Assembly (NCBI GenBank): GCA_009838035.1
Contig: VXSK01000003.1
Span: 21,661-85,660, forward strand
Reading direction: 5' to 3'
DNA: 64,000 nucleotides
Source of the DNA: Gammaproteobacteria bacterium
Lineage (GTDB): Bacteria; Pseudomonadota; Gammaproteobacteria; Steroidobacterales; Foliamicaceae
The position numbers were made by a program, and so were the translations under genes. Positions 1 through 64,000 of this stretch are shown here, piece after piece (positions within the stretch are counted from its first letter, which is position 1; each line of letters starts with the position of its first letter). The notes below the pieces were generated by a model, which worked only from the letters and a program-made list of their open reading frames with translations, was not told the DNA's origin and made no database searches.

Positions 1-91
1 ACACGCGATGTCCCTGCCCTTCCAGGATTCCGCGCACGAACTTCCAGCACCAGCCGCCGTGGCCGGTGCCGTGAACGAGAACGAACGTTAT
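1..91 (-). CDS. Partial second copy of the alpha/beta hydrolase (N-terminal end only, runs off the left edge)
   Basis: Read on the minus strand, bases 73-1 encode HGTGHGGWCWKFVR and the following residues through QGHRV, almost the same as residues 38-65 of the complete hydrolase at 103-936. Over 73 aligned bases (1-73 against 753-825) I count 65 identical. This is therefore a tandem paralogue, truncated by the window edge. In this family the protein usually begins a few residues before FVLVHG. The codon at that point (91-89) is ATA, and I find no in-frame ATG or GTG nearby upstream; the open frame simply runs back into the end of the neighbouring gene. It may be a start-less remnant or use a rare start codon. 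The 91 limit is my estimate. Confidence 0.6.
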   Translation of the reverse strand, partial: MTFVLVHGTGHGGWCWKFVRGILEGQGHRV

Positions 92-102
92 CGTATCCAG
101 GC

Positions 103-936
103 TCAGGAAGAACGGGCGGCGGCCAGGAACAGGTCGGCACAGGCCTGCGGTTCGGTCACCATGGCGTCGTGACCGGTCTTGAGTTCCACGTAGCGCCAGT
201 CGGGATGTTCCTGCGCATGTTTGGCGTGGTTCTTCAGCCCGCTGCCCGGCATGGCCGGTTCGGTGCATTCGATGAAGGTGCAGGGCACGCCTTCCTCGCC
301 GCCGTTCTCGAACTTCACCGGGTCCAGCCAGCTCTTGATCGGATGTGGAGTAATGCGCCGCTCCACCCATTCCACAATGTCGGCGGGCTCCGGCGGAATT
401 CCGAACATCGCCGCGGAAAAACCCCTGATGTAGTTGCCGTCCGGCGCGATTCTGCGCAGTTGCTCCTCGTTGGCGCGCATGTCCTCCACGCTGATGTCCC
501 GGCGCGCCGTCAGCAGGCTGTCGCCGTCGCGCGGAATGATGGCGTCCAGGTACACCAGGTGCCGCAGCCGGTCCTTGGCTCGGTCCGCCACGCCCGATAT
601 GACCAGGCCGCCGTAGGAATGACCCACCAGCACCACGTTTTCCAGCTCTTCCCATTCCAGCACGTTCACGATGTCCGTGATGTGCATGTCAAGCCCGATA
701 TCGGGGTGCAGCAAATGGGACCGTTCGCCGCAGCCGGTAAGCGTGGGCGTGTACACGCGATGCCCCTGCTCGTGGAGAATGTCGCGCACGAACTTCCAGC
801 ACCAGCCACCGTGGCCGGTGCCGTGGACCAGGACGAACAGGACACTGTCCTCAGGACGCTCATGCGCGCCCGCGCCCTTCAGGCCGGCCGCCGCTATTGC
901 CGCCCCAACAAATGCTCTTCGTGTAGCCGTTGGCAT
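103..936 (-). CDS. Exported alpha/beta hydrolase (esterase-like)
   Basis: 277 residues. The N-terminus (TRRAFVGAAIAAAGL) looks like a twin-arginine signal peptide, so export in folded form is likely. The mature protein has the oxyanion segment HGTGHGGWCW, a nucleophile elbow GHSYGG (Ser near residue 107) and a late GHDAM that supplies the catalytic His. This pattern belongs to the small esterase/hydroxynitrile lyase-like branch of the alpha/beta hydrolases; the substrate cannot be told from sequence. It starts 13 bases after the ABC permease stop, so it probably ends the long minus-strand transcript. A partial, nearly identical copy lies immediately downstream at the window edge. Confidence 0.85.
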   Translation of the reverse strand: MPTATRRAFVGAAIAAAGLKGAGAHERPEDSVLFVLVHGTGHGGWCWKFVRDILHEQGHRVYTPTLTGCGERSHLLHPDIGLDMHITDIVNVLEWEELENVVLVGHSYGGLVISGVADRAKDRLRHLVYLDAIIPRDGDSLLTARRDISVEDMRANEEQLRRIAPDGNYIRGFSAAMFGIPPEPADIVEWVERRITPHPIKSWLDPVKFENGGEEGVPCTFIECTEPAMPGSGLKNHAKHAQEHPDWRYVELKTGHDAMVTEPQACADLFLAAARSS

Positions 937-949
937 ATTCGCTGCTCCC

Positions 950-2380
950 CTATGAGCGGCTGCGCCAGACCAGCCATCCGGTCATCAGGGCAGCCTGCGT
1001 CCAAGCCGAAAGCGTCGCTATAACGACACTTCCGGTAGATTGTTCGATCGAAATAGGCGAGAACAGCAGGTACAGCTCAAAGTCTCCGACCACGGCGTCC
1101 GCGCCGGCCAGGGCGCCGGGCAGGAACAGCCCGAGAACCAGCCAGGAGGCCAGCGCGGCCAGCTCCGGCCAGCGCTTTACCCGCCCGGCCAGCACCAGGA
1201 ACAGGATGCCCATGTCCCGCACCAGGAAACCCAGCAGACCCACCGTCCAGAAATTGAGCTGCACGTAGCCAAGTTCGTCGTATTCCGAGAATGCCCCTGT
1301 AACCAGGTGCACCGCTACGGTGACGGTCGCCATCAGAAGTATCAGCAGCCAGGCCGGTGCGGAGACAAGGCTCGGCGCGGCGAGAAACTCCCGCGCCCGC
1401 CGGCGGTCCACACGTTCCGCCACACCCCAAAGATATGCGCTTGCAACCAGGACCAACAGCAAGGCCGCGGTCGCGATCCGGCCGGGCCCGTAACCCGCCT
1501 CGATCAACACGAAATCCGCGGCGTTTCCGGCCGCATAAGCCGTTCCGGCCCACCACAGCCCCAGGCCGAGGCCGACCACCACGGCTTCGACTGCGAAGCG
1601 GCCGCCGCTCAGGGTTTCGCGGGCCGCACACCAGCACCAGCAGGTGGCAAGCGCGACGAATACAAGCCCGCCGAGCGCCCAAAAGGCGTCGTTGTCCATC
1701 GGGAGCAAGCCAAACCACATTGGCGAGCCGGGCATGTCCCGTGCCAGCCCTCCGGTCAATCCCTCCTTCAGGGCCGTCAACGGGCTGGTCAGAAGCAGCG
1801 ACAGCAGAATGGCAACGACGAACGACCGGCCGCGAGCGGCCTTCGAGCGGTCACAATTGCGGATTGCCAGCGCCAGGGCGAGAAAACGCGCGAACAGGTT
1901 GGCGCAAACCATCAGCCATGCGTCCAGGGGGAAGCCCTCGCGAATCACCTGCTGAATTTCCCGGACCATCTCCTCGGGCGGCCCGCCAAGCAATGGAACG
2001 CTGTCCGCCGGCATGTACACACCGAGACCCCAGCAGACGAGCGCGCAGAGCGCCGCCAGGTCCGTGAGGGCGGTGGAACCGAACGCCTTTCCCAGCATCA
2101 ACTGGGCCGGGCTGAGCGCACTCATGCGCTGGCGCTGCCAGGTATGGCGATTGTGTTCTTCCGCTATGGCGCCGACGATGCGGATTGGGGTAACGACAAG
2201 GCTCAGGACACCGAATGCAAGAGCTCCCGCACGTCCCAGGGCGCCCCAGTCCCAGGCCAGTTGGATGCACCAGGCCACTCCCACCGAAAGAAGCAGCGTG
2301 ATCGCCAGGCGCAAACGGGTGGCCTCGGCGCGCCAGCCGCGCAGCAGTTCCGGGTTTACGCGTGCAAGCAATTCAGTCAT
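950..2380 (-). CDS. ABC transporter permease, ABC-2 type (predicted)
   Basis: 476 residues with about ten to twelve hydrophobic segments spread along the chain, separated by short charged loops (for example EEHNRHTWQRQRMSALSP after the second segment). I do not recognise a specific subfamily. Its role is inferred from position: the start overlaps the upstream ABC ATPase by 8 bases, the usual sign of a paired ATPase and membrane subunit. The loop after the second helix, with R-M-SALSP, resembles the coupling region of ABC-2 exporters. Substrate unknown; a lipid, drug or protein-maturation exporter are all possible. Confidence 0.65.
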   Translation of the reverse strand: MTELLARVNPELLRGWRAEATRLRLAITLLLSVGVAWCIQLAWDWGALGRAGALAFGVLSLVVTPIRIVGAIAEEHNRHTWQRQRMSALSPAQLMLGKAFGSTALTDLAALCALVCWGLGVYMPADSVPLLGGPPEEMVREIQQVIREGFPLDAWLMVCANLFARFLALALAIRNCDRSKAARGRSFVVAILLSLLLTSPLTALKEGLTGGLARDMPGSPMWFGLLPMDNDAFWALGGLVFVALATCWCWCAARETLSGGRFAVEAVVVGLGLGLWWAGTAYAAGNAADFVLIEAGYGPGRIATAALLLVLVASAYLWGVAERVDRRRAREFLAAPSLVSAPAWLLILLMATVTVAVHLVTGAFSEYDELGYVQLNFWTVGLLGFLVRDMGILFLVLAGRVKRWPELAALASWLVLGLFLPGALAGADAVVGDFELYLLFSPISIEQSTGSVVIATLSAWTQAALMTGWLVWRSRS

Positions 2381-3116
2381 GACTGGCTGTCCGCGCCTGT
2401 TCGCGAACCTGGTGATACACGTCCCGCAGACTGCCCGGAGACAACCCGCTCTGTTGGGGCAGCGTCGCCCCTTCCTGCATCACGACCAGGTCGGTCGCGT
2501 ACTCCTCCAGTTCCGCCAGGATGTGAGAGGAAACGAGCACGGCCCGGCCGCTCTCCCCCAACTGTCCCAGTCTGGCGGCCAGGCGCTCGCGGTGATCCGG
2601 GTCCAGACCGGACGCCGGCTCGTCAAGCAACAGCAGCGGAGGACGGGAAACCTCAACCTCGGCGATCGCCAGGAGCTGCCGCTGCCCGCGCGAAAGTGAG
2701 TCCAGTTCCATATCCAGGAGGTCCGCGACCATGCACTCTTCCGCCACCTGTTCGATCGCTTCGCTACGCGCGGTCGGCGACAGCAGTTCGGGGAATGCCG
2801 GCGCCCGTGACTGAGCGGCGTATTCCATGCTCTGGCGCGCCGTCAGCCCGGAGTACAGGCCATAGTGCTCGGACAGAAACCCGGTCCGCGCCCGGTGCCG
2901 GCGCAAATCCGCGCGTATATCGCCATCTTCACTGCGTACGGAACCCGCCTGCGGTTCGAACAAGCCGGCAAGGCAATGGATGAGCGTTGTCTTGCCGGCG
3001 CCGTTTGGGCCTACCAGCGCGACGATCGAGCCGGGCGCAACCTGCAACTTCGCCTGGGCAACGGCCGGCCGGGCCTGCCCCCAGTAGCTGTAAGTAACGT
3101 TGTCGGCTAGCAGCAT
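2373..3116 (-). CDS. ABC transporter ATP-binding protein
   Basis: 247 residues, a single nucleotide-binding domain. Walker A GPNGAGKTTL is near residue 37, the signature is degenerate (LSRGQRQLL in place of LSGGQ), Walker B is LLLLDEPASGLDP, and the switch His is in SSHIL. The order and the DEPASGLDP form match CcmA/NatA-type exporter ATPases that pair with ABC-2 permeases. It begins 12 bases after sppA and overlaps the permease gene, so sppA, ATPase and permease are likely co-transcribed. Confidence 0.9.
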   Translation of the reverse strand: MLLADNVTYSYWGQARPAVAQAKLQVAPGSIVALVGPNGAGKTTLIHCLAGLFEPQAGSVRSEDGDIRADLRRHRARTGFLSEHYGLYSGLTARQSMEYAAQSRAPAFPELLSPTARSEAIEQVAEECMVADLLDMELDSLSRGQRQLLAIAEVEVSRPPLLLLDEPASGLDPDHRERLAARLGQLGESGRAVLVSSHILAELEEYATDLVVMQEGATLPQQSGLSPGSLRDVYHQVREQARTASHD

Positions 3117-3128
3117 ATCGGTCGCAAC

Positions 3129-4982
3129 TCAATAGGCGGCGCAGGCTCCGCAATAGTAGTAGAAGCCGCGCGGATCATTGAGCTGCGCGAGCTGGTCCAG
3201 TTCGGCGTTCAATATCTCTCGCGCCTGCTGGACCGCGTCCATGAACCGGTCCGGTTCCGAACGAATGCCAAGGCGGTGCCTGAGCCTCCCCCAGCGCAGC
3301 TGGAAGAACTCGTTCAGGCCGGTAAAGAAGGGCCGCTTGCGCTTGATCCGTTCCACGCTGTACTTGCCCTCTTCCAGGCCGGCCAGCCCCGCGGCGCTTT
3401 CGGCCGCGTCTTCCAGCGTGCCGATATGGTCAACGAGGTTGATGGACGCGGCATCGGAGCCGATCCAGACCCGGCCGCGGCCGATCCCGTCCACTTCTTC
3501 GAACGTCAATCCCCTTCCCTGGGAGATGTGGCCCACGAACCGCTCGTAGACCCTGCCGATCTGCGCATCCACCTGCCGGCGGAGGCTTTCGTCCAGGTCC
3601 GCGCCGATACGCCCCTGTTCCGACAGCGGCGTCGTTCCCAGGCCGTCCTCGGTAAATCCGATGCGCTCCAGCAGTTTGGGTGCGGTAAAGAACACCGCGC
3701 CCACGCCGATCGACCCGGTAATGGTTCCCGAATACGCCCAGATTTCGTCGGCCTCCGCGGCCACGTAGTAACCGCCGGATGCCGCCACGCTGCTCATGGA
3801 AACCACGACCGGCTTGCCCGCTTCGGAGACGGTCGCGACCGCGCCTGAAATCACTTCGGAGGCGAACGCGCTGCCCCCCGGGCTGTCCACCTGCAGCACC
3901 AGGGCTTTGATCGAATCCTCCTCGGCGGCATGGCGGACCAGCTTGGCGATGCTGTCGCCGGCGGCGGCGCCGGGACCGGCGCTGCCGTCAATGATGGAAC
4001 CGGCCACCACAACCACGCCCACCTTGTTTTCGTCGTCGGAGTACGGCGGGTTCTCGCGGTCGGCCACCGTCAGGTAGTCGGCGAACCCGACCTTGTTGTA
4101 TTCGCCGTCCCCGGAATCGCCGAAGCGCTCCTTCATGTAGTCCGCGAAGGTCTCATCGTTGTGTATCGCATCGATCAGGCCGGCTTCGAGGTTAACCCGC
4201 GCCAGGTCGCCCCCCGCGGCCTCCAGGGCCTCGGTCAGGTTCGCCGCATACTGGTCCAGCGCGTCCGCGGCCAGCTCCCGCGCCTCGGTAACCTCACTCT
4301 GATACTCGCCCCAAAGCGCGCCCAGCCACTGTTCCGCGCTCTGCCGGTCCTCGTCGGACATGTTGTTGCGGAAATAGGGCTCGACGAAGGACTTGTACTC
4401 ACCTATCCGGAATACGTGCGGATCGATGCCGAGTTTCTTGAACATTTCGGCGTAGTACATCCGCCAGCGGCCCATGCCCCGGATGTCCACTCCACCGTAG
4501 TCATGCACGAACACCTCGTCCGCCTGGGACGCCAGCAGGTAGCCGCTCTGTCCGTACCAGCTCGAGTAGCTGACCATGGGTTTGCCTGACTCGCGAAACT
4601 CGCGCATCGCCGCGGCGATGTCCTGCAACTTGGTGAAACCGCCGCCGGCCAGGCCGTCGATGTCCACCAGCACGCCCGCGATCCGGTCGTCCCCGGCGGC
4701 GTGCCGGAGCGCCCGCACCACGTCCCTTACCAGCGTCTCGGGCGGCGGATCGTCGTTCATGCGCAGCAATTCCAGATCAAGCTCTCCGGCGCTGAGTTCA
4801 TGCACCAGCACTCCCGATGGATTCAGGAGCAGGACGGTGCCGTCCTTGATATTCACGGGCGTCTGGCCCGATCCCAGCGCCGCCAGCATCAAAACGAACA
4901 CGAAGATCATCAGGACCAGGTGGATGACCTTGCGAAAACCGTCAACACCCGTCCAGATAGCACGAAATATCTTCCCGATCAT
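3129..4982 (-). CDS. sppA: Signal peptide peptidase SppA, long (67K) form
   Basis: 617 residues, the length of the E. coli-type tandem-domain enzyme. It degrades signal peptides left in the inner membrane after secretion. One hydrophobic segment near residues 18-40 anchors it, with the rest periplasmic. The N-terminal domain carries the catalytic lysine in GEYKSF (Lys197) and the C-terminal domain the nucleophile in SVAASGGYY (Ser402); E. coli uses Lys209 and Ser409, so the dyad is intact. The gene lies 50 bases after the sugar dehydrogenase and 12 before the ABC ATPase. Confidence 0.93.
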   Translation of the reverse strand: MIGKIFRAIWTGVDGFRKVIHLVLMIFVFVLMLAALGSGQTPVNIKDGTVLLLNPSGVLVHELSAGELDLELLRMNDDPPPETLVRDVVRALRHAAGDDRIAGVLVDIDGLAGGGFTKLQDIAAAMREFRESGKPMVSYSSWYGQSGYLLASQADEVFVHDYGGVDIRGMGRWRMYYAEMFKKLGIDPHVFRIGEYKSFVEPYFRNNMSDEDRQSAEQWLGALWGEYQSEVTEARELAADALDQYAANLTEALEAAGGDLARVNLEAGLIDAIHNDETFADYMKERFGDSGDGEYNKVGFADYLTVADRENPPYSDDENKVGVVVVAGSIIDGSAGPGAAAGDSIAKLVRHAAEEDSIKALVLQVDSPGGSAFASEVISGAVATVSEAGKPVVVSMSSVAASGGYYVAAEADEIWAYSGTITGSIGVGAVFFTAPKLLERIGFTEDGLGTTPLSEQGRIGADLDESLRRQVDAQIGRVYERFVGHISQGRGLTFEEVDGIGRGRVWIGSDAASINLVDHIGTLEDAAESAAGLAGLEEGKYSVERIKRKRPFFTGLNEFFQLRWGRLRHRLGIRSEPDRFMDAVQQAREILNAELDQLAQLNDPRGFYYYCGACAAY

Positions 4983-5032
4983 GAGTTTTTACTCCTCAGA
5001 ATTGCGGCGCCTAGTGTACCGGATACGCCCCG

Positions 5033-6133
5033 TCAGGCGCCGGTATAGCGGACGCGGTAGACGACGCCGCGGTGGTCGTCGCTGATCAGCAGATTGCCGT
5101 CGCTATCCTCGATGACGTAGGCCGGCCGTCCGAGCGTCTCCTCGCCGCGCAGCCAGCCCTCCGCGAAAGGCTCGTAGCTCACGACCTCATTGCCTTCGAG
5201 CTCGAGCATCATCACCCGGTAGCCGATCTTCCTGCTGCGGTTCCAGCTGCCGTGCTCGGCGATGAACAGCCGCCGCTTGTATTCGGCGGGAAAGGCGTCG
5301 CCGGTGTAGAACGTGAGTCCCACCGGCGCGGTGTGGGGCCCCAGCTCCTGCGCCGGCGGCGTAGCCGAAGCGCATTCGCCCAGGGCCGCCCATTTCGCGT
5401 CGGGTTCGGCGATGTCCGTGCCGTGACAGAAAGGGAAACCGAAGTGCATGCCCGGTCGCGGAGCATGGTTCAGCTCGCACGGCGGAATGTCGTCGCCCAT
5501 CAGGTCCCGTCCGTTTTCCGTGAACCAGAGTTCGCCGGTTTCCGGGTGCCAGGCCAAGCCCACGCTGTTGCGCACACCCCGTGCATAGACCTCGCGTTCG
5601 CCGCCTTGCGCCGGAATACGCTCGATCGTCGCATAGCTGTCGCAAACGTTGCAGGGCGCGCCCACCGCCACGTACAGCCAGCCGTCGGGCGCAAAGCCCA
5701 TGGCCCGCCAGCCGTGATGCCGGGCGGTGGGAAGGCCGTCATGGAACACCCTGGGGGTGATGCCCTCCCCGAGCCGCTGTTCGATGTTCTCGTATTCCAG
5801 AATGCGGTGAACCTCCGCCACGAACAGCGAGGAACCGCGCACCGCCACGCCGTTGGGCAGGATCAGGCGCGAGGCAAGTTCGATGGTCTCCTGGCCGGGG
5901 CCGCCCGGATTACGCACCGCATAAACCTTTCCGACGTTGCGGGTGCCCACGAACAGCGTGCCGTTCTCGCCGATCGCGAGCCCGCGGGCGTTCCTGAGAC
6001 CGCTCACGTACTCCTCGATCTCGAAGCCCGGCGGCAAGCGGATTTCGCTTAAGTCAAAGTCCGCGTGCGCCCCGCCGGCGGCGAACGCGAGCACCGCAGG
6101 GGCGCACAATGCAAGGGTTGTTTTCCGAATCAT
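5033..6133 (-). CDS. PQQ-dependent sugar dehydrogenase-like protein (soluble aldose / sorbosone dehydrogenase family)
   Basis: 366 residues with a Sec signal peptide (cleavage near GGAHA-DF). The body is a six-bladed propeller: repeats such as GLAIGENGTLFVGTR and MGFAPDGWLYVAVG, then GLAWHPETGELWFTENGRD, HFGFPFCHG and LFIAEHGSWNRS are typical of the YliI/GdhB and L-sorbosone dehydrogenase group, which oxidise sugars in the periplasm with PQQ. A CNVCD pair could form a vicinal disulfide. Its ATG overlaps the dctM stop by 4 bases, so it is translationally coupled to the TRAP transporter. This suggests a shared sugar-like or hydroxy-acid substrate, which is inference. Confidence 0.8.
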   Translation of the reverse strand: MIRKTTLALCAPAVLAFAAGGAHADFDLSEIRLPPGFEIEEYVSGLRNARGLAIGENGTLFVGTRNVGKVYAVRNPGGPGQETIELASRLILPNGVAVRGSSLFVAEVHRILEYENIEQRLGEGITPRVFHDGLPTARHHGWRAMGFAPDGWLYVAVGAPCNVCDSYATIERIPAQGGEREVYARGVRNSVGLAWHPETGELWFTENGRDLMGDDIPPCELNHAPRPGMHFGFPFCHGTDIAEPDAKWAALGECASATPPAQELGPHTAPVGLTFYTGDAFPAEYKRRLFIAEHGSWNRSRKIGYRVMMLELEGNEVVSYEPFAEGWLRGEETLGRPAYVIEDSDGNLLISDDHRGVVYRVRYTGA

Positions 6134-7383
6134 GTTCCGATCATCCAGAGAGAAAGCGAGGGCCAGAAGGCGATCAGCAGCACTGCCGCCATAAGCACCA
6201 GCAGAAACGGCAGGCTGGCCAGGTAAACGCGAACGATCGGCTGCTCGAACCGGTAGCTCGCAATGAACAGGTTGAGGCCCACGGGGGGCGTAAGGTAACC
6301 CAACTGCATGGTCGCCAGGAAAATGATGCCCAGGTGGACCGGGTGCACGCCGAACTGGGCGGCAACCGGGAGGAGCAGCGGCACCACCAGGACGATGGCG
6401 GAGAAAATGTCCAGGAAAGCGCCCAGGATCAGCAGGAATACCAGAAGGGCCAGCATGAAGGTCACGGGCCCGCTCACGACCTCACCGACCACGGCCAGCA
6501 GCCGCTGGGGAACCTCGGCGTCGATCATCAGGTTGGTGGACGCCAGCGACACGGCCAGGATCAGCAGTATCCCGCCCACCAGCGTCATCGAATCGCGCAT
6601 GATCAGCGGCAGGCGCGAAAGCGGGATGGCGCGGCGGATGAACACTTCAACGATCACGACGTAGAGCGCCGTGACCGCCGCCGCCTCGGAAATCGCAAAG
6701 TAGCCGGAATAGATGCCGCCCAGCACAATGACCGGCAACGGCAGCTCCCAACCCGCGGCCCTGACCGCGCCGGCGACCTCGCGCCAGTCGAAGCTGGAAA
6801 GCGGCCGGCGCTCGCTGCGGTTGACCCACAGGCAGTACGCGGCAAGGAGAACGATCATGGCCAGACCGGGCAGCACGCCGGCCCTGAACAGCGAGTCGAT
6901 GCGGGTTTCGGAGACGACGCCGTAGAGAATCAGCGGCAGGGAAGGCGCGAACAGCAGCCCCAGGCTGCCGCCGGTGGTGACCAGCCCAAGGGAAAAACCC
7001 TCCGGGTAGCGCGCCTGTTTCAGCGCCGGATAGAGCAAGGCGCCCATCGCAATGATGGTGATGCCGGATGCGCCCGTGAATGCCGTGAACAGCGCGCATA
7101 CGGCCAATGCGAAGACCGCCAGGCCCCCGGGCATCCACCCCACCAGGGCCTCGCTCAGGCGCACCAGCAGTTTCGGTGCCGGGCTCTCCGCCAGCACATA
7201 GCCGGCGAAGCAGAACAGGGGAATGGCGACCAGCGCGGGCAGCGTCGCCACGCCCAGTATTTCGATGGCTATGGAGGCCAGGGGGATGTCCGCGCTCAGG
7301 TAGCCGAGCATCGCTCCGCCTGCGATGACCGCGAAAAGCGGCACTCCCAGTATGGCCAGCAGCCCCAGAACAAGCCAGTGCAT
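6130..7383 (-). CDS. dctM: TRAP transporter large permease subunit (DctM)
   Basis: 417 residues, normal for DctM, with about twelve hydrophobic segments. It is the sodium-driven transport subunit of a TRAP importer. Family features visible: IPLFCFAGYVLAESP early, GASGITIIAMGALLYPALK in the first half, and PPVGLNLFIASYRF near the C-terminus, a hallmark of the DctM domain. It follows dctQ by 4 bases and overlaps the sugar dehydrogenase start by 4. Substrate cannot be read from the permease. Confidence 0.92.
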   Translation of the reverse strand: MHWLVLGLLAILGVPLFAVIAGGAMLGYLSADIPLASIAIEILGVATLPALVAIPLFCFAGYVLAESPAPKLLVRLSEALVGWMPGGLAVFALAVCALFTAFTGASGITIIAMGALLYPALKQARYPEGFSLGLVTTGGSLGLLFAPSLPLILYGVVSETRIDSLFRAGVLPGLAMIVLLAAYCLWVNRSERRPLSSFDWREVAGAVRAAGWELPLPVIVLGGIYSGYFAISEAAAVTALYVVIVEVFIRRAIPLSRLPLIMRDSMTLVGGILLILAVSLASTNLMIDAEVPQRLLAVVGEVVSGPVTFMLALLVFLLILGAFLDIFSAIVLVVPLLLPVAAQFGVHPVHLGIIFLATMQLGYLTPPVGLNLFIASYRFEQPIVRVYLASLPFLLVLMAAVLLIAFWPSLSLWMIGT

Positions 7384-7387
7384 GAGC

Positions 7388-7903
7388 TCAATCCGCCTTG
7401 GGAGGGCCGGCCGTTCCCGCGCCCCCGGCGAGGCGCCCGTGCCGCAGCAGCGAAACCATGTGAGCCAGGTGGGCGCCCGCCATCACGGCAAAGGCGACCG
7501 GCAGAATGGCCTCAAATGCCCATCGCGGCAGATCCCCCAGCGTGGTTTCGCCATAACTCATGGTGTCCAGCCAATAGGCCCCACAGATCAGGAACAGCGC
7601 CATGCAGGCGACCAGTGCGAAAAACTGCGCCGCCACGCCCACCCACCTGCGGGCCGATTCCGAGAGTACCTGCGAGAGTGCGTCTATCGTGATGTGACGG
7701 CTGCCGAAGCTGGCGGCCATCGCGCCCAGCAACGCAATCCAGAGCACAAGCCATTCCAGCAATTGCTCGCTGTACGGAATCGACATGCGAAAGACGTTGC
7801 GCCAAAGGATCTGCGCCGCCGCCAGAACGAGCATGGCGCCCAGGAAAGTGGCCAGCAGGCCGGTCAGCAGCCGCCCGGCCATCTTTCCCGCCCTGCCCGG
7901 CAC
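7388..7903 (-). CDS. dctQ: TRAP transporter small permease subunit (DctQ)
   Basis: 171 residues with four predicted membrane helices, the DctQ topology. The second helix is followed by GSRHITIDALSQVL, equivalent to the conserved xxHIxVD segment of DctQ proteins. It binds DctM to form the membrane complex. The gene sits between dctP (35 bases upstream) and dctM (4 bases downstream), as in most TRAP operons. Confidence 0.88.
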   Translation of the reverse strand: MPGRAGKMAGRLLTGLLATFLGAMLVLAAAQILWRNVFRMSIPYSEQLLEWLVLWIALLGAMAASFGSRHITIDALSQVLSESARRWVGVAAQFFALVACMALFLICGAYWLDTMSYGETTLGDLPRWAFEAILPVAFAVMAGAHLAHMVSLLRHGRLAGGAGTAGPPKAD

Positions 7904-7938
7904 TGGATACTCGCGTCAGCGCCAGTGCGGCACGTGGA

Positions 7939-8964
7939 TCAGCCGGATCCCGATTCGCCGCGGAAATCGTGCAGCGTCTGCATGATTTCTTCGTGCATGT
8001 CGCGTGACATCCCCGCTTCACGCACCAGTTCGGGGTAAATCTGACCGAATGCCTGGCGCCAGCGGAGAACTTCGTCGGACGTCGGAGCCAGGTATTCGAG
8101 CCCGGAATTCTTCAGCGCCTGCCCGGCTTCCAGGTTGTCCTGGGCGTCGCGACGGTCAAGCTGGGCCGACAGCGCGCCGAATACCTGGCGCACTATCGCC
8201 TGGTTGGGCTCCGATAGCCGGCCGAAAGCCCTCTTGTCCATCGCCAGCAGTCCGAAGGCGAATACCACGGGGAAGTCCGTGACGTAGCGCAATCGTGTGT
8301 GCCACTGCAGCAGAATGGCGCCCGAAGGCGGCGTCACGATGACCTCCACCAACCCCGTTTGCAGCCCGACCAGCACGTCGGAGATCGGAAGCTGGACGGG
8401 AGCCAGGCCCACCGAACGCATCGAGCGCAGGCCGATGTCGTCGCCCTCGGGCACCCAGATCTTCAGCCCGCGCGCATCCTCCAGCCGGACTACCGGATTC
8501 TTGCCCGACATGATGCGGGCGAAGCCCAGGCTGCCGAAGCCGAAAGTCTCGTATCCGCTGTCGAGCAGACCATCCGCCAGCACGGGGTCAAACCGCTCGC
8601 GCACGAACAGCATCTCGTCGCGCGAACGGAACAACAGCGGAAGCCCGTACTGCAGCACGTCCGGATATCTGCCGGCCAATGCGCTGGAAGTCAGCACCGC
8701 CCCCTGCAACTGGCCGACGCGGATCTTGCGCAGCACCCTGAGGTCGTCGCCCTGCGTGCCGCCGCCGTAGAACTTCACCTGAACCTGTCCGCCGGTGCGC
8801 TCGCGGATTTCCGCGGCAGCGGCGCGCATGTCCCGCATCCAGGCCGACCCCTCGGGCGTAACCGTCGCGATCTTCAGCGTCTGCGCCGAAAGCGGAGCGG
8901 CCGCCAGCAGTGCCGCCAGCACCAGCGCCGCGGGCTTAAACGGACCGGACTCAGAAGTAATCAT
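7939..8964 (-). CDS. dctP: TRAP transporter substrate-binding protein (DctP)
   Basis: 341 residues with a signal peptide (cleaved near APLSAQ). The mature protein starts LKIATVTPEGSAWMRDM and shows the DctP-family pattern: VKFYGGGTQGDD, LRKIRVGQLQGAVL, then GFGSLGFARIMSGKNPV and GLKIWVPEGDD, and VEVIVTPPSGAILLQWH. It captures the ligand in the periplasm for DctQM. The form with an alternative ligand loop and a TatT partner gene is the TRAP subtype first described in Treponema. Its start overlaps the tatT stop by 14 bases. Confidence 0.9.
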   Translation of the reverse strand: MITSESGPFKPAALVLAALLAAAPLSAQTLKIATVTPEGSAWMRDMRAAAAEIRERTGGQVQVKFYGGGTQGDDLRVLRKIRVGQLQGAVLTSSALAGRYPDVLQYGLPLLFRSRDEMLFVRERFDPVLADGLLDSGYETFGFGSLGFARIMSGKNPVVRLEDARGLKIWVPEGDDIGLRSMRSVGLAPVQLPISDVLVGLQTGLVEVIVTPPSGAILLQWHTRLRYVTDFPVVFAFGLLAMDKRAFGRLSEPNQAIVRQVFGALSAQLDRRDAQDNLEAGQALKNSGLEYLAPTSDEVLRWRQAFGQIYPELVREAGMSRDMHEEIMQTLHDFRGESGSG

Positions 8965-9796
8965 CGGCAGTACTCAGCAATTCCCGGGCGTCGGCTTTGG
9001 CAAGATTGTTGAAAAGCGTAAGACCCGGCTGTTCGGCGGGAGCCTCGAGCACCTCTTCAAGCAGCCTGTCATGCAGTTCGCGATCATAGAGCAAGCGGGC
9101 GCAGTTTCTCGCATATTCCACCAGCACGCTCAGGTCCTTGCGTTCCGTCAAGCGCAGCGCCTCGTCGAAATTCCGTATGCCCGCTTCCGGTTCGCCGCCC
9201 AGCGAAGCCGGCCGCAGGCATTGCAGGACGCCCATGTACATGTGCGCGCGCCCGCGAATGTCGGCCGGCGCAACATCCAGCAGCCGGTTCAGCGCCACCT
9301 GCAGCCGCGGAAGCCGGGCCAGCGCCTCGTAGTCGCCGCGGGCCTGGACCCACGAGAGGTACCCGATCAGGTAGTCATAGAGGGCCTGCGCCTTCGCGGC
9401 GGGATACGCGCCGATCCGCGCCTCGTATTCCTCGAAACCCAGTTCCTGCACGCCGCAACCCGCCCTGTGGGCCGCGCACAGGGCCCTGCGACCGTAACCG
9501 TAGGCTCGCTCGGTCAGCTTGTGGGCACGTTCGGGATCGTTGACGAATACCACGCCGTAGGCGGCGTACAACTGCGCGGCGGACCCCAGGACCGCGGGGC
9601 CGGCATCGTCGCCGGCCAGACTGTCGATCAGGATGAGCAGCGTGGGAGTAGCCTCGCGAACGAGTTCGGGGTCGTCGTGACCGAGAACGGCGTCACCGAG
9701 TTGTTCGGTCAGGCCGCTGGTGGCGGATTGAATCAGCGATCCGCAGCCGGAAAGGCCTATCGCAACAACAGCAAGGGCCAGGCCCTTAAGCCTCAT
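8951..9796 (-). CDS. tatT: TRAP transporter T-component lipoprotein (TatT family)
   Basis: 281 residues. A lipobox LSGC places the lipidated cysteine at residue 18. The rest is helical with TPR-like pairs ([28 protein letters not shown]...GIRNFDEAL), matching TatT (Treponema Tp0956), a periplasmic lipoprotein that trimerises and binds the partner DctP. Gene order tatT-dctP-dctQ-dctM supports the call. Notably, its ATG overlaps the rplS stop (ATGA, 9793-9796), so this transporter is translationally attached to a ribosomal protein operon. Family level confidence is good; ligand unknown. Confidence 0.82.
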
Positions 9797-10137
9797 AGCT
9801 TCTCGCGAATTCTCGCGCTCCGCCCGCGCCGCTGTCGAAGGTAGTAGAGCTTGGCGCGCCTCACGTCGCCGCGGCGCTTGACCTTGACCCCGGCGATCAT
9901 CGGGCTGTGGGTCTGAAACACCCGCTCGACCCCTTCGCCGTGCGAAATCTTGCGCACGGTAAAGGAGGAGTTGAGTCCCCGGTTGCGCTTCGCGATCACG
10001 ACGCCTTCGAATGCCTGCAATCGCTGCCGCTGCCCCTCGCGCACGCGCACCTGCACCACCACCGTGTCGCCCGGAGAAAAATCGGGCAGGTCGGTGCGGA
10101 GTTGCTCCGCTTCAAGTTGTTCAATGAGGTTGGTCAT
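9793..10137 (-). CDS. rplS: 50S ribosomal protein L19
   Basis: 114 residues from the ATG at 10137 ([12 protein letters not shown]); the longer open frame upstream has no support. L19 lies at the 30S-50S interface. Recognisable blocks are [33 protein letters not shown] and the C-terminal [18 protein letters not shown]. It overlaps the trmD stop by 17 bases and is the fourth gene of the standard rpsP-rimM-trmD-rplS operon. Confidence 0.97.
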
Positions 10138-10894
10138 CTTTCGCGTCTCGTATTTTAATGTCGTATTCCGCCTGGAACTCCGCCAGCAGCCGGCTTTCCC
10201 GTTCATCCAGGTTCCGCCCGGAGAGCAATTCCGGCCGGCGCGCCCAGGTGCGGCCCAGCGACTGCTTCAGGCGCCACGTCCGCACCTGCTCGTGATCACC
10301 GCTCAGCAGCACCTCCGGCGCCTCGCGGCCTTCCACCACGGCGGGCCGAGTGTACTGCGGAAAATCCAGAAGGCCAACGGAAAAGGAGTCTTCCTCGGCC
10401 GAACGATCATCCCCCAGCGCCCCTGGCAACAGCCGCACCACCGCATCGATGACCGCGCAAGCGGCCAGTTCGCCGCCGCTCAGGACGAAATCGCCCAGCG
10501 ACAGCTCCTCGTCGGCTTCCAGTTCCACCACCCGTTCGTCGATCCCCTCGTAGCGCCCGGCGACCAGGACCAGGCCGGGGCCGGACGCCAGTTCCCGTGC
10601 GCGCTGCTGGGTAAAGCAGCCGCCCTGCGGAGTGAGGAAAATGACCGGCGCGCCGCCGGGCGCCTCGGCGCGGGCGGCCCTTACGGCCGCCAGCAGGGGC
10701 TCGGGGCTCAGGACCATGCCGGGACCTCCGCCGTAGGGACGGTCGTCCACGCTGCGGTGAGGCCCGGCGGCGAAGTCCCTCGGGTTCACGCACCGCAAAC
10801 TGGCCACGCCGGCTTCCAGAGCGCGGCCGCAAACGCCCCCCTTGAAGGCGTTCAGCACCATCTCCGGGTGCAGGCATACGGTAGTAATTTGCAT
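10121..10894 (-). CDS. trmD: tRNA (guanine-N1-)-methyltransferase TrmD
   Basis: 257 residues from the ATG at 10894 ([12 protein letters not shown]); a TTG 21 bases upstream is possible but the ATG gives the usual N-terminus. TrmD makes m1G37 in tRNAs to prevent frameshifting. The trefoil-knot SAM site is visible: [25 protein letters not shown] and [15 protein letters not shown] with LLPGALG. Third gene of the ribosomal operon. Confidence 0.97.
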
Positions 10895-10932
10895 CGGGGA
10901 CCTGCCGCGCTCCAAGGGACTGTCCGCAGACC

Positions 10933-11502
10933 CTAATCCGCCGGGTCCCAGTCCACGATCAGCTGGCGCGCCTGAAGGTCAATCTCGCGGACCCGGCTGC
11001 CCTGCACGAAGGGGATCAACCGCCTGCGTTCACCCTGCACGATCAGTACGTCATTGGCGCCGGTGGCCATCAGTCCGTGCACCCGCCCCAGAAGCCGGCC
11101 TTCCAGGTTCAGCACATCCAGGCCTTCCAGGTCGGCCCAATACCACTCATTCTCGCCGGCCGGGGGCAAATCCGCGCGATTCACGCGGATTTCCGCGCCG
11201 CGCAGCGCCTCCGCCGCATCGCGCGTTTCTACTCCGTCCAGCAGGCACTCCAGACCCCGGGGTGTGGTCCGAAAGCGCCGCAAGGTCATTTCCCTGCATT
11301 GATCGTTCACGAGCAGATTCCAGGTACGGTAATTCTCTAGTTGTTCCGGCGGATCGGCAAAGGACTTCACCCTGAGCCAGCCTTTCAGTCCCCGGGCGGC
11401 GCCCAGCCGGCCCATGGGAATCAGTTTCGCTTCCGGCGATCGGTTCTCCGGCTGGTCCGGCTCAGCCGGAGTCCTTCCCGGTCTCGGTGGCGTCTTCGCC
11501 AT
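10933..11502 (-). CDS. rimM: 16S rRNA processing / ribosome maturation factor RimM
   Basis: 189 residues from the ATG at 11502. RimM binds S19 and helps 30S head maturation. After a ~28-residue Pro/Glu-rich N-terminal extension comes [19 protein letters not shown], the RimM signature, and the PRC-barrel part with [11 protein letters not shown] and [16 protein letters not shown]. Because S16 upstream has a very long tail, the two genes overlap out of frame by 41 bases (11462-11502), which is unusually large. A GAGGA lies close before the ATG. The true start could also be the later Met near MGRLGA. Confidence 0.93.
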
Positions 11503-12109
11503 CTTCCTCAACGCCGGCGTCTTCCGGCGCAGCCTCGTCAGGTTCTGCCTCGTCGTCCGCAGCAGCCTGTTCAGATTCGGATTCGGCTTCGCCCTCGCCT
11601 TCCGCCTCGTCCGCGGCAGCTTCTTCAGCTTCTTCAGGAGCAGCGGACTCTTCGGCGGTTACTTCGCCCGCCGCTTCCGCCTCGGCGGCAGTCTCTTCGG
11701 CTTCGCCGGCCTCAACTGCGGGTTCGGCGTCCGCCTCGGCATCCTCTTCCACGGCGGACTCTTCCGCAGGCGCCTCTTCGGCCGCAGTTTCTTCCGCCGT
11801 AGCCTCTTCCTCCGGGGCTTCCTTCGCAGCGGCTGCTTCCTCGGCCGCCTTCGCCGCCAGGTCGCCTTCCATGCGGCGCCGGCGAATCAGTTGCCGCACC
11901 CGCTCGGAGGGCTGCGCGCCCTGCCCCAGCCAGTAATCGACGCGATCCAGGGCCAGCTTCAGGGGCTGCTCGCCGCCGGTCGCGATGGGGTTGTAGAAAC
12001 CCAGCCGCTCGATGAACCGGCCGTTGCGCTTGTTGCGCCGGTCGGTAACGACGATGTGATAGAAGGGCCGCTTCTTGGCCCCATGCCGGGATAGCCGTAT
12101 GCCTACCAT
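11462..12109 (-). CDS. rpsP: 30S ribosomal protein S16 with a long acidic C-terminal tail
   Basis: 215 residues against ~80-100 in most bacteria. Residues 1-80 are normal S16 ([50 protein letters not shown]). From about residue 85 the chain is almost entirely Ala, Glu and Asp ([20 protein letters not shown] and similar), low complexity and strongly negative. Ala/Glu-rich S16 tails are known in some proteobacteria, but this one is long and its final codons overlap rimM out of frame. First gene of the operon; an extended -10 candidate lies at 12152-12160. Confidence 0.95.
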
Positions 12110-12151
12110 TGAAAAGTGATCCCGCGGCCGCGCCGCTCGCTAAACCCGCGA

Positions 12152-12160
12152 ATTGTACCA
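12152..12160 (-). promoter_or_regulatory. Candidate extended -10 promoter for the rpsP operon
   Basis: On the minus strand the sequence TGGTACAAT lies 43 bases before the rpsP ATG: a TACAAT hexamer with a TGn extension. No good -35 hexamer is present at 16-18 bases. The same 13 bases (AATTGTACCAAAG on the plus strand) occur before the peroxiredoxin gene at 26027-26039, which supports a shared promoter type. Confidence 0.45.
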
Positions 12161-12198
12161 AAGATGGCGGCACAACGCCTTCCCCAGAGCGCCATCGC

Positions 12199-14244
12199 CT
12201 AACGTAGCCTTTCGACCAACACCGGCGTTTCTTGCGCGTCGAGAATGATGACCTTGGCAACTTGCTCGGAAGGAACAGGCACGCGAGTCGCCCAGGCTCC
12301 CTTCTGGCTGTGCGTGATGGCCGCCAGGCGCAGGCGTTCGCGGTATATCTCGCGGCCTGACGCGCTTTGCAGCGTGAAGAAGTAATCCCCGTCAACGGGC
12401 GGCTTGCGCGCCGGCATGGTGCTGCGATCCACGTAATCCAGCGTCCACATTCCCCACTCGTCCACGCTGCCCCCGAACGCCAGACTCGGCCCCGACGGCT
12501 CCTCCTCTTGCGCACGGCCCGGCAACACGCTGCCAACCGCTGTCTCGGCGCGATGTGCGAATGCCTCCTCGATGCGATATTCCAATGCGTTTTGGTAGTG
12601 GTAGTCGGAAATAAACCGGGGTGAACAATAGGCCATCAAATCGAAGTGTTTTTCTTCCGATTCGTCGCTGACAAACTTTTCGGCACCCGCCAGCCAGCCT
12701 CGCCGTGGGCCTAGCCCACCTTCGTCGTAGGGGTAGTCGGGATCGGTGTTCTTGATGTTGTATTCACCCAAGCAATCCCAAGGGGCGTGCAGCAGTGACA
12801 GATTGTGTCCGATCTCGTGCGCGGGTGTTGTGTTGCTGCAATCCTCGAACGGATGTTGCACCGCTACGTTGCCGGGGATCAACGCGCGGCCACAAAATCC
12901 GTCCTCCTCGGATTCGAGAAAGACGCCGTAGTAATACTCGGCGGCTTGCGCATTTCGGTTCCATTCGCGGTGCAGGAAGTCCAACACCGTTTTCGTATTT
13001 GCCGTGCGGTTGGTAAAGCGCAAGGTATTGCCAACACGAGCCTCATGCCTTCCGACGGGCAGCAAGTCGATCACGCTCTCCATGTAATCGTCTGTTTCTA
13101 TGGCAGGCGGTGCTCCGGCGTCCGTGCGAATCGGGAAGAACACGATCTTTAACGTAGGCAATTGCCTGCCGCCGCCGAAGCGCACCCATTGCGCATTGTT
13201 GTCTTCCCGCGTTTCGTCAAGGCGGTTGTCCTCGTCCACGAAGAACTGGATGCGGTGAGACGGCAGGTAATAGTCGCCGACATCGTAAACACGCTCCGTC
13301 GTCCATTCCCCGCTGCCGGTCACGGTGGTCTCTTCACGGATGCTTTCTAGCGATTCCTGCAGTACTTCTTCTTCCACGTCCTCCGCCTGCGCTCGAAGAT
13401 CAGGAACGGTGGATGTTTCGTGCGTGATGGCGACGGCTACCGCCGTTTGTCGGCCAGCGACTCCACGGACATGCTGCACGCTTCCGGTGCGCTCATTCCA
13501 CTCCCAGGTCATCACCCCCTGAAACAATTGGATGCGAGTCATGCGGGCGTCCCCTGCCTGACATCGCACATCCCAGCCCACTTCGGTCGAGACGCCATCG
13601 ACCTCCAAGACCAATTCCGCCTCGAAGCGTTCTTGGTCACGACACGAAACCTCTAACTCCGTCTCGGTCGGCTGGTCCATCTCCACGTCCCCAGAGTTTG
13701 GCGTCGCTGTCAGTTCGCTCCGATCACTGCGGATGGAGTAAGGCACTGCACCCTGTCCGTCCCAGCTCGAAGTAGCCCGCCAGCGAAAGTCGGAATCGGC
13801 GGCTTCCCTCGGATTGCCCTTCGCCAAGGCCGGGGCGCGCTCGATGTCCACGGTTACAGGCGGGCGCTCACACTCGATGTCAACGCTCACCGTCTGAGTG
13901 TTGCTGCCAGCGGTTACCGTGATCGTGGCCGTGCGTGTTTCCGGCGCTGAGCAGTTAAGCTCTACGGTGATTTCCGAGCCAGCAGCGGCGGCCGTGCCGC
14001 TGGTCGGCGAAACAGAGAGCAGGTCGGTGTCGGAACTCACCCGGTAGCTGAGCGTGCCGCCCGTGGCGCGAACGCTAAACGCCTCGTGCACCGCGTCCCC
14101 TCCCAAGGTCGCCGTAAGAGACAGGCTGCTTGGAGATATGCTGAGGGATGGTGTGGGTGGGCCGCTTCCATTGCCGCCACCGCCACCACAGCCGCACAAG
14201 AGCCAACACGCGCTGGCGACGTAAAGTGTGGTGGACTTCAACAA
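12199..14244 (-). CDS. Secreted metzincin-like metallopeptidase lipoprotein
   Basis: 681 residues, TTG start at 14244 with GGAG 8 bases before it. The signal ends in LLCGC followed by a glycine run, giving a probable lipid anchor. Residues ~30-130 form one or two Ig-like (BACON-type) domains rich in Ser/Thr; a CARDB-like segment (DETREDNNAQWV) follows. The catalytic part has HEIGHNLSLLH at 476-486 (Zn ligands His476, His480, His486; Glu477 catalytic) and a Met-turn LMAYCSPRFISDY (Met537). The glycine usual in HExxHxxGxxH is Ser here. Base composition and codon choice are visibly less GC-rich than the neighbours, suggesting transfer. Target unknown. Confidence 0.78.
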   Translation of the reverse strand: MLKSTTLYVASACWLLCGCGGGGGNGSGPPTPSLSISPSSLSLTATLGGDAVHEAFSVRATGGTLSYRVSSDTDLLSVSPTSGTAAAAGSEITVELNCSAPETRTATITVTAGSNTQTVSVDIECERPPVTVDIERAPALAKGNPREAADSDFRWRATSSWDGQGAVPYSIRSDRSELTATPNSGDVEMDQPTETELEVSCRDQERFEAELVLEVDGVSTEVGWDVRCQAGDARMTRIQLFQGVMTWEWNERTGSVQHVRGVAGRQTAVAVAITHETSTVPDLRAQAEDVEEEVLQESLESIREETTVTGSGEWTTERVYDVGDYYLPSHRIQFFVDEDNRLDETREDNNAQWVRFGGGRQLPTLKIVFFPIRTDAGAPPAIETDDYMESVIDLLPVGRHEARVGNTLRFTNRTANTKTVLDFLHREWNRNAQAAEYYYGVFLESEEDGFCGRALIPGNVAVQHPFEDCSNTTPAHEIGHNLSLLHAPWDCLGEYNIKNTDPDYPYDEGGLGPRRGWLAGAEKFVSDESEEKHFDLMAYCSPRFISDYHYQNALEYRIEEAFAHRAETAVGSVLPGRAQEEEPSGPSLAFGGSVDEWGMWTLDYVDRSTMPARKPPVDGDYFFTLQSASGREIYRERLRLAAITHSQKGAWATRVPVPSEQVAKVIILDAQETPVLVERLR

Positions 14245-14275
14245 AGGTTTTTCTCCAATTTAGCCTGATCCCGGT

Positions 14276-17200
14276 TTAGGCACGGCCCAGGCGCGGACTG
14301 AGGCGGGCCGTATGCGGCGCCGCGACCTGCGAGGAAGCCAGGGCGCCCAGCAGGTCGGAAAGGTCCTCCATGCGCCGTGACACCAGGTGGATGACGTCGT
14401 TTTCCCGCTGCACTTCGCCGCGCACGCCCAGCAGGATGGACGACATCAGCGTATCACGATTGCATTCGAAAACATCGCGCCAGACCACCACGTTCACGAC
14501 GCCGGTTTCGTCTTCCAGGGTGAGAAACACGACGCCTTCGGCGCTTTGGGGCGCCTGCCGGACCAGGACCAGGCCGGCCGCCGCGCACAGGTCGCCGTGG
14601 CCCGCTTCGGCCACCATCGCCGCGGTCCCGTACCCCAGTTCTCCCAGTTGCCCCCGGGCAAAGGCCAGCGGGTGGCCCTTGAGACTCAGGCCCAGCGCAC
14701 CGTAGTCGCGCAGCACCCGCTCGCCGGGCGGCTCGATCGGAAGTCGCGCGGACTCCTCGTCCGGCAACTCGTCAAGGCCGGCGGCGGAAAACAGCGGCAA
14801 TGGCCTGCCGACCGGCAGCCTTTCCACCTCCCACAAGGCGCGCCGTCCAGTCAATTCCATGGAAGAGAAGGCATCGGCGCGCGCCAGGCAGCGCAGCGCG
14901 CCCTTGTCCAGGACCGCCCGCCGCCTGAGTGAAGGAATGTCCGAGTAGCCGCTTCCCCTCTCCGCCACCAGGCGCTCCGCCGCCGCGGCGCCCAGGCCCC
15001 GCACCTGCCGCAGACCCAGCCTCAGGGCAGGCCGCCCGCCGCCGTCCGTTGTCAGCGTGCACTCCACGTCGCTCGAATTGACGTCCACCGGCAGGACGTT
15101 CACGCCATGTTCGCGAGCATCGCGCACGATCTGGGCGGGTGCGTAAAAGCCCATCGGCTGGCTGTTGAGCAATGCGCAGGCGAACACCTCCGGATAGTGG
15201 CGCTTGAACCACGCCGAGGCGTACACGAGGATCGCAAACGAGGCCGCGTGGCTTTCGGGAAACCCGTACTCGCCGAAGCCCTCGATCTGGCTGAAGCAGC
15301 GTTCGGCAAATTCCAGGGAATAGCCGCGGCCCGTCATTCCGGCAACTAATCTCTCGCGAAACGCCTTTACCGTTCCGGTGTTGCGGAACGTGGCCATGGA
15401 GCGGCGCAGGGCGTCCGCCTGCGCCGGACTGAAACCGGCGGCGACCACCGCGATCCGCATCGCCTGTTCCTGGAACAGCGGCACGCCCAGCGTGTTGGCC
15501 AGGACCCTGCGAAGTTCCTCCGACGGATATTCCACCGGCTCCTTGCCGTGCCTGCGGCGCAGATACGGGTGAACCATGTCGCCCTGTATCGGGCCGGGGC
15601 GAACGATGGCCACCTCGATGACCAGGTCGTAGAAGCAGTGCGGCCGCATGCGCGGAAGAAAGTTCATCTGCGCCCGGCTCTCCACCTGAAACACGCCCAC
15701 GGCGTCGGCGCGGCAGAGCATGTCGTACACCTCGGGATCTTCGGCCGGTATGGACGCCAGCGTCAAAGGCCGGTCATGGTGCCGCGCGAGCAGGTCGATG
15801 CACTTCCTGAGACAGGTGAGCATGCCCAGGGCCAGCACGTCCACCTTGAGCATGCCCAGGTCGTCGAGATCGTTCTTGTCCCACTCGATCATGGTTCGAT
15901 CGGCCATCGCGGCGTTGCCTATGGGGACTGCCTCGTCCAGCCGCCCGCTGGTCATGATCATTCCGCCGGGGTGCTGGGACAGATGACGCGGGAACCCGAC
16001 CAGCTCCGCGGCCAAGGCCAGGGCCGCCTTCAGCCGCGGGTGTTCCGGATCCAGGCCCAGGGCCCTGAGGCGCGCCTCGTCGGGCCAGCCGCCGGCGCCC
16101 CAGATCCGGCCGGCCAGGGCATCCAGCGTCGCATGCGGCAATCCCAGCGCCTTGCCGGTCTCGCGCAGCGCGCTGCGCGGCCGATAGTGAATGACCGTGG
16201 CGGTCATCCCCGCGCGCTCCCGGCCGTAGCGCCGATACACGTATTGAATGACCTCTTCGCGCCGCTCGTGCTCGAAGTCCACATCGATGTCCGGCGGCTC
16301 GCCACGGTCGCTGGAAATGAAACGCTCAAACAGAAGATCGATCTTCTCGGGATCCACCGCGGTAATGCCCAGGCAGAAGCACACGGCGGAATTGGCCGCG
16401 CTGCCGCGGCCCTGGCAGAGAATGCCCTCTTTTCGGGCATGCCGGACCAGGTCGTAGATGGTCAGGAAATACGGGGCGTAATCCAGTTCGGCGATCAGCT
16501 TCAGTTCGCGCGAAACCATCTCCCGGACCCGCGGAGGAATCCCTTCCGGGTAGCGCTCGGCCGCCGACTCCCAGGTCAGGCGCTCCAGCCATTCCTGGCG
16601 CGAATAACCTTCGAGGACCTGCTCTTCGGGGTACTCGTAGCGCAGTTCGTCCAGGCTGAAGCGCAAGCCTTCCGCGATTTCCAGGCTGCGTTCCACGGCG
16701 TGTTCGCAGCCTTCGTAGAGGTTCAGCATTTCCTCCGCGCTTCGCAAATGGCGTTCGGCATTGGCTTCGAGCCGGAACCCCGCGGTATCGATGGTCACGC
16801 CCTCGCGCACGCAAGCCAGCACGTCGGCCAGCGGTTTGCGGTCCGGCACGTGCATCCAGGCGTCCGCCACGGCGACCAGCGGAATCGACCATTGCCCGGC
16901 GATGGCCTCAAGCCGCTTGAGCCGGCCTGCGTCCCGGCCGTCGAAGCAAAGCGGCGCGGCCAGGCCCACCCGCCCGGCGCCCGCGTTGGTCAGGCGGGAC
17001 AGGCCGGGAATGTCATTCGGATCGCGCGGCGGAACCACCAGCAAGAGCTGGCCGGCGGCATGCGCGCACAGTTCCGTGAGGCTGAAATCGCATTCGCCCT
17101 TCGCCGCGCGGCGCTTGCCGAGGGTAAGCAGCCGGCACAGCCGTCCCCAGGCCGCGCGGTCGCCGGGATAGCAGAGAACGTCCGGGCCGTCGCGGGGCTG

Positions 17201-17407
17201 AAGACGCGCCCCGGGCAGGAAGCGGATACCCGCTTCGCGGGCCGCAACGTGGGCCCGAACCACGCCCGCGACGCTGTTGCAATCCGCCAGCCCGATCGCC
17301 GCAAGGCCCAGTTCGGCGGCCCGGGCGACCATTTCCGCCGGGTGTGAGGCGCCGCGAAGAAAAGAGTAGTTGCTTGCCGCCGCCAGTTCGACGTAGGACG
17401 GCTTCAT
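14276..17407 (-). CDS. dnaE2: Error-prone DNA polymerase III alpha subunit DnaE2 (ImuC)
   Basis: 1043 residues, the DnaE2 length (DnaE1 is ~1160). It is the catalytic polymerase of the ImuA-ImuB-DnaE2 mutasome for translesion synthesis. Seen: PHP domain at the start (YVELAAASNYSFLRGASHP), polymerase aspartates in PPDIDVDFEHERREEV and the later DDLGMLKVDVLALGML, then the fingers, helix-hairpin-helix and OB regions with LEDETGVVNVVVW. The C-terminus is short, as in DnaE2. It starts 12 bases after imuB, so one operon. Confidence 0.96.
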   Translation of the reverse strand: MKPSYVELAAASNYSFLRGASHPAEMVARAAELGLAAIGLADCNSVAGVVRAHVAAREAGIRFLPGARLQPRDGPDVLCYPGDRAAWGRLCRLLTLGKRRAAKGECDFSLTELCAHAAGQLLLVVPPRDPNDIPGLSRLTNAGAGRVGLAAPLCFDGRDAGRLKRLEAIAGQWSIPLVAVADAWMHVPDRKPLADVLACVREGVTIDTAGFRLEANAERHLRSAEEMLNLYEGCEHAVERSLEIAEGLRFSLDELRYEYPEEQVLEGYSRQEWLERLTWESAAERYPEGIPPRVREMVSRELKLIAELDYAPYFLTIYDLVRHARKEGILCQGRGSAANSAVCFCLGITAVDPEKIDLLFERFISSDRGEPPDIDVDFEHERREEVIQYVYRRYGRERAGMTATVIHYRPRSALRETGKALGLPHATLDALAGRIWGAGGWPDEARLRALGLDPEHPRLKAALALAAELVGFPRHLSQHPGGMIMTSGRLDEAVPIGNAAMADRTMIEWDKNDLDDLGMLKVDVLALGMLTCLRKCIDLLARHHDRPLTLASIPAEDPEVYDMLCRADAVGVFQVESRAQMNFLPRMRPHCFYDLVIEVAIVRPGPIQGDMVHPYLRRRHGKEPVEYPSEELRRVLANTLGVPLFQEQAMRIAVVAAGFSPAQADALRRSMATFRNTGTVKAFRERLVAGMTGRGYSLEFAERCFSQIEGFGEYGFPESHAASFAILVYASAWFKRHYPEVFACALLNSQPMGFYAPAQIVRDAREHGVNVLPVDVNSSDVECTLTTDGGGRPALRLGLRQVRGLGAAAAERLVAERGSGYSDIPSLRRRAVLDKGALRCLARADAFSSMELTGRRALWEVERLPVGRPLPLFSAAGLDELPDEESARLPIEPPGERVLRDYGALGLSLKGHPLAFARGQLGELGYGTAAMVAEAGHGDLCAAAGLVLVRQAPQSAEGVVFLTLEDETGVVNVVVWRDVFECNRDTLMSSILLGVRGEVQRENDVIHLVSRRMEDLSDLLGALASSQVAAPHTARLSPRLGRA

Positions 17408-17418
17408 GGGTCAGCGGG

Positions 17419-18795
17419 TCAGGCGGCCAGCGCCTGGACGTACCATCGGGAGGCCTCATCGGCGGGCGGCTGTCTGAGGAACAGGCACAGGGAGCGCCCC
17501 TGCTCATCCTCCACCAGCCAGTATTCGCGGCCGCCGCGTTCCTCGCTGCGCCACCACTCCGCCAGCACGCGCCCGGGACCTTGCGCACGCCGCAGCGACA
17601 GCCGCTTGCGGCGCCAGCGTATCCAGGCCGGCGGGCCGCCGGCCGCCGCAGCGGCAGCCTCCACGGGCTCGGCCTGCTCCAGCAACAGCAGCGGGGCGCG
17701 CAGGGCTTCGTGCGGCGCCTCGAATCGATGCTCCGGCGGCGGGCTGTCCAGCGCGGAGACAAAACGCCAGCGCCGCTCGGGAAGATAACTGTCTTCCGGC
17801 GTCGGGATGCGCACGGCATCGGCGCCCAGGCGGCTGCAAAGCCGGTCCACCAGGCGCGCGAAATCGCCCTTGAGGTTGCCCGCGGAGGCTCCGGAAAGCC
17901 AGTCCGCCTGTTCGGCCATCACGTCTTCGGTGTCGCGGGCAACCAGGCTGACCGCGTCGTAGCCCACTCCGCGCTCCCTGCCCGGCGCGCCCGCCTGCAG
18001 TTTTTCGTCCAGAAGTTCGGCCAGCTGCGGCGCCGGCTGAATGAGCCGGGCCGTGCGCAGGCCGTACGCCGCGCATTTGCCGTCCGAGCGGTGCAGGCGC
18101 AGTTCGAAACGCCGCGAACCCATGCCCGCCGCGGCCAGCTGATCGCAAAGCCGAACGGCCAGTTCGGCAACCGCCGCGGCAATCGCCTGCCGCAGCACCA
18201 CGGGACTTTCAAATTCCATCCGCGCCTTGAATGTCCTCGGCGGCGGCAGGTAGTCCAGGGGCTCGGGGGCCTGGCCCGCAGCCTGCTTCAGGCGCAAGGC
18301 CGTTCCGGCGCCGAACCTGGCCTGAAGGGACTCGGAAGGAATGCCGCCGAGAGCGCCGATCGTGTCCAGTCCCAGTTCCCGCAACAAGCCGCAATCCTCG
18401 GGGTCCAGCCGCAGCGCTTCGACCGGCCATGCGGTCATGGGCTCAAGACCGCTGCCCGGCGCAAGAATGGTCACGGGCTTCGAAGCGGCCCGGGTTCCGG
18501 CCCAGGCGGCGCCGGGCGTGTCCGCCAGGCAGATACGTCCCGTTTCACCCCGGTCCTCAAGCTCGGCCAGAACCTTGCGAAGCAGCCGGCGTTCTCCGCC
18601 GAACAGGCCGATGGAGCCGGAAACGTCCAGGAACAGGCTGTCGCCGGGCGCCAGCGCGATCCTTGGGGTGAAACGCCAGCAGGCATGCGCCAGGCGCGCC
18701 AGGCGTTCCGCGAGCAATCGCTGCGCGGACTCAGCCGGCGGCCCGGACGGGGTTCGCTCGTGCAGGCGATGCAGCCAGACGCAGGCGATTCTCAT
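17419..18795 (-). CDS. imuB: ImuB, Y-family polymerase-like mutasome adaptor
   Basis: 458 residues from the ATG at 18795 (MRIACVWLHRLH). ImuB is a catalytically dead Y-family polymerase that links DnaE2 and ImuA to the beta clamp. The Y-family fold is recognisable (LFLDVSGSIGLFGGERRLL; RFGAGTALRLKQAAGQAPEPL), but the first catalytic motif (normally a D-x-D near the N-terminus) reads ACVWLHRL with no acid, as expected for ImuB. The gene overlaps imuA by 65 bases and precedes dnaE2. Confidence 0.93.
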   Translation of the reverse strand: MRIACVWLHRLHERTPSGPPAESAQRLLAERLARLAHACWRFTPRIALAPGDSLFLDVSGSIGLFGGERRLLRKVLAELEDRGETGRICLADTPGAAWAGTRAASKPVTILAPGSGLEPMTAWPVEALRLDPEDCGLLRELGLDTIGALGGIPSESLQARFGAGTALRLKQAAGQAPEPLDYLPPPRTFKARMEFESPVVLRQAIAAAVAELAVRLCDQLAAAGMGSRRFELRLHRSDGKCAAYGLRTARLIQPAPQLAELLDEKLQAGAPGRERGVGYDAVSLVARDTEDVMAEQADWLSGASAGNLKGDFARLVDRLCSRLGADAVRIPTPEDSYLPERRWRFVSALDSPPPEHRFEAPHEALRAPLLLLEQAEPVEAAAAAAGGPPAWIRWRRKRLSLRRAQGPGRVLAEWWRSEERGGREYWLVEDEQGRSLCLFLRQPPADEASRWYVQALAA

Positions 18796-19417
18796 GCTCG
18801 CTCCATTCAATGTTCCAGGCGCCGGGCGTCCAGCCGGGGGCCCGCTCCAGGCCCACGCGCCAGTTTCGCGCGCCGGGCAGTTCAAATCCGCGCCAGGCGA
18901 GGCCGGAAGGCGCGCTGGGCGCCGGTTCCACCCGCCAGCGGGTCTGCGCCGAGGTAGCTTCGCGAATCCGGGCGCCGCGCGCCAGAAAGATCCTCGATCC
19001 GTTGCGCAGCGCCCGTAGCGACAGGCGCCGCGACGCGGTAAATCCGTAATGCCGCTCCGCTCCGGGCAGGCAGCCCACTACCGCCAGCAGGCCTGGGCAA
19101 TCCAGCGCCTGCTCCAGCGCCCAGAGCAATTCGCGCTCGTTCTCCGGCTCGACGAAAAGCACGTTGCGGGGATTCAGCCCGATGGCGTTCAGGCCCTCGC
19201 CGCAAGGCATGCCCCAGCGGCGCGTGGCGGCGCTCGTCTGCACCCATACCAGGCGCCCTTCGGCGGCGCCCGGCAGGGACGCGGCGCCGCACAGGAGCAG
19301 CGACAGCGCCGCCGCCCGGTTCGCGCCCCGCTCTCCCAAAAACTCGTGAACGCCGGGCCGTTCCAGCGCCGCCAGCGGCCATCCCCTCTTCTTATCGCGC
19401 AGGCTCTGCTCTACCAT
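18731..19417 (-). CDS. imuA: ImuA, RecA/SulA-like mutasome protein
   Basis: 228 residues. ImuA resembles a reduced RecA fold; here LVWVQTSAATRRWGMPCGEGL, NVLFVEPENERELLWALEQAL and RRLSLRALRNGSRIFLARGARI follow the family pattern (ALEEALR, then RRLQLAAE-type helix). It is the first gene of imuA-imuB-dnaE2. Such cassettes are normally SOS-controlled through LexA; I could not see a clear LexA palindrome in the 80 bases upstream, and a long hairpin begins there. Confidence 0.88.
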   Translation of the reverse strand: MVEQSLRDKKRGWPLAALERPGVHEFLGERGANRAAALSLLLCGAASLPGAAEGRLVWVQTSAATRRWGMPCGEGLNAIGLNPRNVLFVEPENERELLWALEQALDCPGLLAVVGCLPGAERHYGFTASRRLSLRALRNGSRIFLARGARIREATSAQTRWRVEPAPSAPSGLAWRGFELPGARNWRVGLERAPGWTPGAWNIEWSEHENRLRLAASPARANPVRAAG

Positions 19418-19495
19418 CTTCGTATTCGTTCAACCGGGCCGCCAAGTTTAGCGCCCCGGGAAGCTCTGCCACCGTAGCCGTTATGTGCTGCCCTC

Positions 19496-19593
19496 GCCTT
19501 TTCCCTCCCCGTCCTATCGGGGAGACGCCATCCTGGCTCGATTCTCGCTGTCCCTGCTTCAACGCTCCCCGATAGGACGGGGAGGGAAAAGGC
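19496..19593. repeat. Long hairpin repeat A (29-bp perfect arms, 40-base loop)
   Basis: Arms 19496-19524 and 19565-19593 are perfectly complementary. The loop (19525-19564) starts ACGCCATCCTGG and contains GTCCCTGC. Two more elements of the same build are at 34336-34442 and 40286-40391: same arm length, loop starting ACGC and containing CATCC and TCCCTG blocks, all in the same orientation. It fills the gap between the MBL-fold gene and imuA. There is no U-tract, so it is not a classical terminator; it may stabilise or process RNA or be a mobile repeat. Confidence 0.85.
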
Positions 19594-19601
19594 TTTAGCT
19601 G

Positions 19602-20897
19602 CTAAGGGCCGTTGAGGCGGAGTTCCCTGGCGGCGGACAGCAGGTAGTTGCGCGCCTGCGGGTTCTCCAGCCCCCGGGCCATGCCCTCAAGCGCCCCGGC
19701 CTTGCGCTCGGCGTGGCGCATCTCCAGAGGCTCGATCAGCATCAACTGGTCCGCGAGGTAGGCCGCCCAGCGGTAGTCCCTAAGCAGCAGCGCGTTGTCC
19801 AGCGCCTCGTCCAGCGAGACACCGCCGGTAGCCAGCTCGTGCAATCGCCAGGCCAGCGTGCGCGGGGCGAGCGGCGCCAGGCTCCCGGGTTTGCCGTCGA
19901 ACCAGCCCATATGGCGCGCGTAGACGGAGCGTACGGCCCAGGCCAGGGTGCCGTGCGACTGCGCCAGGACCGGACTGGAGGCCAGATTCGGGGGCAGACG
20001 GATTGCAGCGGCCAGTTCCCCGGGGTCCAGGCCCGCATCGATTCCCCTCAGGGTCTCGTCCAGGACGAAACGAAGCGCCGCGGCATAGTCGGCCAGCGCC
20101 CGGTCGATCGCGGCCGCGCCGAACAGGGGCTGAAGGTGGCCGGCAATCAGCACTTCGGCCTTCTCCGCCCGCATCCGGTCCAGGCTGCGCGCCCACTGCT
20201 CGAAATCCGCCGCCCGGTCGCCGATCCCGTCCAGGTCGCCGGGAAAGGCCTGGTAGAAGTTGCCTCCGGCAATCAGCACCTTGCGTTCGGGCAGCCAGAC
20301 GTAGAGCTGATCCTGGGTCTCGCCGGGAGCCGCGACCAGCTCCACCATCACACCGGAAATCCGCAGCCGGTAGCGGTCGCCGTAAAACAGGCTGTCGGGA
20401 GGCAGGTAGCGATCCCCCGTATCCTCTTCCGCCGGCAGCGGGTCGATCACCGCAACGGCGCGCTGCTCCTGTCCGAGAAGAAGGCCCTTCTGCCGCTGGC
20501 GCCGCTTTCGCGCCTCCACGCCGGTCACGCTGCGCCTGAGCCTGAAGTTGGAGCGCGCGTACACATTGGGTGCGAAGTAACTTCCGGTGAACGCCGCCGC
20601 GCCGGCCACGTGAGACCGGTCGCCGTGGGTATAGATCACGGCGGCGAAAGGCAGTTCCACGCGTTGCCGGTAGGCGGAGGCGGCCCTTTCGGCCGCGGCT
20701 CCGGAGTGGTGCGCGTCGACCAGGATGGCCGCGTCCTCGCCGGCGATCAGGGTGGAGTTCGACGGGCCGAAGCCGGTTGCCAGGTAGACGCCATCGGCGA
20801 CCTCGATAACCTCCCCGGCCCAGGTGCGCGGAGCGGGAAGAAACGCCAGCGCTGCAAGGACGGCGGCAGCGCGCGCCCGCCAACGGACGTCGATCAT
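19602..20897 (-). CDS. Alkylsulfatase-like metallo-beta-lactamase-fold protein with altered metal site
   Basis: 431 residues from the ATG at 20897; the signal peptide ends near PAPRTWAGE. The layout is that of SdsA/YjcS-like alkylsulfatases: an N-terminal MBL domain, then AAPGETQDQLYVWLPERKVL, GNFYQAFPGDL, IAGHLQPLFGAAAI and the dimerisation part (LASSPVLAQSHGTLAWAVRSVYARHMGWFDG). The normal THxHxDH zinc motif reads THGDRSH (His91, Asp93, Ser95, His96), and the GDN that bridges the metals reads GGN. It may be inactive or use another metal. Coupled to the methyltransferase upstream by a 4-base overlap. Confidence 0.8.
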   Translation of the reverse strand: MIDVRWRARAAAVLAALAFLPAPRTWAGEVIEVADGVYLATGFGPSNSTLIAGEDAAILVDAHHSGAAAERAASAYRQRVELPFAAVIYTHGDRSHVAGAAAFTGSYFAPNVYARSNFRLRRSVTGVEARKRRQRQKGLLLGQEQRAVAVIDPLPAEEDTGDRYLPPDSLFYGDRYRLRISGVMVELVAAPGETQDQLYVWLPERKVLIAGGNFYQAFPGDLDGIGDRAADFEQWARSLDRMRAEKAEVLIAGHLQPLFGAAAIDRALADYAAALRFVLDETLRGIDAGLDPGELAAAIRLPPNLASSPVLAQSHGTLAWAVRSVYARHMGWFDGKPGSLAPLAPRTLAWRLHELATGGVSLDEALDNALLLRDYRWAAYLADQLMLIEPLEMRHAERKAGALEGMARGLENPQARNYLLSAARELRLNGP

Positions 20898-21544
20898 TCG
20901 GGGTTTTCGAGCACGCGCGATACGGAAAGCCAGGAACCGACCGGAATGATCATCGATTGCAGCCTTTTTTCGGTTGCGATGCGCCGATTGAAGACCTGGA
21001 TCCCGTAGGCCGGATGGTCGGGCGCCAGTTCCTTGTGGCCCTCGCCGAAACAATTGGTGTTGTCCCCCAGGATCAGGCCGCCGGGCCGGGTGTGCTCAAG
21101 GGCGAAATCGAGCGCGTCGGAGTAAATCTCCTTGCCCGTGTCGATGAACACCAGGTCGTAGGGCCCGTGCTCGGCCAGTTCGGGCTGCACGTCCAGCGCG
21201 CTGCCCAGTACGATGCGGACCCGGTCCTCCACTCCGGCGCGGCGAAAGTTCTCCCCGGCGACTTCGGCGTGCAGCGGTTCGAACTCGTTGGTCACCAGCA
21301 GGCCGCCCGGGGGCAGCGCGCGCGCCAGCCAGATACCCGAATAGCCGGCCAGGGTGCCGAACTCCAGGATCCTGCGCGCGCCGATCAGCCGCGCGAGGAG
21401 ATTCAGCGCCTGCCCCGTTTCGGCGTTTACCGAGATGTCGGGCATGCCGCGCGCGACCGCCGCTGGCATGATCCCGGCAAGCAGTTCGTCCTCGTGGTCG
21501 AACAGGCTGCGGCGGTAGGAGTCGAGGTCGGGATAGGCAGTCAT
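20894..21544 (-). CDS. Class I SAM-dependent O-methyltransferase (COMT-like)
   Basis: 216 residues. The SAM site is ILEFGTLAGYSGIWLARALP with VTNEFEPLHAEVAGENF as the acidic-loop strand; VFIDTGKEIYSDALDFAL and GGLILGDNTNCFG match the metal-binding Asp and Asn-containing region of bacterial/plant O-methyltransferase family 3, which act on catechols or caffeoyl-type substrates. Its stop overlaps the MBL-fold gene start by 4 bases. It is divergent from the small protein and decarboxylase, so an aromatic amine or catechol pathway is conceivable, but that is only a guess. Confidence 0.88.
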   Translation of the reverse strand: MTAYPDLDSYRRSLFDHEDELLAGIMPAAVARGMPDISVNAETGQALNLLARLIGARRILEFGTLAGYSGIWLARALPPGGLLVTNEFEPLHAEVAGENFRRAGVEDRVRIVLGSALDVQPELAEHGPYDLVFIDTGKEIYSDALDFALEHTRPGGLILGDNTNCFGEGHKELAPDHPAYGIQVFNRRIATEKRLQSMIIPVGSWLSVSRVLENPE

Positions 21545-21588
21545 GGGCTGGCAATCTTGCGGGCACGGCGTAGTATATCGGCCAGCCC
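21545..21588. promoter_or_regulatory. Intergenic inverted repeat between divergent genes
   Basis: The sequence GGGCTGGC at 21545-21552 is mirrored by GCCAGCCC at 21581-21588, 28 bases apart, in the 59-base gap between the O-methyltransferase and the 77-residue gene. A TAGTAT hexamer lies between the arms. It could be an operator or a hairpin; nothing else decides. Confidence 0.3.
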
Positions 21589-21603
21589 AAAAAGGAGGAT
21601 CGA

Positions 21604-21837
21604 ATGGCCACAGCCGCAGAGAAAAAGCGCATCGTTGAGGATTTTCTGAAGCGCTGCAACGACTATTCCGACAACAAGCTTCGGAACTACCGCGCGGCCC
21701 TGACAGGGGCGGATGACGAACAGGACCTCGCGATTCAGGACAGGATCAGCCATTGGGTCGCGTATCGCGCGTTCAATGAACACGCGATCATGGAGCTGAA
21801 AGGCTCGGAGCTCGACGACTGGTTCGACGATGACTGA
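21604..21837 (+). CDS. Small acidic protein of unknown function
   Basis: 77 residues, not recognised. It has a strong ribosome site (AAGGAGG 8 bases before the ATG) and is helical and charged, with NDYSDNKLRNYRAALTG in the middle and an acidic end SELDDWFDDD. No signal peptide or membrane segment. Its last 8 bases overlap the start of the PLP decarboxylase, so the two are translationally coupled; a role as partner or regulator of the decarboxylase is inference. Confidence 0.75.
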   Translation: MATAAEKKRIVEDFLKRCNDYSDNKLRNYRAALTGADDEQDLAIQDRISHWVAYRAFNEHAIMELKGSELDDWFDDD

Positions 21838-23233
21838 AAGCCTCGACACCGGCGCGTTCCGCCGGCACGCCCACGAGGTGGTGGACTGGATTGCCGACTA
21901 TTTCGAGGAGGTGGAAGGATTCCCGGTGCGCTCGCAGGCGCAACCCGGCGACCTGCTTGCCGCCCTGCCGTCCAGCGCGCCCGAACGGCCCGAGCCGATG
22001 GAACGCATCCTGACGGACTTCCGGCAGTTGATACCGCCGGGCATGACGCACTGGCAGCATCCGTCCTTCTTCGCGTTTTTCCCCGCCAATTCCAGCCCTC
22101 CATCGGTGCTGGCGGAGATGCTGACCGCGGGCATGGCGGCCCAGTGCATGCTGTGGGAAACCTCACCCGCCGCCAACGAACTGGAAGCCCGCATGATGGA
22201 ATGGCTGCAGGAGTTGCTCGGCCTGCCGCGCGGCTGGCGGGGGGTGATCCAGGATTCCGCCTCGGGAGCCACGCTGTGCGCAATGCTCGCGGCGCGCGAG
22301 CGCTCGAGAGAGAACACGGTGGTCGACGGGCTCGCGTTCTATACCTCCGACGAAGCCAATTCCTCGGTCCACAAGGGCGCCCGCATCGCCGGATTTCCGC
22401 TGGACTTCATCCGCAGCATCGACACGGACGAGCATCAGGCAATGAAGCCGGATGCGCTCGCGCAGGCGATCGAGGCCGACCGGGCGTCGGGGCTGACTCC
22501 GGCCTGCGTCGTAATCACCCTGGGCACGACCGGCACCGGCGCGATGGACCCGATGGCGGAGATCGGCGAGATATGCCGGCGCGAGAACGTCTATCTGCAC
22601 GTGGACGCCGCCTGGGCCGGCAGCGCCCTGATACTGCCGGAATACCGGCGCCTGCTGAACGGCATCGAGCATGCCGATTCCTTCGTGTTCAATCCGCACA
22701 AGTGGATGTTCACCAACTTCGACTGCTCGGCGCACTTTCTAAGGGACCCTGAATCACTGCAGCGTTCGCTGTCGATCAACCCCGTCTACCTGCAGAACAC
22801 CAGCGACGAGCAGATCACCGAGTACCGCGATTTCGGCATCTCGCTGGGCCGCAGGTTCCGCGCATTGAAGCTGTGGTTCGTGATTCGCTCCTTCGGCGCC
22901 GAGGGCCTGCGCGAAAAGATCCGCTCGCACATCGAGTGGACCGGCGAACTCGCCAGGGAGATCGAGGCCGCCGAAAACTTCGAACTGGTTACTGGCCCCA
23001 ACCTCGCCCTCATCACCTGGCGCTATGCCCCCGGCGGCGTAAGCGGCGCGGCGCTGGACGAACTCAACGAGCGCTTGCTGCAGGCGATCAACGAGGACGG
23101 CCGCCTGTACCTGACGCGCGGTTCGGTGAACGGCCGCATGGTCATCCGCTTTTCCGTCGGCCAGACCCGCACCGAAGCCGAGCATGTGCGCTCGGCCTGG
23201 AAAACAATTCAGGAAATCGTATTAACTATCTGA
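21830..23233 (+). CDS. Pyridoxal-phosphate group II amino acid decarboxylase (aromatic-L-amino-acid type)
   Basis: 467 residues. The PLP lysine is in NPHKWMFTNFD (Lys291), preceded by the cofactor Asp/Ala segment LHVDAAWAGSALILPE and by GTTGTGAMDPM. The N-terminus FRRHAHEVVDWIADYFEEVE and THWQHPSFFAFFPANSS are typical of DOPA/Trp/Phe decarboxylases of the animal and plant AADC group rather than glutamate decarboxylase. Some members are aldehyde synthases; the exact substrate is open. Cytoplasmic. The stop codon lies inside a small palindrome. Confidence 0.9.
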   Translation: MTESLDTGAFRRHAHEVVDWIADYFEEVEGFPVRSQAQPGDLLAALPSSAPERPEPMERILTDFRQLIPPGMTHWQHPSFFAFFPANSSPPSVLAEMLTAGMAAQCMLWETSPAANELEARMMEWLQELLGLPRGWRGVIQDSASGATLCAMLAARERSRENTVVDGLAFYTSDEANSSVHKGARIAGFPLDFIRSIDTDEHQAMKPDALAQAIEADRASGLTPACVVITLGTTGTGAMDPMAEIGEICRRENVYLHVDAAWAGSALILPEYRRLLNGIEHADSFVFNPHKWMFTNFDCSAHFLRDPESLQRSLSINPVYLQNTSDEQITEYRDFGISLGRRFRALKLWFVIRSFGAEGLREKIRSHIEWTGELAREIEAAENFELVTGPNLALITWRYAPGGVSGAALDELNERLLQAINEDGRLYLTRGSVNGRMVIRFSVGQTRTEAEHVRSAWKTIQEIVLTI

Positions 23234-23281
23234 TAAGATAGTTAATTATCTGAAAAGATTCTAGCTATCTTAAAAAGATGG

Positions 23282-23285
<4 letters not shown>
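23221..23285. terminator. AT-rich block of three tandem mini-palindromes between convergent genes
   Basis: Hairpin one: arms 23221-23230 and 23237-23246 (ATTAACTATC / GATAGTTAAT), loop TGATAA, covering the decarboxylase stop. Hairpin three: arms 23261-23271 and 23275-23285 with one G-U pair, loop AAA, covering the ftsH stop. Between them is ATCTGAAAAGAT. The unit TATCT-GA(T/A)A-AGAT thus recurs three times with ~20-base spacing. A bidirectional terminator is the likely role; it is a clear low-GC island in a GC-rich region. Confidence 0.6.
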
Positions 23286-25207
<1,922 letters not shown>

Positions 25208-25311
25208 TATCCGGCGCCGTCAGGCCGTACAACCATACATGAAGGACCACGGCGCGGGAAACGCACCGGGGCGGGCCACCGTCCGGTTATCGCAGGAATA
25301 CGCATCAAGTG

Positions 25312-25971
25312 TCATTCGGGCTGCGGCACGATCCTCAGATAGGGCTTGGGCGCTTCCCACCCGTCCGGGAACTTCTCCCTGGCCTGCTCGTTCGAAACCG
25401 CGGGCACGATGATGACGTCCTCGCCCCACTTCCAGTTCACGGGTGTCGCCACCTGGTGCGAAGCGGTGAGCTGGCAGGAATCGAGCAGCCGGAGCACTTC
25501 GTCGAAGTTGCGCCCGGTGCTCATGGGATAGGTCAGCATGGCCTTGATCCGCTTGTCCGGTCCGATGATGAATACGGAACGAACGGTGAGATTGTCGACC
25601 GCGGTCCGGCCCGCGGCCTGGTCGCCGGCGGAAGCCGGCAGCATGTCGTACAGCTTGGCGACCGTGAGGTTGGAGTCGCCGATCAGCGGGTAGGTAACCG
25701 CGTGCCCCTGGGTCTCTTCGATGTCCTTGACCCATTCACGGTGATCGCTCACCGGGTCGACACTGAGCCCGATCACCTGGGCATTGCGCTTTTCGAACTC
25801 GGGCATCAGCCCCGCCATGTAGCCCAACTCCGTTGTGCAGACCGGCGTGAAATCCTTCGGATGAGAAAACAGAATCGCCCAGCCGTCGCCGATCCAGTCG
25901 TGGAACCGGATCTCTCCTTCCGTGGTCTCGACCGTGAAGTCGGGCGCTACGTCGTTAATCCTCAAGCTCAT
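25312..25971 (-). CDS. 1-Cys peroxiredoxin (Prx6 type)
   Basis: 219 residues, the length of Prx6-type enzymes, which reduce hydroperoxides. The peroxidatic cysteine is Cys45 in KDFTPVCTTELG, with the conserved Thr42 and Arg in the PMSTGRN segment; the C-terminal arm extends the thioredoxin fold (HQVATPVNWKWGEDVIIVP), the Prx6 dimer region. No nearby resolving cysteine pattern. It lies between an MBL persulfide-type gene and ftsH, separated by ~105 bases on each side; an extended -10 is at 26028-26036. Confidence 0.92.
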   Translation of the reverse strand: MSLRINDVAPDFTVETTEGEIRFHDWIGDGWAILFSHPKDFTPVCTTELGYMAGLMPEFEKRNAQVIGLSVDPVSDHREWVKDIEETQGHAVTYPLIGDSNLTVAKLYDMLPASAGDQAAGRTAVDNLTVRSVFIIGPDKRIKAMLTYPMSTGRNFDEVLRLLDSCQLTASHQVATPVNWKWGEDVIIVPAVSNEQAREKFPDGWEAPKPYLRIVPQPE

Positions 25972-26027
25972 GGGGCCTCTCCATAATTCGTTCGGACCGC
26001 CGCGTTCCGATGCGGATCAGTTCTGAA

Positions 26028-26036
26028 ATTGTACCA
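26028..26036 (-). promoter_or_regulatory. Candidate extended -10 promoter for the peroxiredoxin gene
   Basis: On the minus strand TGGTACAAT lies 56 bases before the peroxiredoxin ATG, the same element seen before rpsP. No convincing -35 is present. Confidence 0.4.
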
Positions 26037-26076
26037 AAGCGGGCACTTGTCTTCGCCGGCGCAGAACGCCGACACC

Positions 26077-26946
26077 CTATGATTTGAGGACATTCAACGG
26101 AATCTTCAAGTAGCGGCTGCCGTTGGATTCCGGCGCCGGCAGGCGTCCGGCTCGAATATTGACCTGCATGGCCGGAAGCATCAGTCGGGGGGTCGACAGC
26201 TCCGCGTCGCGCGCTTCGCGCCGGGCAATGAACTCGCTGCGCGAGACGCCGTCGCCGCAATAGATATTGCCGCTGCGCTGCTCGGCCACCGTCGTCTCCC
26301 AGGCGACCGCGCGCTTGCCCGATGCGCCGCTGTCGTGACCCACGAACACCCTCGTGGCGGGATCGAGCGCTAGAACGCGCTTGAGGGAGTCGAACAGCAC
26401 GGCCGCCGAGCCGCCCGGGAAATCGCACCGCCCGCAGCCCGCATCCGGCATCAGCAGCGTGTCGCCCACGAAGACGGCGTCGCCGATAACGTAACAGGCG
26501 CAAGCCGACGTGTGTCCCGGCGTATGCAGGACCGAAGCTTCGATCCCACCAAGCGCGAAACGCTCTCCGTCGGAGAAAAGGTGGTCGAAGTCGGACCCGT
26601 CGGCAGCGAAACCATCGCCAGGATTGAAGACGCCGGCAAAGTGCCGCTGCACCTGAACGACGCCGCTGGAAATCGCCAGGCGCCCTCCCAGCCGGTCCTT
26701 TACGTACTGCGCCGCGCTCAGATGGTCCGCATGCACATGCGTTTCAATGATCCAGTCGAGCGTAAGCCCGCTCCCCTGCACGGCCGCCATGGCCCGATCG
26801 GCGGGCCCGCAATCGGTCCTGCCCGAAGCCGGACGGTAGCCAAGCACGGGGTCGATGAGCGCGGCGCGGCCAGTGGAGCGATCGCTGACCACATAGGTAA
26901 CGGAGTGGGTTGCCGGGTCCCAGAATCCTTCGACCTGCGGTGTCAT
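26077..26946 (-). CDS. Persulfide dioxygenase-like MBL-fold hydrolase (ETHE1/Blh family)
   Basis: 289 residues. The metal motif is intact: ETHVHADHLSAAQYVKDRLGG, with later ligands in LHTPGHTSACACYVI and VGDTLLMPDAGCGRCDFPGG and VFVGHDSG. The opening VEGFWDPATHSVTYVVSD and the long Asp/Cys segment are characteristic of the ETHE1/Blh branch, which oxidises glutathione persulfide with Fe(II) during sulfide detoxification. No rhodanese domain is attached. Its start overlaps the rlmE stop by 4 bases. Confidence 0.85.
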   Translation of the reverse strand: MTPQVEGFWDPATHSVTYVVSDRSTGRAALIDPVLGYRPASGRTDCGPADRAMAAVQGSGLTLDWIIETHVHADHLSAAQYVKDRLGGRLAISSGVVQVQRHFAGVFNPGDGFAADGSDFDHLFSDGERFALGGIEASVLHTPGHTSACACYVIGDAVFVGDTLLMPDAGCGRCDFPGGSAAVLFDSLKRVLALDPATRVFVGHDSGASGKRAVAWETTVAEQRSGNIYCGDGVSRSEFIARREARDAELSTPRLMLPAMQVNIRAGRLPAPESNGSRYLKIPLNVLKS

Positions 26947-27524
26947 GCCCGGCCCACCAGGTAGGTTTCGCGGCTGGCCTTCCTCGACGCGGCCGGAGTC
27001 CGCAGCTGCACGTTTTTCAGGCCGGCGCGCGCTTCGGCCAGGAATTCCTCAAAGCCGGAGCCCTGGAAGAGCTTGGTTACGAACACTCCGCCGGGACGCA
27101 GCAAAGCCAGGGCCGTCGCCAGAGCGATTTCCGCCAACTCCAGGGACTGGGCCTGGTCCCGGTCGCGGTTCCCGCTGAGCTTGGGCGCCAGGTCCGAGAT
27201 GACCGCATCCGCGGGGCCTTGCAGGACCTCGTCCAGCCGACTCAGCGTTTGATCCGCGGTAATGTCGCCCTGCAGCACCACGATATTCCCCAGCGATTCC
27301 ATCGGTTCGATATCAACGGCCACGACCTGTCCCTTCGAGCCGATTCTGCGCTCGGCATACTGGCTCCAGCTTCCCGGCGCCGCCCCCAGGTCCACGACCC
27401 GGTCCCCCGGGCGGAACAGACGGCTTCTCCGGTCCAGTTCCTCAAGCTTGTAAACGGCGCGCGAGCGCCAGCCCTCCGACTTTGCGCGTCTTGCCCAATG
27501 ATCCGTCCAGCCGTTCGACTTCAT
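26943..27524 (-). CDS. rlmE: 23S rRNA (uridine-2'-O-)-methyltransferase RlmE (RrmJ/FtsJ)
   Basis: 193 residues. It methylates U2552 of 23S rRNA in the A-loop and is a heat-shock gene in E. coli. Seen: SDHWARRAKSEGWRSRAVYKLEELD at the N-terminus with its catalytic Lys, the SAM loop VVDLGAAPGSWSQYA, VISDLAPKLSGNRDRDQ with the catalytic Asp, and VTKLFQGSGFEEFL with the third catalytic Lys. In E. coli it precedes ftsH directly. Confidence 0.95.
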   Translation of the reverse strand: MKSNGWTDHWARRAKSEGWRSRAVYKLEELDRRSRLFRPGDRVVDLGAAPGSWSQYAERRIGSKGQVVAVDIEPMESLGNIVVLQGDITADQTLSRLDEVLQGPADAVISDLAPKLSGNRDRDQAQSLELAEIALATALALLRPGGVFVTKLFQGSGFEEFLAEARAGLKNVQLRTPAASRKASRETYLVGRA

Positions 27525-27559
27525 GACATTCAGCGCACCGGTTCGCCATTCACACGATG

Positions 27560-28036
27560 CTATCCGTAACTGACGGACAGGATCTCGTATCGGCGCACCC
27601 CGCCCGGCGTATTGAGCGTGATCTCGTCGCCCTCGTAGCGGCCGATCAATGAACGGGCCATGGGAGATACGAAGGATATGGCGTCGTCCCGCACCCGCGC
27701 TTCGTCCTCGCCCACGATCTGGTAGCGGACCTGCTTTCCGCCGTCGAGACTGAGAAGTTCCACGGTTACCCCGAACACGATACGCCCGTCATGCGGAATG
27801 CGATCGAGGTCGATGACCCGGGCGTGGGCCAGGCGGCCTTCTATATCGCGGATGCGGGCCTCGACCAGTCCCTGCTGCTCCTTGGCCGCGTGGTACTCGG
27901 CGTTCTCGCGCAGGTCGCCGTGCTCGCGGGCCTCCCCTATGGCGCGCGCCAGGCGCGGACGATCCTCGTTCCTCAGTCGCTTCAATTCCTCGCGCAGCGC
28001 CTGTTCGCCGACGCGGGTCATCGGTACCTGGGTCAT
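27560..28036 (-). CDS. greA: Transcription elongation factor GreA
   Basis: 158 residues. It stimulates RNA cleavage by stalled RNA polymerase. The N-terminal coiled coil holds [20 protein letters not shown], whose acidic tip residues act in the polymerase channel, and the C-terminal FKBP-like domain ends in [16 protein letters not shown]. The start overlaps the carB stop by 4 bases; the following rlmE begins 35 bases on. Confidence 0.96.
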
Positions 28037-31000
28037 GTCGCCATTGCCTCGTGCAGATCCTGCAGTCGCGACACCGCGCCTGCGCCGTAGTAGTCGATGG
28101 CCCGGCAGGCCGCGTCGGCAGCCGCCAGGGTCGTGAAATAGGTGACGTTGTTGCGGACCGCCTGCTCCCGTATTTCATGGGATTCCAGGATCGAAGCACG
28201 GCCCTCGGTCGTATTGACGATCAGGTCCACCTCGCCGTTGCAGATCAGGTCCACGATATGCGGACGGCCCTCGCGCACCTTGTTGATGCGCCTGCACGAA
28301 ACCCCGTGGCGGGCCAGGAAGCTGGCTGTCCCGTGCGTGGCCACCAGGTCGAATCCCTTCAACTGCAGCATCCGCGCCAGGTCCACCGACTCCTCCTTGT
28401 CCGGATCGCGCAACGACAACAGGGCCGCGCCGCCCCGTTTGAGGTCCACGCCGGCGCCTTCCTGGGCGCGGGCGTACGCCTCCGCAAAGCTGGTTCCCAC
28501 GCCCATGACCTCGCCCGTTGACTTCATTTCCGGACCCAGTATCGGATCCGCGCCCGGGAAACGGGAGAAGGGAAATACCGATTGCTTGACCGAGAAATAG
28601 GCTGGCCGTTGCGGATCGTCGACTCCCTGTTGGTCGAGGGTGCGTCCCACCATGACCAGCGCCGCGACCTTGGCAAGCTGGATGCCTACGGCCTTGGAGA
28701 CGTAGGGAACGCTGCGCGAGGCCCGGGGATTCACCTCCAGCACGTAGATGTCGCCGTCCTGGATCGCGAACTGCACGTTCATCAGCCCGCGCACGCCCAG
28801 GGCCTCGGCCAGCAGCCCGGTCTGGCGCGCCAGTTCCTCCTGTACTTCCTCTCCGGCGGTTGCGGGCGGCAGGCAGCAGGCGGAGTCCCCGGAGTGGACC
28901 CCGGCCTGTTCGATGTGCTCCATGATTCCGCCGATCAGGACCCGTTCGCCGTCGTAGATCGCGTCAACGTCGAATTCCACCGCCCGCGGCAGAAACTCGT
29001 CCAGAAGCACCGGGCTCTCGTTCGACACGGACACGGCCTCGGCCATGTAACGCCGCAATTCCTCCTCGCCGTGCATCACGTCCATCGCGCGCCCGCCCAG
29101 AACGTAGGAAGGCCTGAGCATCAAGGGGTACTTGAGTTCCCGCGCCAGTCTCACTGCCTCATCGACCGAGCGGGCGGTGCGGTTCTCCGGCTGCCTCAGG
29201 CCCAGTTCCCGGAGCAGGTCCTTGAAACGCTCGCGGTCCTCGGCCCGGTCGATGGCGTCCGGGGGCGTTCCGATAATCGGGGCGCCGGCGCGGTCCAGAT
29301 CCCGCGTGATCCGAAGCGGCGTCTGGCCGCCGTACTGGACGATGACGCCCCGGGGCTCCTCTCGCCGAACGATCTCCATGACGTCCTCGACCGTCAGGGG
29401 CTCGAAATACAGCTTGTCGGAGGTGTCGTAGTCGGTGGAAACGGTCTCGGGGTTGCAGTTCACCATGATCGTTTCGTAACCGGCTTCGCGCAGCGCCAGC
29501 GCCGCGTGCACGCAACAGTAGTCGAACTCGATGCCCTGCCCGATCCGGTTGGGCCCGCCGCCCAGGATCATGATCTTGGCGCGGTCGGAAGGTTCCGCCT
29601 CGCATTCCTCCTCGTAGCTGGAATACATGTAGGCCGTGGAGGTGGGAAACTCCGCCGCGCAGCTATCGACGCGCTTGAATACCGGCCCTATCCCCGCCGC
29701 CCGCCGCCGCTCCGTCAGCTGCTGCTCGCTCACGCCAAGCAGATGCGCCAGACGGCTGTCGGCAAAGCCCTTGCGCTTCAGTTGCAGGAGCCGGTCTTCG
29801 CTCAGGACCTCCAGTCCGGCGGTCTTCACCGCCTCTTCCTCGCGAACCAGGTCGGCGATCTGGCCGATGAACCACGGATCGATACGGCACAGTTCGAAGA
29901 CTTCCCGCTCGGACATCCCCAGGCGCAGGGCGTCGGCCACGTACAGCAGGCGTTCCGCGCCGGCGGTGCGCAGTTCCTCGCCGACCAGCGCCTGCGCATC
30001 GGGATCCGAAGAGTCCACCCGCTCACACAGCCCGTCGATGCCGATCTCCAGGCTGCGCAAGGCCTTCTGCAGCGACTCCTGAAACGTCCTGCCCAGCGAC
30101 ATCGCCTCGCCGACCGATTTCATCTGGGTGGTCAGCCGGGCATCGGCGCGCGGAAACTTCTCGAACGCGAAGCGCGGCGCCTTGGTCACGATGTAGTCGA
30201 TCGCCGGCTCGAAGGAGGCCGGCGTCAGCCCGGCGGTAATCTCGTTCCTGAGCTCGTCCAGCGTATAGCCGATGGCCAGTTTGGCCGCCACCTTGGCGAT
30301 CGGGAACCCGGTGGCCTTGGAAGCCAGCGCCGACGAGCGAGAGACCCGGGGATTCATCTCGATCACCACCATGCGGCCGTCATCGGGATGAATCGCGAAC
30401 TGCACGTTGGAGCCGCCCGTGTCCACGCCGATCTCCCTCAGCACCGCGATCGAAGCGTCGCGCATGCGCTGGTATTCCTTGTCGGTCAGGGTCAGCGCCG
30501 GCGCCACGGTAATCGAGTCGCCCGTGTGAATACCCATCGGATCGACGTTCTCGATCGAGCAGACGATGATGCAGTTGTCACGACCGTCGCGAACCACCTC
30601 CATCTCGAACTCCTTCCAGCCCAGCACCGACTCCTCGACCAGCGCCGAGTGGCTGGGGGACGCGTCCAGCGCCCGCGCCATCGCCGCTTCGAACTCGGCC
30701 GCGTCCCGGGCAATGCCGCCGCCCACACCGCCCAGCGTAAAGGAGGGACGGATGATGGCCGGATAACCGATCTCGCCGATCACCTCCAGCGCCTCGGGAA
30801 CGCTGCGGACCATCCAGGAGCGGGGCGTTTCCAGCCCTATGGACAGCATGGCGTCGCGAAAGCGCTCGCGGTCCTCGGCCTTGTCGATGACGTCGCCGCG
30901 GGCGCCGATCAGTTCCACGCCGAACTGTTCGAGAACACCCTCCCGGTCCAGTTCCAGCGACGTATTCAGGCCGGTCTGCCCGCCCATCGTGGGAAGCAGG

Positions 31001-31254
31001 GCATCCGGACGCTCGCGCTCGATCACCGCGGCCAGGGAGCGTGCGTTTACCGGCTCGATATAGACTGCGTCGGCGGTTTCCGGGTCGGTCATGATGGTGG
31101 CCGGATTCGAGTTGGCCAACACCACGCGATAACCCTCCTCGCGCAGCGCCTTGCAGGCCTGAACGCCGGAATAGTCGAATTCGCAGGCCTGACCGATCAC
31201 GATCGGGCCCGCGCCGATGATCAGCACGCTTTCGAGATCGTCCCTACGAGGCAT
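28033..31254 (-). CDS. carB: Carbamoyl-phosphate synthase large subunit
   Basis: 1073 residues, full length. It makes carbamoyl phosphate from ammonia, bicarbonate and two ATP for arginine and pyrimidine synthesis. The two ATP-grasp halves are visible ([40 protein letters not shown]), with the oligomerisation domain between and the C-terminal MGS-like regulatory domain near NTTEGRASI. It follows carA by 4 bases and overlaps greA. Confidence 0.98.
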
Positions 31255-31258
31255 CGGT

Positions 31259-32383
31259 TCAAGTGGCTCCGATCAGTCCGGCGAAGCGTTCGAAAGCGTA
31301 GCCCAGGTCGTGCGGGCCCGGGCTGGCCTCCGGGTGGCCCTGGAAGCCGATGGCGGGCCGGGAGCGGTGCGCGAGGCCTTGCAGGGTTCCGTCGAACAGC
31401 GAGCGATGGGTGGCCTGCAGGCAATCGGGCAAGCTCTCCTCATCCACCGCAAAGCCGTGGTTCTGGCTGCTGATGGCCACCTCCCCGCTTTCAAGGTCAA
31501 CAATAGGATGATTGGCCCCGTGATGTCCAAATTTCATCTTCATTGTGCGCGCGCCGCAGGCGAGACCCAGGATCTGGTGCCCCAGGCAGATGCCCAGGAC
31601 GGGCGTGCCCGTGTCCAGAATCTCCTTTACCGCCTCGATCGCATAGGTGCAGGGCTCGGGGTCGCCGGGACCGTTTGACAGGAAAATGCCGTCCGGCTTG
31701 AGCGAAAGCGCCTCGCTTGCCGGCGCCTCGGCGGGCAGCACAGTCACGCGCCGGGCGACGCGGGCCAGGGAGCGGAGAATGTTCCGCTTGACGCCGTAGT
31801 CGTAGGCCACGATCCGGTCGAACTTCCGACCTTGCCCGCCGCCGGTCCAGGCGATTTCCGGATCTCCGGCGTCCACCGGCCATTCATAGGACGAGTCGAC
31901 GCTCACGACACGAGCCAGGTCCATGCCGACCATGCCCGGCGCGGCGCGGGCCCTGGCCAGCGCCTCGTCGGAACGGTCCGTGCCGGTCAGGATGCAGCCC
32001 TGCTGCGCACCCTCTTCCCTCAGGATGCGCGTCAGCCGCCGGGTATCGATCCCGGCGATCGCAACCGTATCCTCGTCGCGCAGGAAATCAGTAAACGGCG
32101 TGTCCTTGCGCCAGTTGCTTTCGACTACCGGCAGGTCGCGGATGATCAGGCCCGCCGCATAAACCCGGTCGGATTCGTAGTCTTCCCGGTTTGCGCCGGT
32201 GTTTCCCACATGGGGCACGGTCAGGGTAACGATCTGCCGGCAATAGGACGGGTCGGTAAGGATTTCCTGGTAGCCTGTCATGGCGGTGTTGAACACCACC
32301 TCGCCGATGGTCTTTCCATCGGCGCCGATCGACCAGCCACGGAACACGGCCCCGCCCGCGAGGGCTAGCACCGCAGGATTCAC
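31259..32383 (-). CDS. carA: Carbamoyl-phosphate synthase small (glutaminase) subunit
   Basis: 374 residues. It hydrolyses glutamine and passes ammonia to CarB. The N-terminal domain has [21 protein letters not shown], and the class I amidotransferase domain has the nucleophile in [15 protein letters not shown] and the His/Glu in [14 protein letters not shown]. It overlaps the dapB stop by 4 bases. Confidence 0.98.
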
Positions 32384-33189
32384 TGGGTCGCGGAAGCCGC
32401 CATTACGGAAGACAAATCGTACAGACCCGGCGGGCGCCCGGCAAGCCAGCGCGCGGCGCGCAGCGCCCCGGCGGCGAACACGCCGCGGGTCAGGCTCTGG
32501 TGCCGCAATTCCAGCACTTCCTCGTTGCCGGCCAGCAATACGGAATGATTGCCGGAATAACCCCCTCCGCGCACCGCGCTGAAACCTATGGAGCCCTTCT
32601 CCCGCTCACCGGTCTGCCCGTGGCGCTGGAATACGGCAACGTCGGAGAACTCCCGTCCGCGCGCCGCGGCGGCCGTCCTGCCGAGTTGCAGCGCAGTCCC
32701 CGACGGAGCGTCGGCCTTGCCGCGATGGTGGGTCTCGACGATTTCGAGGTCGTAGTCCTCACCGAGCTGCCCGGCCGCCACCTTTAGCAGCTCATTCAGC
32801 ACGCACACGCCCAGGCTCATGTTGCTGGCCTGCAGGACGGCGATGCGCCCGGCCGCCTGTTCGAGGGCCGCCTGGCCCGCCTCGCCGATTCCGGTCACGC
32901 CCTCCACCAGCGCGCAGCCGGCATCGGCGCAGGCTGACGCGATCTCCGCGGTCACGGAGGCGGTGGAAAAATCGACGGCCACATCGGTGCCGGCAACGCT
33001 TTCGGCTGGCGAAGCCGTGACCTTGACGCCGGCGGCGGGCAGGTTTGCGGCCAGCCCGGCGTCCTGACCGATCCAGGCATCGTCGGGCGCCGCCAGGGCG
33101 CCGGCAAGCTCCAGGTCGCCGGCAGCGGCGACCCGCGTCATCAGTTCGCGGCCCATGCGGCCGCTGGCTCCCAGCAGGCTGATCTTCAT
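32380..33189 (-). CDS. dapB: 4-hydroxy-tetrahydrodipicolinate reductase
   Basis: 269 residues from the ATG at 33189 ([16 protein letters not shown]); an earlier in-frame start is not supported. DapB is the second committed enzyme of lysine/diaminopimelate synthesis. NAD(P) loop GASGRMG, catalytic [17 protein letters not shown] and C-terminal [16 protein letters not shown] are present. Its ATG overlaps the dnaJ stop by 4 bases, so this lysine gene is coupled to the chaperone operon. Confidence 0.97.
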
Positions 33190-34313
33190 GATGCGCGCCG
33201 CTCGTTTCCCTTGCCCCGCGCCCACTCGAGCCAGCGCGCCCGGCGGGGCTGCTGGCGGTCGCCCTGGCGCTCGAGCTCCTGGGCAAACTGCTTGAGCAGC
33301 CGCTTCTGCGCGCCGTTCAGTTCCACGGGCGTTTCCACTTCGATATGGCAGAAGAGATCGCCCTTGCGCCCACCGCGGGCCGGCTTGACGCCGCGATTGC
33401 GCAGGCGGAAAGTGCGCCCGGACTGGGTGCCTGCGGGGATCTTCAGTTTCACGTTTCCGGTGAGCGTCGGCACTTCCACCTCTCCACCCAGGGCAGCGGT
33501 GGTAAAGCTTACTGGAAAGCGGCAGTGCAGATTGGCCCCGTCGCGCTCAAAGAAGGCATGCGGCCGGACATTCATTTCCACCAGCAAGTCGCCAGCCGGG
33601 CCTCCGCGTTTCCCGGCATTGCCCTTGCCGCGCACGCGGGAACGGTCGCCCGTGTCCACGCCCGGCGGAATCTTGAGCGAAATCTCCTCGCTCTTGCGGA
33701 CCGCGCCGTTGCCGGAGCAGTCCCCGCAGGGATCGGACACGACGCGCCCCTCGCCGCCGCATGCCCCGCAGGTCTGCCGGATGGAGAAGATTCCCTGCCG
33801 CACCTGGGTTTGCCCCGTGCCTCCGCAGCGCCCGCAGGTGCTCAATCCCGTCCCGGGCCGGGCTCCGGAGCCGGAACAGGTGGAACAGGCCACCGTGCGC
33901 GGAATGGTGATCCGCATATCGGCGCCGAATATGGCCTGGGTAAATTCCAGGTCAAGCCGGTAGCGCAGGTTGGCTCCACGGCGGGACTGGCGCCCGCCGC
34001 CGCGCCGGCCGCCGAACACTTCGCCGAAGATGTCGCCGAAGATCGTGTTGAAAGGGTCTGCTCCCGCGCCGGAGCCGGCGCCCGCTTCGACGCCGGCATG
34101 GCCGAACTGATCGTATGCGGCGCGCTTCTGCTCGTCGCTCAGGACCTCGTAGGCGCGCTTGGCCTCCTTGAAGCGATTGGCGGCTTCCTCGCCCTGGTCG
34201 GGATTGCGGTCCGGGTGATAGCGCATGGCCAGGCGCCGGAATGCCTTCTTGACATCCGCTTCCGACGCGTTGCGGTCCACGCCGAGAACCTCGTAGTAGT
34301 CCCGCTCAGCCAT
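33186..34313 (-). CDS. dnaJ: Chaperone protein DnaJ (Hsp40)
   Basis: 375 residues. J domain with the HPD motif ([12 protein letters not shown]), a Gly-rich stretch ([13 protein letters not shown]), four CxxCxGxG zinc repeats ([32 protein letters not shown]) and the C-terminal substrate-binding domains. It stimulates DnaK ATPase. It is preceded by a long hairpin repeat that separates it from dnaK and could lower its expression relative to dnaK. Confidence 0.98.
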
Positions 34314-34335
34314 TCAGGTTACTCCCTTCGAGTCC

Positions 34336-34442
34336 GCCGTCTCTTTGCCTCCTCCGTCCGGGAGACGCATGAATACATCCCTGTAGCTTGCTCCGGCATC
34401 CCTGCCTCCAATACTCCCGGACGGAGGAGGCAAAGAGACGGC
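34336..34442. repeat. Long hairpin repeat B (29-bp perfect arms, 49-base loop) between dnaK and dnaJ
   Basis: Arms 34336-34364 and 34414-34442 are perfectly complementary. The loop (34365-34413) begins ACGCATGAATACATCC and contains GGCATCCCTGCC. The arms resemble those of repeats A and C but differ at many positions, with matching changes in both arms. It occupies most of the 146-base gap between dnaK and dnaJ. Confidence 0.88.
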
Positions 34443-34459
34443 TACGGGGGGTGTAACGA

Positions 34460-36400
34460 TCAGGCCGACTTCTTCTGGTCGTCCGGCGTAACGTCCTCGA
34501 ACTCCGCGTCGGTGACGTCGGCGTCATCGCCGCCGGAGTCCATTTCCGGTTCCGCGCCTGCGGCGCCCTGCTCGGCCTGCGCCTGCTCCTGGTAGACGCG
34601 CTGGGCAAGGCCGGCGGCCGCCTCGGACAGCGCCCGGCTCTTGGCTTCGATGACCGACTTGTCGTCGCCCTGCAGCGCCGTCTTCAGGTCGGCCACGGCC
34701 GATTCGATGGCCGCCCGCTCGTCCGGCTGCACCTTTTCACCCAGGTCGGACAGCGCCTTCTCGCTGGAGTGAACCAGCCCGTCGGCCTGATTGCGCACGT
34801 CCACCAGTTCGCGGAACTTGCGGTCCTCCTCGGCATGCATCTCGGCTTCCTGGACCATCTGGTCGATCTCCTTGTCGGACAGCCCGCTGGAGGCCTTGAT
34901 CACGATCTTCTGCTCGCGACCGGTGGCCTTGTCCCTGGCCGACACGTTCAGGATGCCGTTGGCGTCGATATCGAAGGTCACCTCGATCTGCGGCACGCCG
35001 CGCGGCGCCGGCGGAATGTCGGTGAGGTCGAAGCGTCCCAGCGACTTGTTGTCCGCGGCCCGCTGCCGCTCGCCCTGCAGTACGTGGATCGTCACCGCGG
35101 ACTGCCCGTCGTCGGCGGTCGAGAACACCTGGTTGGCGCGGGTCGGAATCGTCGTGTTCTTGTCGATCAGCCGGGTCATGACCTGCCCCAGGGTCTCGAT
35201 GCCCAGCGACAGCGGGGTCACGTCGAGCAGCAAAACGTCCTTGACGCTCCCGGAAAGGACACCGGCCTGGATGGCGGCGCCCAGCGCCACGGCCTCGTCG
35301 GGATTCACGTCCTTGCGCGGATCCCGGCCGAAGAAGTCGCGCACGGCTTCCTGAACCTTGGGCATGCGAATCTGGCCGCCCACCAGGATCACGTCGTTGA
35401 TGTCGCCCACGGAAAGGCCGGCATCGGACAGCGCCGTGCGGCAGGGCCCGATCGTGCGGTTGATGAGGTCCTCCACCAGGGCCTCGAGCTTGGCGCGGGT
35501 GACCCGGATGTTCATGTGCTTGGGACCGTCCGCGTCGGCGGTGATGAACGGCAGGTTGATCTCCGTCTGCTGCTGCGTGGACAGCTCGATCTTGGCCTTC
35601 TCCGCGGCCTCCTTGAGGCGCTGCATGGCCAGCGGGTCCTTGCGGATGTCCACGCCCTGCTCCTTCTCGAACTCGCCGGCGAGGTAGTCGATCAGCCGGT
35701 TGTCGAAATCCTCTCCGCCCAGGAAGGTGTCGCCGTTGGTGGCCAGCACTTCGAACTGCGTCTCGCCGTCGATCTCGGCAATCTCGATGATTGAGATATC
35801 GAAGGTGCCGCCGCCCAGGTCGTAGACGGCGATCTTGCGGTCGCCGCGCTGCTGGCCCATGCCGTACGCCAAAGCGGCCGCGGTGGGCTCGTTGATGATG
35901 CGCTTGACCTCGAGCCCGGCGATCTTGCCGGCGTCCTTCGTCGCCTGTCGCTGGGAGTCGTTGAAGTAGGCCGGAACCGTAATCACGGCTTCGGTCACGT
36001 CCTCGCCCAGGTAGTCCTCGGCGGTCTTTTTCATCTTCTGCAGCACGCGCGCGGAAATCTCCGGCGGCGCGATCTTGCGCCCCTTGACCTCCACCCAGGC
36101 GTCTCCGTTATCCGATTCCACCAGCTTGTACGGCACCATCTCGGCATCGCGCTGCACGACGCTGTCCTTGAACCTGCGCCCGATCAGACGCTTGATCGCG
36201 TAGAGCGTGTTGGTGGGATTGGTGATGGCCTGGCGCTTGGCGGACTGGCCCACAAGGACCTGGTCGTCCTTGGCGAAGGCGACGATCGAAGGCGTGGTGC
36301 GGTCGCCTTCGGAATTCTCGATGACCTTGCCCTGCTTTCCGTCCATGACGGCCACGCAGGAATTGGTGGTCCCCAGATCGATTCCGATGATTTTGCTCAT
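34460..36400 (-). CDS. dnaK: Molecular chaperone DnaK (Hsp70)
   Basis: 646 residues. Nucleotide-binding domain starts [18 protein letters not shown] with [13 protein letters not shown] and [11 protein letters not shown]; the substrate domain has [14 protein letters not shown], and the acidic Gly-poor C-terminus ends [10 protein letters not shown]. It refolds proteins with GrpE and DnaJ. Besides read-through from grpE it has its own sigma-32-like promoter (36445-36473). Confidence 0.98.
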
Positions 36401-36444
36401 GCGTGTTTCTCCATGAACTTCAACATATTTGTTACCTCTACCCG

Positions 36445-36473
36445 ATATGAGGATTCACGACCCGCAATTCAAC
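36445..36473 (-). promoter_or_regulatory. Candidate heat-shock (sigma-32) promoter for dnaK
   Basis: On the minus strand GTTGAAT (36473-36467) and CCTCATAT (36452-36445) are 14 bases apart, close to the sigma-32 consensus CTTGAAA and CCCCATnT. Predicted transcription start lies ~38 bases before the dnaK ATG. Confidence 0.6.
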
Positions 36474-36486
36474 GGCGGCGGGCGCA

Positions 36487-36576
36487 GGCGGCTGGAGCGA
36501 GGCGATGCACCCTTCCTGGCAGGAGCGTCGCGAAGTGGCTCCAGAAGGAAGGGTGCATCACCTCGCTTCAGCCGTC
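36487..36576. repeat. Imperfect hairpin over the grpE stop codon
   Basis: Arms of about 38-40 bases (36487-36526 and 36538-36576) pair with a few G-U or mismatched positions and an 11-base loop. The core ATGCACCCTTCCT / AGGAAGGGTGCAT is perfect. It covers the grpE stop (36568-36570) and precedes the dnaK promoter. The loop differs from repeats A-C, so I treat it as a separate element, possibly a REP-type repeat or an attenuator. Confidence 0.75.
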
Positions 36577-37143
36577 CTCAGGATCCTGCGCAGCCTCGGG
36601 GGGGCCGGAACAGACTACGACTCGGGCGGCGCGCAGCAGGAGGCCCTGCATGAGATAGCCCTTCTGCATAACGGCGATCACGCTGTCGGCAGCCACCGAA
36701 TCGGACGGCTGCATGCTCACCGCCTCGTGGCGTTCGGGGTCGAAGGGCTCGCCCTCCGGGTCCACCGCCTCGACGCCGAACTGCTCCAGCGCCTTGAGGA
36801 GCTGGCGGAGCGTGGCCTGCTGACCTTCCAGGAGACGGTCGGCCGTGGCGCCGTCGGCGGAACTCAGGCCCAGCTCCAGGCTGTCGATGGACGCCAGGAG
36901 TTCGCGCGCGATCTGCCGTTGTCCGCGCCCGTATGCACTGCTGATTTCCCTTTGCGCGCGCCGGCGAACATTCTCGGCCTCGGCCACCGCCCGCAAGTGC
37001 GCCTCATGCTGTTCATTGAGCGCGGCCTTGAGGCCCTCGATCTGCTTCGCGGGGTCCTCCGGTTCGGCGGATTCGGCGCTGTCCGCCGCATCCGGCGCTT
37101 CTGCCGCTTGCGGCTCTTCGGATTGCTTCCGCTCACTCATCAA
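36568..37143 (-). CDS. grpE: Nucleotide exchange factor GrpE
   Basis: 191 residues. Exchanges ADP for ATP on DnaK. The N-terminal ~45 residues are acidic and disordered, then a long coiled coil (KQIEGLKAALNEQHEAHLRAVAEAENVRRRAQRE) and the beta domain with GVEAVDPEGEPFDPERHEAV and VMQKGYLMQGLLLRAARVVV. First gene of grpE-dnaK-dnaJ, divergent from nadK. Confidence 0.97.
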   Translation of the reverse strand: MMSERKQSEEPQAAEAPDAADSAESAEPEDPAKQIEGLKAALNEQHEAHLRAVAEAENVRRRAQREISSAYGRGQRQIARELLASIDSLELGLSSADGATADRLLEGQQATLRQLLKALEQFGVEAVDPEGEPFDPERHEAVSMQPSDSVAADSVIAVMQKGYLMQGLLLRAARVVVCSGPPEAAQDPEDG

Positions 37144-37205
37144 CGGTTTCCCCTTTGCTGCCGGGAGCGGGGCGGGCCTGCTCCCATGTATTCCATGCCG
37201 GAGTA

Positions 37206-37233
37206 CTATGGTGCATTATTCCTCTTTTTCAAG
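37206..37233 (-). promoter_or_regulatory. Candidate heat-shock (sigma-32) promoter for grpE
   Basis: On the minus strand an exact CTTGAAA (37233-37227) is followed after 13 bases by CACCATAG (37213-37206), close to CCCCATnT. The predicted start lies ~55 bases before the grpE ATG, in the gap shared with nadK. Confidence 0.7.
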
Positions 37234-37276
37234 CCGCAGCCGCCTGTTGGACTGCCGCCGAAGAAAGGTCCCGCAA

Positions 37277-38140
37277 ATGCCGAATATCCAGTTCCAAAGG
37301 GTGGCGATTCTTGCCCGCGACGGGCACGGCGCGATCGCGCGGGCGGCCGGCGAACTGGCGGCCCATCTGACCGAACTCGGATGCTCGGCTACGCTCTCGC
37401 ACGGGCAGGAGAACCCGGCGGCGGCGCAGGAAGCCCAACTGATCATCGCGATGGGAGGGGACGGCGCCATGCTGCGCGCGGCGCAGGTCGCCGTGCAGCG
37501 GAACACGCCCCTTTTGGGCGTCAACCTGGGCCGGCTCGGGTTTCTGGCCGACCTGGGCCAGGAACGATTCGAATCGGAACTGTCGGCGCTGCTGGCCGGG
37601 CAGTATTTTTCGGAACGGCGCATGCTGCTGAGCGCCCGGCTGACCCGCAGGAAGGGCAAGATCCTGCGCGCCACGGCGGTGAACGACGTGGTGGCGCACC
37701 GCAGCGGCGGCGCGCGCATCCTGGAGCTTTCGACCACGGTGGACGGGCGGCATATCGCCACGCACCGCGGCGACGGATTCATCGCCGCCACGCCCACCGG
37801 CTCGACCGCCTACGCGATGAGTTGCGGGGGGCCCATCGTGGACCCGCGCCTCGACGCGGCAGTCCTGGTGCCGATCTGTCCGCACAAACTGGACGACCGG
37901 CCGCTGGTGATTCCGGGCGCCGCAAAGCTCGCGCTGGCGATACCGGCGGACACCGACATCACCGCGGCCGTGAGTTGCGACGGCGTCGATCTGGGCGTCC
38001 TGGAGTACGGCCAGACACTGCACGTGTCCCGTTCCTCGCGCCGGCTCAAGCTGATCCATCCGTCCGATTACAACTATTTCTCTGTGCTTCGCGAGAAGCT
38101 CAACTGGGCCAAGGGGCCCGCGACGCAAGACGCCGGCTAG
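37277..38140 (+). CDS. nadK: NAD kinase
   Basis: 287 residues from the ATG at 37277 (MPNIQFQRVAIL). Makes NADP from NAD and ATP (or polyphosphate). The catalytic GGDGAMLRAA is present, with GVNLGRLGFLADL, NDVVAHR and TPTGSTAYAMSCGGPIV. The neighbours grpE, recN and bamE match the E. coli arrangement. It is divergent from grpE over a 133-base gap. Confidence 0.96.
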   Translation: MPNIQFQRVAILARDGHGAIARAAGELAAHLTELGCSATLSHGQENPAAAQEAQLIIAMGGDGAMLRAAQVAVQRNTPLLGVNLGRLGFLADLGQERFESELSALLAGQYFSERRMLLSARLTRRKGKILRATAVNDVVAHRSGGARILELSTTVDGRHIATHRGDGFIAATPTGSTAYAMSCGGPIVDPRLDAAVLVPICPHKLDDRPLVIPGAAKLALAIPADTDITAAVSCDGVDLGVLEYGQTLHVSRSSRRLKLIHPSDYNYFSVLREKLNWAKGPATQDAG

Positions 38141-38144
38141 ATCC

Positions 38145-39848
38145 GTGCTGACCCACCTGGCCATCCGCAACCTGGCTGTGGTCGATTCCGCCGAACTGGA
38201 CATGGAGCCGGGATTCACCGCGCTGACCGGGGAGACCGGCGCGGGCAAGTCCATCCTGGTGGAGGCGCTGTCGCTGGCCACCGGCGAGCGCGCCGACTCG
38301 AACCAGGTGCGTACCGCCGAAACGCAGGCGGACGTTACCGCCTGTTTCGAAATACCGGAGTCAACGCCGCTGCCTCCATGGGCCGGCGACTACGACCTGG
38401 CTGACGAGTGCATCATGCGGCGGATCATCCGCGCCGACGGGCGCTCGCGCGGCTCGCTGAATGGCGTGCCGGTTCCCGCCCGCCGCTTGCGCGAGCTGGG
38501 CGCCTGCATCGTGGACATCTCCGGGCAGAAGGCGCACCAGGCATTGCTTCATACCGGCGCGCAACTGCGCATCCTCGACGAGTTCGGCGGGCTGTCGAAA
38601 TCCGTGGAAGACTTTTCGGCGCGCTACGAGGAACTGCGCGAGGCGGAACGTGAATGCGACTCCCTGAATCAGCGCGCCGGCGAGCGCGCGGCGCGCCAGG
38701 ACCTGCTGAACAGCTGGATCGGCGAGCTCAAGGCCCTGAACCCCCAGGCGGGCGAATTGGAAGAACTGGACCGCATTCGCCTGCGCCTCGCCAACCGGGC
38801 GCGCCTGCTCGAAACGGCGGGCAGCGCCCTCGATGCGCTTCGCGAGAGCGAGCACTCCGCCGGCGGCGCGCTGGCTTCCGCTCGCCAGGCGCTCGAGAGC
38901 GCCGGCGAATTCGAGCCCGGCCTCAGGGAGGCGGCCCGCCTGATCGGCGAATCGGAAGTACTGGTCGACGAAGCGGTGGCCTCGATTCAGGATGTCGGCA
39001 TGGACCTGGAAGAAGAGGACGGGAATCTTGACGAAGTCCAGCAACGGCGGCAGGCGCTCCTGGCCGTAGCGCGCAAGCACGGCCGCAGCCAGGAGGAACT
39101 TCCCGGGTTGGCCGCGGAACTTAAAGCCGAGAAAGAAGGCCTGGAATCGCTGGACGAGCAGCTTTCGCGGGCGCGCGAGCGTCGCGACACATTGCGACGG
39201 AAAACGGAGGACGGCGCCGCCGTCCTGTCCGAATCCCGCAGGCGGGCGGCAAGGGAGTTTGCCCGCGCGGTATCCGACCGCATGCAAGGCCTGGCAATGG
39301 AAGGCGGATCGCTTTCCGTGCGCTTTGGCGAGACCGACGCTCCGGGGCGCAGAGGACGCGACCGGGTGGAATTTCTGGTGGCGCTCAATCCCGGCCAGGC
39401 CGCGCGTCCGCTGGCGCGTTGCGCCTCGGGCGGCGAACTGGCCCGAATCGGACTCGCCATCCAGCTGGCGGCGGTCGGCGCCCGGCAGCCGCCGACCATG
39501 GTTTTCGATGAAGTGGACTCCGGAATCGGCGGCCGGGTGGCCGAAGTGGTCGGCGCCGGCCTGGCGGAACTCGGCGAGCGAGGCCAGGTGCTCTGCGTGA
39601 CCCATCTCCCGCAGGTCGCCAGCCAGGCCGGCCGGCAAATCCGGGTGAGCAAGATCGTGCGCGACGGCGGCACGCGAACGGTGTCCGCGCAACTGGCCGA
39701 AAGCGAGCGGATACGGGAAGTTGCGCGTATGCTTGGGGGTGTGGAGATTACCCCCCGGACCCTGGCCCATGCCGAGGAGATGCTGGCGCGCGGGCGCGTC
39801 CGGCAAGCGCCGGGCGCCGGTTCGCATGCGGGAGCGGCGGGCAAGTGA
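38145..39848 (+). CDS. recN: DNA repair protein RecN
   Basis: 567 residues, GTG start 4 bases after the nadK stop. RecN is an SMC-like protein for double-strand break repair. Walker A LTGETGAGKSILVEAL is at the N-terminus; coiled coils fill the middle; the C-terminal half has the signature ARCASGGELARIGLA, Walker B TMVFDEVDSGIGG and CVTHLPQVASQA. Confidence 0.97.
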   Translation: MLTHLAIRNLAVVDSAELDMEPGFTALTGETGAGKSILVEALSLATGERADSNQVRTAETQADVTACFEIPESTPLPPWAGDYDLADECIMRRIIRADGRSRGSLNGVPVPARRLRELGACIVDISGQKAHQALLHTGAQLRILDEFGGLSKSVEDFSARYEELREAERECDSLNQRAGERAARQDLLNSWIGELKALNPQAGELEELDRIRLRLANRARLLETAGSALDALRESEHSAGGALASARQALESAGEFEPGLREAARLIGESEVLVDEAVASIQDVGMDLEEEDGNLDEVQQRRQALLAVARKHGRSQEELPGLAAELKAEKEGLESLDEQLSRARERRDTLRRKTEDGAAVLSESRRRAAREFARAVSDRMQGLAMEGGSLSVRFGETDAPGRRGRDRVEFLVALNPGQAARPLARCASGGELARIGLAIQLAAVGARQPPTMVFDEVDSGIGGRVAEVVGAGLAELGERGQVLCVTHLPQVASQAGRQIRVSKIVRDGGTRTVSAQLAESERIREVARMLGGVEITPRTLAHAEEMLARGRVRQAPGAGSHAGAAGK

Positions 39849-40258
39849 GCAGGAGCGTTCCGCGCAAAAACCTTCAGGCAGTAGGCCTGAAGGTCACCCA
39901 GCCCAGGCTCAGCATCTTTCGTATGCTGGCGCAAAGCAGCGAGCGCCACATGAGCGCCGACGACATCCATCTCAAGCTGGCGGCGGACGACAACGAGATT
40001 CCGCTGGCGACGATCTACCGGGTATTGACGCAGTTCGAACAGGCGGGCCTGGTCACGCGTCACAACTTCGAAAGCGGCCATTCGGTGTTCGAGCTCGACT
40101 CGGGCGATCACCACGACCACATGATCTGCGTCGATACCGGCGAGGTCATGGAATTCGTCAACGAGGACATCGAGCGGTTGCAGGAGGAAGTCGTGCGGTC
40201 GGCGGGATATGAACTGATCGACCACAGCCTGGTCCTGTACGTGCGAAAACGGCCCTGA
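39845..40258 (+). CDS. fur: Ferric uptake regulator Fur
   Basis: 137 residues, GTG start overlapping the recN stop (GTGA). Fe(II)-dependent repressor. The DNA-binding helix is PLATIYRVLTQFEQAGLV; metal ligands are in the HNFESGHSVFEL and GDHHDHMICVDTGE segments. Only Cys95 remains: the second cysteine of the structural CxxC is Thr, and the C-terminal cysteine pair of E. coli Fur is absent. Pseudomonas aeruginosa Fur has the same single-cysteine form, so this is a lineage marker rather than a defect. Coupling of fur to recN is less usual. Confidence 0.95.
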   Translation: MSRSVPRKNLQAVGLKVTQPRLSIFRMLAQSSERHMSADDIHLKLAADDNEIPLATIYRVLTQFEQAGLVTRHNFESGHSVFELDSGDHHDHMICVDTGEVMEFVNEDIERLQEEVVRSAGYELIDHSLVLYVRKRP

Positions 40259-40285
40259 CCCGAACAGCCGCAGCGCTTCGATCCC

Positions 40286-40391
40286 GCCCGTTCTTGCCCC
40301 CTGCCTCCGGGGGACGCATGAATCCATCCATGGAGCTCGGTTCCGCCATCCCTGGCTCACAAGCCCCCGAAGGCAGGGGGCAAGAACGGGC
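40286..40391. repeat. Long hairpin repeat C (28-bp arms, 50-base loop) between fur and bamE
   Basis: Arms 40286-40313 and 40364-40391 pair with one exception (C40307 against A40370), which would be a G-U pair in an RNA read from the minus strand. The loop begins ACGCATGAATCCATCC and contains CCGCCATCCCTGG. It has the same loop blocks as repeat B. It fills most of the 169-base gap between fur and bamE. Confidence 0.88.
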
Positions 40392-40407
40392 TACCGCGGA
40401 GCCCCGC

Positions 40408-40416
40408 TGATATACT
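40408..40416 (+). promoter_or_regulatory. Candidate extended -10 for bamE
   Basis: TGATATACT (a TATACT hexamer with TGn) ends 11 bases before the bamE ATG. No Shine-Dalgarno is visible between them, so transcription from here would give an almost leaderless message. No good -35. Confidence 0.4.
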
Positions 40417-40427
40417 CCGGCTCCGCC

Positions 40428-40757
40428 ATGAGTCCTTGCAGTCCCCGCAGTAACTGGCGCCGTCTGGTGGTGATCGCCGCAGCCGGCGCGCTGCTGGCGG
40501 GCTGCGTCTACAAGGTCAACATCTACCAGGGATGGATCACCGATCCCGGCGATGTCGACAAGGTGGAAGTGGGAATGACCCGCGAGCAGGTCGCCTATCT
40601 GCTGGGCACCCCGACGGTGCGCGACCCGTTTCACGCCGATCGCTGGGACTACGTGTTTACGCCCGGAACCCTCGAAGGCGAGCGACGCATTGTCAGGATC
40701 GAATTCTCGGACGAAGGCGTAAGCTCGATAGAAATCACGCCCGTACCCGCCGGCTAG
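40428..40757 (+). CDS. bamE: Outer membrane protein assembly factor BamE (SmpA)
   Basis: 109 residues. Lipobox LLAGC; mature protein CVYKVNIYQGWITDPGDVDKVEVGMTREQVAYLLGTP is the BamE fold, with the conserved YKxxIxQGN-like region and PTVRDPFHADRWDYVF. It helps BamA/BamD insert beta-barrels. Its last 23 bases overlap the facing rnfH gene. Confidence 0.95.
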   Translation: MSPCSPRSNWRRLVVIAAAGALLAGCVYKVNIYQGWITDPGDVDKVEVGMTREQVAYLLGTPTVRDPFHADRWDYVFTPGTLEGERRIVRIEFSDEGVSSIEITPVPAG

Positions 40758-41025
40758 TACCCTGGCGCCGCGCTTCCATCGGATCGTTTTCCAGCGGCCG
40801 GTAGATTTCCAGCCGGTCGCCGTCCTTGAGCCGGTAATCGTCGCCGATTGCCGTGCCGAACACGCCGAGCGGACAGCTCGCGGCGTCGATCTCCGGGAAA
40901 AGCGCATCGATGCAGGACAGCAGGACCGCGCGCCGCGCCGTTGAGCCGGCGGGTACGCGCAGCGGCATGACACGCTGTGCGCCCGGCAGGGCGTAACTCA
41001 CTTCAATGGCGATTTCGTCAGCCAT
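40735..41025 (-). CDS. rnfH: RnfH family ubiquitin-like protein (UPF0125)
   Basis: 96 residues. Opens IAIEVSYALPGAQRVMPLRVPAGSTARRAVLLS and has PLGVFGTAIGDDYRLKDGDRLEIYRPLENDPMEARR, the RnfH pattern with a ubiquitin/MoaD-like fold; molecular function is not established. Pairs with ratA (8-base overlap), like a toxin-antitoxin layout, and in E. coli lies between ratA and bamE in the same way. Tail overlaps bamE on the other strand. Confidence 0.9.
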   Translation of the reverse strand: MADEIAIEVSYALPGAQRVMPLRVPAGSTARRAVLLSCIDALFPEIDAASCPLGVFGTAIGDDYRLKDGDRLEIYRPLENDPMEARRQGTSRRVRA

Positions 41026-41455
41026 GACGGGAGGCGATCTCCCTGGCCCGCCTGAGAAAGTCCTGGACCAGGCGATCGCACAAGGCCTCGAAACTCGGCC
41101 GCAGCAACAGGTCCTGGGCCCTGCTGGAGAACTCGAACTCGATACGCAGCGAAACCCTGCAGCCCGAGCCGGCCGGTTCGAAGCTCCACTCCCCGCGCAA
41201 ATGACGAAAAGGCCCCTCGCTCAGGTTCATGACCAGCCGGCGGGGCCGTTCCATCCGGTTCAGTGTGGTCAGTCGCTGCTTGAACACACCGCCCTTGAGG
41301 TCCAGACTGGCCAGTGCCTCGTGCTCGTCCTGACGGTGAATCTCGGCGCCGGCGCAGCCACGAAGAAAACGCGGGTAGTCCTCGACCGCGGCCACGAGAT
41401 CGAAAACAGCCTCGGGCGAACCCGGCGTCAGGGCCTCTCTCGAGATTTCGCGCAT
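41018..41455 (-). CDS. ratA: RatA / coenzyme Q-binding START-domain protein
   Basis: 145 residues from the ATG at 41455. START/Bet v 1 fold: VFDLVAAVEDYPRFLRGCAGAEIHRQ is the family signature, with GEWSFEPAGSGCRVSLRIEFEF near the end. E. coli RatA (YfjG) inhibits 70S formation, while Coq10 homologues bind quinone; which applies here is open. Divergent from smpB with a 48-base gap. Confidence 0.92.
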   Translation of the reverse strand: MREISREALTPGSPEAVFDLVAAVEDYPRFLRGCAGAEIHRQDEHEALASLDLKGGVFKQRLTTLNRMERPRRLVMNLSEGPFRHLRGEWSFEPAGSGCRVSLRIEFEFSSRAQDLLLRPSFEALCDRLVQDFLRRAREIASRHG

Positions 41456-41503
41456 TCGTTTTATGATGCCGCCTGCGCGCTGATGCGACAATATGAGCTT
41501 GAC

Positions 41504-41983
41504 ATGGCGCGCAAACCACAACCGGGACGAATCGCGGCAAATCGCCGCGCCTACCGAAATTTCGAGATCCTCGAGGAACTCGACGCCGGGCTTGCGCTGC
41601 TGGGCTGGGAGGTAAAGGCCCTGCGCGCCCACCGCGCCAGCCTTGCGGAAGCATTCGTGGCCATTCGCGATCGCGAAGCCTGGCTGACCGGCGCCAACTT
41701 CGCGCCGCTGCCGAACGCCAGCGCCCACCCGCCCCCGGTGCCCGACCGCAGCCGCAAGCTGCTCCTGCACCGCAACCAGATCGACCGGCTGGCCGGAAAG
41801 GTCCAGCAGCGCGGGCTCACCCTGATTCCGCTGGCCTTGTACTGGAGCGGATCGAAGGTAAAGCTGCGCATCGGCCTGGGAAGGGGGCGCAAGCAGTACG
41901 ACAAGCGCCGGCTGGACCAGGAACGCGACTGGCAGCGCGAGAAACAGCGCCTTGCCCGGCACAGGGCCCAGGGCCGCTCCTGA
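41504..41983 (+). CDS. smpB: SsrA-binding protein SmpB
   Basis: 159 residues from the ATG at 41504. It delivers tmRNA to stalled ribosomes. ANRRAYRNFEILEELDAGLALLGWEVKALR, then GSKVKLRIGLGRGRKQYDKR and the basic C-terminal tail are standard. The tmRNA gene itself is not adjacent in this window. Confidence 0.97.
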   Translation: MARKPQPGRIAANRRAYRNFEILEELDAGLALLGWEVKALRAHRASLAEAFVAIRDREAWLTGANFAPLPNASAHPPPVPDRSRKLLLHRNQIDRLAGKVQQRGLTLIPLALYWSGSKVKLRIGLGRGRKQYDKRRLDQERDWQREKQRLARHRAQGRS

Positions 41984-42051
41984 GCCGGGTATGCGCGGCA
42001 CACAAGTTTGATAGCATACTTCGCGGTCGGGTTCAGGCGGGGGTTGGAGAA

Positions 42052-42957
42052 GTGATTTCAGGGCGTCGCAGGTTGTTCCTTGCTCCGGTCGCGGGCATCG
42101 CGGCGCTGGTCGCGCTTGCCTGCCCGGCGGCTGCGCAGGACTCCGGCCGGGACGGCGCGGACGCCGGTTGGTATATCGGGGTCGGCCTGGGAGCCAACCG
42201 GGGCTCTACGCTGGACCAGGAGGGCTGGAACCGGGAGAGCTTCTGTTATCCCGACGCCGCCTGCTTCGATCAGGATCCCGTTCCCCTGGCTCCCGGATAC
42301 CGCTGGCGCTACGACGTCGGCCTGGACGGCGGCGGCGCCTTTGAGCTGTCCGCCGGACGCTTTTTCGGCCGGACCCGCCTGGAGCTGGCGCTCGCACAAC
42401 AGAGGAACGACACCAACCAGATGTTCAGGGACATCACCTACTACGACGGGGCCGCCATCCGGCCGCGGCCCGGCGGAACGGTGGAGGCCAACGGACGCGC
42501 GACGATCGACCACCTGAGCGTGCGTTCCGTTACGCTGGATGCGTATTACGACTTCACCGGCGCATGGGGCGCGATCACACCTTACGCGGGAGCGGGGCTG
42601 GGGCTGGCGTCGGTGGAGTTCGCCAATGTGTTTTACGCCAGCGACTACCAGGACACCTCGGCCGGCGGCGAGACGTACGACCCGCCGCTTTCGTTCTATA
42701 ACAGCGCCCAGAACAACGATCTGAACGACTCGGTCGTGGTCTGGCGCCTGCACGCCGGGGCCGATTACAACCCGGGAGGCAAGGTGCGCGTGGGCCTGAA
42801 ACTGACCTGGTCGGCCACCGGCGACTTCGAGGACATGGGCGACTACGAATACCACCCCATGCACCAACTGGATCCCGACCTGACCAACACCAATACCTTC
42901 AGCGGAACGCGCAGTTGGACGCTCATGCTGACGGTCAAGCGCCTGATCGGCGACTGA
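42052..42957 (+). CDS. Outer membrane beta-barrel protein
   Basis: 301 residues, GTG start with GGAGA just before it; signal peptide cleaved near PAAAQD. The mature protein shows alternating strands with aromatic girdles (GWYIGVGLGANRG, VTLDAYYDFTGAWGAITPYAGAGLGLASV, RSWTLMLTVKRLIGD), in the style of OmpW/Omp25-type eight-stranded or larger barrels. No specific family recognised; role unknown. It lies 73 bases before the transporter cluster. Confidence 0.8.
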   Translation: MISGRRRLFLAPVAGIAALVALACPAAAQDSGRDGADAGWYIGVGLGANRGSTLDQEGWNRESFCYPDAACFDQDPVPLAPGYRWRYDVGLDGGGAFELSAGRFFGRTRLELALAQQRNDTNQMFRDITYYDGAAIRPRPGGTVEANGRATIDHLSVRSVTLDAYYDFTGAWGAITPYAGAGLGLASVEFANVFYASDYQDTSAGGETYDPPLSFYNSAQNNDLNDSVVVWRLHAGADYNPGGKVRVGLKLTWSATGDFEDMGDYEYHPMHQLDPDLTNTNTFSGTRSWTLMLTVKRLIGD

Positions 42958-43030
42958 CCGCAGGGCCTCACGAGCAACGCCAAATGGACACTGGACGGAC
43001 CCGCTGCGCCCCGCACTCAACCGGAGCCGC

Positions 43031-44794
43031 ATGATGGCCGATACGCCCGATTCCGTCGCCAACGTCCGCTACGAGCCGAACGACAAGCTGCCGAAGCCGC
43101 TCGCCTTCGGGCTGGGCCTGCAGTTCGCGGTACTCTGTATTGCCGGCATCGTCCTGACCCCGGCGATCGTCATCCGGGCCGCCGGCGGCGCCGAGTCCTA
43201 CCTCTCCTGGGCGGTCTTCGCCGCGGTTGCCATCAGCGGCGTCACGACCATCCTGCAGGCCGTCCGGGTCGGGCGCTTCGGATCGGGCTACGTGCTGGTC
43301 ATGGGCACTTCGGCGACCTTCATCGCGGTCTGCATCGCCGCCATATCCAAGGGCGGACCGGCCATGCTGGGCACGCTGGTCATCATCGCCTCCCTGTTCC
43401 AATTCCTGCTTTCCGGGCGGCTTTCGTTGCTCCGCCGGGTGCTGACCCCGACCGTATCGGGCACCGTGATCATGCTGATCGCGGTGACCGTGATGCCGGT
43501 CGCCTTCGACATGATGAAGGAAATCCCCGAGGGCGCGCCGTCCTTCTCCACCCCGCTCACCGTTGTCGTGACCCTCGTGATCATCGTGGCCATAGCCCTC
43601 AGGGGAAACGCCGTGCTGCGCTTGTGGGCGCCGTTGATCGGCGTCGTGGCGGGATCGGTCCTCGCGGGCTTCTACGGCCTCTACAACACGCAACTGGTTG
43701 CGGAAGCCGGCTGGATCGGGCTTCCATCAGGGAACTGGCCGGGACTCGATCTCGAATTCGGCCCGGTCTTCTGGAGCCTGCTGCCGGCCTTCATCTTCGC
43801 CACTCTGGTGGGCGCCATCGAGACCATCGGCGACGGGCTCGCGATTCAGCGCGTGTCGTGGCGCAAACCGCGCGCGCCGGATTTCCGGGCGGTCCAGGGC
43901 GCCGTGGCGGCGGACGGCGTCGGCAACCTGCTGTCGGGACTCGCCGGCACGGTCCCCAACACCACCTACTCGACCAGCGTTTCGGTGACCGAACTGACCG
44001 GCGTAGGGGCGCGCAGGGTGGGAATCGCCGTGGGAGCGATTTTCCTGGCGGTCGCATTCCTGCCCAAGGCGCTTGCCATGATCCTGGCCATACCCGGACC
44101 GGTGGTGGCGGCCTACGTCATCGTGCTCATGGCGATGCTCTTCATGGTCGGGATCAAGCTCGTGATCCAGGACGGCATGAACGCCCGCAATGGCATGATC
44201 TGCGGCGTGTCCTTCTGGATCGGCACCGGCTTCCAGGCCGGCGTCATATTCCCGGAGTTCTTCTCGGAGTTTGCCGGCGGGATGATGGAAAACGGCATGA
44301 CGGCCGGCGGACTCACGGCGGTGCTCATGACCCTGTTCCTCGAACTCACGGCGCCGCGCCGCCGACGGCTTGAGGCGGAGTTCGCGGTGTCCGCCCTGCC
44401 CCGGATCCAGGAATTCCTGGAGTCGTTCGCAAAGCGCAGCGGCTGGTCGGACGCGATGGCCGGCCGGCTTCAGGCCGCCAGCGAGGAAACTCTCCTGACC
44501 CTGCTCGACCACCAGGATGACGATAGCCGGTCAAAACGGCGTCTGTTGCTGGTAGCGCACAAGGAAGGCGACGGCGCGGTACTGGAACTCATCGCGGCGC
44601 CCGGCGAAGGCAATGTGGAGGACCGGATGGCCCTGCTGGTGGAACAGAGCTCCAGCCAGGCGCCGGAGCATGAAGTCTCGCTGCGCTTGCTGCGCGGCCT
44701 GGCCTCGTCCGTCCATCACCAGCAATACCACGACACGGACATCGTTACCGTGCGCGTGGATGCGCCAAGAATTGCAGCGGGAGCAGCCGGATGA
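43031..44794 (+). CDS. NCS2-family xanthine/uracil permease fused to a degenerate RsbW-like ATPase domain
   Basis: 587 residues against ~430-490 for plain NCS2 proteins. Residues ~20-440 form the transporter (GGAESYLSWAVFAAVAISGV; the QxxE-G segment reads ATLVGAIETIGDGLAIQRVS; GTVPNTTYSTSVSVTELTG), which imports purines or pyrimidines with protons. From ~455 a soluble domain follows: PRIQEFLESFAKRSGWSD, then LQAASEETLLTLLDHQDDD and VHHQQYHDTDIVTVRVD. This order fits an anti-sigma-type HATPase fold, but the ATP-binding Asn and the Asp of the G box are missing. ATGA overlap couples it to the adaptor gene. Confidence 0.82.
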   Translation: MMADTPDSVANVRYEPNDKLPKPLAFGLGLQFAVLCIAGIVLTPAIVIRAAGGAESYLSWAVFAAVAISGVTTILQAVRVGRFGSGYVLVMGTSATFIAVCIAAISKGGPAMLGTLVIIASLFQFLLSGRLSLLRRVLTPTVSGTVIMLIAVTVMPVAFDMMKEIPEGAPSFSTPLTVVVTLVIIVAIALRGNAVLRLWAPLIGVVAGSVLAGFYGLYNTQLVAEAGWIGLPSGNWPGLDLEFGPVFWSLLPAFIFATLVGAIETIGDGLAIQRVSWRKPRAPDFRAVQGAVAADGVGNLLSGLAGTVPNTTYSTSVSVTELTGVGARRVGIAVGAIFLAVAFLPKALAMILAIPGPVVAAYVIVLMAMLFMVGIKLVIQDGMNARNGMICGVSFWIGTGFQAGVIFPEFFSEFAGGMMENGMTAGGLTAVLMTLFLELTAPRRRRLEAEFAVSALPRIQEFLESFAKRSGWSDAMAGRLQAASEETLLTLLDHQDDDSRSKRRLLLVAHKEGDGAVLELIAAPGEGNVEDRMALLVEQSSSQAPEHEVSLRLLRGLASSVHHQQYHDTDIVTVRVDAPRIAAGAAG

Positions 44795-45975
44795 ACTTCC
44801 TGGCCCTATTGAAGCGCTATTTCGGTCCCGTACTGATCGTGGCGGGAGGCTTCCTGCTGGCAATCGTCATCGTTGCCACGGGTCCCAGGCCGGACCGCCA
44901 GGCGCGGCCACCGGACGCTCCCTCGGTTCTGACCATCCCGGCGCTGAAAAGACCCGCGCAGTTGAGCGTCAAAGCGCACGGAACCGTCGTACCCAAGACC
45001 GAGAGTAACCTGGTCGCCGAAGTGGCAGGTCGGATTGTCGCCGTTTCTCCCTCCATGGTTTCCGGCGGCTTTTTCTCTAGGGGCGACATGCTGCTGGAAA
45101 TCGAGCGGATCGACTACGAAGCCGCCCTGGAGCAGGCACGGGCCGCCCTTGCGTCCGCCGAGAGCGAACTCGCCAACGCCGAACTCACGTTCGGCCGGGC
45201 GGAAGAACTGGCAGCCACCCGGGCGGTCAGCCAGGCCGATCTCGACCAGGCGCTGAACCAGCTCAACGTGTCCCGCGCGGGCCAGCGCCAGGCTTCGGCC
45301 GCACTGGCGCAGGCTGAACGCGACCTGGAACGGACCCGCGTGACCGCGCCGTATGACGGACGGGTGCGGTCCGAGCGTGTGGACACCGGGCAGTTCGTAT
45401 CGCGCGGCGAGTCCATCGCTACCCTCTACTCCATCGATTACGCCGAGGTGCGCCTGCCGATCAAGGACCAGGACCTTGCCTTTCTGCCCTTCTCCCTCGC
45501 GCGTACCGACTCGCCTTCCGCGGTAAAGACCAAGGCGATACTGCGCGCGGAATTTGCCGGTGGCACGCATGCCTGGGAGGCCGACGTGGTCCGGACCGAA
45601 GGCGAACTGGACCCCTTGAGCCGCGTCGTCAACGTGATCGCGCAGGTGGCGGAACCGTATGAACCCGCAGACGGGTCGCCGCCGCTGACGGTCGGGCTGT
45701 TCGTCGAGGCGGACATCATCGGCAACACGATCGAAGACGTCGTAGTGGTGCCAACTTCGGCGCTGCAGACCGGCAACCGAATCTACGTCGTTGACACCGG
45801 CAATCGGCTTTCGTTCCGCGATGCGGAAGTCGTGCGCCTGACCGCCGAGACCGCCTACCTTCGGGTCGATGTAGCGGACGGGGAACAGATTTGCGTAACC
45901 GGCCTGGATGACGCCGTCGAAGGCCAGAGCGTTCGCCCGGCGCCCGCCCCGCCCGCTCCCGCCGCGCCCGGATGA
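44791..45975 (+). CDS. RND efflux periplasmic adaptor subunit (HlyD/MFP family), first copy
   Basis: 394 residues. One N-terminal membrane helix (residues ~10-30), then the lipoyl half KAHGTVVPKTESNLVAEVAGRI, an alpha-helical hairpin with heptads (YEAALEQARAALASAESELANAELTF), second lipoyl half VTAPYDGRVRSERVDTGQFV and a beta-barrel domain. It bridges the inner-membrane RND pump to an outer-membrane channel. Overlaps both neighbours by 4 bases (ATGA), so NCS2, adaptor and RND are made together. Confidence 0.9.
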   Translation: MNFLALLKRYFGPVLIVAGGFLLAIVIVATGPRPDRQARPPDAPSVLTIPALKRPAQLSVKAHGTVVPKTESNLVAEVAGRIVAVSPSMVSGGFFSRGDMLLEIERIDYEAALEQARAALASAESELANAELTFGRAEELAATRAVSQADLDQALNQLNVSRAGQRQASAALAQAERDLERTRVTAPYDGRVRSERVDTGQFVSRGESIATLYSIDYAEVRLPIKDQDLAFLPFSLARTDSPSAVKTKAILRAEFAGGTHAWEADVVRTEGELDPLSRVVNVIAQVAEPYEPADGSPPLTVGLFVEADIIGNTIEDVVVVPTSALQTGNRIYVVDTGNRLSFRDAEVVRLTAETAYLRVDVADGEQICVTGLDDAVEGQSVRPAPAPPAPAAPG

Positions 45976-48900
45976 AGGCGATGATCGCCTGGTTCGCCAC
46001 CAACCGGGTGGCGGCCAACCTCCTGATGGGATTTGCCGTTCTGGCCGGCCTTGCGTCGCTCGGTCAGATTCCGGTCAAACTCTATCCCGACTTCGACCTG
46101 CCGGTCATTACCGTCACCGTTCCGTACCTGGGCGCCGCACCCGAGGAGGTGGAGTCCGGGATCTGCACCCGGATCGAGGAGCGGATCGAGGGCATCAACG
46201 GCATCAAGGAAGTGCGTTCGACCGCGACGGAGGGCCGATGCAATGTCGTGGTGGAACTCTTCCACGACGCCGACCGGTTCCTGGTGCTGGACGATGTCGA
46301 TGCGCAGATCAACGCCATCGACACGTTTCCGCAGGAAGCGGAAAAGCCGATCATTCAACTCGTCACGCCTTCGAGCGTGGTCATGGAGATTGCCGTTACC
46401 GGCCCCGCCGACGAACGCGCGCTCAAGGAAATGGCGCGCCGCGTGCGCGACGACATCCTGAGACTTGACGGCGTCACGCATGCCGAAGTCACCAATGCGC
46501 GGCCGTACGAAATTTCCGTCGAAGTCTCCGAGTTGTCGCTGTCGCGCAACAACCTGACCTTCGACGACGTGGCCAACGCGCTGCGCCAGCGTTCGCTGGA
46601 CCTGCCGGGCGGCACCGTGAAGACTCGCGAAGGCGAAGTGCTGCTGCGTACCAGCGGCCAGGCCTATTGGGGCCGTGAAATAGAGAACCTGCTGGTGACC
46701 ACCCGTAACGACGGTACCCGGGTCCTCGTGAAGGACGTCGCCCGGGTCGTGGACGGCTTCGCAGACACCAGCCAGAGCCTCACGTTCAACGACAGGCCGG
46801 CCGCACTGGTGCAGGTCAGCAGAATGGGTGAGCAGGACATTCGCCTGATCACCGAGACCGTCAAGGACTTTGTCGCCCGGTCCCCTACCCGGTATCCCGA
46901 AGGGGTGCAGGTGCAGGTATGGAAGGACGAATCCAAACTCGTGACCGGCCGCCTGGGGGCCCTGGTGGACAGCGGCGTCCAGGGCCTTCTGCTGGTATTG
47001 CTCCTGCTGGCCCTGTTCTTGCGCCCCCACCTCGCGCTTTGGGTGGCGGCAGGCATTCCCATCGCCTTCCTCGGCGCCCTTTTCCTCATGTATTCGCTCG
47101 GCTTTTCGATCGACTCCATCTCGGTGATCGGCTTCATCCTCGCTCTCGGCATGCTGGTGGACGATGCCGTTGTGGTGGGAGAGAGCACCTATGTCGCGCA
47201 CCGGCGGGGAGCCGGTCAGCTTGCCGGAGCGATTCAGGGAACGCAGCAGGTCATGGTTCCGGTCACGTTCGGCGTTCTGACCACCGTAGCGGCCTTCACG
47301 CCGCTGTTGTTTTCCGTCGGGCGGATCGGGCAGATATTCAGCGTCATCTCCGGCACCGTCATCTGCTGCCTTGCCTTTTCCCTGATCGAATGCCAGATGG
47401 TCCTGCCGGCGCATCTCGGGCACCGCCGGACACGGATGCCGCTGGGCGAGTTCGGGATGACCGTTCTGGCGGCCGTCGTGATCGGCGCGTTTGCGATCAC
47501 GCCCGATCTGCGTACCGCCATCGGCGTCGCCATCGGCGGCGTCTCGCTGGTCTATGCGGCTCACATAACCGGCGGGCTCGGCCGGCTGGGGGCCCGTTTC
47601 GCGCGCGTGCAGGTCATGTTCGAATCGGCGCTCGAGGCGCTTGTCCAGGGTCGTTTCCGCGACCTGGCCCGCGCCGCATACCGGAACCGTGTCCTGACGC
47701 TGGCCATTTCGCTGGCGGCCCTGATCGTCTCGATCAGCATTGTTCTCAGTGGGCACCTGCCGTTCACGTTTTTCACGCCGATACAGGGAGACACGGTCAC
47801 CGCCCGCTTGCGGATGCCCCTGGGGACCAGCGAGGCCACCACGCAGGGGATCATCAAGCGACTTGCGGATTCCGCCCGGGACTTGAGGGAGCAACTGGCC
47901 GAAGAGCAGGGAAAGCCGGTCGTGCTGCACGTGGTCGAAGCCATGGGAGGACACCCGTCCACGGCGCAGCCCGGCAGCGCCATTCCGGCCCCGTCCGGAG
48001 CGCATCTCGGTGAAGTCACGATACAACTGAACCCGAGCGAGGAGCGCGACATCCGGACCGAGGAAGTGGGCAGGATGTGGCGCGAAGCCGCGGGTTCCTT
48101 TGCCGCCTCGGACCAACTCAACTTCATTACGGAGAGGATCGAACGGGATCCGGAAATATGGATCCGGTTCGCGGGCGAGAACATCGGCGACCTGAGACGC
48201 ATCGCCGACGAGTTTCGCGGCGAACTTCTTCAGTACCCGGGCGTGTACGGCATCGCCGATTCCCTGCGCGACGGCAAGGCGGAACTGGAGCTCTCCATCA
48301 CTGCGGCCGGAGAAGCCCTGGGGATAACCCTGGCCGACCTGGGCCGCCAGGTGCGGCAGGCTTTCTACGGCGAAGAGGCCCAGCGAATACAGCGTGGCCG
48401 GGACGACGTCCGCCTGATGGTGCGTTACCCCGATGAGCAAAGGCGCTCGCTCGATTCGCTTTACTCGCTCAGGATCCGGACGCCGGCGGGCGGGGAAGTG
48501 CCGTTCGCAACAGTGGCCGAAGTGAGCGGCGGGCGAGGCCTGGCGGAGATCCAGCGTACCAACGGGTCGCGCAGCGTCGACGTTTCGGCTGAAGTGGATC
48601 CCCGGATCGCTTCCGCGGAAGCCGTCATGGCCGAACTGAACGCCGGGTTCCTGAGCCAGGTGCTGCGCCGCTACGACGGCATTTCCTTCACCGTCGAAAG
48701 CGCCCGCGAGCAGCAGGAAACGGTCGCCACGGTCGGACCGCTGTTTCTCATGGCCCTGTTCGCGATATTCGCGCTGCTGGCCCTGCCCCTGCGTTCCTAT
48801 TCGCAGCCGCTGATCATCATGGCGGTGCTGCCCTTCGCCTTCGTGGGGGCGGTATGGGGACACGTGATTCTGAAACTGTTCGGGCCCGTCGTCGGTCTTT

Positions 48901-50546
48901 CGATGGCCTCGGTTTTCGGGATCGTGGCCGCCTCCGGCGTGGTCGTGAATTCCACGCTGGTCCTGATTCACGGCGTCAACCGCTTCCGGGCCGCGGGCGA
49001 CGGCATGGAGGACGCCCTGCTGAATGCCGCCGTTTCCCGGTTCCGTCCGATTCTGATCACCACGGTTACCACTTTTGCCGGCGTCGCGCCCCTGATGCTG
49101 AGCAACAGCGTTCCGGCTCAGCCGCTCGTGCCGATGGCTGCCTCGCTGGCCTTCGGCGTGGTGTTTTCCTCGGTCGCCGCGCTGTTGTTCGTCCCGGCCC
49201 TGTGGCTGGTCCTGCTGGACATTTCCGGCGGCACCCGGCGCGTTACGGACCGGGTTGTGGCCGGCGTGATCGGCGCGTCGCCGCGGCTTTCCCAATGGAT
49301 GGCGCGCTATCCCTACGTGCAGGAAAGTCTGAGAAAGCAGGAATTTACCGACCTCCAGTTGCCGGAAGACCTCGACCTGGACCCGGAGATGGAGAAGATC
49401 GCACGCCAGGGCCTGGTGCGCGTCTACTACCAGCGCGAGTTCGACATCGGGGAAATGCGCGCGCAGCTCGGCGACGTCGCCGCCAGGGCGCCGAACGTCA
49501 GCGATGCCGTCAACGAGGCCCGAACCTGGGCGGAAGAGCGCACCTTCCAGCTCGGCGCCCACATCGCCGGCGGGACGATGGCGCCCGTGGAAGCCGCCGG
49601 ACCCCTGACCGACATCCTGGAAACCTGCCTTGCGTCGCTTTTGCCGGCGGCCAGGGCCGAATTCTCTTCGCAGCACGGCGAAATTCCCGGCAGCCGCATA
49701 GCGCTGGTGGCGCTGGGCCCCGCGGGCCGGCGCGAGTTCGTGACCGGCGGCCCCCTGGAGCTGCTGTTCATCTGCGACCGTGAAGACCGGGCATCGAGCA
49801 CGGCAACACTCAATCCGACTGCCTGGCACGCACAGTTCGTGCAATTCTTCGCGCGGCTGATTCGTGAATTCTCCGCCGAAGGCATCCTGCTCAAGCCTGT
49901 GCCCCCCTGTGCCCTGGAAAGCGGGGGCCGCGAAACATTTGCCCCTACTCTCGCGGCAGCCCGTCAGCACTTCGACGAAATCGCGGATTCCGCCGATCTG
50001 CGCATGCTGGTCCACGCCCGCGTCATTGAGGCTGAAGGCGACCTCCGCGACCGCTTCGAGTCTTTCCGGCATTCGGTGCTGACACGCTTGCACGACGCCG
50101 GCGCCATCGCCGCCGACATCGCCGCGGTCCGCGAGAGCCTGGCGCAACGGCATGAGGCCGGCGATACCTGGGAGATACGACGCCGTACGGGCGGCCTTGC
50201 CGAACTGGAACTGGCAGCCGAATTCCTGCAACTCGTGCATGCCCGCCATACCCCCAAGGTGGCGTTGCATGGCCTCGTTCCCACCTTCCAAGCCGCAGGC
50301 ACGCTTGGCCTTATCGATGCGCGAGAGGCCTCCGGGCTGGTCGAGTCCGCGACGCTATGGCAGAACCTGGAAGGTTTTTTCCAGATGACCAGCGGCGAAG
50401 CATTCGATCCCGAATCTGCCTCCGAGGATCAGAAAGCCGTGATTGCGGACATGTGCGGCGTCGGCCGTTTTGATGAACTGGGCGATCTGATAGCGGAAAC
50501 CGCCCTCGGAACCGCGCGTATCCTGGATCGGATATTCGCCGGGTAA
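45972..50546 (+). CDS. RND efflux permease with a C-terminal GlnE-like adenylyltransferase domain (fusion)
   Basis: 1524 residues; HAE1/CusA-type RND pumps have ~1030. Residues 1-1085 are a full RND permease with two six-helix halves; the proton-relay aspartates are in LGMLVDDAVVVGES, and VVNSTLVLIHGVNRF lies in the second half. A linker follows, and from ~1130 to the end the sequence matches the C-terminal adenylyltransferase half of GlnE: EARTWAEERTFQLGAHIAGG, VALGPAGRREFVTGGPLELL, HARVIEAEGDLRDRF, WEIRRRTGGLAELELAAEFL (W1400), then FLQLVHAR and IDAREASGLVESATLWQNLE. The metal-binding SDxD of GlnE reads GPLE (Pro1261, Glu1263), so it is probably inactive. The reading frame is continuous, with no internal stop or new ribosome site, so it is one protein. 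The soluble end would be cytoplasmic. Confidence 0.87.
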   Translation: MKAMIAWFATNRVAANLLMGFAVLAGLASLGQIPVKLYPDFDLPVITVTVPYLGAAPEEVESGICTRIEERIEGINGIKEVRSTATEGRCNVVVELFHDADRFLVLDDVDAQINAIDTFPQEAEKPIIQLVTPSSVVMEIAVTGPADERALKEMARRVRDDILRLDGVTHAEVTNARPYEISVEVSELSLSRNNLTFDDVANALRQRSLDLPGGTVKTREGEVLLRTSGQAYWGREIENLLVTTRNDGTRVLVKDVARVVDGFADTSQSLTFNDRPAALVQVSRMGEQDIRLITETVKDFVARSPTRYPEGVQVQVWKDESKLVTGRLGALVDSGVQGLLLVLLLLALFLRPHLALWVAAGIPIAFLGALFLMYSLGFSIDSISVIGFILALGMLVDDAVVVGESTYVAHRRGAGQLAGAIQGTQQVMVPVTFGVLTTVAAFTPLLFSVGRIGQIFSVISGTVICCLAFSLIECQMVLPAHLGHRRTRMPLGEFGMTVLAAVVIGAFAITPDLRTAIGVAIGGVSLVYAAHITGGLGRLGARFARVQVMFESALEALVQGRFRDLARAAYRNRVLTLAISLAALIVSISIVLSGHLPFTFFTPIQGDTVTARLRMPLGTSEATTQGIIKRLADSARDLREQLAEEQGKPVVLHVVEAMGGHPSTAQPGSAIPAPSGAHLGEVTIQLNPSEERDIRTEEVGRMWREAAGSFAASDQLNFITERIERDPEIWIRFAGENIGDLRRIADEFRGELLQYPGVYGIADSLRDGKAELELSITAAGEALGITLADLGRQVRQAFYGEEAQRIQRGRDDVRLMVRYPDEQRRSLDSLYSLRIRTPAGGEVPFATVAEVSGGRGLAEIQRTNGSRSVDVSAEVDPRIASAEAVMAELNAGFLSQVLRRYDGISFTVESAREQQETVATVGPLFLMALFAIFALLALPLRSYSQPLIIMAVLPFAFVGAVWGHVILKLFGPVVGLSMASVFGIVAASGVVVNSTLVLIHGVNRFRAAGDGMEDALLNAAVSRFRPILITTVTTFAGVAPLMLSNSVPAQPLVPMAASLAFGVVFSSVAALLFVPALWLVLLDISGGTRRVTDRVVAGVIGASPRLSQWMARYPYVQESLRKQEFTDLQLPEDLDLDPEMEKIARQGLVRVYYQREFDIGEMRAQLGDVAARAPNVSDAVNEARTWAEERTFQLGAHIAGGTMAPVEAAGPLTDILETCLASLLPAARAEFSSQHGEIPGSRIALVALGPAGRREFVTGGPLELLFICDREDRASSTATLNPTAWHAQFVQFFARLIREFSAEGILLKPVPPCALESGGRETFAPTLAAARQHFDEIADSADLRMLVHARVIEAEGDLRDRFESFRHSVLTRLHDAGAIAADIAAVRESLAQRHEAGDTWEIRRRTGGLAELELAAEFLQLVHARHTPKVALHGLVPTFQAAGTLGLIDAREASGLVESATLWQNLEGFFQMTSGEAFDPESASEDQKAVIADMCGVGRFDELGDLIAETALGTARILDRIFAG

Positions 50547-50582
50547 GGCGTGGCGATCCGCCGTCGCGGTCGATGCCGGCAA

Positions 50583-50611
50583 TTGAAAGCGGCTGGTCGC
50601 CCATATAGAAT
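50583..50611 (+). promoter_or_regulatory. Sigma-70-like promoter for the second adaptor-RND pair
   Basis: TTGAAA (50583-50588) and TAGAAT (50606-50611) are 17 bases apart, with the adaptor ATG 33 bases downstream. It lies in the 97-base gap after the RND-GlnE gene, so the second pump can be expressed on its own. Confidence 0.65.
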
Positions 50612-50643
50612 CAACCGGCACCTGAGCTCGGGGGGATTAGGCA

Positions 50644-51807
50644 ATGAACGGCAACGGCAAAGATACGGGCGAGCGTCGGCGCTTCGCCGGCATTGCGCAG
50701 ATCGCACTGGTGCTGGCGGTATTCGCCGTAGCCATTTATTTTGCCCGTGCTCCGGAAATGGGCGGTCAGCAGACATCCGTAGTGCGAGCCCAGATGCAGG
50801 ATCCGGAGGTCGCCGTTGCGCATCCGGTCAGGGGCCAACATTCCCTCAGCGTTTCCCTGACCGGCGAAGTGCGGGCCCAGGGCAAGGTCGGCCTGCGTTC
50901 CCAGGTTGCCGGACGTGTGCTTTCCGTCTCCCCGGCATTGCGTGGCGGAGGGACATTTCGCGCCGGACAGACCCTGCTGACGATCGACCCGACCGACTTG
51001 GAGATCGACCTCAAGGTCAAGAAAGCACTCCTGCAGCAGCAGGAGGCGCGCTTGCGCTGGCGGGAATTGCGGGCCGAGGAGAAGCGCGAAGAGTTTCAGA
51101 GCCGGAACCCTGGCCGGCCGGTTCCGCCGCTGGTCAACAACGAAACCGAAATCGCACGCTATCAGGCCCGGGTGGACGCCGCCAGGGCGGCGGTGGAGAA
51201 ATCCGAACTGGACCTGGCGCGAACCCGCTACTCGCTGCCCTTTGACGGTCGGATCGTGGAAACGACCGCGATGCGGGGACAGCTCGTCGGTCCGCTGGAG
51301 CCTTTCGGCCTGGCGTTTTCGAGAGAGTCCCTGGAAGTGGAGGCGCCCATTTCCCTGGATGATCTGGATTACCTGGACCCGGCCGAGGGAAGAGCAGTGC
51401 GGGTTGTTGCGAATGGAGAGCTCTTTCCCGCCCTTGTGGATCGCGTGGCGCCGATCGTCAACCGGCGCAGCCGCCTGGTACGCCTCTACGTAAAGTTCGC
51501 CGATTCGGTCCCGCTGGCAAACATTCCGGCGCCGGGAACCTTCGTCAACCTGTCGATCGAGGGCCCGGCATTCGAGAACTCGCTGTTGCTTCCGAAAGCG
51601 GCGGAGCAGGCCAACGGGACGGTGTGGGTGGTTCGCGGCGGCGCGCTTGAAGCCGTAACGCCCCGATCGCTGGGCCGCACCGAGGCCGGCTGGATTGTTT
51701 CGGACTTCGATACCGGGGATGGCGTGGTGCTGGGGGCCGTCCCTGCCGCGGAACCCGGGGTTTCCGTGACGGTAGTGGATGCATCACGAAACTTCCGGGG
51801 GGAATAA
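50644..51807 (+). CDS. RND efflux periplasmic adaptor subunit, second copy
   Basis: 387 residues. N-terminal membrane helix (IAQIALVLAVFAVAIYFA), lipoyl halves SLTGEVRAQGKVGLRSQVAGRV and RTRYSLPFDGRIVETTAMRGQLV, with a short helical hairpin containing ALLQQQEARLRWRELRAEEK, and a beta-barrel domain. Only weakly similar to the first adaptor by eye, so not a recent duplicate. Followed after 3 bases by its RND permease. Confidence 0.9.
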   Translation: MNGNGKDTGERRRFAGIAQIALVLAVFAVAIYFARAPEMGGQQTSVVRAQMQDPEVAVAHPVRGQHSLSVSLTGEVRAQGKVGLRSQVAGRVLSVSPALRGGGTFRAGQTLLTIDPTDLEIDLKVKKALLQQQEARLRWRELRAEEKREEFQSRNPGRPVPPLVNNETEIARYQARVDAARAAVEKSELDLARTRYSLPFDGRIVETTAMRGQLVGPLEPFGLAFSRESLEVEAPISLDDLDYLDPAEGRAVRVVANGELFPALVDRVAPIVNRRSRLVRLYVKFADSVPLANIPAPGTFVNLSIEGPAFENSLLLPKAAEQANGTVWVVRGGALEAVTPRSLGRTEAGWIVSDFDTGDGVVLGAVPAAEPGVSVTVVDASRNFRGE

Positions 51808-51810
51808 GGC

Positions 51811-54800
51811 GTGAATCAGGCGGCGCACACGCCGGGCACTCCCGGCGCCGAGGGCAATAACCCCTTCCACGACATCATCGCCTTTTTCGCGCGAAATACC
51901 GTAGCGGGCAACCTGCTGATGCTGCTGCTTCTGGGCGGTGGGCTTTTCGCCGCTTCGAATCTCGAAATCGAGGACTATCCGGACCTGGATTCGCGTCAGA
52001 TCTCCATAACGGTCCCGTTCCCTGGCAGTTCGCCCGCCGAAGTCGAGGAAAGCGTCAACCGCCGGCTGGAGGAAAACCTGATCGCCGTCGAAGGGGTGAG
52101 GCGGGTTACGTCCACGGCCACCGAGGGGCTGGGAACCGTCACCGTCCAACTGGAACCGTTTGCGGACCCGGTTACCGTCCTCGACGACGTCATGTCGGCG
52201 GTCGATCGCATCGAAGGATTCCCGCCACTCAACGCCGAGCAACCGGAAATCGTGTTGACCAAGGCGCACCGGATCATCATGACCGTTGCCGTAACCTCGA
52301 CGGCTCTCAGCAGGACGGAACTGCGGGCCGCCGCCGAGCGGGTGCAGGAAGACCTGCTGGCGCTGCCGTCGCTGTCCATGGTTTCCCTGTTCGGGGCGGC
52401 GGACCGGGAAATCTCGATCGTCGTCAGCGAGGAGCAGCTGCGGCGCAACAACCTGACCATTTCCGAGCTGGCGCGGGCGATTCGCGAGTCCTCGCTCAAC
52501 GTGTCCTCGGGAGAGCTGCGTACGGATGCGGGCGGACTGATCCTGCGCACCGACCAGAAACGCATGGTGGGCGAGGACTTCCTGGACGTCGTGCTGATTG
52601 CAAACATCGACGGCACGATCGTGAGGCTGCGGGACGTGGCGACAGTCATCGACGGCTTCGCCGACGTGGACGTGGACGGGGAAGTGGACGGCGTTCCGGC
52701 GATGTTCCTGAACATCCGCGCCGCGGACATTCACGACATGACGCAACTCGCATCCGAAGCGAGGAATCTGATCGAGAACTACGAGCCGCCCGCAGGCGCC
52801 AGCGTATTCGTCTGGGATGACAACACGGCGCTTACCGGGGCGCAGTTCCGTACGGTGATCGGCGCCGGCCTTCTCGGCTTTGCACTGGTATTCCTGTTCC
52901 TTTCACTGGTCTTCGACTTTCGGATCGCCGTCTGGGTAGCCATCGGCGTCCCCACTTCGATGCTGGGCGCGCTGCTGTTCTTCCCGGCCTTCGGGCTGAC
53001 GCTGAACGTGGTCACGCTATTCACGCTGCTGCTCGCGGTCGGCATCGTCGTGGACGATGCGGTGGTTGTGGGCGAGAGCATCGCGACGCAGCGGGAAAAC
53101 GGCCTCCGGGGGACCCGGGCGGCGATTGCGGGGGCGAACGCGGTCGTGGCGCCGGTCACGGTGGGCGTGCTCACGACAATGATCGCCTTCGTTCCGCTCG
53201 CATTCACGTTTGGCCCGACCGGGCAAATGCTCAACACGATGCCGTTGATCATCGTGCTCGTGCTCTCCGTTTCACTGATCGAGGCGTTCCTGATTCTGCC
53301 TGCGCACCTGTCGCACAGCGCTCCATGGAGCAGGCCGCCACTGACCGGCATACAGGTCAGCGTGCGAAAACGCCTGAACAACCTGCGCGACCGATGGGTC
53401 GTGGGCGCGATCGCTTCGGCCGTGCGCCGCCCCTACCTCACCATAGTCACCAGCGTCGTGCTGGTCATTGGAGTGGCGCTTGTGGCCATGGCGGGAACGC
53501 AGTGGATGTTCCTGCGCACGGCGGACGCGAATCGCATTCAGGCGGACATTGTGTTTCCCACCGGAACGCCATACGAGACCACGTGGGCCGCCGCGGAGCA
53601 ATTGATCGAGGCCGCCCATGCGACCAACAGGCAGGCCGGCGACGATCCGGTCACCACGGTTGCAGCGGTAGTCGGACATCACTTCGGCGCCTACCGGATC
53701 CAGGGTTCGAAGAAATCGACCTACGGGACCCACCTGGCTTCCGTGACCATGCACATCAGGGACGAATCGCAGCGGTCGCTGAGGCCGGCCGATCTCGAGA
53801 CGATGTGGCGCCTCAATGCCGGACAGGTCCGGGGGGTGGAGAGCATCCGCTACAACACGGCGCTGATCCCCAACGACGCCGAGATCCAGTATGCGCTCGT
53901 GCATCCGGATGAAGACACCGTTGTAGCGGCGACGAACGATCTGAGGGGCGCGTTCGGCAATATACCCGCACTCTTCCAGGTCGAGGATTCGCTGGGCGAG
54001 AGCAAGCGGCAGTTCGACCTGGAATTGACCGAGGCCGGCATCGCCGCCGGCCTGTCGCCCGCCGGACTGGCCATGCAGCTCAGGAACCGTTTCTACGGCG
54101 CCGAGGTGCAGCGCATTCAGCGCGGCCGCGAAGAAATCAGGGTCATGGCGCGCTATCCGCAGGAGCGCCGCCGCAGCGTCCGTGAATTGCTGGACGAACG
54201 CATATTGCGGCCCGGCGGCGCGCAGATTCCCCTGTCCGCCGTCGCCCGGATCATTGAGACCCGCGATTTTTCGACCCTCACGAGGATCGACGGCGTGCGC
54301 GCGGCGACGGTAAGCGGCCGCGTCGATCGCCGATTGTCCTCGCCCAACGCCGTCATGTCGGAAATCGAGGACGACGTGGCTCCCCGTTTGTCAGGCAGGT
54401 ATGAGGGCCTGAGGGTCGTCCGTCAGGGGCGGGGTGAAGGGCAATCGGAGGTCAACAGGATTCTGCGCTTCACGGTCCCGCTGGCGCTGCTGTTCATGTA
54501 CTTTCTTATGGCGGTGCAGCTGCGCAGCTACTGGCAGCCCGCGCTGGTGCTGGCCGGTCTGCCGTTCGCCATTGCCGGCGGCCTGCTAGCTCACGTGGTG
54601 CTCGGCTACGATCTGTCGATAACGTCCGTGTTCGGCATGGTTGCGGTGGGCGGCGTGGTCGTGAACGACACGTTGGTACTCATGGACCGGTATAACAGGA
54701 TTCGGGCGGAATCCGCAGCCACGCCGGCCATCGCCGCGGTGAGCGCCGCCGCCCGGCAACGCTTCCGCGCGATTTTCCTGACCACGATCACGACCATAGT

Positions 54801-55017
54801 CGGCTTGATGCCCGTGATTTACGGAAAGAGCGAAGTGACGCAAGGGCTGCTGCCCATGGTGGTCAGCATGGCGGGAGGGCTGATCGCAGCCGGCGCCGCC
54901 CTGCTCTTCTTCGTGCCGGCCCTGGTTCTGATCGTGGACGGAACCCGCGAGGCGATCCTGGGACCCGGCCAGAGCGCATCTTCCGGAGGCGAGGTCGGAC
55001 CAGGCCTGACAGCCTGA
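51811..55017 (+). CDS. RND efflux permease, HAE1/CusA-like, second copy
   Basis: 1068 residues, standard length; GTG start. First half TM4 LLAVGIVVDDAVVVGESIA holds the proton-relay aspartates; VEESVNRRLEENLIAVEGVRR, RIQRGREEIRVMARYPQERR and VVVNDTLVLMDRYNRIRAE are typical RND blocks. It ends with a short hydrophilic tail and has no GlnE domain. No outer-membrane channel gene (TolC type) is in the cluster, so it would have to be supplied from elsewhere. Substrate unknown. Confidence 0.92.
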   Translation: MNQAAHTPGTPGAEGNNPFHDIIAFFARNTVAGNLLMLLLLGGGLFAASNLEIEDYPDLDSRQISITVPFPGSSPAEVEESVNRRLEENLIAVEGVRRVTSTATEGLGTVTVQLEPFADPVTVLDDVMSAVDRIEGFPPLNAEQPEIVLTKAHRIIMTVAVTSTALSRTELRAAAERVQEDLLALPSLSMVSLFGAADREISIVVSEEQLRRNNLTISELARAIRESSLNVSSGELRTDAGGLILRTDQKRMVGEDFLDVVLIANIDGTIVRLRDVATVIDGFADVDVDGEVDGVPAMFLNIRAADIHDMTQLASEARNLIENYEPPAGASVFVWDDNTALTGAQFRTVIGAGLLGFALVFLFLSLVFDFRIAVWVAIGVPTSMLGALLFFPAFGLTLNVVTLFTLLLAVGIVVDDAVVVGESIATQRENGLRGTRAAIAGANAVVAPVTVGVLTTMIAFVPLAFTFGPTGQMLNTMPLIIVLVLSVSLIEAFLILPAHLSHSAPWSRPPLTGIQVSVRKRLNNLRDRWVVGAIASAVRRPYLTIVTSVVLVIGVALVAMAGTQWMFLRTADANRIQADIVFPTGTPYETTWAAAEQLIEAAHATNRQAGDDPVTTVAAVVGHHFGAYRIQGSKKSTYGTHLASVTMHIRDESQRSLRPADLETMWRLNAGQVRGVESIRYNTALIPNDAEIQYALVHPDEDTVVAATNDLRGAFGNIPALFQVEDSLGESKRQFDLELTEAGIAAGLSPAGLAMQLRNRFYGAEVQRIQRGREEIRVMARYPQERRRSVRELLDERILRPGGAQIPLSAVARIIETRDFSTLTRIDGVRAATVSGRVDRRLSSPNAVMSEIEDDVAPRLSGRYEGLRVVRQGRGEGQSEVNRILRFTVPLALLFMYFLMAVQLRSYWQPALVLAGLPFAIAGGLLAHVVLGYDLSITSVFGMVAVGGVVVNDTLVLMDRYNRIRAESAATPAIAAVSAAARQRFRAIFLTTITTIVGLMPVIYGKSEVTQGLLPMVVSMAGGLIAAGAALLFFVPALVLIVDGTREAILGPGQSASSGGEVGPGLTA

Positions 55018-55057
55018 CAAGCGCCCGCCCGCACAGGCGGTATCAGCCGGCTGTCAG
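55006..55057. terminator. Nested palindrome between convergent RND and TonB receptor genes
   Basis: Outer arms CTGACAGCC (55006-55014) and GGCTGTCAG (55049-55057) enclose an inner hairpin CCGCC (55025-55029) / GGCGG (55036-55040). It overlaps both stop codons. No U-tract, so a Rho-independent terminator is only possible. Confidence 0.45.
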
Positions 55058-57195
55058 AAGAGGTTGAATTGCACCTCCACGCCGAAAGTGCGTGGCGCAC
55101 TGAAGGTATTCAGCGGAAACAGGCCGAGATAGGCGGAGCCGCGAAAGAGTTCGTCCGTCAGGTTTCTGCCATAGACCGACACGCGGTAACGGCGGCTTTG
55201 CGGCGCCCAGGCCACGTATCCGTTGATCAGGGAGTGCGCGGGGCGGCGCGCAAATGCGGCATTGGTCTGCGCCAGCATCGCCTGGCGTGACTTGTAGCGC
55301 GCTTCCAGGTGCCAGTGGAGCATGCCCGCGTTCATCGGCGCACGGTAGTCCACCGCAGCGAAGAAGCTCCATTCGGGCGCGGCGGGGAGATCGAAAAACG
55401 AATTGTCCGTCACGACCCCGTCGTTGTTCAGGTCGGCCATGAACTCGGTCCATTCGGAATTCAGCCAGGCCGCGTTGAGGCTGACGGCCAGACTGCGATT
55501 GATCGCCAACTGCGCTTCCAGTTCGAGGCCGGACAGCTCGGCCTCGCCCAGGTTTTCCAGGATGGAGTCCGTGCCGCTGCGGGTCAGACCCGGCCGCCGG
55601 ACCACCGCGGCGACATCCTCGTATTCAATCATGAACGCGGCCGCATTGATGCGCAGGCGGCCCTCCAGCAAGGCGCCCTTGATGCCCGCCTCGTAGTTGG
55701 TTACGTATTCCGGGTCATAGGGTCCCAGGTTTTGCGGCAGGGTAGCCCGGGAATTGAATCCCCCGCCCTTGTAGCCGGTTGACACATTCGCGTACAGCAT
55801 GAGGTCTTCCCCGGCGAAGTAGTTGAAGCCGGCCCTCCAGGTCGAATCGCTCCAATCCGCCTGCCGGGCGAACTCCTGCGTCCTTCTCGGGAAAAATATG
55901 GTGGAATCAAAGTCCTTTTCGTCGCGGGTATGCCTGCCTCCGAGAACGGCCGCGAGCCTGTCGGTGAGCCAGATGTCCGTCTGCGCATAAAACGCAAGCG
56001 AGCGCGCGTCCTGCCTGTTGATCGTGGCCGGCACCATGCGGTCGAAGGGCGGGATCAGGAGGGCCTGCAGTATGTCGGTGACGTGTTCCTCCTCGACGAA
56101 ATAAAGCCCCAGCACGTAATCGAAGCGCTCGCTATGCAAATCGCTGAAATACACCTCGGCGCTTCGCTGTTCGTGCGCAGTGACGAAACCCACGTGCAGC
56201 GGCAGCGGCGGCGGCGGCCTAAAGCCCGCACGGCCGTCGTAATCGGCGTAGGTCGCGAAATCCAGTTCACGGGCCGAAGCGATCAGCGAGAAGAGTCCGT
56301 AATCCGTTTCGTAGTTGGACAGGAAAGTAACGCCGCTGCTGTCGGATTCGCCGTAACCGTCATAATCATGGCGCACGGTGTAGGGATCGCCGTCGAGACG
56401 CTCGCCGTCCGGCTCCAGCACGTAGTTGTTAAGGGGAACGCCGAAGCTGTCCTGTTGCTCGGAATCCAGAATCAGCGTGGCGTCCAGGGCCCCGAATTCC
56501 GCATCCAGGGTTGCCCTGACGCCTCTCGAGTCCCTCTTGCCGAGTTCGTTGCCGTTGAACGAGTTGGTGTAGAAACCGCCCCGGTCCACGCTTGCGCCCG
56601 CCAGGCGCGCTCTGAACATCCCGCCGGCAAATGCACCCGTATCGATCGCCAGATGGGCTTTTCGCAAGTCGTAATTGCCCAGCGCAAACCTGAAATCACC
56701 GCCGAATTCCTCTCCCGGGCGCCGGGAAACGATCCGGACCGTACCCGCCAGGTTGTTGCGTCCGAACAGCGTGCCCTGCGGGCCGCGGAGAACCTCGATC
56801 CGCTCGACGTCGAACGCGTTGGTGAGCAGGCCCATCGTTCGGGTGCGAGGTACTCCGTCCACCATGACGCCCGTCTTCGACTCGGCGTTGGCGTCCGGAT
56901 CGCCGAAAGCGATTCCGCGTATCGAGAATTGCGCCACATTCGGAACGAACAGGTCCGCGATCGAAACGTTCGGCGCTATTCCGCTCAGATCGGCCAGATT
57001 GTCCGCACCGTTGCCGATCAGTTCGTCGCCATCGATGCCGGTAATGGCGATCGGCACTTCCTGCAACGACTGTTCCCGCTTCTGCGCGGTAACGACGATG
57101 TCCTCGATGACGGCGTCGCTCTCTTCCTGGGCCGTCGCCATGTTTGTCATTGGCGCGCACGCAAGCGCCAGACAGAAAATGTAGACTCTTGTCAT
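55054..57195 (-). CDS. TonB-dependent outer membrane receptor
   Basis: 713 residues from the ATG at 57195; signal peptide cleaved near NMATAQEE. TonB box-like IEDIVVTAQKREQSLQEVPIAI and the plug signature VLRGPQGTLFGRNNLAGTVRI are those of the large FecA/CirA-like receptor group common in oligotrophic marine bacteria; the barrel ends APRTFGVEVQFNLF. Substrate unknown; no iron-uptake genes or Fur box are nearby, so a non-siderophore ligand such as a sugar, vitamin or aromatic is as likely. Divergent from the nitroreductase with only 37 bases between. Confidence 0.92.
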   Translation of the reverse strand: MTRVYIFCLALACAPMTNMATAQEESDAVIEDIVVTAQKREQSLQEVPIAITGIDGDELIGNGADNLADLSGIAPNVSIADLFVPNVAQFSIRGIAFGDPDANAESKTGVMVDGVPRTRTMGLLTNAFDVERIEVLRGPQGTLFGRNNLAGTVRIVSRRPGEEFGGDFRFALGNYDLRKAHLAIDTGAFAGGMFRARLAGASVDRGGFYTNSFNGNELGKRDSRGVRATLDAEFGALDATLILDSEQQDSFGVPLNNYVLEPDGERLDGDPYTVRHDYDGYGESDSSGVTFLSNYETDYGLFSLIASARELDFATYADYDGRAGFRPPPPLPLHVGFVTAHEQRSAEVYFSDLHSERFDYVLGLYFVEEEHVTDILQALLIPPFDRMVPATINRQDARSLAFYAQTDIWLTDRLAAVLGGRHTRDEKDFDSTIFFPRRTQEFARQADWSDSTWRAGFNYFAGEDLMLYANVSTGYKGGGFNSRATLPQNLGPYDPEYVTNYEAGIKGALLEGRLRINAAAFMIEYEDVAAVVRRPGLTRSGTDSILENLGEAELSGLELEAQLAINRSLAVSLNAAWLNSEWTEFMADLNNDGVVTDNSFFDLPAAPEWSFFAAVDYRAPMNAGMLHWHLEARYKSRQAMLAQTNAAFARRPAHSLINGYVAWAPQSRRYRVSVYGRNLTDELFRGSAYLGLFPLNTFSAPRTFGVEVQFNLF

Positions 57196-57232
57196 AGCTC
57201 CCCCGCTCGAAACCGCAACTCTAACAGAGGCC

Positions 57233-58117
57233 ATGACTTCAGAAAATAACCCAGGGACAGCACAACAAGACTTCAGGAGCGTCGTTGAGCGACGCCGCAG
57301 CACTCGCAAGTTCGAACCCGGGCGGGCGGTCCCGCGCGAGGCGCTCGACCGGATCGTCGATTGCGGGCGCTGGGCGCCGTCCGGCGCCAACAGCCAGTGC
57401 TGGGACTTCATCGTGGTGGACGATCCAGACATGCGCGAGGCCGTGCGGCAGGTATTTCTCAAGCAGGCCGGACAGCTTGTCAAACATGCCAGGGGTTTCC
57501 CGGCGGTCGGCAAAGAATACCTCAAGAACACCGTAGCGATCATCCTGGTGCTCGGAGACCCGCGCTGGAAGGTCTGCTTTCCGCAACCGACCAGCACGGA
57601 ATGGGAGCAGGAATACAAGGACAACAACGAGGCGATCTTCCTTTGCTCGCTGGGAGCGGCGATCCAGAACATCCAGCTCGGCGTGACCGCGGAGGGGCTC
57701 ACGTCCGCGTGGCTGTCCGGCGGAGGCGAGGACACCATCAACCGCGATCTGTCCGCCCAGCTCGGCTATCCGCCATGGATGAAGGCCTACGGCACCATAC
57801 CTGTCGGCTACCCGGTCAAGAGCCAGGACCGCCGCTACCGCCGGCCGCTGGACCAGGTCCGGCACTGGAACCGCTATGAATCCACCCAGTACCGCCCGCA
57901 CGCGATGGTGGACTTCTACGAGAGCACGATACGGCCGTTCGCCATGTACCGCGACCGTGAAGATCTTCGCGACTGGCCGGACTTTCACAGCCGCCTGGGC
58001 GATTGGGCCGAGGCCTTCACCACGGGCCATGCCAACCCGGGCGGAGAGCTGGAAGCAGAGGCCGATTTCTCCAGGCCGCGAACCTCGGGGCCGGCCACCA
58101 AGGCCCGCCGATCATGA
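57233..58117 (+). CDS. Nitroreductase-family flavoprotein
   Basis: 294 residues, longer than usual (~200). FMN-binding features: RRRSTRKFEP at the start (RRS.R.F), GRWAPSGANSQCWDFIVVDD, AIQNIQLGVTAEGLTSAWLSGGGED and IPVGYPVKSQDRR. The C-terminal ~90 residues (HWNRYESTQYRPHAMVDFYES onward) extend beyond the core and are not recognised. It may reduce nitro compounds or act on other unsaturated substrates. Overlaps the amidohydrolase by 4 bases. Confidence 0.88.
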   Translation: MTSENNPGTAQQDFRSVVERRRSTRKFEPGRAVPREALDRIVDCGRWAPSGANSQCWDFIVVDDPDMREAVRQVFLKQAGQLVKHARGFPAVGKEYLKNTVAIILVLGDPRWKVCFPQPTSTEWEQEYKDNNEAIFLCSLGAAIQNIQLGVTAEGLTSAWLSGGGEDTINRDLSAQLGYPPWMKAYGTIPVGYPVKSQDRRYRRPLDQVRHWNRYESTQYRPHAMVDFYESTIRPFAMYRDREDLRDWPDFHSRLGDWAEAFTTGHANPGGELEAEADFSRPRTSGPATKARRS

Positions 58118-59376
58118 GAGTCTCGATATCGATATTGGCGCTGTTCCTGACCGGCAGCGTCTGGGCGGAGACGGTCATTCACGCCGGCAAGCTGTTTGAC
58201 TCCACCGCCGGCAAAGTCATCGACGGCGCAACCATCGTCGTGGACGGCGAACGGATCCTGTCCGTGCAGCCTGGCTACGCGGGCGAACCCGATATCGACC
58301 TGACCGGCTCCTTCGTCATGCCCGGCTGGATCGACATGCACGTGCACATCGCAAGCCAGCAGAGCCCCAGCCGGTTCGTCGAAACCTTTACTCTGGAACC
58401 GGCGGACTCGGCATTGCGGGCGGTTCCCTATGCGGAGCGAACACTGATGGCGGGATTCACGACCGTTCGTGACCTCGGCACGCGGCACGGCCTTGCCCAG
58501 TCGATCCGCCGGGCGATCGCCGAAGGCCGTATCGTCGGCCCCCGGATCTTTACGTCCGGCAAGAGTCTCGCCTCCACCGGCGGACACGCCGATCCCAGCA
58601 ACGGCGTCAACCGCGAATTGCGCGGCGACCCGGGTCCGGAGGAAGGCGTCGTCAACGGCGTGGATGATGCCTACAAGGCCGTGCGGGCGCGCTACAAGGA
58701 GGGAGCGGACCTGATCAAGATCACGGCCACCGGCGGCGTGCTCAGCCAGGCCAGGAGCGGCTTGAACCCGCAATTCACGGAGGAAGAAATCGCCGCGATC
58801 GTCACGGCCGCCGCGGACTACGGGTATCGGGTCGCAGCGCACGCCCACGGCAACGAAGGCATGCGGCGGGCGGTGGCGGCCGGTGTGCATTCGATCGAGC
58901 ATGGCACCTACATGTCCGACGAAGTCATGGAATTGATGAAGGAGAAAGGCGCCTGGTATGTGCCCACCATCATGGCCGGCAGGTTCGTGGCCGAGAAGTC
59001 CGCGGTCGAGGGTTATTTCTCCGACGTCGTGCGTCCCAAGGCCGCGGCGATCGGCCCCGTCATTGCGGCCACCTTCGCCAGGGCGTACCGCGCCGGCGTC
59101 CCGATCGCGTTCGGCACCGACAGCGGCGTGTCTCCCCACGGAGACAACTGGAAGGAATTCATCTATATGGTGGAAGCGGGCATGCCGGCCGTGGAGGCGA
59201 TCGTAAGCGCGACCCGGAACGCCGCCGTGCTCTTGAATGAATGGGACGATCTGGGCTCCATTTCACCGGGCAAGTTCGCGGACATCGTCGCGGTGCCCGG
59301 CGACCCCCGCGAAGACCCCGAGGAGTTCGGGCGGGTGCACTTCGTGATGAAGGCCGGACAGGTCTTCAGTCAATAA
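58114..59376 (+). CDS. Secreted amidohydrolase, imidazolonepropionase/prolidase-like
   Basis: 420 residues from the ATG at 58114; signal peptide ends TGSVWAE. Metal-dependent hydrolase: VMPGWIDMHVHI (HxH), DLIKITATGGV (probable carboxylated Lys), HAHGNEG, HSIEHGTYM and FGTDSGVSPHGDNW. This layout is that of the Sgx9260/Xaa-Arg dipeptidase-like group that hydrolyse amides of peptides or related compounds. Coupled to the nitroreductase by ATGA. Its end overlaps the facing lipoprotein gene by 11 bases. Confidence 0.88.
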   Translation: MRVSISILALFLTGSVWAETVIHAGKLFDSTAGKVIDGATIVVDGERILSVQPGYAGEPDIDLTGSFVMPGWIDMHVHIASQQSPSRFVETFTLEPADSALRAVPYAERTLMAGFTTVRDLGTRHGLAQSIRRAIAEGRIVGPRIFTSGKSLASTGGHADPSNGVNRELRGDPGPEEGVVNGVDDAYKAVRARYKEGADLIKITATGGVLSQARSGLNPQFTEEEIAAIVTAAADYGYRVAAHAHGNEGMRRAVAAGVHSIEHGTYMSDEVMELMKEKGAWYVPTIMAGRFVAEKSAVEGYFSDVVRPKAAAIGPVIAATFARAYRAGVPIAFGTDSGVSPHGDNWKEFIYMVEAGMPAVEAIVSATRNAAVLLNEWDDLGSISPGKFADIVAVPGDPREDPEEFGRVHFVMKAGQVFSQ

Positions 59377-59905
59377 CCGGCGCCTGTTGGGGCTCGGGTC
59401 CCGGGAAGAACCAGTCCGGTCCCGCGCAGGGCGCGTCAAGCAACAGAGAAACCGATACCTGTTCAGCGGGAAAGTCCTGGACCTCGACCAGGTCGGCCAG
59501 GTCGCCGCGTACCGTCGGCGTGCAGTTGGCTCCGTCGCCGTCGGAATCGACCCACGCGTAAACGATCAGGCCCTCACCGGCTTCGACCGGGTAATCGAAC
59601 TTAAGATTGAACCAGCCGAAAGGTATTTCGTAGCTCTTGATGATTTCGAGCGGATAACGCAGGTCCCCGTCGCCGGTCCATGCGTGATACAGGGACAGAT
59701 GCACCGTCGCCGCAGGGTCTACTTCTGCCGGAGCGTCAATCGTGACGCTGAGCTCCACGGGAATCGGCGGCGGCGGTGGATCCTCTCCACCGCAGCCGAA
59801 ACACAGCGCCGCGAGAACAAGCGGCGCCGATTCGCGCACGCGCCTAGCCGACAGGGAGCGGAACAGGGTCATGCACCCGTTCCAGTCGTTTCGCTGTCCG
59901 ATCAT
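59366..59905 (-). CDS. Predicted lipoprotein of unknown function
   Basis: 179 residues from the ATG at 59905, chosen because GGAGG lies 10 bases before it (a later ATG at 59872 is possible). The signal (SAPLVLAALCFGCGGE) suggests lipidation, though the -3 residue is not canonical. The rest is a beta-rich domain (PVELSVTIDAPAEVDPAATV; YPVEAGEGLIVYAWVDSDGD) with a late Cys pair. Not recognised. It starts 2 bases after the adjacent amidohydrolase stop, so it is in that operon. Confidence 0.7.
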   Translation of the reverse strand: MIGQRNDWNGCMTLFRSLSARRVRESAPLVLAALCFGCGGEDPPPPPIPVELSVTIDAPAEVDPAATVHLSLYHAWTGDGDLRYPLEIIKSYEIPFGWFNLKFDYPVEAGEGLIVYAWVDSDGDGANCTPTVRGDLADLVEVQDFPAEQVSVSLLLDAPCAGPDWFFPGPEPQQAPVID

Positions 59906-59907
59906 GA

Positions 59908-60936
59908 TTACTGATCCTCCAGGACGATCTTCGGCATGCCGAAGACTCGCGTGAAATTGTCGGCCAGGATCAGGCGCATCTCGCCGGTCGTGTAACCGAC
60001 CTCCTGCATCCCCGCGACGAACGCGTCGAGATGCGACTGCACGTAGCCGGGAAGCTGCGGGCCGTCGGATCCGTAGATCAGCTTCTCGATGACGCCGCCG
60101 GCCCGAATCCGTTCCAGGTAGTCGTGCAGCACGTGTTCCGCCCGCTCGGCGCCCAAAGCGCCGGGTTCCAGGTACACGTTCGGATATCGCTGGGCGAGAT
60201 CGATCGCCGAGTCGGTATGCGTCAGCGCCCGGTTGAAACTGTCGTAGCCGGAATGGCCGAGTATGAATATCGCGCCGGGATAACGCCGGATGGCGTCCTC
60301 CAGGTAGGCGGGATCGCAATACGCCGGCTCGGTGCGCGTACCCGGATTCGGGCTGGTGCCGGTGTGCAGGTAAATGGGCGTGCCCTGCCGCGCGGCAATC
60401 TCGTACACCCCGTACAAGCGCTTATCGTCCAGACGGACCTGCTGGTGTCCGTGCGCGAGCTTGATGCCGACCATGCCGTGCCTCTCGATCGCCTCTTCCA
60501 TCTGCCGCAATTGCTCGGGTCCGTCCTGGTTCCAGTGGTCGACCCGCAGGCTCGCAAATCCGAACAGACGGTCGGGATTCACCGCGACCTGCTTGGCGAC
60601 ATGGTCGTTGGTGGCGATGCCGGTGGTGGCCGGACTCCACAGCGCGAACACCGCTCCGGCACTGATCCCCGCGTCGTCCAGCGTGCTGAGTATGCTGTCG
60701 CCGTCAAGGCGACTGTTCATGAAGACGCCCATGGTCCATTTGAACCCCGTCGGCACGCGGTCCGTGAGGCGTTTCCTGAAGCGGGGTGGCGTCCCGGCCC
60801 AGGTCCCGGTATGCAGGTGCATGTCGATCACGGCAAGCCTTTCGCCGTTGACGGCAATTCCCATATTCTCCTGCCCGCTGGCCCAACCAGCGGCACAAAA
60901 CGCGACAGTCGCAATGATGCAATGCCTGAACTTCAT
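59908..60936 (-). CDS. Secreted amidohydrolase-2 family protein
   Basis: 342 residues from the ATG at 60936, with GGAGGAAG 4 bases before it. Signal peptide ends near GWASGQE. LAVIDMHLHTG (HxH), VGIKLAHGHQQVRL, YLHTGTSPNP, FILGHSGYDSFNR and LIYGSDGPQLPG are the PF04909 (ACMSD-like) TIM-barrel metal motifs, so hydrolysis or decarboxylation of an aromatic or carboxylated ring is plausible. Preceded by an alpha/beta hydrolase 22 bases upstream and followed by the lipoprotein. Confidence 0.87.
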   Translation of the reverse strand: MKFRHCIIATVAFCAAGWASGQENMGIAVNGERLAVIDMHLHTGTWAGTPPRFRKRLTDRVPTGFKWTMGVFMNSRLDGDSILSTLDDAGISAGAVFALWSPATTGIATNDHVAKQVAVNPDRLFGFASLRVDHWNQDGPEQLRQMEEAIERHGMVGIKLAHGHQQVRLDDKRLYGVYEIAARQGTPIYLHTGTSPNPGTRTEPAYCDPAYLEDAIRRYPGAIFILGHSGYDSFNRALTHTDSAIDLAQRYPNVYLEPGALGAERAEHVLHDYLERIRAGGVIEKLIYGSDGPQLPGYVQSHLDAFVAGMQEVGYTTGEMRLILADNFTRVFGMPKIVLEDQ

Positions 60937-60958
60937 TACGCTTCCTCCTCGGTTGTGT

Positions 60959-62005
60959 TTATTTCCGGGCAAAGCGGGCGCGTCCCCCGGCGATTCCGGC
61001 ATGCCGGTCGAGTTCTTCCAGGAACCGCCTTGCGGCCGCGTCCTCATTCAGCCAGGCGTCCAGGAATGCCGTCGATACGCCGGCCAGGATAGTCTGGCCT
61101 TCGACATCGGGCGCGCCGCCCCGGTTTTGCGGCCCGCCCCGGTCGTCGCGGCAGATGAGCCCGCCCAGATAATGGTCGCCTTCCTCCAGCACCACCGAGT
61201 ACTTGTTCCCCGGGGGGCTGCGGTCGTACGCCTGCAGGCGCCACTCCCAGGGATAGATGACGCCATCGCCAGCGTTGCGCGTATCCCGGGTGCCGCCGCT
61301 GACCAGCATCGGCCCGGACAATCCGGTGAAGGCGCCGTCGGCCATCTGCGGCATGGTCCCCGGACCGCTCATGATGATGGCCGCATCGAAGTCCCGCGCA
61401 TGGCTCACGGCCTCGGAAGTTTCCGGGTCCCTCAGGGGCTGCCCCCAGACGATCTGCGCGATCATGCCGCCGAAGGAATGACCCGCCATGACCTTTCGGC
61501 CGTAGTCGATGTTGCCGGTCAGTCCCGGTATTTCCTCGCCGGGCGCGAACAGCGAGTCGAGCACGCGCTCGACGTCGGAAATCCGGATGTAGTGCACGCG
61601 GGTGGCGTCCTGCGGTCTGAGCCTGACCGGCGACGTCGGGCAGTCGGGATGCTCCGGCTGCACGACCACATAGCCATGCGAGGCCCAGTGGTCCGTCAAC
61701 CCCGAGTAGCTCTCGCGGTAGCAGGCGAAGCCATGCGAGAACACGACCAGCGGAAACGGACCCTCGCCTTGAGGAAACGCGATGCGCGCCCGCAGGCTGC
61801 GCTGGCCGTTTTCCGCCGGCAGGACGTGATTGTCGATCACCTGAACCCCGTACGGCCCCGATTCCGTCTTGTATGCGGCCGGCACGCTTTCCGTATACAA
61901 GAGCGGCATGCAGCCGGCGCTGGCGGCAAGAGCCAGAACCATGGCGATCCGGCCCGCGACTGCCCGCCGCCGGCCGGCGTCAAGCCGCCGCATCAAGTGC
62001 TGCAT
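60959..62005 (-). CDS. Alpha/beta hydrolase lipoprotein (PAF-acetylhydrolase / dienelactone hydrolase-like)
   Basis: 348 residues, ATG at 62005 with GAGGGG 8 bases before it. Lipobox ASAGC near residue 32. Hydrolase core: PFPLVVFSHGFACYRESYSGL (oxyanion loop), nucleophile AGHSFGGMIAQI, late GDHYLGGLI for the His. The long insertion of charged segments fits the chlorophyllase/PAF-AH-like group. First gene of a three-gene minus-strand operon; it acts in the periplasm or at the membrane. Substrate unknown. Confidence 0.83.
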   Translation of the reverse strand: MQHLMRRLDAGRRRAVAGRIAMVLALAASAGCMPLLYTESVPAAYKTESGPYGVQVIDNHVLPAENGQRSLRARIAFPQGEGPFPLVVFSHGFACYRESYSGLTDHWASHGYVVVQPEHPDCPTSPVRLRPQDATRVHYIRISDVERVLDSLFAPGEEIPGLTGNIDYGRKVMAGHSFGGMIAQIVWGQPLRDPETSEAVSHARDFDAAIIMSGPGTMPQMADGAFTGLSGPMLVSGGTRDTRNAGDGVIYPWEWRLQAYDRSPPGNKYSVVLEEGDHYLGGLICRDDRGGPQNRGGAPDVEGQTILAGVSTAFLDAWLNEDAAARRFLEELDRHAGIAGGRARFARK

Positions 62006-62096
62006 GACAACAAGCCCCTCCGCTGAATGGGGAAGTCTACAACGCGTTGCATCGCGTACTATTGCCCCGCACTGAAATCAACCGACCGGATTCGCC

Positions 62097-62441
62097 ATGG
62101 CCGTTCTTTACCACAACCCACGCTGCTCCAAGTCACGCGCCGCCCTCGCGCTTCTCCAGGAACGCGATGTTGAACTGGAAGTCGTGCGCTACCTGGAAAA
62201 TCCGCCCGACGAAGCTGCGCTGCGCGAGCTGCTGGATCAACTGGGCATCACACCGCTCGAACTCATGCGCCGCGGCGAGGCCCGGTACCGCGAGCTCGGA
62301 CTGAAGGCGGCCACTGTGTCCGACGACGAGCGGATCCGGGCGATGGTCGAGAACCCCATTCTGATCGAACGACCCATATTCATCACGCGCGGGAAAGCCG
62401 TTGTCGGCCGGCCCCCCGAACGCGTGCTGGAGCTTCTGTAG
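62097..62441 (+). CDS. arsC: ArsC-family reductase (arsenate reductase, glutaredoxin type)
   Basis: 114 residues. The active-site motif YHNPRCSKSRAAL has Cys10, and the arginine-bearing second half is NPILIERPIFITRGKAVVGRP, the arsenate-reductase form (LIERPIV) rather than Spx or YffB. The gene is divergent from the hydrolase lipoprotein. No arsR/arsB are nearby, so arsenate resistance is not proved. Confidence 0.88.
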   Translation: MAVLYHNPRCSKSRAALALLQERDVELEVVRYLENPPDEAALRELLDQLGITPLELMRRGEARYRELGLKAATVSDDERIRAMVENPILIERPIFITRGKAVVGRPPERVLELL

Positions 62442-62448
62442 CGCGCCG

Positions 62449-62535
62449 TCAATACGAATAGTAGAAGCGGACGCCGAAGGCCCTCCCACGCCTCGGGATT
62501 ATTCCGAACTGGAACGCGTACTGCCCGTTCGAGAG
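62449..62535 (-). pseudogene. Remnant of a TonB-dependent receptor C-terminus
   Basis: In the frame ending at 62449 the last residues read NGQYAFQFGIIPRRGRAFGV followed by RFYYSY, a pattern very like the final strands of TonB receptors (compare APRTFGVEVQFNLF in the receptor at 55054). It overlaps the end of the alpha/beta hydrolase gene in another frame; the odd last ~12 residues of the hydrolase are the out-of-frame reading of the same DNA. Probably a scar from a receptor gene lost by recombination. Confidence 0.45.
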
Positions 62536-63497
62536 CCGCGGTCCAGTGTGAAGAAGCTCCGGATGCGCTCCGTTACGCCGGGCGGATCGACCGCAAATGG
62601 CCAATGGCCGCCGCCGGGAACTATCCAGGTGTCCGCACCCATGGCGGCCGCGGCCCGGGCGATGGATTCCGGCGGCACGATGGCGTCGTCGTCGCCCCAG
62701 ATGAACAGCGCCGGGGGCTGCACGTTCGGCAGTTCGCCGGGCAGCGCATATTCCCTTGGCGTGTTGTTGATCGCCAGCAACGCATCCACCGTGCCCTTTA
62801 CCCGCGCAATGCGGAGCGCATCGCAGACCCCGGGGTCGGCCGCGCAAGCCCGGCCGACCAGGCTGCCGGGCCCCCCGCCCAGGGATCCCCAGACGGCGAC
62901 GCGGGCCGCGGGCCGGGGCAGATACGCGACGAAATCGCCCGGCGTGGTCTGCGGGTAGATCTGGGGACCCACAAACACCGCCCGGCGAACCCGTTCCGGC
63001 ACGGTCAGCGCCAGACGTCCCGTTACCGAACCGCCGTAGGAATGACCCACCACGTCGAATTCCCCTACACCAAGATCTTCGAGCAAGCCCAGAAGCGCCT
63101 TCACGCGGCCCTCGACAGTGAAGTGTTCGCCCGGTTCGGCAACCTTCTCGGAGTAGCCGAAACCCAGCATGTCCGGCACGATGACGGAACGGGTGGCGGC
63201 CAGGTCATACGCCAGCGGCATGATGACGTTGCTGCCCGTGGGCCCGAAACCGTGAATGACGAGAATGGGAGCGCCGGTGGGATCGGCGTTCACGTCGCCG
63301 CGAATAACGACGTGATACTCGTAACCGTCAATCGTGAAAAATCGGCCCGGCGCATCGGCATGCCGGTCGACGATTTCCAGTTCGGCGATCTGCCTTTCCC
63401 CGCGAACGGTGAACCAGGTGACGAGCCCGGCGACGGCCAGCACCACGACGGCCACCAAACAGGCCATCCAGATCAATACACGCTTGAGAATTTTCAT
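62499..63497 (-). CDS. Membrane-anchored alpha/beta hydrolase
   Basis: 332 residues from the ATG at 63497 with GGGAGGG just before it. N-terminal membrane helix (VLIWMACLVAVVVLAVAGLV), then HGFGPTGSNVIMPLAYDLAATR, VVGHSYGGSVTGRLAL (nucleophile), a lid region, FIWGDDDAIVPPESIAR (Asp) and GGGHWPFAVDPP (His), a complete triad. The C-terminal GSRTGSTRSSSE is atypical and corresponds to the receptor remnant read out of frame. Substrate unknown. Confidence 0.85.
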   Translation of the reverse strand: MKILKRVLIWMACLVAVVVLAVAGLVTWFTVRGERQIAELEIVDRHADAPGRFFTIDGYEYHVVIRGDVNADPTGAPILVIHGFGPTGSNVIMPLAYDLAATRSVIVPDMLGFGYSEKVAEPGEHFTVEGRVKALLGLLEDLGVGEFDVVGHSYGGSVTGRLALTVPERVRRAVFVGPQIYPQTTPGDFVAYLPRPAARVAVWGSLGGGPGSLVGRACAADPGVCDALRIARVKGTVDALLAINNTPREYALPGELPNVQPPALFIWGDDDAIVPPESIARAAAAMGADTWIVPGGGHWPFAVDPPGVTERIRSFFTLDRGSRTGSTRSSSE

Positions 63498-63575
63498 GTC
63501 CGGCCCTCCCCCCATCGGCGCCGGGACTCCTTCAGGCATTATGTCCCACCTCGGGACCCGGAACAGGAATGAAAC

Positions 63576-64000
63576 ATGATTGCATACGGCATCTTCAACT
63601 TTCTGCACGTACTGGTGTTTGCGGTCATCGTCGGCATCGAACTCCCGGCGCTGTACGCGTTGCGCATGGCCGGCGGGCCGTCCGGCAATCAGGCCACCCG
63701 CTCCATGGCGGTGCGCGTAAAGCGCTACGCGGACGCGGTCTCCGCCATCATGCTGGTCCTGCTCCTGCCCCTGGGCGTGCAGATCGCCACCGACCTCGGC
63801 GTCTACACGCTGATGTCCTCAAGCTGGCTGATCGCCACCTGGGTGGTGGGCCTGGTCTGGTTGGCCATCGCGCTGATGTCCGAGCTGACCGGAGCCTCGA
63901 CATGGGCGCAACGAATCTACAAGTCCGAGTGCGTGCTGCGCATCGTCATCGGCCTCGGCAACGTCTATGACGCCGTGGTCGGATTTACCGGCGACGGCAT
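63576..64000 (+). CDS. Multi-pass membrane protein of unknown function (partial, runs off the right edge)
   Basis: The ATG at 63576 starts IAYGIFNFLHVLVFAVIVGI; AGGA lies shortly before. At least 141 codons are open to the window end. Three to four hydrophobic segments are visible (FLHVLVFAVIVGIELPALYAL; DAVSAIMLVLLLPLGVQIA; WLIATWVVGLVWLAIALMSEL), separated by a basic loop. Not recognised. It is divergent from the hydrolase with a 78-base gap. Confidence 0.7.
   Translation, partial: MIAYGIFNFLHVLVFAVIVGIELPALYALRMAGGPSGNQATRSMAVRVKRYADAVSAIMLVLLLPLGVQIATDLGVYTLMSSSWLIATWVVGLVWLAIALMSELTGASTWAQRIYKSECVLRIVIGLGNVYDAVVGFTGDG

Follow-up and report, generated by a model that had tools for sequence, protein, structure and literature searches.

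A predicted pseudo-adenylyltransferase tail fused to an RND permease looks like a reused docking part and may tie the pump to the srp pathway

In the window, a stretch of 64,000 nucleotides from a gammaproteobacterial contig (VXSK01000003.1), a single open reading frame encodes an RND permease that continues into a tail with the fold of GlnE, and this fusion is real. Its apparent role is that of a reused docking part, which may link the pump with the srp pathway, since just one other type of membrane protein bears it among the matches listed and in the genomes searched, a predicted AlkB-type oxygenase encoded in srp-type RiPP clusters. We consider the best explanation to be a catalytically dead docking module, probably common to the pump and the srp oxygenase, and give this reading a probability of about 0.45. 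The features of the locus are summarized in Table 1.

Table 1. Features of the RND-tail locus; coordinates are positions in the window and residues are those of the fused protein.
Feature	Coordinates	Strand	Evidence or remark
Xanthine/uracil-type permease	43031..44794	+	PF00860 E=1.6e-49
Membrane fusion protein of the fused RND pump (HlyD_3)	44791..45975	+	PF13437 E=3.7e-12
RND-tail fusion ORF	45972..50546	+	Starts with ATG; 1524 aa without internal stop
RND permease body, residues 1-1085	45972..49226	+	ACR_tran E=1.3e-148; pooled dN/dS 0.088, 5 genus genomes
Degenerate tail matching the C-terminal half of GlnE, residues 1085-1524	49224..50543	+	Profile, alignment, AlphaFold fold match
Tail core with the GlnE2-type insert, residues 1103-1167; proposed docking surface	49278..49472	+	dN/dS 0.052
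Insert of ~26 residues (about 1132-1158)	49365..49445	+	Shared by every aligned tail and by GlnE2; canonical GlnE lacks it
Helical hairpin, residues 1184-1236	49521..49679	+	dN/dS 0.131; helices in model
Degenerate nucleotidyltransferase sheet, residues 1237-1345	49680..50006	+	All three catalytic Asp positions lost; dN/dS 0.282
GPLE (1260-1263) replacing GlnE SDLD	49749..49760	+	Alignment columns
C-terminal helical bundle (GlnD_UR_UTase-like), residues 1346-1524	50007..50543	+	PF08335 22.9 bits, tail alone; dN/dS 0.354
Second membrane fusion protein	50644..51807	+	PF13437 E=4.3e-9
Second RND permease, without GlnE tail	51811..55017	+	ACR_tran E=2.5e-141 over 22-1042 of 1068 aa

The initial annotation of this DNA had read the gene as an RND permease fused to a degenerate C-terminal (adenylylation) half of GlnE, and the profile and fold searches agree with that reading. 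When the whole protein was compared with Pfam, ACR_tran was matched in two stretches corresponding to both repeats (E=1.3e-148), and the PDB matches were MexB, AcrB and MdtB. The TM4 aspartate pair LALGMLVDDAVVVGES, a predicted proton relay, is present in the sequence, and HlyD_3 genes lie on both sides (44791-45975 and 50644-51807). An RND permease with an adjoining membrane fusion protein gene is common to the known efflux pumps MexB, AcrB and MdtB, whereas the window protein adds a cytoplasmic pseudo-adenylyltransferase tail of ~440 residues. As had been proposed, other RND proteins with this tail were sought, and they recur: the same in-frame fusion is present in five genomes of the genus, with tail identities of 85-90%, and in more distant gammaproteobacterial symbionts, single genomes holding as many as three or four copies (loci L143, L145, L146 and L148 are RND-tails). 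No untailed orthologue was found. An artefact, in which an assembly join, a frameshift or a decaying read-through linked an RND gene to a glnE gene, therefore has a negligible probability. We found no point in its favor, and it is contradicted by the same in-frame fusion recurring in the five genomes of the genus and in several that are more distant, by purifying selection over the whole tail, and by the true, intact glnE of the same genome, which lies on another contig (C6) and is only ~18% identical to the tail. Among the papers searched, none dealt with an RND-GlnE fusion, with AlkB plus a proteusin, or with a GlnE-domain pseudoenzyme; the initial annotation had noted that an RND-GlnE fusion was not known to have been described.

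The assignment of the tail to GlnE is right. PF03710 was matched at residues 1156-1363 above its gathering score, and PF08335 scored 20.5 against a gathering score of 21 in the whole protein and 22.9 when the tail was scanned alone. The NCBIfam model of alphaproteobacterial GlnE, PRK14108, aligned with residues 1162-1521 (E=5e-40) over model positions 621-981 of 986, i.e., its C-terminal half, at 142.8 bits against an equivalog cut-off of 724. A profile of 60 tail sequences matched both halves of E. coli GlnE, AT-C (3K7D, E=4.7e-30) and AT-N (1V4A, 2.4e-12). AlphaFold predicted the GlnE fold for residues 1085-1524 (pLDDT 89.4, pTM 0.89), with Z scores of 35.8 against 1V4A and 35.4 against 3K7D over 384-396 residues. 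Lower fold matches were Legionella DrrA and MNT/HEPN proteins, which have the common nucleotidyltransferase fold. Over ~385 residues, the tail thus follows GlnE in fold and in the succession of its parts: a helical core, then the nucleotidyltransferase sheet, then the C-terminal bundle. It differs from GlnE in being a single half, aligned to the C-terminal one, in having lost the metal-binding aspartates, in carrying an insert of ~26 residues, and in being joined to a membrane transporter. The earlier view that the tail follows GlnE along its whole length needs correction, because this extra segment (about 1132-1158) is absent from ordinary GlnE.

The predicted nucleotidyl-transfer site is lost, and on this basis the tail is classified as a pseudo-adenylyltransferase. 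In the window tail, GPLE replaces the catalytic SDxD, exactly as initially described (Pro1261, Glu1263), and LKPVPP stands at the VDxRLRP motif that holds the third aspartate; the alignment columns bear out the loss of the catalytic metal site. Neither the first nor the third catalytic aspartate is kept in any of the 12 RND tails, and the first position is never acidic in them. In the AlkB tails, the third aspartate is absent from 48 of 48, and 15 of the 48 have acidic residues at both SDxD positions. These 15 sequences, together with a nucleotidyltransferase sheet that is still predicted at high confidence, would fit a regulator that still binds a nucleotide (ATP or another) but does not transfer it, gating the pump in this way. 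We consider such gating quite unlikely, since the first position is non-acidic in all 12 RND tails, the third aspartate is gone from every aligned tail, and the dN/dS of the sheet is 3-5 times that of the core.

In the fused protein, constraint has moved away from the catalytic sheet and onto the helical core. Across the five genus genomes, dN/dS was 0.052 in the core, lower than in the pump body (0.088) and in the dead catalytic sheet (0.282), and the region of the insert is, by this sequence-based measure, the most constrained stretch of the protein. The mean identity of the core was 0.70-0.75 within the tails, compared with 0.39 in GlnE. This constraint suggests that the tail has a docking role. 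A passive structural tail, stabilizing or clustering the pump trimer with no specific partner, is improbable: RND pumps do act as trimers, and the C-terminal bundle is drifting (dN/dS 0.35), but the core has a dN/dS below that of the pump itself, and the same core has been retained on the unrelated AlkB oxygenase.

The insert points to the origin of the tails. It is shared with GlnE2, a rare, insert-bearing, full-length GlnE of some Alphaproteobacteria (L160/L179, L178, L195, L196, L199), and the alignment of GlnE2 and the tails gave the common pattern LPxxxGLEPExAExARRGLVRLFYxREFG. In quick trees, the RND and AlkB tails formed one clade (SH-aLRT 96-99; 100 for each tail type) nested among the C-terminal halves of GlnE2, and the two tail types were sister to each other, neither being nested in the other. 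These sequence relationships indicate that both tails have a common origin within GlnE2, which, in contrast to the tails, is soluble and has two halves. An origin from the genome's own glnE was ruled out by the ~18% identity and the separate clade, and L195, which stood out by its long frame of 1363 aa, proved to be GlnE2. The catalytic motifs of GlnE2 are intact in G107 and G123 and partly decayed in G802, G878 and G801, giving graded intermediates: APLD for SDLD in G802, and RPRGTG (G878) or QTRDTG (G801) for RLRPSG. The order GlnE2, decaying GlnE2 and tail may represent a traceable series from enzyme to binding domain, with constraint moving from the active site to the surface.

The AlkB-type membrane oxygenase of the same genome ends in the same tail family, with 33% identity to the window tail. 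Like the window fusion, it carries this family at the C-terminal end of a protein of the inner membrane; unlike in that fusion, the membrane part is of the AlkB alkane monooxygenase type and the gene lies within a RiPP cluster. The histidine motifs HxxxH, HxxxHH, NYxQHYG and RHxDHH were invariant in 32 of 32 sequences, and the AlkB profile matched the alkane monooxygenase 8F6T with E=6.6e-69. The AlphaFold model of the AlkB tail had a pLDDT of 81.9; in the genus, this tail has lost the C-terminal bundle and kept the core. In the window genome, the gene lies inside an srp-type cluster with an NHLP precursor, a YcaO protein with a leader-binding domain and an NHLM exporter; G000:C13 and L117 are examples of AlkB-tail proteins from such clusters. 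Clusters of this type are frequent in sponge bacteria, and both a YcaO enzyme and a brominase are known from them. The precursor ends in GLCCCW, and the core of SrpE is LCCCW (PMC10858898, PMC10286304); the locus matches the srp clusters by this precursor core and by the YcaO cyclodehydratase. Passages of PMC10858898 and PMC9426513 that cite Nguyen et al. (2021) describe srp clusters as sponge-derived RiPP proteusins. Of 70 public loci among the matches listed, 57 have a SagD-family YcaO next to the AlkB-tail gene, and 26 have an NHLP precursor 71-92% identical to that of the window genome. AlkB-tail proteins occur in Alpha- and Gammaproteobacteria, Myxococcota, Nitrospirota and Acidobacteriota, and most or all of them come from sponges. 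An AlkB-tail in an srp-type cluster is a new observation here, and it indicates that srp-type clusters in sponge symbionts of several phyla are widely accompanied by a tail-bearing membrane oxygenase. We inspected the public loci of 80 of the 141 relatives; in these and in the genomes searched, all inspected hits were RND, AlkB or GlnE/GlnE2, with no other fusion partner of the tail.

The AlkB gene was present in all 10 RND-tail genomes checked, and an srp-type YcaO in 9 of them; in G099, where no YcaO was found, the contig ends within the AlkB gene, so that its tail was not seen. In the proposed mechanism, a predicted proton-driven RND exporter bears on its cytoplasmic C-terminus one half taken from GlnE2, a pseudo-adenylyltransferase that has lost its transfer site and kept its N-terminal helical core. 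The core would offer a docking site to a cytosolic partner. That partner most likely comes from the srp pathway, as one of its components or products (the precursor leader, the YcaO enzyme or the modified peptide), because the only other carrier found is the srp oxygenase and it co-occurs in 10 of 10 genomes. Through its tail the pump, which may export an srp-related compound, would receive cargo or a cargo-releasing complex, and the AlkB tail would likewise bring the peptide or complex to the oxygenase. The partners of the two tails may differ, because their identity outside the core is ~30% and they are sisters rather than nested. More tentatively, the shared module of sponge symbionts would place the AlkB oxygenase and an RND exporter family in one srp-type RiPP pathway, the pump receiving intermediates or end products straight from a biosynthetic complex bound to the membrane. 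RND pumps usually draw their substrates from the periplasm or membrane, and a conserved cytoplasmic docking module would, if true, be an unusual pairing of exporter and pathway. Several observations run against srp docking. The RND-tail gene lies outside the srp cluster, on another contig, and the cluster already has its own NHLM exporter. Additionally, the co-occurrence is confounded by common ancestry and a common sponge habitat, and three genus members have the AlkB-tail without the RND-tail.

It had also been suggested that the pump follows nitrogen status or docks PII or glutamine synthetase, i.e., that the tail keeps the glutamine, PII and glutamine synthetase interactions of GlnE and gates the pump. 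The homology to the adenylylation half of GlnE and the intact GlnE of the window genome fit this idea, and it is weakened rather than refuted because most RND-tail genomes (7 of the 8 tested) have PII genes. We nevertheless regard it as unlikely and found no direct support for it: most of the constraint lies in a segment that canonical GlnE lacks, and the other tail-bearing protein sits in a peptide-maturation cluster. Furthermore, canonical GlnE (E<=1e-20) was not detected in the RND-tail genomes G099 and G101 and the AlkB-tail genome G104, and PII was not found in G104 or G098, all of these being MAGs that may be incomplete.

It likewise counts against srp docking that, at the RND loci inspected, no RiPP genes lie beside the RND-tail genes, and neither an NHLP precursor with the LCCCW core nor a YcaO occurs nearby. 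A scan for promoters and terminators gave nothing above chance. The stop of the xanthine/uracil-type permease overlaps the start of the membrane fusion protein gene (ATGA), which in turn has an ATGA overlap with the RND start, as read from the sequence. The permease also has a weak C-terminal HATPase_c_2-like match (PF13581, 17.3 bits, below the cut-off).

The RND-tail gene encodes an RND permease followed, from residue 1085, by a degenerate C-terminal half of GlnE (the tail). The same in-frame fusion was present in five of nine genomes of the genus, with identities of 85–90% in the tail and 94–97% in the RND body, and no untailed orthologue occurred in the remaining genus genomes (nine searched). 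The initial annotation had proposed searching for other RND proteins with this tail and for a separate intact glnE; the latter was located on contig C6 of the window's genome (G000), and the former were found in the genus and in more distant gammaproteobacterial MAGs (two genes each in G098 and G099, three in G101 and at least three in G100). This recurrence excludes an assembly artefact. A membrane fusion protein gene precedes the RND-tail gene with an ATGA overlap and is itself overlapped upstream by a xanthine/uracil-type permease gene; on the 3' side come another membrane fusion protein gene and an RND gene that has no tail. In the loci inspected, the permease gene adjoins the RND-tail gene within the genus only.

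Coordinates of the RND-tail gene and of other open reading frames discussed
Feature	Location	Strand	Remarks
RND-tail ORF	window 45972-50546	+	1524 aa, uninterrupted
Xanthine/uracil-type permease	window 43031-44794		weak C-terminal histidine-kinase-like ATPase match
463-aa ORF adjoining AlkB-tail gene	L042:13892-15280 (G000:C13)	-	N-terminal NHLP leader-like domain (47.6 bits, slightly under cut-off); squalene-hopene-cyclase C-like match
371-aa ORF	L042:8309-9421 (G000:C13)	-	no match in Pfam or NCBIfam

A check for a different fold left the earlier assignment of the tail to GlnE in place. In Pfam, the protein matched ACR_tran (E = 1.3e-148), PF03710 (GlnE, above the cut-off) and PF08335, and in NCBIfam residues 1162–1521 matched the C-terminal half of the alphaproteobacterial GlnE model (E = 5e-40). 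A profile of 60 tails matched both halves of E. coli GlnE (AT-C, 3K7D, E = 4.7e-30; AT-N, 1V4A, E = 2.4e-12), and the AlphaFold model of residues 1085–1524 (pLDDT 89.4, pTM 0.89) aligned with both at Z ∼35 across 384–396 residues.

A related tail (33% identity) ends a 680-aa protein on contig C13 of G000, in which an AlkB-like membrane oxygenase precedes it (PF00487 plus PF03710). In quick maximum-likelihood trees, RND tails and AlkB tails (support 100 each) were sisters in one clade, nested among the C-terminal halves of a rare alphaproteobacterial GlnE lineage, here called GlnE2. An insert of ∼26 residues is common to GlnE2 and the tails and is lacking in canonical GlnE. Decay within GlnE2 is graded: the motifs are intact in G107 and G123, SDLD has become APLD in G802, and RLRPSG is lost in G878 and G801. 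The first catalytic Asp is replaced by P, A, G or S in 12 of 12 RND tails, and the third is absent from all 60 tails. Because acidic residues persist at both SDxD positions in 15 of 48 AlkB tails, some residual metal binding may persist there. The GlnE2 genes of G123 (L178) and G107 (L179) have common neighbours, which by eye resemble circularly permuted ATP-grasp, alpha-E and leucine-degradation genes; G123 also carries a canonical GlnE (L180). In two AlkB-tail-bearing alphaproteobacteria (G108 and G105; L154, L155, L162 and L163), the GlnE C-half sheet is altered (GSDLDGIFFYD, FDLLLRP), and this GlnE forms a long branch outside GlnE2.

Pooled dN/dS across the five genus genomes was 0.088 in the pump body, 0.052 in the tail core (1103–1167), 0.131 in the hairpin, 0.282 in the nucleotidyltransferase sheet and 0.354 in the C bundle; since the segments are short and the ten underlying pairs are not independent, the ranking is more trustworthy than the exact values. 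Mean pairwise identity in the core was 0.75 among RND tails, 0.70 among AlkB tails and 0.39 in GlnE, whereas in the sheet GlnE was highest (0.58, versus 0.52 and 0.44). RND and AlkB tails shared 0.49 identity in the core and 0.27–0.30 elsewhere, and the AlkB tail of the window's genus has lost the C bundle altogether. These patterns indicate a shift of constraint away from the active site and onto the helical core.

When 84,980 species' genomes were scanned, 141 relatives were recovered; the 80 listed, on which our locus counts rest, comprise 10 RND-tail and 70 AlkB-tail loci. Their records bear the names Alpha-, Gamma- and Deltaproteobacteria, Nitrospira and Acidobacteria. Many record titles or bin names indicate sponges (Spongia, lac_sponge, Porisulfidus), and RHO, COS, IRC, CAR and APA correspond to hosts that PMC8163846 lists; for the remaining records we infer a sponge origin. 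Class-wise sampling found tails or GlnE2 in 2 genomes out of 369 for Gammaproteobacteria and in 10 out of 385 for G107's class (Alphaproteobacteria). Among the matches listed, a YcaO gene adjoins the AlkB-tail gene at 57 of 70 public AlkB loci (three non-public loci subtracted from the totals), and at 26 loci in several phyla the NHLP precursor is 71–92% identical to that of G000. In G000, the YcaO belongs to the SagD family and carries a leader-binding domain, and the neighbours include an NHLM exporter and an NHLP precursor ending in GLCCCW. In published sponge srp clusters, the SrpE core is LCCCW, the YcaO SrpC cyclises and SrpI brominates (PMC10858898, PMC10286304); the fit between precursor end and core is why we call the G000 cluster srp-type. 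The AlkB part keeps every histidine motif, and its profile matches alkane monooxygenase (8F6T, E = 6.6e-69).

Each of the ten RND-tail genomes examined (G000, G001, G002, G006, G007 and G097–G101) has an AlkB gene, that of G099 being truncated by a contig end so that any tail would lie beyond it, and nine have an srp-type YcaO. G003–G005 have the AlkB tail without the RND tail, and G008 has neither. In an order-level sample of 97 genomes, nine had the AlkB tail and five the RND tail, all five within the nine (Fisher p = 2e-6, which overstates the support because the genomes compared are close relatives). Shared ancestry and habitat could instead explain this co-occurrence. We propose that the tail would serve as a docking module, its partner most likely being some component of the srp-type pathway, since the only other tailed membrane protein found works there. 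Against such a partner, the RND-tail gene lies outside the srp-type cluster, which has an NHLM exporter of its own. It is also possible that the tail senses nitrogen, the initial annotation having suggested a pump coupled to nitrogen status: PII genes occurred in seven of the eight RND-tail genomes examined for them, but no canonical GlnE was detected in G099, G101 or the AlkB-tail genome G104, and nothing in the tail except its ancestry indicates nitrogen.

The initial annotation knew of no RND-GlnE fusion, and neither this nor an AlkB-GlnE fusion was described in the literature searched; the founding srp paper, outside that search, may have noticed the AlkB gene. The families of both parts are already known; their combination and this tail family count as novel variants.

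Among the matches listed, relatives of the 463-aa ORF occur at ∼34 of 80 public loci, and the 371-aa ORF is kept beside YcaO at 42 of 80. In G799:C27 (L193 and L198), the AlkB-tail gene is split by a stop close to where the nucleotidyltransferase sheet begins, possibly a frameshift or pseudogene. Contig C28 of a Nitrospira MAG (G103) holds two distinct AlkB-tail genes (L130 and L138), separated by ∼22 kb.
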